A DNA stretch of 35,688 nucleotides from NCBI GenBank assembly GCA_003225455.1, contig QIAB01000038.1, positions 2,473-38,160 on the forward strand. Reading direction: 5' to 3'. Under the pieces are notes generated by a model. The model was not told the origin of the DNA and did not search any database. It saw nothing but the letters and a program-made list of their open reading frames with translations. Positions within the stretch are counted from its first letter, which is position 1. Each line of letters opens with the position of its first letter. Made by a program: the position numbers and the translations under genes. The DNA is from Acidobacteriota bacterium (GTDB taxonomy: Bacteria > Acidobacteriota > Terriglobia > Terriglobales > Acidobacteriaceae). Below are positions 1 to 35,688 of this stretch, piece after piece.

Positions 1-49
1 TTTTGAGATGCGCACGCTTTTGCCGGAAGCCGAGGTTAAAGCCGAATGA
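1..49 (+). CDS. actC: C-terminal end of actC (NrfD-like subunit of alternative complex III), partial
   Basis: Only the last 15 codons are inside the window, reading FEMRTLLPEAEVKAE before a TGA at 47-49. The stop overlaps the ATG of actD at 46-48 (ATGA overlap), so the two genes are translationally coupled. The tail alone does not identify the protein. The name is inferred from the fixed gene order of alternative complex III clusters, in which ActC, the large NrfD-like quinol-binding membrane subunit, precedes ActD. Confidence 0.6.
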   Translation, partial: FEMRTLLPEAEVKAE

Positions 50-582
50 AGCGCACTCAGATTTATGGAATGATGGCGGAGTTCGACACGCCGGATTCGA
101 TTGTGCACGCGGCGCGACTCACCCATGCGGCGGGCTATCGGAGAATCGACGCCTACAGCCCGTTTCCGATTGAGGCGCTGGCTGAGGCGATGGACTTTCA
201 TGCGAGCGGCGTGCCACTCGTAGTTTTAATTGGAGGAATTCTCGGCGGCCTTTCTGGATTCTTCTTGCAATACTGGATTCACGTCATCCATTACCCGATC
301 AACGTCGGCGGGCGGCCGCTGAATTCGTGGCCGGCATTCATCGTGGTCACGTTTGAGATGACAATTCTGTTTGCCGGCATTTTTGCGGTGTTCGGCATGT
401 TGGCCCTGAACGGTCTGCCCATGCCTTATCATCCCGTGTTCAACGTGCCGCGATTTGCGTTTGCCACAAAAGACAGATTCTTTCTCATCATTTTTTCTTC
501 AGATCCGAAATATGATCCGGCGGAAACACGCAGATTTCTCGAGGGAATGAATCCGCGCTCGATTGCGGAGGTGCCGAGTTGA
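46..582 (+). CDS. actD: Alternative complex III subunit ActD (DUF3341 family)
   Basis: This 178-residue protein opens with the short soluble segment usual for DUF3341 (IYGMMAEFDTPDSIVHAAR, then GYRRIDAYSPFPIEAL). Two membrane helices follow at about residues 57-77 and 96-122, then a short hydrophilic tail. ActD is a membrane subunit of alternative complex III, the quinol oxidoreductase that replaces the bc1 complex and passes electrons to cytochrome c or directly to an oxidase. The gene overlaps actC by 4 bp and runs straight into actE. The length and the helix-loop-helix layout fit the family. Confidence 0.93.
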   Translation: MKRTQIYGMMAEFDTPDSIVHAARLTHAAGYRRIDAYSPFPIEALAEAMDFHASGVPLVVLIGGILGGLSGFFLQYWIHVIHYPINVGGRPLNSWPAFIVVTFEMTILFAGIFAVFGMLALNGLPMPYHPVFNVPRFAFATKDRFFLIIFSSDPKYDPAETRRFLEGMNPRSIAEVPS

Positions 583-610
583 GGTGCCTTCTACAAATCG
601 TCGGTCGCCA

Positions 611-629
611 TGTCATCCCGAGTGAGGCG
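611..629 (+). repeat. Partial copy of a dispersed CATNCCGAGTGA-type repeat
   Basis: The segment TGTCATCCCGAGTGAGGCG closely resembles the first half of the repeat at 7777-7810 (TGTCATTCCGAGTGAAGCG). It lies in the actD-actE junction, in front of the ActE signal peptide. Words of this form recur in non-coding DNA of many Acidobacteria, which is general knowledge and was not checked here. Confidence 0.5.
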
Positions 630-653
630 TCTAGTGCGTCTCTCAAACTGCAG

Positions 654-1298
654 ATGGCTCGCCCCTTGAATGCTTTCGCACTGGCCCTCCTGATGATTTC
701 TCTGGGTTGTCGCCAGGACATGCAGGACCAACCTCGCTTCAAGCCCCTGCGCGAAAGCGATTTTTATGCTGACCTGCGCTCCGCCCGCCCTCCGGTCGAG
801 GGGACGGTCGCGCGCGGACAATTGCATGAGGACGCTTATTTCTACAGCGGCAGAATCGGAAACAACCCGGGCGATTACATGCCGTTTCCGGTTACGCAAA
901 ACGTTCTGGTTCGTGGGCAGGAGCGGTACAACATTCACTGTGCACCCTGCCATTCACGCTTGGGTGAGGGAAACGGCATGATCGTGCAGCGCGGATTCCG
1001 GCATCCGCCTTCGTTTCACACCGACCGCCTGCGCAAGGCGCCTCTGGGTTATTTCTTCGATGTTATGACCAACGGCTTCGGAGCCATGCCGGACTACGCT
1101 TCGCAAATTGCGCCCGACGACCGCTGGCGCATTGTGGCCTACATTCGCGCGCTGCAGCTGAGCCAGGCAGCAACCATGGCTGACGTTCCGGAAGGGCAGA
1201 ACGTGCCATCGGCGCCGCCACGGTTCCGAGAGCCCGGATCGGGGGCGACACTGCCAGAAATCGAACCTCCCTCCAACAAGATTGAGGAACGCAAATGA
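654..1298 (+). CDS. actE: Alternative complex III monoheme cytochrome c subunit ActE
   Basis: From ATG 654 the protein has 214 residues. It has a lipoprotein-type signal (MARPLNAFALALLMISLGC, lipid Cys at 19), the ActE-like stretch CRQDMQDQPRFKPLRES right after it, one heme c site CAPCH at 96-100, and a probable axial Met in GFGAMPDYA (about 145). It should be a periplasmic, membrane-anchored electron carrier of the complex. The frame is open upstream to a TTG at 579 overlapping the actD stop. That extension would add 25 residues in front of a perfect signal peptide, and it crosses a dispersed-repeat-like segment at 611-629. I therefore prefer 654, although its ribosome site is weak. The stop overlaps the actF ATG. 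Confidence 0.92.
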   Translation: MARPLNAFALALLMISLGCRQDMQDQPRFKPLRESDFYADLRSARPPVEGTVARGQLHEDAYFYSGRIGNNPGDYMPFPVTQNVLVRGQERYNIHCAPCHSRLGEGNGMIVQRGFRHPPSFHTDRLRKAPLGYFFDVMTNGFGAMPDYASQIAPDDRWRIVAYIRALQLSQAATMADVPEGQNVPSAPPRFREPGSGATLPEIEPPSNKIEERK

Positions 1299-2509
1299 GC
1301 GCGGCGCCGGCAAACAATCTTGATCTAATGCCGCCGCCCGTCGTGCGAACCATCGGGCGACGTTCTTTGATCATTGGTGGGGTTGCGACCGTGATTGCGA
1401 TCATTGGAGCTGTTTTTCAGCCCACGGTATTTTTCCGCGGTTACCTCCTGAGCTTCATGGCTTGGCTCGGAGTGTGCCTCGGATCAATGGTGATCCTCAT
1501 GCTTCGCCATCTCACCAAAGGCGGATGGGGCATGATCATCCGTCGCATTCTAGGCGCGGCCATGCGCACGTTGCCGCTGCTTGCGCTGTTTTTTATTCCC
1601 TTGCTATTTTCGTTGCGTCTGCTTTATCGATGGGCACAGCCGCTCGGCGACATCGCAGACAAAAATCTGCGCCAGCATCTAGAGAACATCACACATTCCT
1701 ATCTCAACGTGCACGGATTCGTTATTCGGGCGATTCTTTATTTTGCGATTTGGGGCATCCTCATTTTTCTTCTGACAAAGTGGTCGAAGGAGCAGAACTC
1801 TCCGCCGGTACGCGACAACAGCGCGCGATTCAAGGCGTTGAGCGGGCCCGGCATTATTCTTTATGCATTCACCATCTCGTTCGCCGCGATTGACTGGACA
1901 ATGTCGCTCGATCCAAGTTGGATTTCAACTATTTATCCGCTCATCATTCTTATTGGTGAAGTTTTGTCGGCGCTCTGTTTTGCGGTAGTGATTGAACGAA
2001 TCCTTTTTCGCTATCGACCGATGTCAGAGCTGCTCAAGCCCGAATATGTCCACGACCATGGCAAGTTCATGCTGACGTTCATCATGGTATGGGCGTATTT
2101 TTCGTTTTCGCAGTGGCTGATCATCTGGGCGGGCAATTTGCCGGAAGAAATTACTTGGTACACCAAGCGGCTGAACGGGGGCTGGGGCTGGATTGGCTTG
2201 TTTCTGGTGCTCTTTCATTTTGCCGTGCCGTTCGCAATTTTGCTTTCAAGGCGGTTGAAGCGCGATGTGACCAAGTTAGTCTGGGTGGCGATCTGGCTGA
2301 TGCTGATGCGCTACCTCGACCTTTTCTGGATCATCGAACCGAATTTCTCGAAAACAATCACTGTCACCTGGGCGGACATTCTCGTACCGGTCGCCATGGG
2401 TGGATTGTGGCTGGCGTATTTCTGCCGCAATCTCGCATCCATGCCACTGGTGCCCGCATATGACGTATTCGCAACGGAAGTATTGCAACCGGCGCACGAG
2501 AAGATTTAG
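1295..2509 (+). CDS. actF: Alternative complex III membrane subunit ActF
   Basis: This 404-residue polytopic protein has about ten hydrophobic helices and no cofactor motif. It starts with an ATG that overlaps the actE stop (ATGA). Features typical of ActF are the early pair of helices after a short polar N-terminus, the segment FTISFAAIDWTMSLDPSWISTIYPL, and the later WAYFSFSQWLIIWAGNLPEE and SRRLKRD stretches. ActF is an NrfD/ActC-related membrane subunit. In known structures it belongs to the membrane core of alternative complex III. The gene ends with TAG, 2 bp before the next start codon. Confidence 0.93.
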   Translation: MSAAPANNLDLMPPPVVRTIGRRSLIIGGVATVIAIIGAVFQPTVFFRGYLLSFMAWLGVCLGSMVILMLRHLTKGGWGMIIRRILGAAMRTLPLLALFFIPLLFSLRLLYRWAQPLGDIADKNLRQHLENITHSYLNVHGFVIRAILYFAIWGILIFLLTKWSKEQNSPPVRDNSARFKALSGPGIILYAFTISFAAIDWTMSLDPSWISTIYPLIILIGEVLSALCFAVVIERILFRYRPMSELLKPEYVHDHGKFMLTFIMVWAYFSFSQWLIIWAGNLPEEITWYTKRLNGGWGWIGLFLVLFHFAVPFAILLSRRLKRDVTKLVWVAIWLMLMRYLDLFWIIEPNFSKTITVTWADILVPVAMGGLWLAYFCRNLASMPLVPAYDVFATEVLQPAHEKI

Positions 2510-2511
2510 CG

Positions 2512-3024
2512 ATGGCGGAAGAACTGCAAAGCAATCAACGTCACGAGAACGCTGGATTCGAGCGCGAAGACATGGGCGCGCGCAATGTGTACGCGTTCCT
2601 GATCGCGCTGGCGCTCATTGGCGTGTTGGTGCATTTCGTGGTCAAGGGCATGTACGGTTTCATGGACTCTTACGATAAGGCGCATCAGCCGCCGGCGAGC
2701 CCACTCGCCACCGCGACGGAGACCGCGAAGCCTCCGCAAGCGAGTATTCCGGAAAAATTTCCCTTGCCGCGGCTCGAAACCAACGAGCGCCTGGAGATTA
2801 AAGATTTCCGTACACAGGAAGAGCAGAGTTTGAATAGCTACGGCTGGGTGGATCAGCCGAACGGTGTGGTGCGCATTCCGATTGAAAGGGCGATGCAGTT
2901 ACTGGCGGAGCGGGGATTGCCGACGCGGCCACAGGTGGGCACAGTGCCACCTTCGCCGGTGAATGTAGCCAAGGAAGCGGCAGAGAGGTCGGACACGAGC
3001 AGGAAGCAACGAACGAAGGAATGA
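2512..3024 (+). CDS. Single-helix accessory protein encoded between actF and sco1
   Basis: This 170-residue protein has a polar N-terminus, one membrane helix at about 27-49 (VYAFLIALALIGVLVHFVVKG) and a Pro/Ala-rich linker. The remainder is soluble, with LETNERLEIKDFRTQEEQSLNSYGWVD and IPIERAMQLLAERGLP. The start is 2 bp after the actF stop, so it should be co-translated. I know no function for it. The YGWVD and IPIERAM segments resemble proteins often seen beside respiratory clusters in Acidobacteria. It could be a small subunit or an assembly factor of the ACIII-oxidase supercomplex, which is inference from position. The C-terminal 30 residues are low complexity. Confidence 0.82.
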   Translation: MAEELQSNQRHENAGFEREDMGARNVYAFLIALALIGVLVHFVVKGMYGFMDSYDKAHQPPASPLATATETAKPPQASIPEKFPLPRLETNERLEIKDFRTQEEQSLNSYGWVDQPNGVVRIPIERAMQLLAERGLPTRPQVGTVPPSPVNVAKEAAERSDTSRKQRTKE

Positions 3025-3052
3025 CTTCGTTCGGTGAGAATCGGGAAAGGGT

Positions 3053-3130
3053 GGATTCCTCGCGGGCTTCAAACCCGCTCGGGATGATAAAAGGAAAGGA
3101 CGTATCGGCACGACTGAAGTCATGCCCTTC
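3053..3130 (-). repeat. Dispersed repeat with GCGGGTTTGAAGCCCGC hairpin
   Basis: Read on the minus strand, this contains a GGGCATGACTTCAGTCGTGCC segment, then CATCCCGAGCGGGTTTGAAG and CCCGCGAGGAATCC. The stem GCGGGtttgaaGCCCGC is perfect and is flanked by a CATCCCGAG...GAGGAATCC frame. It shares the CCGAG...GAGGAAT frame with the repeat at 7777-7810, but here a longer hairpin replaces the centre. It fills most of the gap between the accessory gene and sco1. Confidence 0.6.
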
Positions 3131-3207
3131 CCAAAACCGGACCTGATGAGAGTTTTCCGCAACGTCTGAGCATGCCCTTCGGGGCACAGACCAATGGGGA
3201 ATTAGAT

Positions 3208-4053
3208 TTGCAACGATTATTTGTCAATTCGATTTCCGCAATTGTGCTGATCCTCTGCACAACTCTGTCAGGGTTCGGCCAACGGATGACGCAGGGCGTG
3301 CTTTCTCCTCCCGCGAACGTTCGTCCGCCGGGATTGAAGAACGTCGGTATCGAGCAGCGCTTGAACGAGCAGATTCCACCGCAACTGGTTTTTCGTGACG
3401 AGGCTGGGACGCCCGTCCGCCTTGCCGATTACTTTGGCAGAAGGCCAATGATCCTGAATCTGGTCTACTACCAGTGCCCAATGCTTTGTGGCGAAGTGCT
3501 CAGCGGACTGGAGAGCGCGCTGCGAGTAATGAAATTCAACGTCGGCAAAGAATTCGACGTGCTGACAATCAGCTTTGACCCGCGCGAAACCCCGGAGATG
3601 GCCGCCAAAAAGAAAGCGGAATTCCTAAAACGCTATCGTCGTCCTGACGCCGATCAAGGCTGGCATTTTCTCACTGGGCCGAAGGAATCGATTGGTGCGC
3701 TGACAAAAGCCGCCGGATTTCAGTACGAGTACATCGACAAGACCGGCCAGTTTGCGCACGCGACGGCCATTCTGGTGCTCACGCCAGGAGGCAAGATTTC
3801 GCAATACTACTATGGAGTGGAATTTGCAGCGAAAGACTTGCGGCTCGGGTTGATTCAAGCTTCCGGAAACAAAATTGGCACAGTGGTGGATCAGGTTTTG
3901 CTGTACTGCTATCACTATGATCCCGCGACGGGGGAGTATGGAGCGATTGTCAGCCGTATTCTGCAATTAGCAGGTGCGGTGACAATCATCATTATGGGAG
4001 TGTTTCTGACAGTAATGATCCGGGTGGGATCTAACCGGCAGTTACCAGGGTAG
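3208..4053 (+). CDS. SCO1/SenC-family copper chaperone for cytochrome oxidase
   Basis: With a TTG start at 3208 the protein has 281 residues and an N-terminal export signal (FVNSISAIVLILCTTLSGFG). It has a thioredoxin-like SCO fold with the copper-binding CPMLC pair (Cys 90 and 94), the conserved distal His in QFAHATA (184), and a C-terminal membrane helix (AGAVTIIIMGVFLTVMI). SCO proteins deliver or reduce copper for the CuA site of oxidase subunit II, and coxB follows directly. The frame is open to an ATG at 3172, but that ATG lies next to repeat DNA and would put 12 polar residues before the signal. The TTG has a GGGGA 7 bp upstream and is preferred. Confidence 0.9.
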   Translation: MQRLFVNSISAIVLILCTTLSGFGQRMTQGVLSPPANVRPPGLKNVGIEQRLNEQIPPQLVFRDEAGTPVRLADYFGRRPMILNLVYYQCPMLCGEVLSGLESALRVMKFNVGKEFDVLTISFDPRETPEMAAKKKAEFLKRYRRPDADQGWHFLTGPKESIGALTKAAGFQYEYIDKTGQFAHATAILVLTPGGKISQYYYGVEFAAKDLRLGLIQASGNKIGTVVDQVLLYCYHYDPATGEYGAIVSRILQLAGAVTIIIMGVFLTVMIRVGSNRQLPG

Positions 4054-4093
4054 GCGGGCGGGACGCCCGCCGGACAGCCGGCCAGAGGCCGGC
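4053..4093 (+). repeat. Two adjacent GC-rich hairpins between sco1 and coxB
   Basis: GGCGGGCG-gga-CGCCCGCC (4053-4071) begins within the last base of the sco1 stop codon. GCCGGCC-aga-GGCCGGC (4077-4093) follows, then two copies of the word GGCGCTACAA. The pair looks like a short dispersed repeat rather than a terminator, because there is no T-run. coxB starts only 26 bp later and has no clear ribosome site, so the element may lie in the mRNA leader of coxB. Confidence 0.6.
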
Positions 4094-4119
4094 GCTACAA
4101 AAAGCTGGCGCTACAAGTT

Positions 4120-4674
4120 ATGTTCGACAATTTTCCATTATGGCCAGTGCGGGCATCGACCACGGCGGGCAGCGTCGACGCGCTTTACATTTTTCTGGTG
4201 GCGCTCTCACTGTTCATGAGTGTGGGCATTTTCACGATGATCTGCATCTTCGCGCTGCGCTACCGGCGGCGCAAGGGGCTTGAAGCTGAACAGATCGAAG
4301 GCTCAACGCTTTTGGAGCTTACCTGGTCGGCGATTCCGTTAGTAATCTTTCTGTTCATTTTTGCCTGGGGGGCGGTGATTTATTTCAAAGAGCGCACAGC
4401 GCCGCGGGGAGCGACGCAAATCTACGTCGTTGCCAAGCAATGGATGTGGAAGCTGCAGCACGAAGAAGGCCAGCGTGAGATCAACGAGCTGCACGTGCCT
4501 GTGGGACGCGACGTCGAGATGATCATGACATCGCAGGATGTGATTCACAGCTTTTACGTTCCGGCATTTCGGATCAAACAGGATGTGCTGCCTGGCCGCT
4601 ACACGACCCTGTGGTTTCGTCCGACGCGTTCCGGCACGTATCAACTGTTCTGCGCCGAGTACTGTGGAACCTAG
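4120..4674 (+). CDS. coxB: Cytochrome c oxidase subunit II (CoxB/CtaC), 5' part up to the in-frame TAG
   Basis: This 184-residue piece contains the two membrane helices of subunit II (about 21-46 and 68-88) and most of the CuA cupredoxin domain: KQWMWKLQH, first CuA ligand His143 (DVIHSFYVPAF), then FCAEYCGT with Cys178, Glu180 and Cys182. The frame then meets TAG at 4672-4674 (codon 185). The sequence continues without a shift as [13 protein letters not shown], which is the rest of the CuA motif (Cys-x3-His-x2-Met). The intact gene would span 4120-5115 and encode 331 residues. As written, this product lacks the His and Met ligands and could not hold a CuA centre. Start: ATG with a poor ribosome site just after the 4053-4093 hairpins. 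Confidence 0.9.
   Translation: MFDNFPLWPVRASTTAGSVDALYIFLVALSLFMSVGIFTMICIFALRYRRRKGLEAEQIEGSTLLELTWSAIPLVIFLFIFAWGAVIYFKERTAPRGATQIYVVAKQWMWKLQHEEGQREINELHVPVGRDVEMIMTSQDVIHSFYVPAFRIKQDVLPGRYTTLWFRPTRSGTYQLFCAEYCGT
4672..4674 (+). other. In-frame amber codon within the CuA motif of coxB
   Basis: TAG replaces a normally variable residue between CGT and HSGM, so a one-base change from CAG, GAG, AAG or TCG would explain it. TAG serves as the ordinary stop elsewhere in the window (actF, sco1, coxA, coxD, the YdiJ-like gene, sppA, fabG and others), so wholesale reassignment of TAG is excluded. The following codons are CAT TCC GGC. No stem-loop is obvious immediately downstream. Confidence 0.9.
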
Positions 4675-4683
4675 CATTCCGGC

Positions 4684-5115
4684 ATGATCGGCCAGATTGT
4701 TGTGTTGGAGCCGGCGCAATATGAATCCTGGTTGAGTGGGGGATTGGCATCAGGATCGCTGGCCTCGAGCGGACAAAGTATTTTTCAGCAGCTTGGCTGC
4801 GCAACCTGCCATCGCTCGGATACGCAGGGGCGCGGACCGAATCTGATTGGCTTATTTGGGAAGCCGGTCCAACTGGAAGACGGGCGCGCTGTGACGGCAG
4901 ACGAGAATTACATTCGCGAATCGATTTTGAATCCGTCGGCAAAAATCGTCTCCGGATTTAAACCGATCATGCCGGTCTTCCAAGGATTGGTGAGCGAAGA
5001 GCAATTGAATGCTTTGATTGCGTACATCAAGTCCCTGAACCAGCCGCCGGCGGGAGCGGCCGGAACTCCGTCCCTGATTTCGCCGGGCACAAAACCGCAG
5101 CAGTCGAAGGAATAG
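4684..5115 (+). CDS. coxB: CoxB 3' part: end of CuA motif plus fused cytochrome c domain
   Basis: This is in the same frame as 4120-4674 and directly continues it. The nominal start ATG is the CuA Met ligand itself (189 in whole-protein numbering), so it is probably not a real start. After a short linker comes a class I cytochrome c domain with CATCH (227-231), [11 protein letters not shown], and a probable axial Met in [10 protein letters not shown] (284). This is the caa3 arrangement, in which subunit II brings its own heme c. No ribosome site precedes the ATG. Independent reinitiation would give a cytosolic fragment without a signal, so function requires readthrough or an intact codon. It ends 2 bp before coxA. 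Confidence 0.85.
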
Positions 5116-5117
5116 TT

Positions 5118-6752
5118 ATGGCAACCGCCGCATTCAGCCACGAGCGCGAGCACTATCTGAACAAGGAATACGGAATCCGCTCCTGGCTGCTCACCACCGA
5201 TCACAAACGCATCGCGCTGCTGTACCTGGTCTCAATTACGTTCTTCTTTTTTATCGGAGGCTTTCTCGCGCTGCTCATCCGGCTGGAGCTGCTCACTCCG
5301 GCCGGCGATCTGGTTCAGGCAGATACCTACAACAAGCTGTTCACTATGCACGGCCAGATCATGATTTTCTTTTTCCTAATCCCCTCGATTCCGGCCGTGC
5401 TGGGGAATTTTTTAGTTCCGTTGATGATCGGAGCCAAGGATCTGGCGTTCCCGCGTATCAATTTGCTCAGCTGGTACCTGTACATGTGCGGCGGCATTCT
5501 GATGTTGCACACGCTGCTGACCGGCGGCGTCGATACCGGCTGGACATTCTATACGCCTTTCAGTACTGCTTTTAGCGATACCAAGGTGATTGAAGCCGGC
5601 GTGGCCATTTTCATAAACGGCTTCTCCTCGATTCTCACGGGACTGAATTTCGTAGTCACCATCCACCGCATGCGCGCGCCCGGGATGACCTTCTCGCGGC
5701 TACCGCTGTTTCTGTGGTCGCATTACGCCACTAGCATCATCTTTCTGCTGGGAACGCCGGTGTTGGCCATCACGCTGCTGCTGGTGGTTTTCGAGCGCGC
5801 TTTCAATCTGGGAATTTTTGATCCCAATCGTGGCGGCGATCCGCTGCTATTTCAGCATCTGTTCTGGTTCTATTCGCATCCTGCGGTTTACATCATGATC
5901 CTGCCGTCGATGGGGGTGGTAAGCGAGATCGTTCCCTGTTTCTCCCGCAAGCGGATTTTTGGTTACAGCTTTGTGGCCATGGCGAGCATTGGTATTGCGG
6001 TGATCGGATTTCTGGTCTGGGCGCACCACATGTTTGTCGCAGGAATGTCGCTGTACGCTGCGTTGATTTTTTCGTTCCTGAGTTATCTGGTCGCGGTCCC
6101 CTCGGCAATCAAAGTTTTCAATTGGACCGCCACCATGTACAAAGGCTCAATTTCGTTCTCCACGCCCATGCTGTATGCGTTCGGCTTCATCGGATTATTC
6201 ACGATGGGAGGACTGACTGGCCTGTTTCTGGCAGCGTTGGGTGTTGATGTCCACGTCACCGATACCTATTTCGTGATCGCCCACTTCCACTACATCATGG
6301 TGGGTGGCGCAGTGATGGGATATCTGGGTGGAATGCATTTCTGGTGGCCAAAAATTTCTGGCCGCATGTATCCGGAGGGGTGGGGACGCCTGGCCGCGCT
6401 GATTGTGTTTATTGGATTCAATCTCACATTCTTCCCACAATTCATTCTTGGTTATCTCGGGATGCCGCGCAGATATTGGCAGTATCCGCCGGAGTTCCAG
6501 GTGCTGAACGTGCTCTCGACCGCCGGTTCCACCATTCTTGCCGTCGGATATTTGCTGCCGATGGTTTACTTCCTCTGGTCAATGCGCTACGGCAAGATTG
6601 CCGATGATAATCCGTGGAACGCTACCGGATTGGAGTGGCGGACTGCTTCTCCTCCCCCGACCTACAACTTTGAGGAGACACCGCTAGTCACGTGGGAAGC
6701 TTACGAGTACGACAAAATGACCCTGCCAGCCGAGGTGACGCTTGAGCGATAG
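5118..6752 (+). CDS. coxA: Cytochrome c oxidase subunit I (CoxA), A2-type
   Basis: This 544-residue subunit has about 12 helices and all cofactor ligands. Low-spin heme a is bound by His78 (TMHGQ) and His391. CuB is bound by His254, His303 and His304, and heme a3 by His389 (AHFHYIM). The cross-link tyrosine is Tyr258 in YSHPAVYI. The YSHP sequence at 252-255 stands where A1 oxidases have the proton-channel Glu (GHPE). This places the enzyme in the A2 family with the Rhodothermus and Thermus caa3 oxidases. It is the proton-pumping catalytic subunit reducing O2. It starts 2 bp after the coxB frame ends. Confidence 0.97.
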
Positions 6753-7434
6753 CTCAGTCGCGGTTGAACACACTCCCGAACTGCGGCACCACTTTGCCGA
6801 CATGGAGCAGCAACGCAACGCCGCTTCCCTCGGCATGTGGTTATTCCTGGGAACGGAGATCATGTTTTTTGGTGGGATGTTTTGCGCCTACCTGATCTAC
6901 CGGTTGGCTTACTACAACGAATTCGCGGTGGCGAGCCGAACGTTGAGCCTTCCGATTGGAACCATAAACACTGCTGTACTGATCTGCAGCAGCTTGACTG
7001 TTGCGCTCTCGGTGCGCGCGGCGCAGTTGGGAAAACAAAAATTGGTCATTGTGCTACTGGTTTTGACCCTGCTATTCGGTCTCGCGTTTCTAGGTATCAA
7101 GGGCTACGAGTGGCGCGAAAAATTTGTGGAGCATCACATACCAGGATCGTCATTCAGTTTCGACGAGGCCATGCCGGGGCATCCGGAAGCCAAGATCGAT
7201 CCCCGGCACGCGCAGATTTTCTTCTCGCTCTATTTTGCGATGACGGGCATGCACGCGCTGCACATGATTATCGGGGTCGGGATTTTCGCCGTGCTGATTC
7301 TTATGGCGTGGCGCGGCCGCTTCACGCCGGAGTATCACACGCCGGTTGAGATTGGCGGATTGTATTGGCACTTCGTGGATATCGTGTGGATTTATCTTTT
7401 CCCGTTGCTGTACTTGATTGACAGGCATAAGTGA
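6742..7434 (+). CDS. coxC: Cytochrome c oxidase subunit III (CoxC)
   Basis: This 230-residue heme-copper oxidase subunit III has five membrane helices. Family hallmarks are [22 protein letters not shown], the [11 protein letters not shown] helix, and the C-terminal [14 protein letters not shown] plus [20 protein letters not shown]. The chosen start is TTG 6742, inside the coxA end (11-bp overlap), because GAGGTG lies about 4 bp upstream. The first internal ATG would remove the N-terminal 20 residues without improving the fit. Confidence 0.95.
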
Positions 7435-7474
7435 ACACAGAGGAACGAATCAACAGGAAACGAAAGAGCTGAAC

Positions 7475-7762
7475 ATGGCTGAGCACATTCTTTCCAGCAA
7501 GTTGTATTGGGCGATCTGGGCCATTCTGATCTGTCTGACGGTGGTGACGGCTTTAGTCGCACGGGTTGATCTGGGATGGTTCAATCCAGTCGCGGCGCTC
7601 CTGATCGCCACCGGCAAGGCAACGATCGTTGTGCTTTTCTTCATGCACGTAAAGTACACCAGCGAGAAGCTCACCACGATGGTGATCGTCTCTGCGCTTT
7701 TCTGGCTACTGATTCTGCTTGCTCTCAGTCTCGCGGATTACTCGACCCGCCCGATAAGCTAG
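7475..7762 (+). CDS. coxD: Cytochrome c oxidase subunit IV-type small membrane protein (CoxD)
   Basis: From ATG 7475 this is 95 residues with three helices. It has the pattern of prokaryotic subunit IV: a short polar head (MAEHILSSKLYWAIWAIL), then FNPVAALLIATGKATIVVLFFMHVKYTSEKLT, then a last hydrophobic helix. The frame is open to 7418, inside coxC, but the ATG at 7475 gives the family-length protein. It is the last gene of the oxidase cluster, and a dispersed repeat follows within 15 bp. Confidence 0.9.
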   Translation: MAEHILSSKLYWAIWAILICLTVVTALVARVDLGWFNPVAALLIATGKATIVVLFFMHVKYTSEKLTTMVIVSALFWLLILLALSLADYSTRPIS

Positions 7763-7776
7763 AACCACATTTAGAA

Positions 7777-7810
7777 TTGTCATTCCGAGTGAAGCGAGGA
7801 ATCTGCTTTT
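7777..7810 (+). repeat. Dispersed repeat TTGTCATTCCGAG...GCGAGGAATCTGC
   Basis: The element contains the complementary words ATTCC and GGAAT flanking GAGTGAAGCGA. It ends in the run TCTGCTTTT, which holds the TTG used as the start of the next gene. Related segments lie at 611-629 and 3053-3130. The GAGGA in its second half sits 8 bp before that TTG and can act as its ribosome site. Confidence 0.65.
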
Positions 7811-10800
7811 GTCCGGCTCCCCTATAAAATCGCTGGCAAATTTCTCCGAACTCGCCCAAGCAGCTAAAACCAGTAGCGTGGATTCGGTTGGGCTCGAATC
7901 GGCATTGCGGCGAAACCTTCGCGGCGAAGTACGCTTCGACGCTGGCAGCCGCGCGCTTTACGCCACCGACGGATCGAACTATCGTCAGGTTCCAATCGGA
8001 GTGGTTCTGCCACGCACAGCCGACGACGTCGTTGCGGCGATTGCAATCTCGCGCCAGTTCAATGCTCCAGTTCTCTGCCGAGGCGGAGGAACCTCGCTCG
8101 CTGGGCAATGCTGCAATGTGGCCGTGGTGCTGGATTTCTCCAAATATATGGCGGAAATTTTGGTGATCGATCCATCGCGCCGCATTGCCCGCGTGCAGCC
8201 CGGCGTTATTCTCGATCGTCTTCGAAACGCCGCTGAGAAGCACCACTTGACCTTCGCTCCTGATCCGGCCACCCACGATCACTGCACACTGGGCGGAATG
8301 ATTGGCAACAACTCATGCGGCGTGCACTCGATCATGGCGGGCAAAACCGATGACAACATCGAGGAGCTCGACATTTTGACCTACGACGGCGTGCGGATGA
8401 AAGTTGGGGCCACCAGCGATGAGGAACTGGAAAGAGTCATTCGTGAAGGCGGCCGGCGAGGCCAAATTTACGCCGGCCTGAAATCGTTGCGAGATAAATA
8501 TGGAGATTTGGTTCGGCAGCGCTATCCGAGTATTCCGCGGCGGGTTTCCGGATACAACTTGAATTTTCTTCTTCCGGAAAATGGCTTTCAGGTAGCGAAG
8601 GCGCTGGTGGGATCCGAAGGGACTTGCGTTACGGTGCTTGAGGCGACCTGCCGCTTGGTCGAAAGTCCGCCGGCACGGGTTCTGCTGGTCATCGCTTACC
8701 CCGATGTCTACCAATGTGCTGATCACGTTCCAGAAGTTATGGCGCACAAGCCGATCGGCCTGGAAGGGATCGACGATCTTCTGGTTCAGGCCACTCGCCG
8801 TAAAGGAATTAACTCAGAGGGATTGGCGCTGCTCCCCGAAGGCGGCGGCTGGCTTTTTGCGGAGTTCGGCGGCGATACTCCAGCCGAAGCCGAAGCCCAG
8901 GCGCATAGCTTGATGGATGCGCTGGGTGGAAGCCCAAATCCGCCGCAGATGCGGCTTTTCACCGATAGCCGCCACGTAAGGCATGTGTGGGAAATTCGCG
9001 AATCGAGTCTAGGTGTGCTCGCTTACGTGCCGGGCCAGCCGTTTGCCTGGGAGGGTTGGGAAGACTCCGCCGTCGCGCCAGAGAAACTTGGTCAGTATCT
9101 GCGCGACTTGCGCAAGCTGATGCAGGCCTACAGCTATCGCGGCAGCCTTTACGGACACTTTGGGCATGGCTGCGTCCATAACCGGACGAACTTTGATTTT
9201 GAGACCAAAGAGGGTATCGCCCGTTACCGAAAGTACGTCGAGGAAGCCGCTGATCTGGTGGTCAGCTATGGCGGCTCGCTTTCCGGTGAACATGGCGATG
9301 GGCAATCTCGCGGCGAGCTACTTCCCAAAATGTTTGGGCCGGAACTGGTGCAGGCATTTCGCGAGTTCAAAGCAATCTGGGATCCCGAATGGAAGATGAA
9401 TCCCGGCAAGCTGGTTGAGCCGTATCGGCTCGACGAGAACCTACGGCTCGGGGCGGATTATCGGCCGTGGCAACCGCAAACCGCCTTTCAGTTTCCTCAG
9501 GATCATGGCAGCCTTGCCCGCGCCACTCAGCGATGTGTAGGAGTGGGGAAGTGCCGGCGTTACGAAGGCGGGGTGATGTGTCCCAGCTTTCGCGTGACGC
9601 GCGAAGAGGAGCACTCCACCCGCGGGCGCGCACACCTGCTCTGGGAGATGACCAAAGGCGAAGTCGTTCGGGATGGATGGCAAAGCAAAGAGGTAAAAGA
9701 ATCTCTTGATCTGTGTCTTTCCTGCAAAGGCTGCAAAAGCGATTGCCCGGTAGGTGTGGATCTGGCGACATATAAGGCCGAGTTTCTCTCCCATTACTAC
9801 GAAGGCCGGGTGCGGTCCCGCAGTGCGTATGCGTTTGGGAATATAGATATCTGGGCGCGAGTGGCTTCAGTGGCACCGGGGCTGGTGAACCTGGCAACCC
9901 AGTTTCCGATTGCTCGCGATCTCGCCAAGCTGGTGGCCGGGATGCCGAGGCAGAGGACTATTCCGAAATTTGCTTCGCAGACATTTCGGGAATGGTTCAG
10001 CTATCGAGTGTGGGAAAGGAAGTCCATGTGGGGACGGGGCTCCATGTGGGAACGGGGCTCCGCCCCGTCCAGGCGGGTCGAAGACCCGCCTCCACACCAG
10101 CCTGCACAACAGCAAAACGAGGTTATCCTTTGGCCCGACACCTTCAATAACTATTTCCACCCTCATACAGCCCAAGCCGCAGTAGAGGTGCTTGAAGCTG
10201 CCGGATTTCGCGTAACGATTCCGCGGTCTACCCTCTGCTGCGGACGGCCGCTGTATGACTTCGGCATGCTGGAAAGAGCGAAGAAGCTGCTGCTGCGAAT
10301 ACTTAATTCGCTTAGGCATGAAATCGATCGCGGGGTGCCAATTGTAGTGCTCGAACCGAGCTGTGCCTCGGTTTTTCGGGATGAGCTCCTCAACCTTTTC
10401 CGCAACGACTCCCGCGCGCAGCGGCTCTCGCGGCAAACGTTTCTGCTGAGCGAATTTTTGGAGCGCAAAGCTAAGCACTTTCATTTGCCCAGGCTTCCTC
10501 GCAAGGCCCTGGTTCATGGGCACTGTCACCACAAATCGATCATGAAGATGACCGACGAAGAAGCCGTTTTGAAAAAGATGGGCATTGATTTCTATGCGCC
10601 GGCGCCGGGATGTTGCGGCATGGCGGGCTCCTTCGGCTTCGAAAAAGATAAATACGACGTTTCCATCGCCATCGGCGAGCTGGAGCTTCTGCCCGCAGTC
10701 CGCAAAGCCCCACCCGACCACCTGATTATCGCCGACGGCTTTAGCTGCCGGGAACAGATTGGCCAATGTACTGGCAGGGAAGCGCTGCATCTTGCGGAGG

Positions 10801-10838
10801 TAATTCAGCTTGCGCTGCAAGGCGCAAGCGCTTCATAG
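7809..10838 (+). CDS. FAD-linked oxidoreductase with Fe-S and CCG domains (YdiJ / D-2-hydroxyacid dehydrogenase type)
   Basis: This 1009-residue fusion has, in order, a PCMH-type FAD domain (about 55-290; RGGGTSLAGQ, GGMIGNNSCG), an FAD-oxidase C-terminal domain (to about 545; GEHGDGQSRGELLPKMFG, MNPGKLV), and an Fe-S module with CVGVGKC (576-582), Cys in GVMCPSF, and CLSCKGCKSDCP (about 636-646). Two CCG repeats follow, around LCCGRPLYD (about 810) and GCCGMAGSFG (about 935). The layout matches E. coli YdiJ, which oxidises D-2-hydroxyglutarate; D-lactate or glycolate are other possible substrates. The TTG start lies in a dispersed repeat whose GAGGA serves as ribosome site. Residues 739-761 are encoded by another repeat inserted in frame between the Fe-S and CCG parts. 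Confidence 0.9.
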   Translation: MSGSPIKSLANFSELAQAAKTSSVDSVGLESALRRNLRGEVRFDAGSRALYATDGSNYRQVPIGVVLPRTADDVVAAIAISRQFNAPVLCRGGGTSLAGQCCNVAVVLDFSKYMAEILVIDPSRRIARVQPGVILDRLRNAAEKHHLTFAPDPATHDHCTLGGMIGNNSCGVHSIMAGKTDDNIEELDILTYDGVRMKVGATSDEELERVIREGGRRGQIYAGLKSLRDKYGDLVRQRYPSIPRRVSGYNLNFLLPENGFQVAKALVGSEGTCVTVLEATCRLVESPPARVLLVIAYPDVYQCADHVPEVMAHKPIGLEGIDDLLVQATRRKGINSEGLALLPEGGGWLFAEFGGDTPAEAEAQAHSLMDALGGSPNPPQMRLFTDSRHVRHVWEIRESSLGVLAYVPGQPFAWEGWEDSAVAPEKLGQYLRDLRKLMQAYSYRGSLYGHFGHGCVHNRTNFDFETKEGIARYRKYVEEAADLVVSYGGSLSGEHGDGQSRGELLPKMFGPELVQAFREFKAIWDPEWKMNPGKLVEPYRLDENLRLGADYRPWQPQTAFQFPQDHGSLARATQRCVGVGKCRRYEGGVMCPSFRVTREEEHSTRGRAHLLWEMTKGEVVRDGWQSKEVKESLDLCLSCKGCKSDCPVGVDLATYKAEFLSHYYEGRVRSRSAYAFGNIDIWARVASVAPGLVNLATQFPIARDLAKLVAGMPRQRTIPKFASQTFREWFSYRVWERKSMWGRGSMWERGSAPSRRVEDPPPHQPAQQQNEVILWPDTFNNYFHPHTAQAAVEVLEAAGFRVTIPRSTLCCGRPLYDFGMLERAKKLLLRILNSLRHEIDRGVPIVVLEPSCASVFRDELLNLFRNDSRAQRLSRQTFLLSEFLERKAKHFHLPRLPRKALVHGHCHHKSIMKMTDEEAVLKKMGIDFYAPAPGCCGMAGSFGFEKDKYDVSIAIGELELLPAVRKAPPDHLIIADGFSCREQIGQCTGREALHLAEVIQLALQGASAS
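10023..10091 (+). repeat. Hairpin repeat inserted in frame in the dehydrogenase gene
   Basis: Two tandem 18-bp units (TCCATGTGGGRACGGGGC at 10023-10040 and 10041-10058) run into the hairpin ACGGGGC-tcc-GCCCCGT (10052-10068). A second perfect hairpin follows, AGGCGGGTC-gaa-GACCCGCCT (10071-10091). The segment encodes SMWGRGSMWERGSAPSRRVE and DPP, a composition unlike the rest of the enzyme. It looks like a non-coding dispersed repeat that landed in a tolerant linker. Confidence 0.75.
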
Positions 10839-10945
10839 CTTGGAAACGTGCTTTCTCACGACGCGATCAATGAGCTGCTGAGTAGGGCGACATGATTGCC
10901 TGATCAGGTCCACCGTAATTGACGTTTACGGACAAAACGATAGGG

Positions 10946-11452
10946 CTACACCGCTATCGTGGCCCGTGCGGCCGCAGCGTAGGGGTCGTACTGTGCATCA
11001 GGGTAGAAGCTGCCTCGAAAGAGCGCGGGCTGCAAAGAGACAGCACACCTCTGTACGTGCACCGCATCAATAAAAGTGTGCGGCACCGAGGGATCACCCC
11101 AGTCTCCACCCCAAATCAACCGATGATCATGAGCAAGTTTTCCCAGGAAAGAGAAGTCTCCCTTCCAGGAAGGCTCACCCGCAACAACCTTGACCAGATC
11201 ACAGGCCAAGCCATAATGATGGACTCCGACCACGCGCAGCTTTGAGGCCCCCTGATTGAAGAGTTCCTGCTGCCTTGCTTGGCTTCGGTACGTTTCGAAT
11301 ATCATTAACTCGATTCCAAGGGCGCGGGCGTCGTCCAAAATGTTTGCGATTGCAGAGCGGGTGACCGGTTCGATCAGATTCGGATCACCCACACGACTCA
11401 CGCTATTGAACCGCGCGTCATTCTTGATCATATCTTCATAGAAGCTGGGCAT
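10946..11452 (-). CDS. M15-type D,D/L,D-peptidase-like protein (endolysin/VanY relative)
   Basis: This 168-residue protein has no signal peptide. ETYRSQARQQELFNQGAS is the usual start of the M15 peptidase core. HHYGLACD supplies zinc ligands His78 and Asp85, and IDAVHVQ supplies His132. It should cut peptidoglycan peptide cross-links or stems (L-alanyl-D-glutamate or D-Ala-D-Ala type). The ATG at 11452 is fixed by a strong AGGAGG 5 bp upstream (complement of 11458-11463). The longer open frame to 11554 is not needed. With no signal and no linked phage genes, it may be a domesticated endolysin or act in recycling, which is inference. Confidence 0.85.
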   Translation of the reverse strand: MPSFYEDMIKNDARFNSVSRVGDPNLIEPVTRSAIANILDDARALGIELMIFETYRSQARQQELFNQGASKLRVVGVHHYGLACDLVKVVAGEPSWKGDFSFLGKLAHDHRLIWGGDWGDPSVPHTFIDAVHVQRCAVSLQPALFRGSFYPDAQYDPYAAAARATIAV

Positions 11453-11457
11453 GTTTA

Positions 11458-11463
11458 CCTCCT
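11458..11463 (-). promoter_or_regulatory. Strong Shine-Dalgarno (AGGAGG) of the M15 peptidase gene
   Basis: On the minus strand, AGGAGG is followed 5 bp later by ATG 11452. This decides the start against the longer upstream frame. Confidence 0.8.
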
Positions 11464-11576
11464 GAATAGATAGCGGACACTTCGGGAAATCGCGTCCTGC
11501 GGACAAACGGGTCAATCGAAACGAGGCCAGCGCCGGGACGACGACAGAGGGCAAATCCAGAAGAGCCTACTTCAGG

Positions 11577-11606
11577 ACTCTATGGCGATCTTAAGAATGA
11601 GGTCAA
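11577..11606 (-). promoter_or_regulatory. Candidate sigma-70-like promoter for the M15 peptidase gene
   Basis: On the minus strand TTGACC (11606-11601) and TAGAGT (11582-11577) are separated by 18 bp. The element lies about 125 bp upstream of the ATG, in the 307-bp intergenic stretch 11453-11759. Nothing else of note is visible in that stretch, and the other half should hold the promoter of the 11760 gene. Confidence 0.4.
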
Positions 11607-11759
11607 GAACCGATTGAGCTTTAAACGAAGTGATTTAAAATCAATAAGTTATGTATTTGTACTTGGCAGTCTCTCCACAACCCGCCCTTAATCTGGGACA
11701 ATATACGAGCCGGGCTTCTAAGCCCACCTTGTCAACCCATTGCCCGGCAGGTAAGACCC

Positions 11760-12914
11760 ATGGCTCGGGAACTAGAAAACGCCCTCATAGTGCCCGATAC
11801 CTCTATGCAGATCGAGGCTGAGACATCGGCCCAAGCTGCCTTGCACGGCTCGGTGCTGGTGCTGATCCAGTTCGATGTCTGCGAAGAGATTAGGCTCGAC
11901 CGGCTCCGCGAGATCTTCAGCGCCCGCACTTTAGAGCAGCCCAGCTTTAAGCATCCGGCGCCAGGTTATGTCCGTTACCAGCGGCCGCCAGTGGTCGAGC
12001 CGCTTGAACCTTTGATCCTGGAGAGTGGTGAACACCTGCAGGGCCAGATCAAGTATTATGACTATGGCGTGCTGAGCGTTGTGTTCGAGCTTCCTTTCTC
12101 TGGGGATTGGGACACTATCATCCGGCTGGGCAGCCGTTGGGTGTGGGAGGTGGATTTCGAACGCCACGCAGCGCGAATCGCCCGGCAGCGGCTGGAACGG
12201 GCAGCCCCGGCTTTGGTCAAGCCCTATGCCAACTGGCTGAGCGAAGACTACTTTATCTTCCATCTGCGTGAAATTGCCGGTTCCCCGTCGGCTGCTGAGC
12301 TGGTTTCTACGGAAGGGGCGCGCATAGCTCAAATCGTCCGCGGCGAGACGGCGCAATTATCTGACGGCGAGCGCAATGAGATCCTGCAGTCTCGAATTTC
12401 ATACTATCCGAATGATTTAGCTGTAATCGGCTGGAACGCCGCGTTTCTCTACGACAGCGAAATCGGTGCGGAGACCGCTATTCAGCTTCTTGAATATGCC
12501 AATTCACAGTTGCTGGAATTTCGCCACTACGACGAACTGCTCACGCGGGAGCTGGAGGGCGTCTATGCCTCGCTCGACAAGGGTACCGGGATGCTGGCGC
12601 GGTGGCGCCTGGCTCGGGCCGCAACCAAGCTGCACACCGTGTTTCTCGATGTGACCGAGCTTACTGAGCACGCCGACAATGCCATTAAGTTCCTGAGCGA
12701 CATGTTTTCCGCCCGGTTATACAAGCTGGCTGCTGCCAAGGTCGGCGTGCCCGATTACAAAAACCTGGTCACCCAGAAGCTACAGACTGCCGAGGAGCTT
12801 TACCGCTTCATGGTGGAGCAGTTCAACCAAAGCCGTGCGTTCGCGCTGGAATTGATGGTGGTGATTATTCTGATCATCGAGCTTCTGTTTCTCTTCCGCG
12901 GGCATGGGATGTAA
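11760..12914 (+). CDS. Membrane-anchored protein, possibly RMD1/DUF155-like
   Basis: This 384-residue protein is soluble for about 360 residues and ends in a single helix (ALELMVVIILIIELLFLFRG). The order of parts recalls the RMD1/DUF155 family: a beta-rich N-terminal half with YYDYGVLSVVFELPF, a helical region with two-helix coiled-coil character, and a C-terminal LExxxVxxIIxIE membrane helix. The resemblance is by eye and weak. RMD1-type proteins are membrane-anchored with the bulk in the cytosol, and their bacterial role is unknown. AGG lies close upstream of the ATG. The neighbours give no functional hint. Confidence 0.8.
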   Translation: MARELENALIVPDTSMQIEAETSAQAALHGSVLVLIQFDVCEEIRLDRLREIFSARTLEQPSFKHPAPGYVRYQRPPVVEPLEPLILESGEHLQGQIKYYDYGVLSVVFELPFSGDWDTIIRLGSRWVWEVDFERHAARIARQRLERAAPALVKPYANWLSEDYFIFHLREIAGSPSAAELVSTEGARIAQIVRGETAQLSDGERNEILQSRISYYPNDLAVIGWNAAFLYDSEIGAETAIQLLEYANSQLLEFRHYDELLTRELEGVYASLDKGTGMLARWRLARAATKLHTVFLDVTELTEHADNAIKFLSDMFSARLYKLAAAKVGVPDYKNLVTQKLQTAEELYRFMVEQFNQSRAFALELMVVIILIIELLFLFRGHGM

Positions 12915-13011
12915 CTGAGAACTGGCAGTACCGTCCGTCGATGGGCACCCCCGAATCCTGAAATTGCAACTGGTCTCATGAATGTTCACGGTGGGAGGGT
13001 ATAGATCCCTC

Positions 13012-13234
13012 AGAGTGTGCGTGAGAACCTATGTCGTCCCTCCGGGACTCACTTCACTTTCCCGCATCCACCCGGCACTCACGTGCCGGGGTATCACATT
13101 CCGCCCCCTTCGGGGCTTGGATCCGATGGTTCGATTCCACATGGCTCCCCAAAAAACAGTTCTCACGCACACACTAAAGCCCTCACTGATTTCGCGCGAC
13201 TCGCGCGGCGCTAAAAAGCGCCGCTCTACCACAG
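13012..13234 (+). repeat. Structured 222-bp repeat, copy 1 (upstream of sppA)
   Basis: It is bounded by the arm GTGTGCGTGAGAAC (13015-13028), whose exact reverse complement GTTCTCACGCACAC lies at 13159-13172. Inside the arms are hairpins such as CCCGGCACTCACGTGCCGGG and GCCCCCTTCGGGGC. A tail after the second arm ends in GCGGCGCTAAAAAGCGCCGC. Copy 2 at 30306-30529 is highly similar over its whole length and in the same orientation. The open frame running through it into sppA is an artefact. It fills most of the 397-bp gap 12915-13311 and ends 78 bp before the sppA ATG. Confidence 0.85.
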
Positions 13235-13311
13235 CCGTACCCTTCCCAACACCATTTATGAGACCAGTTCTACAAACCGGGAACGGGAAACTTGCTACAC
13301 TACTCCCATCT

Positions 13312-14226
13312 ATGGCAGATAACAGCCGTTCGCGCACCTGGCTTTGGATCATCATTGGAGGAGGAGCTTTCTTCCTCTTCGTGCTGGCAGTCTTCACGCT
13401 CGTCTACCTGACGCTGCACGCTGGCGGAGAGCGGGGGGCACTTAGCAGCTTCGGCGACAAGATCGGTGTTGTCGATCTTGAAGGCGTCATTATCGACCCC
13501 AGCACGGTGGTGCAGCAGCTCAAAAAATTCGGCGACGATGATTCCATCAAGGCGATCATTCTGCACGTGAACTCGCCCGGCGGAGGGGTGGCAGCTTCGG
13601 AAGAGATTTACCGGGAAGTTAAGCGCATCCGCGACGAAAAGAAGAAGCGGATCGTCTCTTCGATCGAGACTGTGGGCGCGAGCGGCGCATATTACGTCTC
13701 TTCTGCGACTAACAAGATCTATGCCGATAGTGGCAGCATCGTTGGTTCGATCGGAGTAATCGCCGAATGGGTGAACTACGGCGACCTGCTGCACTGGGCC
13801 AAGCTGAAGGACATCACCATGAAAGCCGGCGAGTTCAAAGATACGGGCTCGCCCGTGCGCGATTTGACCCCGGCTGAGCGCGAATATTTGCAATCGCTGA
13901 TTGACAACATGCACACGCAGTTCATCCGCGCCGTGGCCGACGGACGAAAGGCGAAGTTCGACGATATTAAGGGAATTGCGAACGGCAAGGTCTGGACGGG
14001 TGAGCAAGCCTTAAGCATGAAGCTCATAGACCAGATAGCTGACTTCGAAGCCGCCGTCCAGGACACCGCCAAATCAGTCGGCATTTCAGGAAAGCCCGTG
14101 GTGGTACACCCGGAAAAGGAGCGCAAGACATTGCTCGATCTACTGTTCGGCGACGTTTCCGAATGGCTCCCCAGCCGCGAGAAGCTGCTCGATCAGCACA
14201 CCGGGTTTTACTATCTTTGGAAGTAG
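13312..14226 (+). CDS. sppA: Signal peptide peptidase SppA (short form)
   Basis: This 304-residue protein has an N-terminal membrane anchor (about 11-36) and an S49 peptidase domain. HVNSPGGGV begins the oxyanion region, the catalytic Ser124 is in VGASGAYYVSS, and the general-base Lys176 is in AGEFKDTGSP. The length equals the single-domain 36-kDa SppA type (Bacillus/archaeal style) rather than the doubled E. coli enzyme. SppA degrades leftover signal peptides in the membrane. ATG 13312 is chosen because the longer frame upstream runs through the structured repeat. No strong ribosome site is visible. Confidence 0.95.
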   Translation: MADNSRSRTWLWIIIGGGAFFLFVLAVFTLVYLTLHAGGERGALSSFGDKIGVVDLEGVIIDPSTVVQQLKKFGDDDSIKAIILHVNSPGGGVAASEEIYREVKRIRDEKKKRIVSSIETVGASGAYYVSSATNKIYADSGSIVGSIGVIAEWVNYGDLLHWAKLKDITMKAGEFKDTGSPVRDLTPAEREYLQSLIDNMHTQFIRAVADGRKAKFDDIKGIANGKVWTGEQALSMKLIDQIADFEAAVQDTAKSVGISGKPVVVHPEKERKTLLDLLFGDVSEWLPSREKLLDQHTGFYYLWK

Positions 14227-14323
14227 GCGTATTTCGAAGAATGGATGTCAGGACGAGCTGTAGTCTGTCCAGCATGCATTGCTAGCCCCGCTAATTTCCC
14301 TTGTGTTCCGCCATCCTCGAATC

Positions 14324-14367
14324 GGACTTGCATAAAACCCCTGAAATTTGAGAAGGTTATGCAGTCC
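14324..14367 (+). other. Stem-loop between sppA and the HU gene
   Basis: GGACTTGCATAA (14324-14335) pairs with TTATGCAGTCC (14357-14367) over 11 bp with one bulged T, around a 21-nt loop. There is no T-run after it, so it is a weak candidate terminator. It may instead be a leader structure for the HU gene, whose start is 90 bp away. The rest of the 231-bp gap shows nothing I can name. Confidence 0.4.
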
Positions 14368-14457
14368 AAAAGGGCCTGCCGAGTGTCGCGAATGGGATTC
14401 ATCGGCTGGTTGGCCAACAATTACAAACGCTGATAACGACGTTTTTGACGGAGGCGT

Positions 14458-14784
14458 ATGACTAAAGCCGATCTGATCGATGAAGTCTCCCGGCTGGCAG
14501 AATTGACGCGCAAAGACAGTGAGGTGATTGTTGAAACCATTTTTGACAGTATCGTGCGCTCGCTGCGCGTAGGCGACAAGATCGAGATTCGCGGCTTCGG
14601 AAGCTTCCGCACGCGCCAGCGCAAGCCTCGTGTAGGTCGCAACCCCAAGACAGGAGATCGCGTGGAGGTGCCGGCAAAGAAAATCCCATTCTTCAAGCCG
14701 AGCAAAGAATTGAAAGATCTGGTAAATACGGGCGCTCCCCCGGCGCCTGCGCAGGCTCAGGCAACGCCTCCTGCGCCGCAGTAA
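14458..14784 (+). CDS. HU/IHF-family DNA-binding protein
   Basis: This 108-residue histone-like protein opens with MTKADLIDEVSRLAELTRKDSEVIVETIFDSI. It has the arm region GDKIEIRGFGSFRTRQRKPRVGRNPKTGDRVEVPAKKIPFFKPSKEL, the family signature. A Pro/Ala tail of about 18 residues (TGAPPAPAQAQATPPAPQ) extends past the usual 90-residue core. It bends and compacts DNA as a dimer. GGAGG at 14450-14454, 3 bp before the ATG, supports the start. It could be an HU or IHF-alpha-like subunit; the sequence does not decide. Confidence 0.95.
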   Translation: MTKADLIDEVSRLAELTRKDSEVIVETIFDSIVRSLRVGDKIEIRGFGSFRTRQRKPRVGRNPKTGDRVEVPAKKIPFFKPSKELKDLVNTGAPPAPAQAQATPPAPQ

Positions 14785-14946
14785 AAGTGGCCTGAGTTGC
14801 AGCTCCCAAAATCGAACCGGGTCAGTTAACTACGTTTGAAATCCGCACGATCCGTGCAGGTACCGTGGAGCACAGCCAGGTCTTACTCTTGCTACTTTTT
14901 TCAAAATATTGCATCAAGTATAAAGGTGAATTCCAGTTCATCAATC

Positions 14947-15789
14947 ATGAATCGCATTCTTTTCATATTCTTACTTTCGTGGTTTTGGCTGACCGGCATT
15001 GCTGCTGGCCAGAACCCGGTATTGATCGCCTCAGGTCCGTCGCTCGATGGTGCGCCGCGATTGTTGCTGCCTTCAGGCGATGGCGGAGCCGTAGCGCTCT
15101 TTGCCGGCTCGGATCGTCACCCATCTGCTTTCATGGCACCGGTGGCGCCCGACCTGGCTCTGGAGACATACCAGCGCCACGCCGAGCAACAGGCCGCAGC
15201 GTTGGCCGAATACTCGTCGACGACGCTGATTCGTGCCGAGCTTCCCGACACTTCGCAGCACGGGGAATATGAACTGCGCCGTCATTACACCGCGCCGCAC
15301 ACACTGGTGTTCAAAGCGCTACGCTTCACCGGCGATGGTTTCGTGAAGAGCAACGTAATTACTCGGCTGTTGCAGTCGGAAGTCAATCACGTGCAGAACG
15401 ATGACGGCTCTCTCACGGCAATCAGTCCGGCGAACTACAAATTCTCGTACAAAGGGACGAGAGAAGTGGAAGGCCGACTGCTGCATGTCTACCAGTTAAA
15501 GCCGCGCAAGAAACGCGTTAGCCTGTTCAAAGGCCACATTTATCTGGACGCCTACAGCGGCAGCCTGGTGCGCGCCGAGGGCAGGGCGGTGAAATCGCCT
15601 TCTTTCTTTATCAAAAGAATTGAGTTCGCGCAGGACTACTCTGACTTTGGCGCGTTCACTTTTCCGGTGCACGTCCACTCCGAAGCACGCACCCGCATCA
15701 TCGGCCGCGCCGTGGTGGACATCGAGCACAGCGACTACGAGCCGGTAGCGGCCAGCGTGCAAGCCACGGCCTCGCGTCCAGCGCTCTGA
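14947..15789 (+). CDS. Secreted protein of unknown function
   Basis: From ATG 14947 this is 280 residues with a clear signal peptide (MNRILFIFLLSWFWLTGIAAGQ). The mature part is rich in beta-type stretches (YELRRHYTAPHTLVFKALRF, KGHIYLDAYSGSLVRAEGRAV). The overall feel is of the outer-membrane lipoprotein-sorting (LolA/LolB-like) fold seen in many acidobacterial secreted proteins, but no motif secures this. The frame is open upstream to 14836; the signal peptide fixes the start at 14947. I do not recognise a specific function. Confidence 0.8.
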   Translation: MNRILFIFLLSWFWLTGIAAGQNPVLIASGPSLDGAPRLLLPSGDGGAVALFAGSDRHPSAFMAPVAPDLALETYQRHAEQQAAALAEYSSTTLIRAELPDTSQHGEYELRRHYTAPHTLVFKALRFTGDGFVKSNVITRLLQSEVNHVQNDDGSLTAISPANYKFSYKGTREVEGRLLHVYQLKPRKKRVSLFKGHIYLDAYSGSLVRAEGRAVKSPSFFIKRIEFAQDYSDFGAFTFPVHVHSEARTRIIGRAVVDIEHSDYEPVAASVQATASRPAL

Positions 15790-15841
15790 ATCACAGGCTT
15801 TTCCGGTCGACAATCGGCAATTTAAAATCGACAATTGCTGT

Positions 15842-16579
15842 TTGCACCCCGCGCTCGAACATCTGGCTCATCGCCCATGGCCGCTTCCTTCCGGGCCGTG
15901 GGTGATGGCGCAGACATGGCATGATCTGCTCTTCGCACACTGGCCGGTTGACGCTGGCGCTCTGCGATCGCTTGTCCCGCGCGAACTCAGGCTCGACACT
16001 TTTGACGGTCGCTGCTGGGTTGGTGTCGCGCCGTTCCACATGAGCCACATCCATGCGCATGGCTTGCCGCCGTTGCCGGGGCTTTCGCGGTTTCCTGAAT
16101 TAAACGTCCGCACATATGTGACCCTGGATGGAAAGCCAGGCGTCTACTTCTTCAGCCTGGATGCAGCAAATCGCGCGGCAGTGTGGGCGGCGCGGAGCTT
16201 TTATCGTCTGCCATACTTCTATGCCAGCATGTCGGTCGAAGGGCGGGACACCTGGATCAATTATGATTCGCGCCGCTGTGCCGGAAAAGCCGAGTTTCGC
16301 GGACGCTATCGCGCAGTCAGCGATGTTCTTCTACGCGAAAAAGGGTCGCTCGAGAACTGGCTGACTGAGCGGTACTGCCTATACACCGTAGCAAACGGCA
16401 AAATCTATCGCGCCGAGATTCACCACCAGCAATGGCCGTTGCAAGACGCCGAAACGGAAATTAATGTGAACACCATGGCTTCAGCCGCCGGCATCACACT
16501 GCCGCAATCCCCTCCTTTGCTGCACTTCGCACGCAAGCTGGAAGTGTTGATTTGGGGTCTACGTGAGCTGAAATCCTAA
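15842..16579 (+). CDS. DUF2071 / YqjF-family protein
   Basis: This 245-residue soluble protein has the features of the DUF2071 family: MAQTWHDLLFAHWPVDAGALRSLVPRELRLDTFDGRCWVGVAPF near the start, then FPELNVRTYVTLDGKPGVYFFSLDA and the RSFYRLPYFYA region. The biochemical function of the family is not established to my knowledge. The start used is TTG 15842; GTG 15902 or ATG 15905, just before the conserved TWHDLLFAHW, are possible alternatives. No ribosome site decides. Confidence 0.85.
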   Translation: MHPALEHLAHRPWPLPSGPWVMAQTWHDLLFAHWPVDAGALRSLVPRELRLDTFDGRCWVGVAPFHMSHIHAHGLPPLPGLSRFPELNVRTYVTLDGKPGVYFFSLDAANRAAVWAARSFYRLPYFYASMSVEGRDTWINYDSRRCAGKAEFRGRYRAVSDVLLREKGSLENWLTERYCLYTVANGKIYRAEIHHQQWPLQDAETEINVNTMASAAGITLPQSPPLLHFARKLEVLIWGLRELKS

Positions 16580-16597
16580 TTGTGCAAGCATTCAGCA

Positions 16598-16654
16598 TTC
16601 AGCACTCAGTCTGTGGGCTTGTTGAGCTCTGGCCCGAACGGACTGAATGTTGAA
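16598..16654. repeat. Imperfect inverted repeat of CATTCAG/CACTCAG words
   Basis: TTCAGCACTCAGTC (16598-16611) is complementary at 12 of 14 positions to GACTGAATGTTGAA (16641-16654). Further CATTCAGC and GAGTGCTGAC words lie on both sides. It fills the gap between the DUF2071 gene and the antiporter gene. It looks like a dispersed repeat; there is no T-run to suggest a terminator. Confidence 0.4.
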
Positions 16655-16734
16655 GGTTGAGTGCTGACTGTTTTCCAGCAGCTCTCGAGTTTTGTTGCGA
16701 GGTACCCTGCCTTGCCATATTCTGCACTTCGACT

Positions 16735-17928
16735 ATGCCGCAAAGTCCCGAACAGCTATTGCTGGTACTGTTCACCATCTTCGTAAGCGCCAAAGTGGTG
16801 GGAGAAGTGTTCGAGCGGCTGAGCCTTCCCTCCGTGCTGGGCGAAATTCTTGCCGGCATTGGTCTCGGACCGTATGCGCTGGGCTGGATCACGCCAACCG
16901 ACACGATTCACTCCGTGGCTGAAATCGGCGCCATTTTCGTGCTCTTCAGCGCGGGCCTGGAAACCAGCCCACGCGATCTGATTGGCGTAGGCCGTAAATC
17001 GCTGCTGGTTGCGGCCGCAGGAGTCGTGGTTCCGTTCATTTTGGGCTTCGCCTATATGAAAGCGCGCGGCGACGTGACCAGTGAAGCTGTTTTCGTCGGC
17101 GCTGCGATGGTGGCCACGAGCGTCGGCATCACGGCCCGTGTGCTCGGCGATATGCGCGTGCTCTCTACTCGTACTGCCAAGCTTATCCTTGCCGCCGCAG
17201 TTTTCGATGACATCCTCGGGATGGTATTGCTGGCTGTCGTTGCTGGTCTTGCCTCGGGAAGACTGGAATGGCTGCATCTGGGAATCCTGATCGGTGAAGC
17301 TGTAGCGTTCGCGCTGTTCATGATTTTCGTCGCGCCGCGCCTGGTACGCCGCATCGAGCCCCAGATGGCACGGCTGTCGACGCAGAACGCTTCACTCATT
17401 GTGGCTCTTGCGATTTGCCTGCTGCTCTCATGGCTGGCGGCAAAGATTGGGATTGCCGCCATTATTGGCGCGTTCTTCGCTGGCCTGATGTTCGCCGACT
17501 ACGCCCCGCAATGGAACCTGCTGCCTCGCGTGGCCGGAATCACTGAATTTCTTGCGCCCTATTTCTTCTTCGCCATTGGCGCGCGGCTGAATATTCAACT
17601 CTTCAGCGGCAATGTCATGGTTGCGGCAATCATGATTTCGCTGCTGGCAATCATTTCCAAGGTGATCGGCTGCGGATTGCCGGTTCTGAATGAGGGCTGG
17701 CCTACGGTGTTCCGCGTGGGTATCGGAATGATGCCTCGAGGCGAAGTAGCCTTGATCGTCGCTTTGGTGGGATTGCAATCACAAATCGTGACGCAAGCGA
17801 CTTACGCCATCGTAGTATTCATGACAGGAATTACCACTCTGCTCGCTCCGCCGCTTTTGCGTTATCTGTTCCGCGGCGAGATACCGCAGGACGCGGAAAG
17901 TTCTGAAGTCGCGGCTGTCCAGTTATAA
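16735..17928 (+). CDS. CPA2-family cation:proton antiporter (KefB-like)
   Basis: From ATG 16735 this is 397 residues, nearly all membrane helices (about 12). The CPA2 landmarks are LPSVLGEILAGIGLGPYALGW, VLFSAGLETSP, the ion-site segment AAAVFDDILGMVLLAVVAG with two adjacent aspartates, and IGAFFAGLMFADYAP. There is no C-terminal RCK/TrkA domain, so it is the minimal transporter form. It should exchange Na+ or K+ for protons. The upstream frame to 16657 runs through repeat words, so the ATG is preferred. Confidence 0.92.
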   Translation: MPQSPEQLLLVLFTIFVSAKVVGEVFERLSLPSVLGEILAGIGLGPYALGWITPTDTIHSVAEIGAIFVLFSAGLETSPRDLIGVGRKSLLVAAAGVVVPFILGFAYMKARGDVTSEAVFVGAAMVATSVGITARVLGDMRVLSTRTAKLILAAAVFDDILGMVLLAVVAGLASGRLEWLHLGILIGEAVAFALFMIFVAPRLVRRIEPQMARLSTQNASLIVALAICLLLSWLAAKIGIAAIIGAFFAGLMFADYAPQWNLLPRVAGITEFLAPYFFFAIGARLNIQLFSGNVMVAAIMISLLAIISKVIGCGLPVLNEGWPTVFRVGIGMMPRGEVALIVALVGLQSQIVTQATYAIVVFMTGITTLLAPPLLRYLFRGEIPQDAESSEVAAVQL

Positions 17929-17957
17929 TTCCCGCTTTCTGGTGCAAGGAGAATTTC

Positions 17958-18701
17958 ATGTCCCTTTCCGGACGTGTAGCGCTGGTCACCGGCGCGTCGC
18001 AAGGGATCGGCAAAGCCTGTGCCCTTAAATTATCCGAGCACAGCGCGACCGTGGCGCTGGCCGCGCGTAATCAGGAAAAGTTAAACGAACTGGTGGCAAA
18101 GATTAACGGGATGGGCGGGAAAGCGGCCGCATTTCCGATGGATGTCGCCGACGAGGAACAAGTCAAGAATACCTGCAAGGCCATTATCACTGAATTCGGC
18201 AAGATCGACATCCTGGTCAACAACGCCGGCATTACGCGCGATCAGCTTGTCATGCGCATGAAGCGCGCGGATTGGGACGTTGTGCTCAACACGAATTTAA
18301 CTTCCGCATATCTCTGCATCCAACAGGTCGTAAGTTCCATGGTGCGGCAGCGCTGGGGAAGGATTATCAACATAACATCTGTATTTGGTCAGATAGGGCA
18401 AAGCGGACAGGCAAATTATGCTTCTTCTAAAGCAGGACTGATTGGCCTTACCATGGCCATTGCCCGCGAAGTTGCATCGCGAAATATAACCTGTAACGCT
18501 GTAGCGCCTGGATTCATCGAAACCGCCATGACCGCCGCGCTGCCGGAGAATATCAAGCAGGAAGGGCTAAAAATGATACCGCTAGGCCGCGTAGGTGCTG
18601 CGGAAGATGTTGCTAATGCGGTGGCGTTCCTTGCTTCCGAAGAAGCTTCCTACATTACGGGTCATGTGCTTAATGTGAATGGGGGGATGCTCATGGGGTA
18701 G
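17958..18701 (+). CDS. fabG: 3-oxoacyl-ACP reductase FabG / SDR enzyme
   Basis: This 247-residue classical short-chain dehydrogenase has the cofactor site TGASQGIG (11-18), NNAG (88-91), and the catalytic set Asn113, Ser141, Tyr154 and Lys158 (YASSK). PGFIETAMTAALPENIK and the ending SYITGHVLNVNGGMLMG are characteristic of FabG, the NADPH-dependent reductase of fatty-acid elongation. AAGGAG lies 7 bp before the ATG. The usual fab neighbours are absent, so a different ketoacyl-type substrate is possible. Confidence 0.9.
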   Translation: MSLSGRVALVTGASQGIGKACALKLSEHSATVALAARNQEKLNELVAKINGMGGKAAAFPMDVADEEQVKNTCKAIITEFGKIDILVNNAGITRDQLVMRMKRADWDVVLNTNLTSAYLCIQQVVSSMVRQRWGRIINITSVFGQIGQSGQANYASSKAGLIGLTMAIAREVASRNITCNAVAPGFIETAMTAALPENIKQEGLKMIPLGRVGAAEDVANAVAFLASEEASYITGHVLNVNGGMLMG

Positions 18702-18709
18702 CGCACGCC

Positions 18710-19183
18710 ATGCCTCGGCTGACAATAGCACCCGCAAAAACACCTGCGCAGATTGCGCAAGCCCGCGAACTCTTTCTCGAATATGCAAACTCGCTCGGCT
18801 TCAGCCTGTGCTTCCAGAATTTCGATAAAGAACTGGCCGAGCTTCCGGGCGACTACGAGCCACCTGATGGCCGCTTGCTGCTCGCTCTATATGAAGAAGA
18901 ACTGGCGGGATGTGTAGCTCTTCATAAGCTGGATGGAGAAATCTGCGAGATGAAGCGTCTTTATCTTAGGCCTAAATTCCGAGGCAAAGGGTTGGGGCGG
19001 GCGCTGGCAGAAGAGGTGATCAGCGAAGCTCGCCAGATTGGCTACAAACGAATGCGCCTCGACACGGTTGAACCGGTGATGAAGGACGCAGTTGCCATGT
19101 ACCGCCGCTTGGGATTCAGAGAAATCACGCCGTATCGCCCGAATCCCATGCACGGTACGCTGTACATGGAACTTGAGTTATGA
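18710..19183 (+). CDS. GNAT-family N-acetyltransferase
   Basis: This 157-residue single GNAT domain carries the acetyl-CoA loop RGKGLGRALAEEVI (91-104), preceded by CEMKRLYLRPKF and followed by MYRRLGFREITPY. The target is unknown. It starts 8 bp after the fabG stop, so the two genes are likely co-transcribed. Confidence 0.9.
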   Translation: MPRLTIAPAKTPAQIAQARELFLEYANSLGFSLCFQNFDKELAELPGDYEPPDGRLLLALYEEELAGCVALHKLDGEICEMKRLYLRPKFRGKGLGRALAEEVISEARQIGYKRMRLDTVEPVMKDAVAMYRRLGFREITPYRPNPMHGTLYMELEL

Positions 19184-19231
19184 CATTGGCGCCGACTGTC
19201 GGGCGGAGCCCCCGCCATACTTGAGGTTATT

Positions 19232-19966
19232 ATGAAGACTCTTCCGATTCTCATGCTCTGCTTCGCGCTTTCTTCCTTTGGAGCCACCGCCAAATCCGTT
19301 TCCTACAAAAGCGGTGACGAAACTGTCCAAGCGCTGCTCTACGCGCCTGAGGGCAAAGGCCCGTTCCCCGGCATCATTGTGATCCACGAATACTGGGGGC
19401 TGAACGATTGGGTCAAGGAACAAGCTTCCAAGCTCGCCGATCAAGGTTACGTGGCGCTGGCGATAGATCTCTATCGCGGTAAAGTTGCGACCACACCGGA
19501 TGAAGCTCACGAGATTATGCGCGGCGTTCCCGAAGACCGGGCTAAGCGCGACTTACACGCTGCTTTCGAATTTCTCAAATCGCAATCCAGCGTGAAGAAA
19601 GACCGCATCGGCGCTATTGGATGGTGCATGGGCGGGGGCTATTCGCTTGACGTTGCGCTGCAAGAGCCCACTCTGGCAGCAGACGTGATCAACTACGGCC
19701 ACCTGGCGGTGGACGCCGACGCGTTGAAAAAGATCAATGCGCCAATTCTGGGGATCTTCGGCGGAAAAGACCGTGGCATTCCCGTTGAAGACGTGAAGAA
19801 ATTCGAGCAGCAGCTAAAGCAGATGGGAAAGAAAGTGGAAATCGTTATCTATCCCGACGCTGGGCACGCCTTCGAAAATCCCAATAATAAAGACGGCTAC
19901 CGTGCCGATGACGCCGCCGACGCCTGGAAGCGGACGGTCGATTTCCTAAAGCGAACACTGAAGTAG
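19232..19966 (+). CDS. Dienelactone hydrolase family protein, exported
   Basis: This 244-residue alpha/beta hydrolase has a signal peptide (MKTLPILMLCFALSSFGATA). The probable catalytic triad is Cys132 (IGWCMGG), Asp180 (FGGKDRG) and His212 (DAGHAFENP), with Glu53 in HEYWG as in dienelactone hydrolase. The Cys nucleophile marks the DLH branch rather than the Ser esterases. Export argues against a role in cytosolic chlorocatechol breakdown, and the substrate is unknown. GAGG lies 5-8 bp before the ATG. The 48 bp upstream contain a small GGGCGGAGCCCCC-type hairpin. Confidence 0.9.
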   Translation: MKTLPILMLCFALSSFGATAKSVSYKSGDETVQALLYAPEGKGPFPGIIVIHEYWGLNDWVKEQASKLADQGYVALAIDLYRGKVATTPDEAHEIMRGVPEDRAKRDLHAAFEFLKSQSSVKKDRIGAIGWCMGGGYSLDVALQEPTLAADVINYGHLAVDADALKKINAPILGIFGGKDRGIPVEDVKKFEQQLKQMGKKVEIVIYPDAGHAFENPNNKDGYRADDAADAWKRTVDFLKRTLK

Positions 19967-20055
19967 TGCGCGAAGCTGACGTGAGGTGCTCCCTTAGCGG
20001 ATCCATCGCGCCTAATAAATGAACCTCTTTCGCTATGAGAAAATCTAACTAGCTG

Positions 20056-21963
20056 GTGAATTCACCTTCTAAACCCGCGACGAAACCTGGGTTCAGCGCC
20101 GAAAGGCTGCGCACAATCATCCCGGAAGTTTGGGAGCTCATGCGTCCACGCCGAGGTCTGCTCGCACTCGGCTTCTTGCTTATGGCCATCAACCGCGTTT
20201 CCGGTCTGGTGCTTCCTTATTCGACCAAATTCCTCATCGACACCGTAATCGCCAAACACCACGCCGAGCGGTTGCGACCATTAGTTTTGCTGGTTCTTTG
20301 CGCAACCATCATCCAGGGAATTACTTCGTTCTCGCTGACGCAGTTGCTATCAAAAGCGGCGCAGCGGCTGATTGCCGAGCTGCGGCAAAAAGTGCAGGTG
20401 CATATCTCGCGCCTTCCCGTGGCTTTTTACGATTCGAACAAGACCGGCACGCTGGTCTCGCGGATCATGAGTGACGTGGAAGGAGTGCGGAACCTACTGG
20501 GGACGGGCCTGGTGGAGCTTGCCGGTGGCCTGCTTACGTCGGGCATCGCTATGGTGGTACTGTTTCGGATCAGCCCGCTGATGACGGTGATTGCGTTCAG
20601 CTTCCTGCTTTGCTTTGGGCTTGCGCTGAAGAAAGCTTTTGGCACCATCCGTCCGATTTTTCGTGAGCGCAGCAAAATTAATGCCGAGGTGACGGGGCGC
20701 CTGGCGGAGTCGCTCGGAGGCGTGCGTGTAATCAAGGGCTACCATGCCGAGGAGCGTGAAGAGGCGGTGTTCGCCTCTGGAGTGCGGCGGCTGCTTGATA
20801 ACGTGATGCGCACGCTTACCGCGACGTCTGTTATGAGCCTTTCCGCCAGCCTGCTGCTTGGCGTGGTTGGCGCGGTGATTATGTATGTCGGCGCGCGGCA
20901 GATCATGGCGGGCACGCTGACCATCGGCGGATTCTTTACTTACACACTGTTCCTCGGCTTCCTGGTTGCGCCCATCATGCAGATGGTCGCCATTGGCACT
21001 CAGCTTACCGAGGCTCTTGCCGGCCTGGAGCGTACCCGGGAGATTTTGCACGAGCGTCCGGAAGATCAGGATCCGAAACGAACCGTGCTGCTAAAAGATG
21101 TGTACGGCAATATTGATTTCTCTCATGTGAGCTTCAGCTACGATGGCAGCCGCACAGTGCTGAAAGATGTCTCGTTCCACGCTGAGCCGGGGACAGTGAC
21201 CGCGCTCGTTGGTTCTTCGGGATCGGGCAAATCGACGATCATCGGCTTGATTTCGGCATTTCACACGCCTTCGGAAGGCGAGGTTGTAGTAGATGGCGTC
21301 GATCTGAGCACGATTCGGCTGGATTCCTATCGCACGCGGCTTGGGGTTGTGTTGCAGGAATCGTTTCTATTTGACGGAACCATCCGCGAAAATGTGGCCT
21401 TCTCGCGTCCGGAGTCGAGCGAAGAAGAAATCATGCGCGCCTGCCGGATTGCGCGCGTGGACGAGTTCGCCGAGAGCTTTCCCGACAAGTACGCCACGGT
21501 TGTCGGCGAGCGCGGCGTAAAACTTTCCGGCGGGCAGAGGCAGCGCATCTCAATTGCGCGCGCCATTCTCGCCGAGCCGCGAATCCTAATTCTCGATGAA
21601 GCCACATCCAGCCTGGATTCGGAATCGGAAGCAATGATCCAGCACGGGCTTTCATATCTGATGCAGGGCCGGACGACGTTCGTCATCGCACACCGGCTTT
21701 CCACGATCCGCCGCGCCGACCAGATTCTAGTCGTGGAGCAAGGAGAGATCGTGGAGCGAGGAACGCACGAGCAGCTGTACGCCGCCGAGGGACGCTATTA
21801 CGATCTCTATACCCGGCAGCAGGGACTGGAGCAGAATTTATTTCTCGCGCCGGGTGAAGGAGACGCCGTGGTCGCGCCCGCCGAAGAAAATGATCGTGTA
21901 AAAAATGGCGACTCGGACATTCAACCCGCAGACGCGCTGCGGCTGATAAGAGATGTGCGGTAG
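20056..21963 (+). CDS. ABC exporter, fused permease and ATPase (MsbA-like)
   Basis: This 635-residue half-transporter has six membrane helices in the first 320 residues. The ATPase carries Walker A GSSGSGKST (386-394), signature LSGGQRQR (from 490), Walker B ILILDEATSSLD (about 509-520) and the switch IAHRLST. It forms a homodimer exporting a hydrophobic substrate, and MsbA-type lipid or multidrug export is most likely. A poorly conserved tail of about 45 residues follows the ATPase. The start is GTG 20056 with no clear ribosome site. The gap to the next gene is 255 bp and shows nothing certain. Confidence 0.9.
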   Translation: MNSPSKPATKPGFSAERLRTIIPEVWELMRPRRGLLALGFLLMAINRVSGLVLPYSTKFLIDTVIAKHHAERLRPLVLLVLCATIIQGITSFSLTQLLSKAAQRLIAELRQKVQVHISRLPVAFYDSNKTGTLVSRIMSDVEGVRNLLGTGLVELAGGLLTSGIAMVVLFRISPLMTVIAFSFLLCFGLALKKAFGTIRPIFRERSKINAEVTGRLAESLGGVRVIKGYHAEEREEAVFASGVRRLLDNVMRTLTATSVMSLSASLLLGVVGAVIMYVGARQIMAGTLTIGGFFTYTLFLGFLVAPIMQMVAIGTQLTEALAGLERTREILHERPEDQDPKRTVLLKDVYGNIDFSHVSFSYDGSRTVLKDVSFHAEPGTVTALVGSSGSGKSTIIGLISAFHTPSEGEVVVDGVDLSTIRLDSYRTRLGVVLQESFLFDGTIRENVAFSRPESSEEEIMRACRIARVDEFAESFPDKYATVVGERGVKLSGGQRQRISIARAILAEPRILILDEATSSLDSESEAMIQHGLSYLMQGRTTFVIAHRLSTIRRADQILVVEQGEIVERGTHEQLYAAEGRYYDLYTRQQGLEQNLFLAPGEGDAVVAPAEENDRVKNGDSDIQPADALRLIRDVR

Positions 21964-22218
21964 GGGCTCCCTAGCGGGTATTGCCCTTCAAACCTCTGGT
22001 TATTCCTAATGTCCATAAGAAAATGCAAACTCCATATCGCCACTCCAACCTGCAAAGACCGCTAGCCCCGGTCTTTTCCTAATTACCTTAGTACTCCTCT
22101 TTGCGCGTCATCGGTACTCTTTGCGGCCGCACCGAACACTTGGACAATATCACCTTAAGTCCCAGTCCGCCCTGCAACCTTTTGTGAGAGCGGTGGAGGG
22201 TCTTAGAACTGGACACGA

Positions 22219-23697
22219 ATGATCGAAGATCTCGACAGAACGAATCGCACCTTCGCCGGGCTGTGGTCTAAGAAAGCACAGCAAATGGTGCGCATCATTG
22301 CAACCATGGTGGTCTCTTTGGCGCTCCTCGGGCTGTCGAGGTACGTGTTCCACTCTGAACTTGCTCTAGGCGAGATCGTATTATTCGCGGTTTCAGTGTG
22401 GGCCCTGGCTTTGGCGCTTGATCGATCGAAGACCCCAAAAGTGGTCGCCCCAACTGACTTGCCTCAATCCGGAAAGCTCCTGGAGCAATCGCAGAAAATG
22501 GAAGCCATTGGGCGCCTCGCCGGGGGAGTGGCGCATGATTTCAACAACCTGCTGGCAGTGATTATCGGCTACAGCGACTTACTATTGGAAAGTCTCGGCT
22601 CGTCTGATCAAAATCGCGCGAAGGTTGAGCAGATCAAACAAGCCGCGAATAGCGCCGCTTCGCTGACGCGCCAGCTCTTGACGTTTAGCCGCCAGCAAGT
22701 TATTCAGCCGGTTGTCCTGGACATCAACCAGATCGTAGGCAACACAGAGAAGATGCTCCGGCGACTAATTAAGGAGAACATCGAGTTCACGGTAGTGCTG
22801 GACCGCAACCTCGATCGTGTAACGGCAGATCCGGGGCAGATCGAGCAAATAGTCCTAAACCTGGTGGTCAATGCGCGCGACGCAATGCCGAATGGCGGCA
22901 AGCTGCGCATCCAGACGAGAAACGCGCGTCTGGAAGGAGACTCCGCTCAGACCGGGACGCCTGTACCGGGCGGCCGCTTCGTCCTGCTGGAGGTGACCGA
23001 CACGGGAACTGGTATGGACCAGCAAACCCAAGCGCATATCTTCGAACCATTCTTCACCACGAAGGCGGTGGGCGAAGGAAGTGGTTTGGGGCTGGCGACG
23101 GTCTACGCAATCGTGAAGCACAGCAATGGCCATATCGAGGTGCAAAGCACATTGGGGCGGGGCTCGTCATTCAAGATCTATCTTCCTGCTACCGTGCAAG
23201 CGGACGCGGATCGCGAGTCCAGCATAGATACGGCTAGACCTGCTTTTTTGGGTGCGACGGTCCTGGTGGTCGAAGATGCACGAGCGCTTCGTGATGTGAT
23301 TTGTGAAGCTTTGAGCACGTCTGGCTGTACCGTGATATCCGCGCGAGATGGTCAGGAAGCTTTACGTATAATCAACGAACGGAAAAGCGCGATCGATCTG
23401 CTGCTGACCGATGTGATTATGCCCGGGATGAACGGCCAAGCTTTGGCCAAGGAAGTCCGGTCGCTACGGCCTGACACGAAAATACTCTACATGACCGGCT
23501 ACAGCGGGGAGTTTATCCGAGCGGACATGTTGACCTCCGGCGTGTCGTTCATCCAGAAGCCCTTCACATCGGCCGACCTCGAAGGCAAGATTGGAAAGAT
23601 GCTGGCCGACAAACGCCGTGAAAATTCGCCAGACGCAGCTTCCTCGCCAAACTCTCCGACCGCTCCAAAGGCGTTGGCAGCGCGGACATCGGGATGA
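22219..23697 (+). CDS. Hybrid sensor histidine kinase with C-terminal receiver domain
   Basis: This 492-residue protein has two membrane helices (about 24-42 and 51-67) with almost no sensor loop between them. The kinase core has His106 in AGGVAHDFNNLLAVI, the N-box VLNLVVNARDAMPNGG (212-227), DTGTGMD (261-267) and FEPFFTTKAVGEGSGLGLATVY. A receiver domain (347-460) carries phosphorylatable Asp398 in LLLTDVIMPGMNG, Thr425 and Lys447. The short external part suggests sensing in the membrane or through a partner. No separate response regulator with an output domain is adjacent, so the downstream target is unknown. Confidence 0.93.
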   Translation: MIEDLDRTNRTFAGLWSKKAQQMVRIIATMVVSLALLGLSRYVFHSELALGEIVLFAVSVWALALALDRSKTPKVVAPTDLPQSGKLLEQSQKMEAIGRLAGGVAHDFNNLLAVIIGYSDLLLESLGSSDQNRAKVEQIKQAANSAASLTRQLLTFSRQQVIQPVVLDINQIVGNTEKMLRRLIKENIEFTVVLDRNLDRVTADPGQIEQIVLNLVVNARDAMPNGGKLRIQTRNARLEGDSAQTGTPVPGGRFVLLEVTDTGTGMDQQTQAHIFEPFFTTKAVGEGSGLGLATVYAIVKHSNGHIEVQSTLGRGSSFKIYLPATVQADADRESSIDTARPAFLGATVLVVEDARALRDVICEALSTSGCTVISARDGQEALRIINERKSAIDLLLTDVIMPGMNGQALAKEVRSLRPDTKILYMTGYSGEFIRADMLTSGVSFIQKPFTSADLEGKIGKMLADKRRENSPDAASSPNSPTAPKALAARTSG

Positions 23698-23741
23698 GAG
23701 TGTACACGTTGGGGCAATCGGCCGGTTCGGAATCACACCTG

Positions 23742-24188
23742 TCACACGCCGATGTCTTCATTCCATAGCGTGGGATTACGTCGTATGAACTCCTGCATAA
23801 GCCGGATACATTCCTCGTTTTGAAGGACCTCAACCAACACGCCGCGGGAGCGGAGGAGTTCCTCTTCTCCCATGAAGGTGCGGTTCTCGCCGACGATGAC
23901 GCGGCGAATTCCGTACAACAAGATGGCGCCGGAGCACATAGCGCAGGGTGAGAGCGTTGTATAGAGAACGCAGTCTCGGTAGATCGAGGCGGCCTGACGG
24001 CCGGCGTTCTCGAGGGCATCCATTTCGCCGTGTAGGATGGCGCTAAGCTTCTGCACGCGGCGATTGTGGCCGCGCCCGAGAATGGTATCGCGGTGGACAA
24101 TCACCGATCCGATAGGAATGCCGCCTTCCCTGAGTCCTTGTTGCGCCTCTTGAATCGCCTCTTGGAGAAACGGGTCAGTCGAAGTCAT
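23742..24188 (-). CDS. Cytosine deaminase, fungal FCY1 type
   Basis: This 148-residue single-domain zinc deaminase has His53 and Glu55 in LHGEMDALENAGR and Cys82 and Cys85 in TTLSPCAMCSGAILLYGI. Beyond the common deaminase core it shares features with yeast FCY1: EGGIPIGSVI, LGRGHNRR, GENRTF and the C-terminal WNEDIG, whose Asp is a substrate contact in the yeast enzyme. It should convert cytosine to uracil (pyrimidine salvage). Guanine or tRNA adenosine deaminase is less likely given that tail. ATG 24188 has GGAG about 9 bp upstream. Confidence 0.88.
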   Translation of the reverse strand: MTSTDPFLQEAIQEAQQGLREGGIPIGSVIVHRDTILGRGHNRRVQKLSAILHGEMDALENAGRQAASIYRDCVLYTTLSPCAMCSGAILLYGIRRVIVGENRTFMGEEELLRSRGVLVEVLQNEECIRLMQEFIRRNPTLWNEDIGV

Positions 24189-24401
24189 TTGGGATTGCTC
24201 CTTTTGGCCGCTGGCAGCAGGACACACGCAAAGCAGCATACCGCAAACTGTTTCCTTGCCGAGAATTGTGTTTGTTGAACCTCTTCTCTCAGGGTCCTAA
24301 GCAAGGTCCGTGACCTGGACTTCACAAGAATCCAAGGGCCCCACAGTCGAAAATCCCCGATCCACAGCTTTCGAAGTGACTTAGGCAGACAAACCCGGAT
24401 C

Positions 24402-24431
24402 TTTTTGTTTCGAGTGTAGTCGGCGTATGAT
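24402..24431 (+). promoter_or_regulatory. Candidate promoter for the DUF1579-like gene
   Basis: TTTTTG (24402-24407) and TATGAT (24426-24431) are 18 bp apart, and the ATG follows 36 bp later. The -10 box is good and the -35 box is poor. Confidence 0.3.
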
Positions 24432-24467
24432 GCAGGACACTCACTCATGCCGTTCAGGAGGACACCG

Positions 24468-25004
24468 ATGAAACGCACAGCCACATTCGGCTGCCTTTTT
24501 TTCTCCGTATTCACACTGGCTCTGTGGGCGCAGGCCCCACCTCAAATGCCCAAGCCCGGTCCCGAGCATCAGCGACTCCACTACTTTGTCGGCGACTGGG
24601 AAACCAAAACTGAAGCAAAGCCAAGCCCGTTTGGCCCAGGCGGCAACATTACCGCAAAAGACCATAACGCGATGCTTGGGGATTTCTTTGTCCTGTTTCA
24701 CTCGGATAGCACCGGTCCGATGGGACAACAGAAGACCGTCGCCGTCATGGGCTACGATCCCAAGGAGAAGGTTTATACGTACGACGGCTTCACCACGTCG
24801 GGAGAGCGCAACAAAGCAAAAGGCACCGTCTCGGGAAACGCCTGGGTGTGGACATTCAGCGGCGAAGAGCAAGGTAAACCATTCAAAGGACGATTCAATC
24901 TGACGGAGGATTCGCCTACTGCATATACCTTCAATGAGGAGATGTCTATCGACGGAGGGCCTTGGACCAAGCTCGAAGAAGGCAAAGCCACCAAGATGAA
25001 ATAG
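24468..25004 (+). CDS. Secreted DUF1579-like protein
   Basis: From ATG 24468 this is 178 residues with a signal peptide (MKRTATFGCLFFSVFTLALWAQA). The mature part begins PGPEHQRLHYFVGDWETKTEAKPSPFGPGG, and later has MGYDPKEKVYTYDGFTTSGERNKAKG, as in DUF1579/lipocalin-like secreted proteins of Acidobacteria. The function is unknown; the beta-barrel-like pattern would suit binding of a small ligand. The start is fixed by AGGAGG 7 bp upstream. An ATG at 24447 lies before that ribosome site and is rejected. Confidence 0.85.
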   Translation: MKRTATFGCLFFSVFTLALWAQAPPQMPKPGPEHQRLHYFVGDWETKTEAKPSPFGPGGNITAKDHNAMLGDFFVLFHSDSTGPMGQQKTVAVMGYDPKEKVYTYDGFTTSGERNKAKGTVSGNAWVWTFSGEEQGKPFKGRFNLTEDSPTAYTFNEEMSIDGGPWTKLEEGKATKMK

Positions 25005-25161
25005 GATCGATGGATGGCGAACTAACAGCAAAAACGTGGCGGGCTGCCCCAGTCCATGTAGGCATCCAAAGGTGGCCCAGCCAGCCATCGAATCACTGGT
25101 CGGTTAGCAGCGGTCGCAAATCATTCCGTCCGGAAGACCGGAACTCATCTTGCTCCTGCTG

Positions 25162-26550
25162 TTACTCGTCTGACGATTCCTGATTCCCATTGCTGCCGGA
25201 TACGGCTTCCAATCGGAATTGACCGCCGAGAATCTTGGCCAGCGAATTTAAATCTTTGGCGAGGGCGTGCCGCCAACGTCCCACGGAATCCTGCGCCAGG
25301 TCTTCCATGGTTTGACCGAAAGATAGAAGAGTTCCTGCGACCTCAGTCTTCAGCAACTCGGAAACCGAGGTTTCGATTCCTTTCTGGGTACTCTTTAACC
25401 GTCCGCATGCTTCGCCGAGTTGCTTTTCGAGTTCCTTGGCGTTGCGCGTTCCCAGCTCTTTGAGAACCACATCCAGAGCGCTCTCCAGTTGAGTGCGCGC
25501 GCCGGATATGATGTCGCTGCCCATTCGCACCAGGCGGGCGTCCAGATCTGACTCAAGGCGGCGGGCAGATTCGTCCAGCTTGGTTATGCGGCTGGCGAGA
25601 TCGGCGGTTTGCGCATGCAGCCGCGTTGCTTCTGACGCGACCTCAACGTGGACTTTCTGCATTTCGCGGCGATACGCTTCGTGCTCCTCGCCCAAGCGCT
25701 GTTGCATAGCTCGCAAGAACTCCTCGCTCCGACGCTCCAGGCGGATTCCCGCTTCCAATGCCTGGTGCTGAAGGCGCTCCGCTCCAGAGTGAACATGTTG
25801 TTGCACCTCACCCGCGATCTGCTCTGAGAGGCCCTGCGCGCGTTGCTCAACCATTTGCAGTTCTTGCCCCAAATGCTCGCGGAACTGATTCTGTGCCTCA
25901 CGTATTTTCTTTGCAATTTCCTCTTTCGCCGCCGCAAATACTTGTTCCGACTGCTGACGGGTTTGCTGCAGGACCTGTGCGCCAAGATCCTCGCGCAAGC
26001 GTACCCACAACTTTTCCTCGACCTCCGGGGGAATATGCGTCAGAGAAATGTCAAATTGACTGCGCTTGGGTTGTGCTTGTGCCAGCTTCTGCCGGAGTTT
26101 TACCACCTCCGCTTGCAACGGCGCAACCAGTTCGCTGACCATGGTTCTCAACTCGCCGTTGGCAGGCGGTGCTTTGCGCACGCGCTTCTGTTCGGTCGAC
26201 GAGGATATCTCCGGCAATCGTGCCCAATCTTCAGGACACCTTTCCAAGCCCCAGAAATTATCCGGCTCATCCAGCATCGCGCCCAGCTTCCAGCCCTGCT
26301 GACCAGAGTCCATGGGTTGGCAGTCCACAATGTGGGCCATCGTCCAGCGCCCTTCTTTGCTTTGAAATTGCACGGGAGCACCGGGTTCCAGTTTCGCAGA
26401 GGAGCGGATGGCGCAACCATGTGCGTTGACCACCAACGTCTCACAGACTTCGGAGAAGTCAGAGTCCGGCTCCATGCTGGTGACGAGTATCGGGAGGGCG
26501 AGCGGCAGCCTCGAGCTGCGCCGCAGGTCGGGTAAGTTTGGAGCGTGCAT
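25162..26550 (-). CDS. PilZ-like domain protein with long coiled coil
   Basis: In this 462-residue protein, residues 10-105 look like a degenerate PilZ domain: RRSSRLPLALPILVTS, then NAHGCAIRS, then GWKLGAMLDEPDNFWG. Residues 130-440 are almost wholly charged helix (EVVKLRQKLAQ, QQSEQVFAAAKEEIAKKIREAQNQFREH and so on) typical of a long coiled coil. No membrane segment is visible. PilZ domains bind cyclic di-GMP through RxxxR and (D/N)xSxxG motifs. Here the Arg motif is present, but the second motif reads NAHGCAI and may not bind. A structural or motility-related regulator is a guess. Confidence 0.85.
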   Translation of the reverse strand: MHAPNLPDLRRSSRLPLALPILVTSMEPDSDFSEVCETLVVNAHGCAIRSSAKLEPGAPVQFQSKEGRWTMAHIVDCQPMDSGQQGWKLGAMLDEPDNFWGLERCPEDWARLPEISSSTEQKRVRKAPPANGELRTMVSELVAPLQAEVVKLRQKLAQAQPKRSQFDISLTHIPPEVEEKLWVRLREDLGAQVLQQTRQQSEQVFAAAKEEIAKKIREAQNQFREHLGQELQMVEQRAQGLSEQIAGEVQQHVHSGAERLQHQALEAGIRLERRSEEFLRAMQQRLGEEHEAYRREMQKVHVEVASEATRLHAQTADLASRITKLDESARRLESDLDARLVRMGSDIISGARTQLESALDVVLKELGTRNAKELEKQLGEACGRLKSTQKGIETSVSELLKTEVAGTLLSFGQTMEDLAQDSVGRWRHALAKDLNSLAKILGGQFRLEAVSGSNGNQESSDE

Positions 26551-26917
26551 GGTTATCCTTTTGCGAAGCGCGCGCGGCTCGGGCAGTGGCCAGGGCCGAG
26601 TCTCCGGTAAGTTAACTCTAAGTTGGCTCTAATGCTTGACCCAAGAGTGTCTTTCTCTGTGTGCGAATGGGCAGTGCCCTGCGGTAATCACGGAGGAACT
26701 TGATCAGTCTTGTCAACGCGCAATTGTCATGCGCGATGAATCGACCGAACGTAGTAGTGGTGGCTTGGCCAATTTTCCTGGTTCGCGGGCAATGAGTCGG
26801 GTAATGAGACCCAGCACTGGCCATCAACCTACATCGAATGAACCAGAGAGTTAGGGCGGATTGTGAGTTCTTGGAGTAGGTTGAGATCACACGCAAACGC
26901 AGAGGACGCAAACAAAG
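26551..26917. other. Intergenic stretch of 367 bp, no gene recognised
   Basis: Short open frames of 70-97 codons occur on both strands but show no family features. The stretch must carry the promoter of the minus-strand PilZ gene, but no convincing -35/-10 pair was found by eye. Confidence 0.4.
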
Positions 26918-27136
26918 ATGACGACACCATGGTTAAGCCGACTTTTGGAAAGTTTTTGCCAGCATCGCTTCTCGTGGCCGCACACGGGCGTTCGTGGTCA
27001 GGATTACCAGGTATGCCTCATCTGTGGAGCGGCCTACGAATATGACTGGACCACCATGCGGCGCACCCGCCGCTTGGCGGCGCCAGCAAGCTCAGGCTAC
27101 GATGCGCCCGGAAAACAGTCCGCGGCCAATAGCTGA
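26918..27136 (+). CDS. Small Cys/His zinc-ribbon-like protein
   Basis: This 72-residue protein has a Cys14-x-His16 pair (ESFCQHRFSWPHTGVRG) and a Cys32-x2-Cys35 pair (YQVCLICGAAYEYDW), followed by MRRTRRL. The spacing suggests one metal site of zinc-ribbon type. Short proteins with the pattern HRFSWP...YQVCLxCGxxYxYDWxxM are common in Acidobacteria (from memory), with unknown role. It stands alone. A GAGGA lies about 12 bp before the ATG. Confidence 0.7.
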   Translation: MTTPWLSRLLESFCQHRFSWPHTGVRGQDYQVCLICGAAYEYDWTTMRRTRRLAAPASSGYDAPGKQSAANS

Positions 27137-27367
27137 GGGACGTAGTCGATCCATTCGGCGCTGGTGATTTCTACGGGCAAGCCTCGCCCGGATTTTAAGA
27201 AATTCTCGATGTTCGCTACTGCGCATTACACTTTCGGTTCATTGACAATCGCTTGCTGATCGGGTCAGAATCAGCGTCCATTGGGCTGTTTCGGGCCTCG
27301 CACTTCGGTAATCCACCTTGGTTGCACGGTCATAGCCTGTTGGAAAAATCATCATGGAGGCGTTTCA

Positions 27368-28276
27368 ATGCGAGGTTCCAGGTTATCGGTATTTCTGGGA
27401 ATGCTCGGTTTGGTTATGGCGTCGCTGACTCTATTGGCGCAAAAGCCCGAGCCGCCGATGAGAGGCATTCACTGGGCACGAGGACATCAGCCACAGGCGG
27501 CCCAGGCCAATCCTGACATGACGTGGCACGGCGGCAACATCCTGACCAGCACCCAAACGGCGGCTATCTTTTGGGGCACGAATTGGGGCAATTCGAGTTT
27601 CGTCTCTGACAAAATCACCGGCTTGGATTCCTGGTACAACGGAGTCAGTGGCAGCACGTACGGCGCCACCTCGGATGAGTACACCGGCCCCAACGGTACT
27701 CAAGTCGGGGATACGATCGGCTATCAGGGACATCACGTCGACCTCTCATCTGCGCCAAGGCATGCTCCCCAGACTTCGGCTGTTCTCGCGGAAGTTTGTA
27801 AGGTAATTCCGCAATCGCAACTGGTCAGCAACGGTTTTTATGCGGTTTATGTGGACAAGCCTCGCGGGCACGCAAATTATTGTGCATGGCATAGTGCCGG
27901 GTCGTGCAGCGGCAAGCAGGTGCAGTTTGCGTTCTTCTTCAATCTCGATGGCGACCCCGGCTGCGATCCCCAGTCTACGGTGACATCCGAATCCCAGGGG
28001 TTAGCTGCACTGGCCAACGTTACGGGACACGAGCTTTCGGAAGCGCGGTCTGACCCGCAACTGAATGCCTGGTACGATTCTTCGGGAGCGGAGAATGCAG
28101 ACAAGTGCGCGTGGACCTTCGGCGGTCCGTACGTGACCCTCTCCAACAATACGAAGTGGAAAATTCAAGGCAACTGGTCGAACTACGCCTACGACAACAA
28201 TCTTGGATATCCCAATTCCAGCGGCCAGAACGGCTGTGTGGACGGCACCAACGTCCCCGGACCGTACACGCGCTAA
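27368..28276 (+). CDS. Secreted protein with HELSE motif, EXORDIUM-like
   Basis: From ATG 27368 this is 302 residues with a signal peptide (MRGSRLSVFLGMLGLVMASLTLLAQ). The mature part starts MTWHGGNILTSTQTAAIFWG and later has GHELSEARSDPQLNAWYDSS (220-239), followed by ADKCAWTFG. This block is close in pattern to the SHELAE...NPLVNAWY...IADLC block of the plant EXORDIUM / phosphate-induced protein 1 family, as I remember it. HELSE could also belong to a zinc site of metallopeptidase type. GGAGG 7 bp before the ATG fixes the start. The function is unknown. Confidence 0.85.
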   Translation: MRGSRLSVFLGMLGLVMASLTLLAQKPEPPMRGIHWARGHQPQAAQANPDMTWHGGNILTSTQTAAIFWGTNWGNSSFVSDKITGLDSWYNGVSGSTYGATSDEYTGPNGTQVGDTIGYQGHHVDLSSAPRHAPQTSAVLAEVCKVIPQSQLVSNGFYAVYVDKPRGHANYCAWHSAGSCSGKQVQFAFFFNLDGDPGCDPQSTVTSESQGLAALANVTGHELSEARSDPQLNAWYDSSGAENADKCAWTFGGPYVTLSNNTKWKIQGNWSNYAYDNNLGYPNSSGQNGCVDGTNVPGPYTR

Positions 28277-28289
28277 TACGCCGGTGAAT

Positions 28290-28318
28290 GGCTCACCTGT
28301 TGCGCGGACAGGTGAGCC
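28290..28318. terminator. Bidirectional terminator-like hairpin between convergent genes
   Basis: GGCTCACCTGT-tgcgcgg-ACAGGTGAGCC is a perfect 11-bp stem, 14 bp after the stop of the HELSE protein gene. It is followed by TCTCCTCTTC. The opposing gene ends at 28345, so the hairpin can serve both strands. Confidence 0.75.
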
Positions 28319-28344
28319 TCTCCTCTTCAAGCAGCCCTGACGAC

Positions 28345-28950
28345 TCAAGGAGCCAGGAGCACCTTCGTTTGCACCCCATAGGCCCGATAGTTCGAATAGG
28401 CATGCCGGTCTCGAGAGGTCAGACCATTGACATCGGATGTGACCACTACTTCGCGGGGCAGCCACAAAGGTGAGGTAACGCCGGCCACTTGTGTTTCCCC
28501 GAAATGAACCTCGGCCGTCAAGCTTCGGAGCTGAACGTCTGGCAAAGGTGACAAAAGGTCCGTCCGCAAGCGAACGATTCGGAAGTCGGATGCATCAACC
28601 CACGCTACGCCTTGGTGGAAAATCGGAACGGACCTTCCCTCGAACCGAACTTCTCCTGGCGTTCGAACAAACCCGGGTTTTTGAGAAAATGCCAAAACCA
28701 AGGTCTTGTGCCGATCAATCTTCTGCTGTCCGAGGTAACGGAACGTGGACTCTGCCCGGTTTGATGGATAAAAAAGCACCCACATATACGCGAAACCGTG
28801 GGCCAGGGGAGAAGCCCCAGCATTCCCCATGCGCGCTTGCGTGCTGGCCGACGTTCCCGCGCTCAGAGCGTCATCAGGTTGCGGCACGTTGCTCTGCAAG
28901 TCCACTCGATATTCCTCAAGCGTTACCGCGTCCTTGCCCCGGTGAGACAA
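28345..28950 (-). pseudogene. 3' part of a frameshifted secreted protein gene
   Basis: This frame (about 200 codons) has no ribosome site or signal peptide, and its first codons overlap the end of the upstream frame. It begins SHRGKDAVTLEEYRVDLQ, which makes sense directly after FSYLIL at the end of the other frame. It ends VNGLTSRDRHAYSNYRAYGVQTK, a beta-rich stretch typical of the acidobacterial secreted families. It is therefore read as the missing C-terminal domain of the 28916-30106 gene. One extra base near 28942, in the context CTTGTCTCACC on the minus strand, would account for the break. Confidence 0.7.
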
Positions 28951-30106
28951 GAATCAGGTACGAGAATTTCCGCCGCATTGCCTTGCTGCTTCCTTGCGAT
29001 TCCGCTACCTCCTCCTGCGAAATGAGATTAGGTACTCTCTGGAAGAGATCTACAGTCTTGGATCCAATCTTGTCTAGAAGAGCGGTCAATTCCTCCTGGT
29101 TCTGAGAACCTTGGAGCCCCTGCAGTTCGGGGACCATTTCCCGGAGTTCCGCAATAGGGCAGTCGACAAACGACTTCGCGTTCACGTAGACCGCATTCTG
29201 GCCGGTGTCGCTCTCTCGCGGGCTCCCGCTGGGGCTCTTCGCTTCTTCGTGTGGAGACAGGACTAGGGGATTTACCGCGGTTGCTCGCGGATTTTTCGGT
29301 TGCCCAAGAGCTGTCGACCGCTCAAATCGGGCGTCGTCGACCGGAGAGTTGATTTCCACCTCTCGCAGCGTGGTCGTGGTCTCGGACCTTTCTGTTCTTT
29401 GGATGACCTTGAAGGGAAGCTTGACTCCGCCGACCTCATGGTAGTCGGAGTAAAACCGTTCCACACTGAATCGACCACCAGATTTCCAACCTACCAGCAA
29501 GTACGTCTGGGCATCAAAGTAGAAGGTCTCGTCCCACGGGGATGCGGGACTCCGTATCTGTACCGCAAGCGCCATTTGGCCCCCGACTTTCTTAGATCCT
29601 TTCAGTTGAATCCTGGTGTTCTGTTTGAGCAGAAGGACCGGTAGTGGCTCATATCCGTTTTCGCAAGCGTACTCGCTTCCTGGCTTCGGTTTGAACTCCC
29701 GCCAGCCGGCATAGACACTGAAATACCACGCCACTTTGCCGTCACAGCCGTGCATTCCCACGATTTTGTTTTCGATGCGCAGCACGGCGAACCGACGGTT
29801 GGGTGACTTGAAATAGAATTCGAAGATACCTTGTTGTTTCCTTAACGTCGGCGGATGGAAAGCCGGGACGAAGTCTGTCAGGTTCCCGGTTACGTCACCT
29901 TTTTCGACGAATGTCGTCATCGACGAGAATCTGTCCGATCCTCCGATGGCTTCCAGGTATCTGGCGATGATTTGATCCGCAGTGAGCGGATTTTGTTGTC
30001 CGAACGCCGGCGTTTGTCCGCAGAGGAGCAACGCTGCGAACCAGGTTGCCACGGAAAACCATCTCGGACAGAACACGTTCCCCCCGCAACTCGGTGTATC
30101 AAACAT
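28916..30106 (-). CDS. Secreted protein of unknown function, 5' part of a frameshifted gene
   Basis: From ATG 30106 this is about 396 residues with a signal peptide (FSVATWFAALLLCGQTPAFGQQ). It then has LTADQIIARYLEAIGGSDRFSSMTTFVEKGDVTG, a beginning common to acidobacterial secreted proteins with a lipoprotein-sorting-like fold. A second segment follows with YVNAKSFVDCPIAELREMVPELQGLQ and IGSKTVDLFQRVPNLISQEEV. The frame ends SYLILVSPGQGRGNA, while the +1 frame continues SHRGKDAVTLEEYR. The whole gene would cover 28345-30106 and encode about 586 residues. The function is unknown. A TTG start at 30139 is possible but adds residues before the signal. Confidence 0.75.
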   Translation of the reverse strand: MFDTPSCGGNVFCPRWFSVATWFAALLLCGQTPAFGQQNPLTADQIIARYLEAIGGSDRFSSMTTFVEKGDVTGNLTDFVPAFHPPTLRKQQGIFEFYFKSPNRRFAVLRIENKIVGMHGCDGKVAWYFSVYAGWREFKPKPGSEYACENGYEPLPVLLLKQNTRIQLKGSKKVGGQMALAVQIRSPASPWDETFYFDAQTYLLVGWKSGGRFSVERFYSDYHEVGGVKLPFKVIQRTERSETTTTLREVEINSPVDDARFERSTALGQPKNPRATAVNPLVLSPHEEAKSPSGSPRESDTGQNAVYVNAKSFVDCPIAELREMVPELQGLQGSQNQEELTALLDKIGSKTVDLFQRVPNLISQEEVAESQGSSKAMRRKFSYLILVSPGQGRGNA

Positions 30107-30305
30107 TCGGATGGTACACCCGGATAATTGGGAGGGCAATTTTTGCCATGCCGGGAGTCATAGAAGGGGCTCACGCGCCAGAGTTGCCATGAGATTACTC
30201 CTCCAAGCCCAGAGTGTATCGATCTAGGGACGAGTACAGTCCTTGTTCTCTATCAGGCTGCCGAAAAAGTCGGGATTGAGGCGAGTCGCCGCCCTCAGGG
30301 GCTAA

Positions 30306-30529
30306 AGAGTGTGCGTGAGAACTCGTGTCGTCCCTCCTAAAGGGACTCACTTCACTTTCCCACATCCACCCGGCTTCACGTGCCGGGCTATCACATTCCG
30401 CCCCTACGGGGCTGGGATCCGATGGTTCGATTCCACATGGTTCCCCAAAAAATCAGTTCTCACGCACACATTAAAGCCCTCCCTGATTTTGTGCGACTTA
30501 CGCGGCGCTAAAGCGCCGCTCTACCACAG
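30306..30529 (+). repeat. Structured 222-bp repeat, copy 2 (upstream of the MOSC gene)
   Basis: It has the same plan as 13012-13234: arm GTGTGCGTGAGAAC (30309-30322), internal hairpins including GCCCCTACGGGGC, the exact complementary arm GTTCTCACGCACAC (30456-30469), then a tail ending in GCGGCGCTAAAGCGCCGC. Differences from copy 1 are scattered substitutions and short indels, several in hairpin loops (CTTC versus TA). It lies in the 507-bp gap 30107-30613 and ends 84 bp before the MOSC ATG. Confidence 0.85.
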
Positions 30530-30584
30530 CGCAGCAGGCTTTCGTAAGTTTTTCCGCAGCCTTCTATCTATGGCTATCCAAGAG

Positions 30585-30605
30585 TATACTTCCCCGCTAT
30601 AGCGG
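30585..30605 (+). promoter_or_regulatory. Candidate -10 box followed by a palindromic operator-like site
   Basis: TATACT (30585-30590) is a good -10 box without a clear -35. CCGCTATAGCGG (30594-30605) is a perfect 12-bp palindrome that would lie over the transcription start, and its end overlaps the ribosome site GGAGGG (30604-30609). A repressor site or an RNA hairpin masking the ribosome site are both possible. Confidence 0.35.
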
Positions 30606-30613
30606 AGGGTCTT

Positions 30614-31456
30614 ATGCCATCTTCCCAACTGATCGGCTCAGTAGCTTCCTTATGGCGGTATCCAGTGAAATCGATGATGGGCGAAGAGTTGAACGCGGCC
30701 GAGGTCACGAAGTTCGGGCTGCTCGGAGATCGCGCTTATGCCGTGGTGGATGTGGAGACGGGCAAGGTTGCGAGCGCCAAGAATCCGAAGAAGTGGCCCA
30801 ATCTTTTCAGTTTTCGGGCTGCGTACATCGAGCCGCCCCGGCTAGGCGAGGAGATCCCGCCCATTCGCATCACCCTGCCCGACGGTACCCTGGTGCGGAG
30901 TGACGATGCTGATGTTGACAGCACTCTGTCGCGGGCGCTGGGAAGGGCGGTGAAACTTTCCCGCAGTACAGCAAAGCCCAGCCTGGAAGAATATTGGCCG
31001 AATATTGAGGGCCTGACGCACAGAGATGCCATAACCGACGAGCCGCTTCCGGAGGGAACCTTCTTCGATGTCGCAGTAGTGCACGTTCTTTCCACCAGCA
31101 CGATTGACGTGCTGCGCGCGGTTTATCCGGAGGGGCGCTTCGAAGTGCGGCGCTTCCGCCCGAACGTTGTCTTGCAGCCGGATTCAAAGCGAGATGACTT
31201 TATTGAAAACCAGTGGTCGGGTGATGCGCTGGCCATGGGCAGCGAGGTTTGGCTGAATGTTACCGGACCCTGTCTGCGCTGCGTGATGACAACTCTAGCG
31301 CAAGGCGATCTGCCGCAGGATATCGGAATTTTGAAAACGGCGGTGAAGCACAATCAGGGCGGCGTGGGCGCTTATGCGTCAGTCGCAAAGGCAGGCAGCA
31401 TACGCCGCGGCGATGTGGTTAAATCCGAGCCGGCGATTAGCGCGGTAGCCAGTTAG
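30614..31456 (+). CDS. MOSC domain protein (YcbX-like)
   Basis: This 280-residue protein has an N-terminal MOSC-N beta-barrel region (IGSVASLWRYPVKSMMGEEL, GDRAYAVVD). The MOSC domain has RRFRPNVVLQP (179-189) and the conserved Cys in TGPCLRCVMTT (Cys220 and Cys223; the second is the usual sulfur/molybdenum-linked residue). MOSC proteins are molybdenum-cofactor-dependent or sulfur-carrying enzymes, such as N-hydroxylated-compound reductases. No ferredoxin domain is fused, unlike E. coli YcbX. GGAGGG precedes the ATG by 4 bp. Confidence 0.92.
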   Translation: MPSSQLIGSVASLWRYPVKSMMGEELNAAEVTKFGLLGDRAYAVVDVETGKVASAKNPKKWPNLFSFRAAYIEPPRLGEEIPPIRITLPDGTLVRSDDADVDSTLSRALGRAVKLSRSTAKPSLEEYWPNIEGLTHRDAITDEPLPEGTFFDVAVVHVLSTSTIDVLRAVYPEGRFEVRRFRPNVVLQPDSKRDDFIENQWSGDALAMGSEVWLNVTGPCLRCVMTTLAQGDLPQDIGILKTAVKHNQGGVGAYASVAKAGSIRRGDVVKSEPAISAVAS

Positions 31457-31473
31457 GTTTGCCTCACGCATAC

Positions 31474-32808
31474 TCAGCCGAGCCAACTCCACATCAGACC
31501 AAGGCTCGCGGCTGAGACTACGACGGTTGTAATCCACCCGAGAATGTTTATGGCCCTGCCATTGACCCGGTCTCCCATGATTCTTCGATTGTTGGTGATT
31601 AACATAATGATGATCATGAGCGGCGGAGCCAAGAGTCCCATAATTACGGCGGCGAAGAATAATGCGCTGATGGGGTTGATCCCAGAAAACCCGATGGCTA
31701 CAGCGACGCAGGTCGAGAGCGCAATCACGGCATAGAATTCTGGAGCATGTCCCGGCTTATGAACCAAGCCATGCCGCCAGCCAAAGGTTTCGGCCAGCGC
31801 GTACCCGGCTCCGGTAGTAAGTACAGGTACCGCGAGAATTCCCACCCCCACAACTCCCGCTGCGAACAGCAGACTGGCGGCATTGCCGGCCAGCGGACGC
31901 AATGCCTCAGCCGCAGCGCCAGCTGAGTCGACGCTGACGTGCCCAGTTTTGAACAGCGTGGCCGCGGTACACAGAATGATGAAATACATCATGAGGCTGG
32001 AAAAGAACATGCCAATGGCGGCACCCATGGCGGCAAAGCGGAGTTCCTGTTTCGCTGCGCCGGCACGTCGCTCGGGATGATGATGCCCATTGGCAGTCTT
32101 CTCCTCAACACTCTGGCTGGATTGCCAGAAGAACAGATATGGCGACATCGTCGTTCCTACAACCGCGACCAGCATCGCAAGATGGCTGCTATCAAGATGA
32201 AGGTCAGGAATGAATGTCCCACGAATAACTTCCGCCAGAGCCGGTTTGGCAAGGAACGCGGCGCCGACGTAGGACAGCAGCGCCAGCGCCAGCCATTTAA
32301 AAATTCTCTGAAGCATCGCATACGATCCCCAGGTTTGCAGGCCAAGGATCAGGCCGGTCACTCCTAGAATCATCACGGTCAAGGGCACGGGGATTATCAA
32401 GCGGATGGATGCAGCAATGGCTCCGAGATCCGCCGCCGCCTCGATGATGTTTGCGATCACCAGGCAGATCACCACCGGATAGAGCAGCCGAGGTGAATAG
32501 TAGCGCCGGAGCACGCCCGCAATCCCCATTCCGCTGACCATGCCAAGTTTTGAGCACAGAAACATGCTCGCCGCCATCATGGGGAAAACCAGCGGCGCCA
32601 TCCACAGAGCAGAAAAGCCGAAGGCCGCTCCGGCTTTGGCATAAGTGCCGATAGCGCTGGGATCATCGTTGGCCGCGCCAGTGATTAGGCCAGGGCCGAG
32701 CAGACGGAGCACCGATTTGAGCCGATTCGATTGCCGGCCCGCCTGGGCCTCGCGCCTAGTCGGTCGAGTGTCTGTGATGATCGTTTGCTGTAGCGTGTCT
32801 TCGTTCAC
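31474..32808 (-). CDS. Divergent NRAMP-family metal transporter
   Basis: This 444-residue protein has about 11 helices in the NRAMP order. The first helix reads LITGAANDDPSAIGTYAKAG, so the canonical DPGN metal motif is DPSA (49-52), with Ala in place of the metal-binding Asn. The sixth-helix motif MPHN is MSPYLFF (from Met221). Asp49 and Met221 are kept. This is a recognisable divergent branch, and ion selectivity may differ from classical Mn/Fe uptake. The start is GTG 32808 with a weak ribosome site. It converges with the MOSC gene, 17 bp between stops. The 243-bp upstream gap is AT-rich and shows no clear promoter. Confidence 0.88.
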   Translation of the reverse strand: MNEDTLQQTIITDTRPTRREAQAGRQSNRLKSVLRLLGPGLITGAANDDPSAIGTYAKAGAAFGFSALWMAPLVFPMMAASMFLCSKLGMVSGMGIAGVLRRYYSPRLLYPVVICLVIANIIEAAADLGAIAASIRLIIPVPLTVMILGVTGLILGLQTWGSYAMLQRIFKWLALALLSYVGAAFLAKPALAEVIRGTFIPDLHLDSSHLAMLVAVVGTTMSPYLFFWQSSQSVEEKTANGHHHPERRAGAAKQELRFAAMGAAIGMFFSSLMMYFIILCTAATLFKTGHVSVDSAGAAAEALRPLAGNAASLLFAAGVVGVGILAVPVLTTGAGYALAETFGWRHGLVHKPGHAPEFYAVIALSTCVAVAIGFSGINPISALFFAAVIMGLLAPPLMIIIMLITNNRRIMGDRVNGRAINILGWITTVVVSAASLGLMWSWLG

Positions 32809-33051
32809 GATCTGCCCGCGGCCGCTTGTGGTTTGCTGACGATGCCCCGAGGGTTTATCAGCGTCAGGGCGAGTCCGAATTCGTGACTCGTGTAGATGCG
32901 GATCCTGAGCAGCAGGTTTGTCACGAAAGGTAAAAACGAAGCGGGAAATCTAATTTATTCGAATGAAAAAATCGAGTTAAAGAGTTTCAATTCTTCGGCT
33001 CAAAAATATCTTTCAGCCTCGAACTGATTGGGTACTCGGAGACTCGCCAGG

Positions 33052-35046
33052 TCAAATTCTCTTGAAGGCTTTCTGGATATCCTTCAGCGAATAACGCAGA
33101 ACTACCGGCCTGCCGTGTGGACATGACATAGGGCATTCGGTTTTGGCGAGCTCGGCAATCAGCCATTCCATTTTGTTCTGCTCGAGTGCCATATTGACCT
33201 TGATAGCGGCGTGACAGGCGATGGACGCGGCGATGCGGGCGCGTAGTTTATCGACATTTAACGCCTGCTCTTCGCGCGTGAGCTGGTCGAGCAATTCGTC
33301 AAGCATGCTCTCAATTTGGGGGGCTTCGATTCCGGCGGGGGCGATCTTTACCGCAATGCTGCGGGCCCCGAAAGGTTCCACTTCAAATCCGTTGGCAGCC
33401 AGCTCGTCAGAAATTTCAGTGAGCACGGCCTGCTGCGCGGGAGTGAGATCAACGATCAGAGGCATCAGCAGGCGCTGACTTTCCACTTTCTCCAAGGCGC
33501 GCTGCCTGAGGATCCGCTCGAAGAGCACGCGCTCGTGGGCGACGTGCTGATCGATAATCCACAGTCCCTCGTGATTCACGGCGAGAATGAAGGACTCGCG
33601 AATTTGGCCGAGCGGTTTGAGCGAGGCGAGAGAGGGCACAAGATCGCTGGGCGGCTCCGGCTCGATTGACAAAGCAGGGGTGCAGCCGTCCATGGGAACG
33701 GTTTGCGCTGGAATACGAGCCAGAGCTACCGCGGCATTGGCCTCGACCGTGATGGTTTCGTTTCCGAAGTGTAGCCGCTCGGTAGCAGGCGGCAGAACCG
33801 GCGGTTGCAGCGCGAATCCCGCGGGCGCAGCGGGAGCGTAAAGAGAGCGCCATGCAGCAATGTCCACCATGGTGGCGCGTGCTCCCGGCGTCAGCGATGG
33901 GCTAGCCGTGGGATGCGCATCAATTTCTTTGGTGAATTGCGGCACCGGGCGGGCTTTCATCAGCGCGGCGCGAACTGAATCACGCACGAAGTCGTGAACG
34001 ACGGTCTGCTGGCGAAATCGAACTTCGGTCTTAGAGGGATGAACATTGACATCGACTTCAGCGCTGGGCAACTCCAGAAACAGGAGCACCACCGGAAATA
34101 CCGACGGCGGAATGATGTTACGGTAGGCTTCAGTAAGGGCATGCTGGATGAGACGGTCGCGGATAAGGCGTCCGTTGACGAAGACGTAAATCGAATTGCG
34201 ATTGAGCTTTTGGATCTCGGGCTTGGATATGAAACCGTGAGCGCGGAGGTCGCCGAACGACTTCTCTTGCTCCTGGACGGAATCTTCGGGGGCGCTCGCG
34301 TCACCTGTTTCCTGCTCTCTTCTCCAAGGTGGCGGTTGCGGCAAGCCAACCCGCTCGAGCGGCTGCAGCGCGGCGACTGGAATCAGTTGATCCAGAACGT
34401 CTTTGCCAAAGATCTGGTAGACGCGTTGGGCGCGATCGCTTACGGGCGGGGCAACCAGAACGGCATTGGTGGCGGAATGCAGCTCGAAGTGCTTATCGGG
34501 ATGGGCCAGCGCATAGTGGGTCACCAGCGACGCGATATGTGAAAGTTCGGTGGCCTCGGCTTTCAGAAATTTCTTCCGCGCAGGCGTATTAAAGAAGAGA
34601 TCGCGCACCGTGATGGAAGTGCCCGGGGGCACACCGGCTTCTTCTACGCGGAAAATCTTGCCGCCGTTAATCTCAAGAAGGGTTCCAGAGGGTTCTTCGG
34701 GAGCGCGCGTTTCAAGTCTCAGGCGCGAAACCGAAGCGATCGAGGGCAGCGCCTCTCCGCGGAACCCCAGGGTTGCCACCGTGAGTAAGTCCTCGGCATT
34801 TTTGATTTTTGAAGTGGCGTGGCGCTCGAAGGCGAGCAGGGCGTCGTCGCGAGTCATACCACAGCCGTCGTCGGTAATTTGAATAAGCTTCCTACCGCCT
34901 GCCTCGACCTGGATGCGGATGCGTGTAGATCCGGCATCGAGGGAATTTTCCAGAAGCTCCTTAACTACAGAAGCTGGACGCTCCACCACCTCGCCGGCGG
35001 CGATCTTGTTGGCGACGTGCTCAGGAAGGACGTGGATGCGGCCCAT
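33052..35046 (-). CDS. mutL: DNA mismatch repair protein MutL (endonuclease type)
   Basis: This 664-residue protein has the N-terminal GHKL ATPase (IAAGEVVERPASVVKELLENSLDAG, DDGCGM, LGFRGEALPSI). A variable linker spans about 360-465, and the C-terminal domain has the endonuclease motif as DQHVAHERVLFE (499-510; the usual form is DQHA) and the zinc-site CPHGRP (642-647). It couples MutS mismatch recognition to strand nicking. The ATG at 35046 begins the family-typical MGRIHVLPEHVANKIAAGEVV. mutS is not in the window. Confidence 0.97.
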   Translation of the reverse strand: MGRIHVLPEHVANKIAAGEVVERPASVVKELLENSLDAGSTRIRIQVEAGGRKLIQITDDGCGMTRDDALLAFERHATSKIKNAEDLLTVATLGFRGEALPSIASVSRLRLETRAPEEPSGTLLEINGGKIFRVEEAGVPPGTSITVRDLFFNTPARKKFLKAEATELSHIASLVTHYALAHPDKHFELHSATNAVLVAPPVSDRAQRVYQIFGKDVLDQLIPVAALQPLERVGLPQPPPWRREQETGDASAPEDSVQEQEKSFGDLRAHGFISKPEIQKLNRNSIYVFVNGRLIRDRLIQHALTEAYRNIIPPSVFPVVLLFLELPSAEVDVNVHPSKTEVRFRQQTVVHDFVRDSVRAALMKARPVPQFTKEIDAHPTASPSLTPGARATMVDIAAWRSLYAPAAPAGFALQPPVLPPATERLHFGNETITVEANAAVALARIPAQTVPMDGCTPALSIEPEPPSDLVPSLASLKPLGQIRESFILAVNHEGLWIIDQHVAHERVLFERILRQRALEKVESQRLLMPLIVDLTPAQQAVLTEISDELAANGFEVEPFGARSIAVKIAPAGIEAPQIESMLDELLDQLTREEQALNVDKLRARIAASIACHAAIKVNMALEQNKMEWLIAELAKTECPMSCPHGRPVVLRYSLKDIQKAFKRI

Positions 35047-35114
35047 GTCAGTTTTGGCCTTCAGTCTCTGCGCGCAACTTGTGCTCTCCAGTTTGGTCTG
35101 CGAATCAGCAGTTC

Positions 35115-35688
35115 TCAGTTCTCAGTTGAATGAAAGTCGATGGCGACGGTGGTTTCCACGCGCACCGGCTTGCCATTTACGCGGAATGGCTGAAAACGCC
35201 ACCACTTCACGGCGTCAATGGCGGCGGCAGTCAGGATTTGAGGACCGCTGAGGGGGCGAACGTCGGCCACCGTGCCATTAGTAGCGATAACCGCATCCAG
35301 CACCACCACGTCTCCCAAGCCGCGCGCATTCGCAGACACGTTCGCAGGAAGGGTGGGATCGACCTTATGAATTGCGAGCCGATCGACCATTTCTGCGGGC
35401 AGCCGAATGGGACCGTCGGTCGAATCTCGGTCAAGCTGGCGTGCGGCTGGCGATTCCTTAAGTGCTGTCGGTGATTCCAATTCCTGCCACGCGCGACGCC
35501 AATGCCACCATCCCAAGGCGGCGGCGAGGACGAGGCTGAGTGCTGTGGCGCTGATCACTGTGCCAGAGAGGTGAGGTCTGCGCGAGGAGCGTTGGTTATC
35601 CACTGCTTTCAGCTTCTGCTCGGCACTGGATTTCGGCGCCGAGCGAGCTTGAGTTTTGTGCTCCGTAATTTTCGGAACTGATGTGGCC
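35115..35688 (-). CDS. TonB C-terminal domain protein, 5' end beyond the window
   Basis: The frame is open from the window edge (first whole codon at 35687) to the stop at 35115, giving at least 190 residues. A GTG at 35603 could start a 162-residue form, but the sequence before it is open and protein-like (KITEHKTQARSAPKSSAEQKLK), so the gene probably begins outside. One membrane helix (about 16-31 from the GTG) is followed by a TonB-C domain: LGDVVVLDAVIATNGTVADVRPLSGP, then AIDAVKWWRFQPFRVNGKPVRVETTVAIDF. It should span the inner membrane with its TonB-like domain in the periplasm. It lies 68 bp upstream of mutL. Confidence 0.85.
   Translation of the reverse strand, partial: ATSVPKITEHKTQARSAPKSSAEQKLKAVDNQRSSRRPHLSGTVISATALSLVLAAALGWWHWRRAWQELESPTALKESPAARQLDRDSTDGPIRLPAEMVDRLAIHKVDPTLPANVSANARGLGDVVVLDAVIATNGTVADVRPLSGPQILTAAAIDAVKWWRFQPFRVNGKPVRVETTVAIDFHSTEN

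Follow-up and report, generated by a model that had tools for sequence, protein, structure and literature searches.

The A2 caa3 oxidase of the Acidobacteria follows an alternative complex III, and its gene order is given in PMC8407424. In-frame stop codons in bacterial genes are described in PMC7918605 as widespread and short-lived, with a TAG/CAG case shown, and the same account expects artefacts to make up a substantial share of the raw in-frame-stop cases. The DNA analyzed here (the window, meaning the whole stretch of 35,688 nucleotides, which contains no N) lies on contig C26 of a 4.99 Mb draft assembly (195 contigs, 95.05% complete, 4.51% contaminated), and its top named matches are metagenome genomes of the Terriglobales and Terriglobia. 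Like the A2-type caa3 haem-copper oxidase as set out in PMC8407424, the oxidase of the window has a subunit II with a CuA site and a fused cytochrome c, ActD upstream and coxA, coxC and coxD downstream; unlike it, the coxB gene of the window is interrupted in the CuA loop by a single in-frame TAG. Assignment to the A2 type is based on the gene order and the fusion rather than on a tree. A cytochrome c gene as well as actD is located upstream of coxB, and the features of the region are as follows.

46..582, + strand: actD (alternative complex III subunit), upstream neighbour (Pfam ActD)
3172..4053, + strand: SCO1/SenC-type gene (sco1), open (Pfam)
4120..5115, + strand: coxB, caa3-type oxidase subunit II fused to cytochrome c, interrupted by TAG (frame and Pfam)
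4642..4644, + strand: codon 175 of coxB, CAA (Gln); His in the other 97 aligned sequences (alignment of 98 sequences)
4672..4674, + strand: in-frame TAG, codon 185, a variable position between Cys182 and His186 (frame; sense in 109 orthologous loci)
4684..5115, + strand: open frame from the CuA Met (codon 189), with the cytochrome c domain and the CATCH haem motif (frame and Pfam)
5118..6752, + strand: coxA, open (Pfam)
6742..7434, + strand: coxC, open (Pfam)
7418..7762, + strand: coxD (subunit IV), open (Pfam)

The coxB frame starts with an ATG at 4120 and ends with a TAG at 5113-5115, and reading-frame analysis of the window identified codon 185 (TAG, 4672-4674) as its sole interruption. The stop is flanked by FCAEYCGT-stop-HSGM, and Cys182 and His186 on its two sides correspond to CuA ligands of the family. 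A caa3-type oxidase subunit II would be expected in one uninterrupted frame, which coxB does not have because of the TAG at codon 185. The read-through protein matches the Pfam families COX2_TM, COX2 and Cytochrom_C, with a COX2 match (residues 122-189) that spans codon 185. If codon 185 is read through, the membrane part, the CuA domain and the CuA motif CxExCGxxHSxM are all present, and the fused cytochrome c carries a CXXCH-type haem motif, CATCH, in translation. Homology on both sides of the TAG rules out a chance open reading frame pattern. The original prediction placed the stop at exactly this codon, within a frame that is otherwise open through the cytochrome c domain, and frame reading and Pfam confirm both; the ATG at 4684, named there as the Met of the CuA motif, is codon 189, and sco1, coxA, coxC and coxD, described there as intact, are all open frames with matches to their own Pfam families. 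The position of the TAG within the CuA loop, noticed post hoc, is a single draw from all stop-prone codons of coxB.

The comparison with relatives was based on 113 loci aligned across codon 185. Removal of the window itself and of three COX2 paralogue rows from the same genome (without cytochrome c, two of the rows being one gene) left 109 orthologous loci, or 101 once eight duplicates are dropped. Codon 185 is a sense codon in all 109 (Gln 61, Met 15, Ser 7, Asn 7, Glu 5, Ala 5, Asp 4, Lys 3, Leu 2), and these nine residue types agree with the earlier description of the position as variable. Glutamine is encoded by CAG in 49 loci and by CAA in 12. The stop is thus absent in relatives and one base away from the commonest codon, CAG, as for a sporadic nonsense change, and a TAG position kept in 0 of the 109 loci does not match a conserved programmed readthrough. 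A screening of 396 genomes of the phylum recovered the CuA motif with a TAG only in the window's own genome and in none of the other 395, none of which belongs to the same genus. The simplest history would be a change from an ancestral CAG to TAG, with the proviso that the nearest relative, L008, has ATG at codon 185.

Comparison of the window with L008 gave similar constraint on the two sides of the stop: nonsynonymous differences make up a proportion of 0.095 before the TAG and 0.091 beyond it, and synonymous differences, which are near saturation, 0.70 and 0.83. Among the columns where the ten nearest relatives agree, the window is changed once before the TAG (H175Q) and never after it. Equal constraint on either side fits a stop that is either very recent or unreal, and the 3' side of coxB has encoded working protein for nearly all of the history of the lineage. 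The constraint after the TAG also fits readthrough but does not favor it, the measured constraint being mostly older than the stop.

The genome was then considered for a system that decodes TAG. Release factor 1 is intact (contig C54), and TAG terminates 102 of the 324 called genes in 436 kb of the genome (with the interrupted coxB counted in), which bears out the earlier view of TAG as an ordinary stop here. A backup stop within 10 codons downstream was found for 25 out of 102 TAG, 36 out of 139 TGA and 9 out of 83 TAA stops, so that backup stops follow TAG no more often than TGA, but more often than TAA. A PylS profile search of the genome, which is 95% complete, gave two matches, at 22.8 and 20 bits, where the cut-off is 178. 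The suggested scan for a tRNA with a CUA anticodon was carried out as far as the tRNA set reaches: none of the 43 tRNAs found among the 150 of 170 candidates scored has a CTA anticodon, and none is labelled Tyr or Ile, which means that some tRNAs were missed and the set is incomplete. A tRNA-Gln with a CTG anticodon is present. A pattern search for CTA anticodon arms returned 66 places, compared with 260 for the reversed control; 32 of the 66 were retrieved and inspected, 12 of them picked by eye for a G preceding the T loop, and neither ARAGORN nor a looser arm test, judged by eye, recognized a CTA tRNA among the 32. One of the inspected places is a tRNA-Glu. Two others were rejected as tRNAs: L164, where the arm is unpaired and no tRNA gene is predicted, and L169 (around position 32949 of the window), which passes the loose arm test and by eye has no tRNA shape. 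The genome contains a tRNA-Sec (C132) with the anticodon TCA, not the CUA that a UAG-selenocysteine would need. Allo-tRNAs with diverse anticodons have been reported from Acidobacteria (PMC7609411), and for this reason the remaining matches to the tRNA-Sec model were inspected; all 12 are below the cut-off (150 of 614 candidates scored). For a stimulating RNA structure 3' of the TAG, the one stretch of 129 bases that was folded has a z score of -0.28, and 65 of 200 shuffled sequences fold equally well. As a separate observation on the tRNA genes, the 3' part of the tRNA-Arg(TCT) gene on C114 (C114:32152-32179) repeats about 1.4 kb from the whole gene (C114:33511-33584) with one difference in the compared stretch, which resembles the scar that a small integrated element leaves at its att site.

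The window and 20 further stretches of this genome (435,688 bases) were scanned for other interrupted genes. Conserved frames were found to hold at least two more single in-frame stops, one TAG and one TGA. The TAG lies at L203:16996 in a DUF6632 gene (L203:16834-17211, - strand, contig C174), where TGG (Trp) is found in all 17 covering homologues out of 18 other matches; two of the 17 are copies in the same genome, an uninterrupted one nearby on the same contig (C174:57530) and another on C153. The TGA lies at L200:8777 in an ArsP_1 permease gene (L200:8324-9412, contig C84), with Gly and Ser in the only two homologues that cover the position. A TGA was also found at L197:9373 within the VxHGPT motif of a formate dehydrogenase-type gene (L197:8800-11934, contig C79); it is expected to encode selenocysteine, and its recovery demonstrates that the first scan was able to detect real recoding. 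There is no N within 500 bases of any of these three stops. The additional TAG at a Trp codon and the TGA in ArsP_1 indicate that the in-frame stops are specific neither to TAG nor to one residue. The coding-score scans separated interrupted genes poorly at about 56% G+C: the second one missed coxB itself (right flank 2.0 vs a threshold of 4), and a later filter that retained 87 of 272 candidates dropped it too. The DUF6632 and ArsP_1 genes were chosen by eye from the scan lists before being tested with Pfam and homologues, and the number of in-frame stops is therefore a lower bound and gives no rate. For ten operon genes, the 739 copies in relatives contain 12 stops. Eleven of them are close to the ends of the query, within its initial 24 or final 4 residues, and the single clear internal stop is a TAA in a conserved stretch of coxD of L008 (L008:6361-6363), at a position that is Tyr in the window. 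Overall, isolated in-frame stops are found in these draft genomes; they are of several types and, counted per gene, infrequent.

The quality of the assembly was also considered. Residues that are present only in the window at otherwise invariant columns number one in coxA, one in coxB, none in coxC and none in sco1, compared with means of 0.32, 0.24, 0.21 and 0.16, respectively, for the other sequences. This is not clearly an excess, and a generally poor consensus is therefore not demonstrated. The coxA case is W192F, which needs two base changes. The coxB case is H175Q, the only such residue in the alignment of 98 sequences, and its location ten codons upstream of the TAG is a weak hint of a local problem. 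Elsewhere in the assembly, the gene for release factor 2 is split by a run of 32 N (L182, about 1836-1867, contig C132). The 739 gene copies of the relatives contain 12 frameshift-like breaks, five of them in the FAD/FeS gene downstream of coxD; these breaks were rejected as an error rate, given that four of the five are N scaffold gaps (L050, L047, L039 and L043). The fifth, in L012, has no N.

The data are very probably explained by a sporadic one-base nonsense change, either a mutation or a consensus error, in an otherwise normal caa3 coxB gene, with no system for decoding TAG. The tolerant and usually Gln-encoding codon 185 would have been altered, most simply from CAG to TAG. If the change is real, it would be very recent and would leave a truncated subunit II that has neither a complete CuA site nor the cytochrome c domain, presumably with loss of subunit II function, and the strain would rely on its other oxidases. 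Alternatively, a wrong consensus base would have entered the draft assembly; the two possibilities are about equally likely. The loss of the caa3 oxidase could be survivable because the genome contains two other oxidase operons (C32 and C81) with COX1, COX2 and two COX3 genes. The COX2 proteins of these operons have no cytochrome c domain, so that the second intact coxB considered in the original prediction was found only in the form of two other COX2 operons and not as a second fused gene. Several observations count against a sporadic change: the undecayed remainder of coxB is also expected under continued readthrough, one clear internal stop in 739 gene copies of relatives shows that such stops are uncommon per gene, window-only residues at invariant columns are not clearly in excess, and the tRNA set is incomplete.

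The same observations have to be weighed against readings in which the TAG is real and used. Functional readthrough by ordinary near-cognate tRNAs, with the TAG fixed, little full-length subunit II and a lower caa3 output, would be served by a codon that tolerates at least nine residues, by the tRNA-Gln (CTG) and by the full constraint on coxB beyond the TAG, and PMC7918605 makes the case that bacteria often read through in-frame stops. It is nevertheless unlikely, given that no relative has the stop (109 loci and 395 other genomes of the phylum), that the constraint is mostly older than the stop, that the RNA after the TAG folds in an ordinary way and that the same assembly contains stops of other kinds, one of them at an invariant Trp. 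A related reading, in which inefficient readthrough at a tolerant position of the CuA loop acts as a translational dimmer on caa3 assembly, is quite unlikely, and the regulated readthrough listed in the original prediction has no positive evidence.

Dedicated decoding of the amber codon, whether by a suppressor tRNA, pyrrolysine, UAG-selenocysteine or an allo-tRNA with a CUA anticodon, is very unlikely. Two TAG-interrupted conserved frames in 436 kb, the allo-tRNAs known from the phylum (PMC7609411) and the tRNAs missed in a set without Tyr and Ile speak for it; against it stand the intact release factor 1, PylS matches far below the cut-off, no CTA anticodon in the tRNAs and pattern places covered, the TCA anticodon of the tRNA-Sec with only sub-cut-off matches besides, the regular use of TAG as a terminator, and the different residues that the two TAGs replace (Gln-type in coxB, Trp in DUF6632). 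A split gene, encoding a truncated subunit II and a free cytochrome c initiated at the ATG at 4684, is barely credible even though the downstream piece matches Cytochrom_C on its own: the cut would part Cys182 from His186 and Met189, the piece would start within the cupredoxin domain, where a signal is not expected, no well-placed ribosome-binding site was seen by eye before 4684, and no such split at codon 185 occurs in the 109 orthologous loci. Of the four options offered in the original prediction, a sequencing or assembly error and a recent nonsense mutation fit all findings and are retained in the preferred reading of a sporadic nonsense change, whereas an amber suppressor and regulated readthrough are left without support, the former within the limits of an incomplete tRNA set.

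Compared with programmed recoding by selenocysteine or pyrrolysine, the stop in the window is similarly placed inside a conserved domain, and the genome does contain a selenocysteine-type TGA and a tRNA-Sec; unlike programmed recoding, the TAG is accompanied by no PylS above the cut-off and no CTA tRNA among those found, and it is not conserved. If readthrough were true, coxB would represent a natural example of stop-codon control of a respiratory metal site. The preferred reading calls instead for caution, since draft genomes contain sporadic in-frame stops, and such a stop can mimic recoding when it happens to hit a well-known metal-binding motif. Unlike the cases in PMC7918605, for which the stop was required in orthologues of at least two species, the stop in the window is present in one draft genome. 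Like them, it is a single TAG where the relatives mostly have CAG and constraint persists 3' of it, and it is thus of a kind that is already known and fits the picture drawn in PMC7918605.
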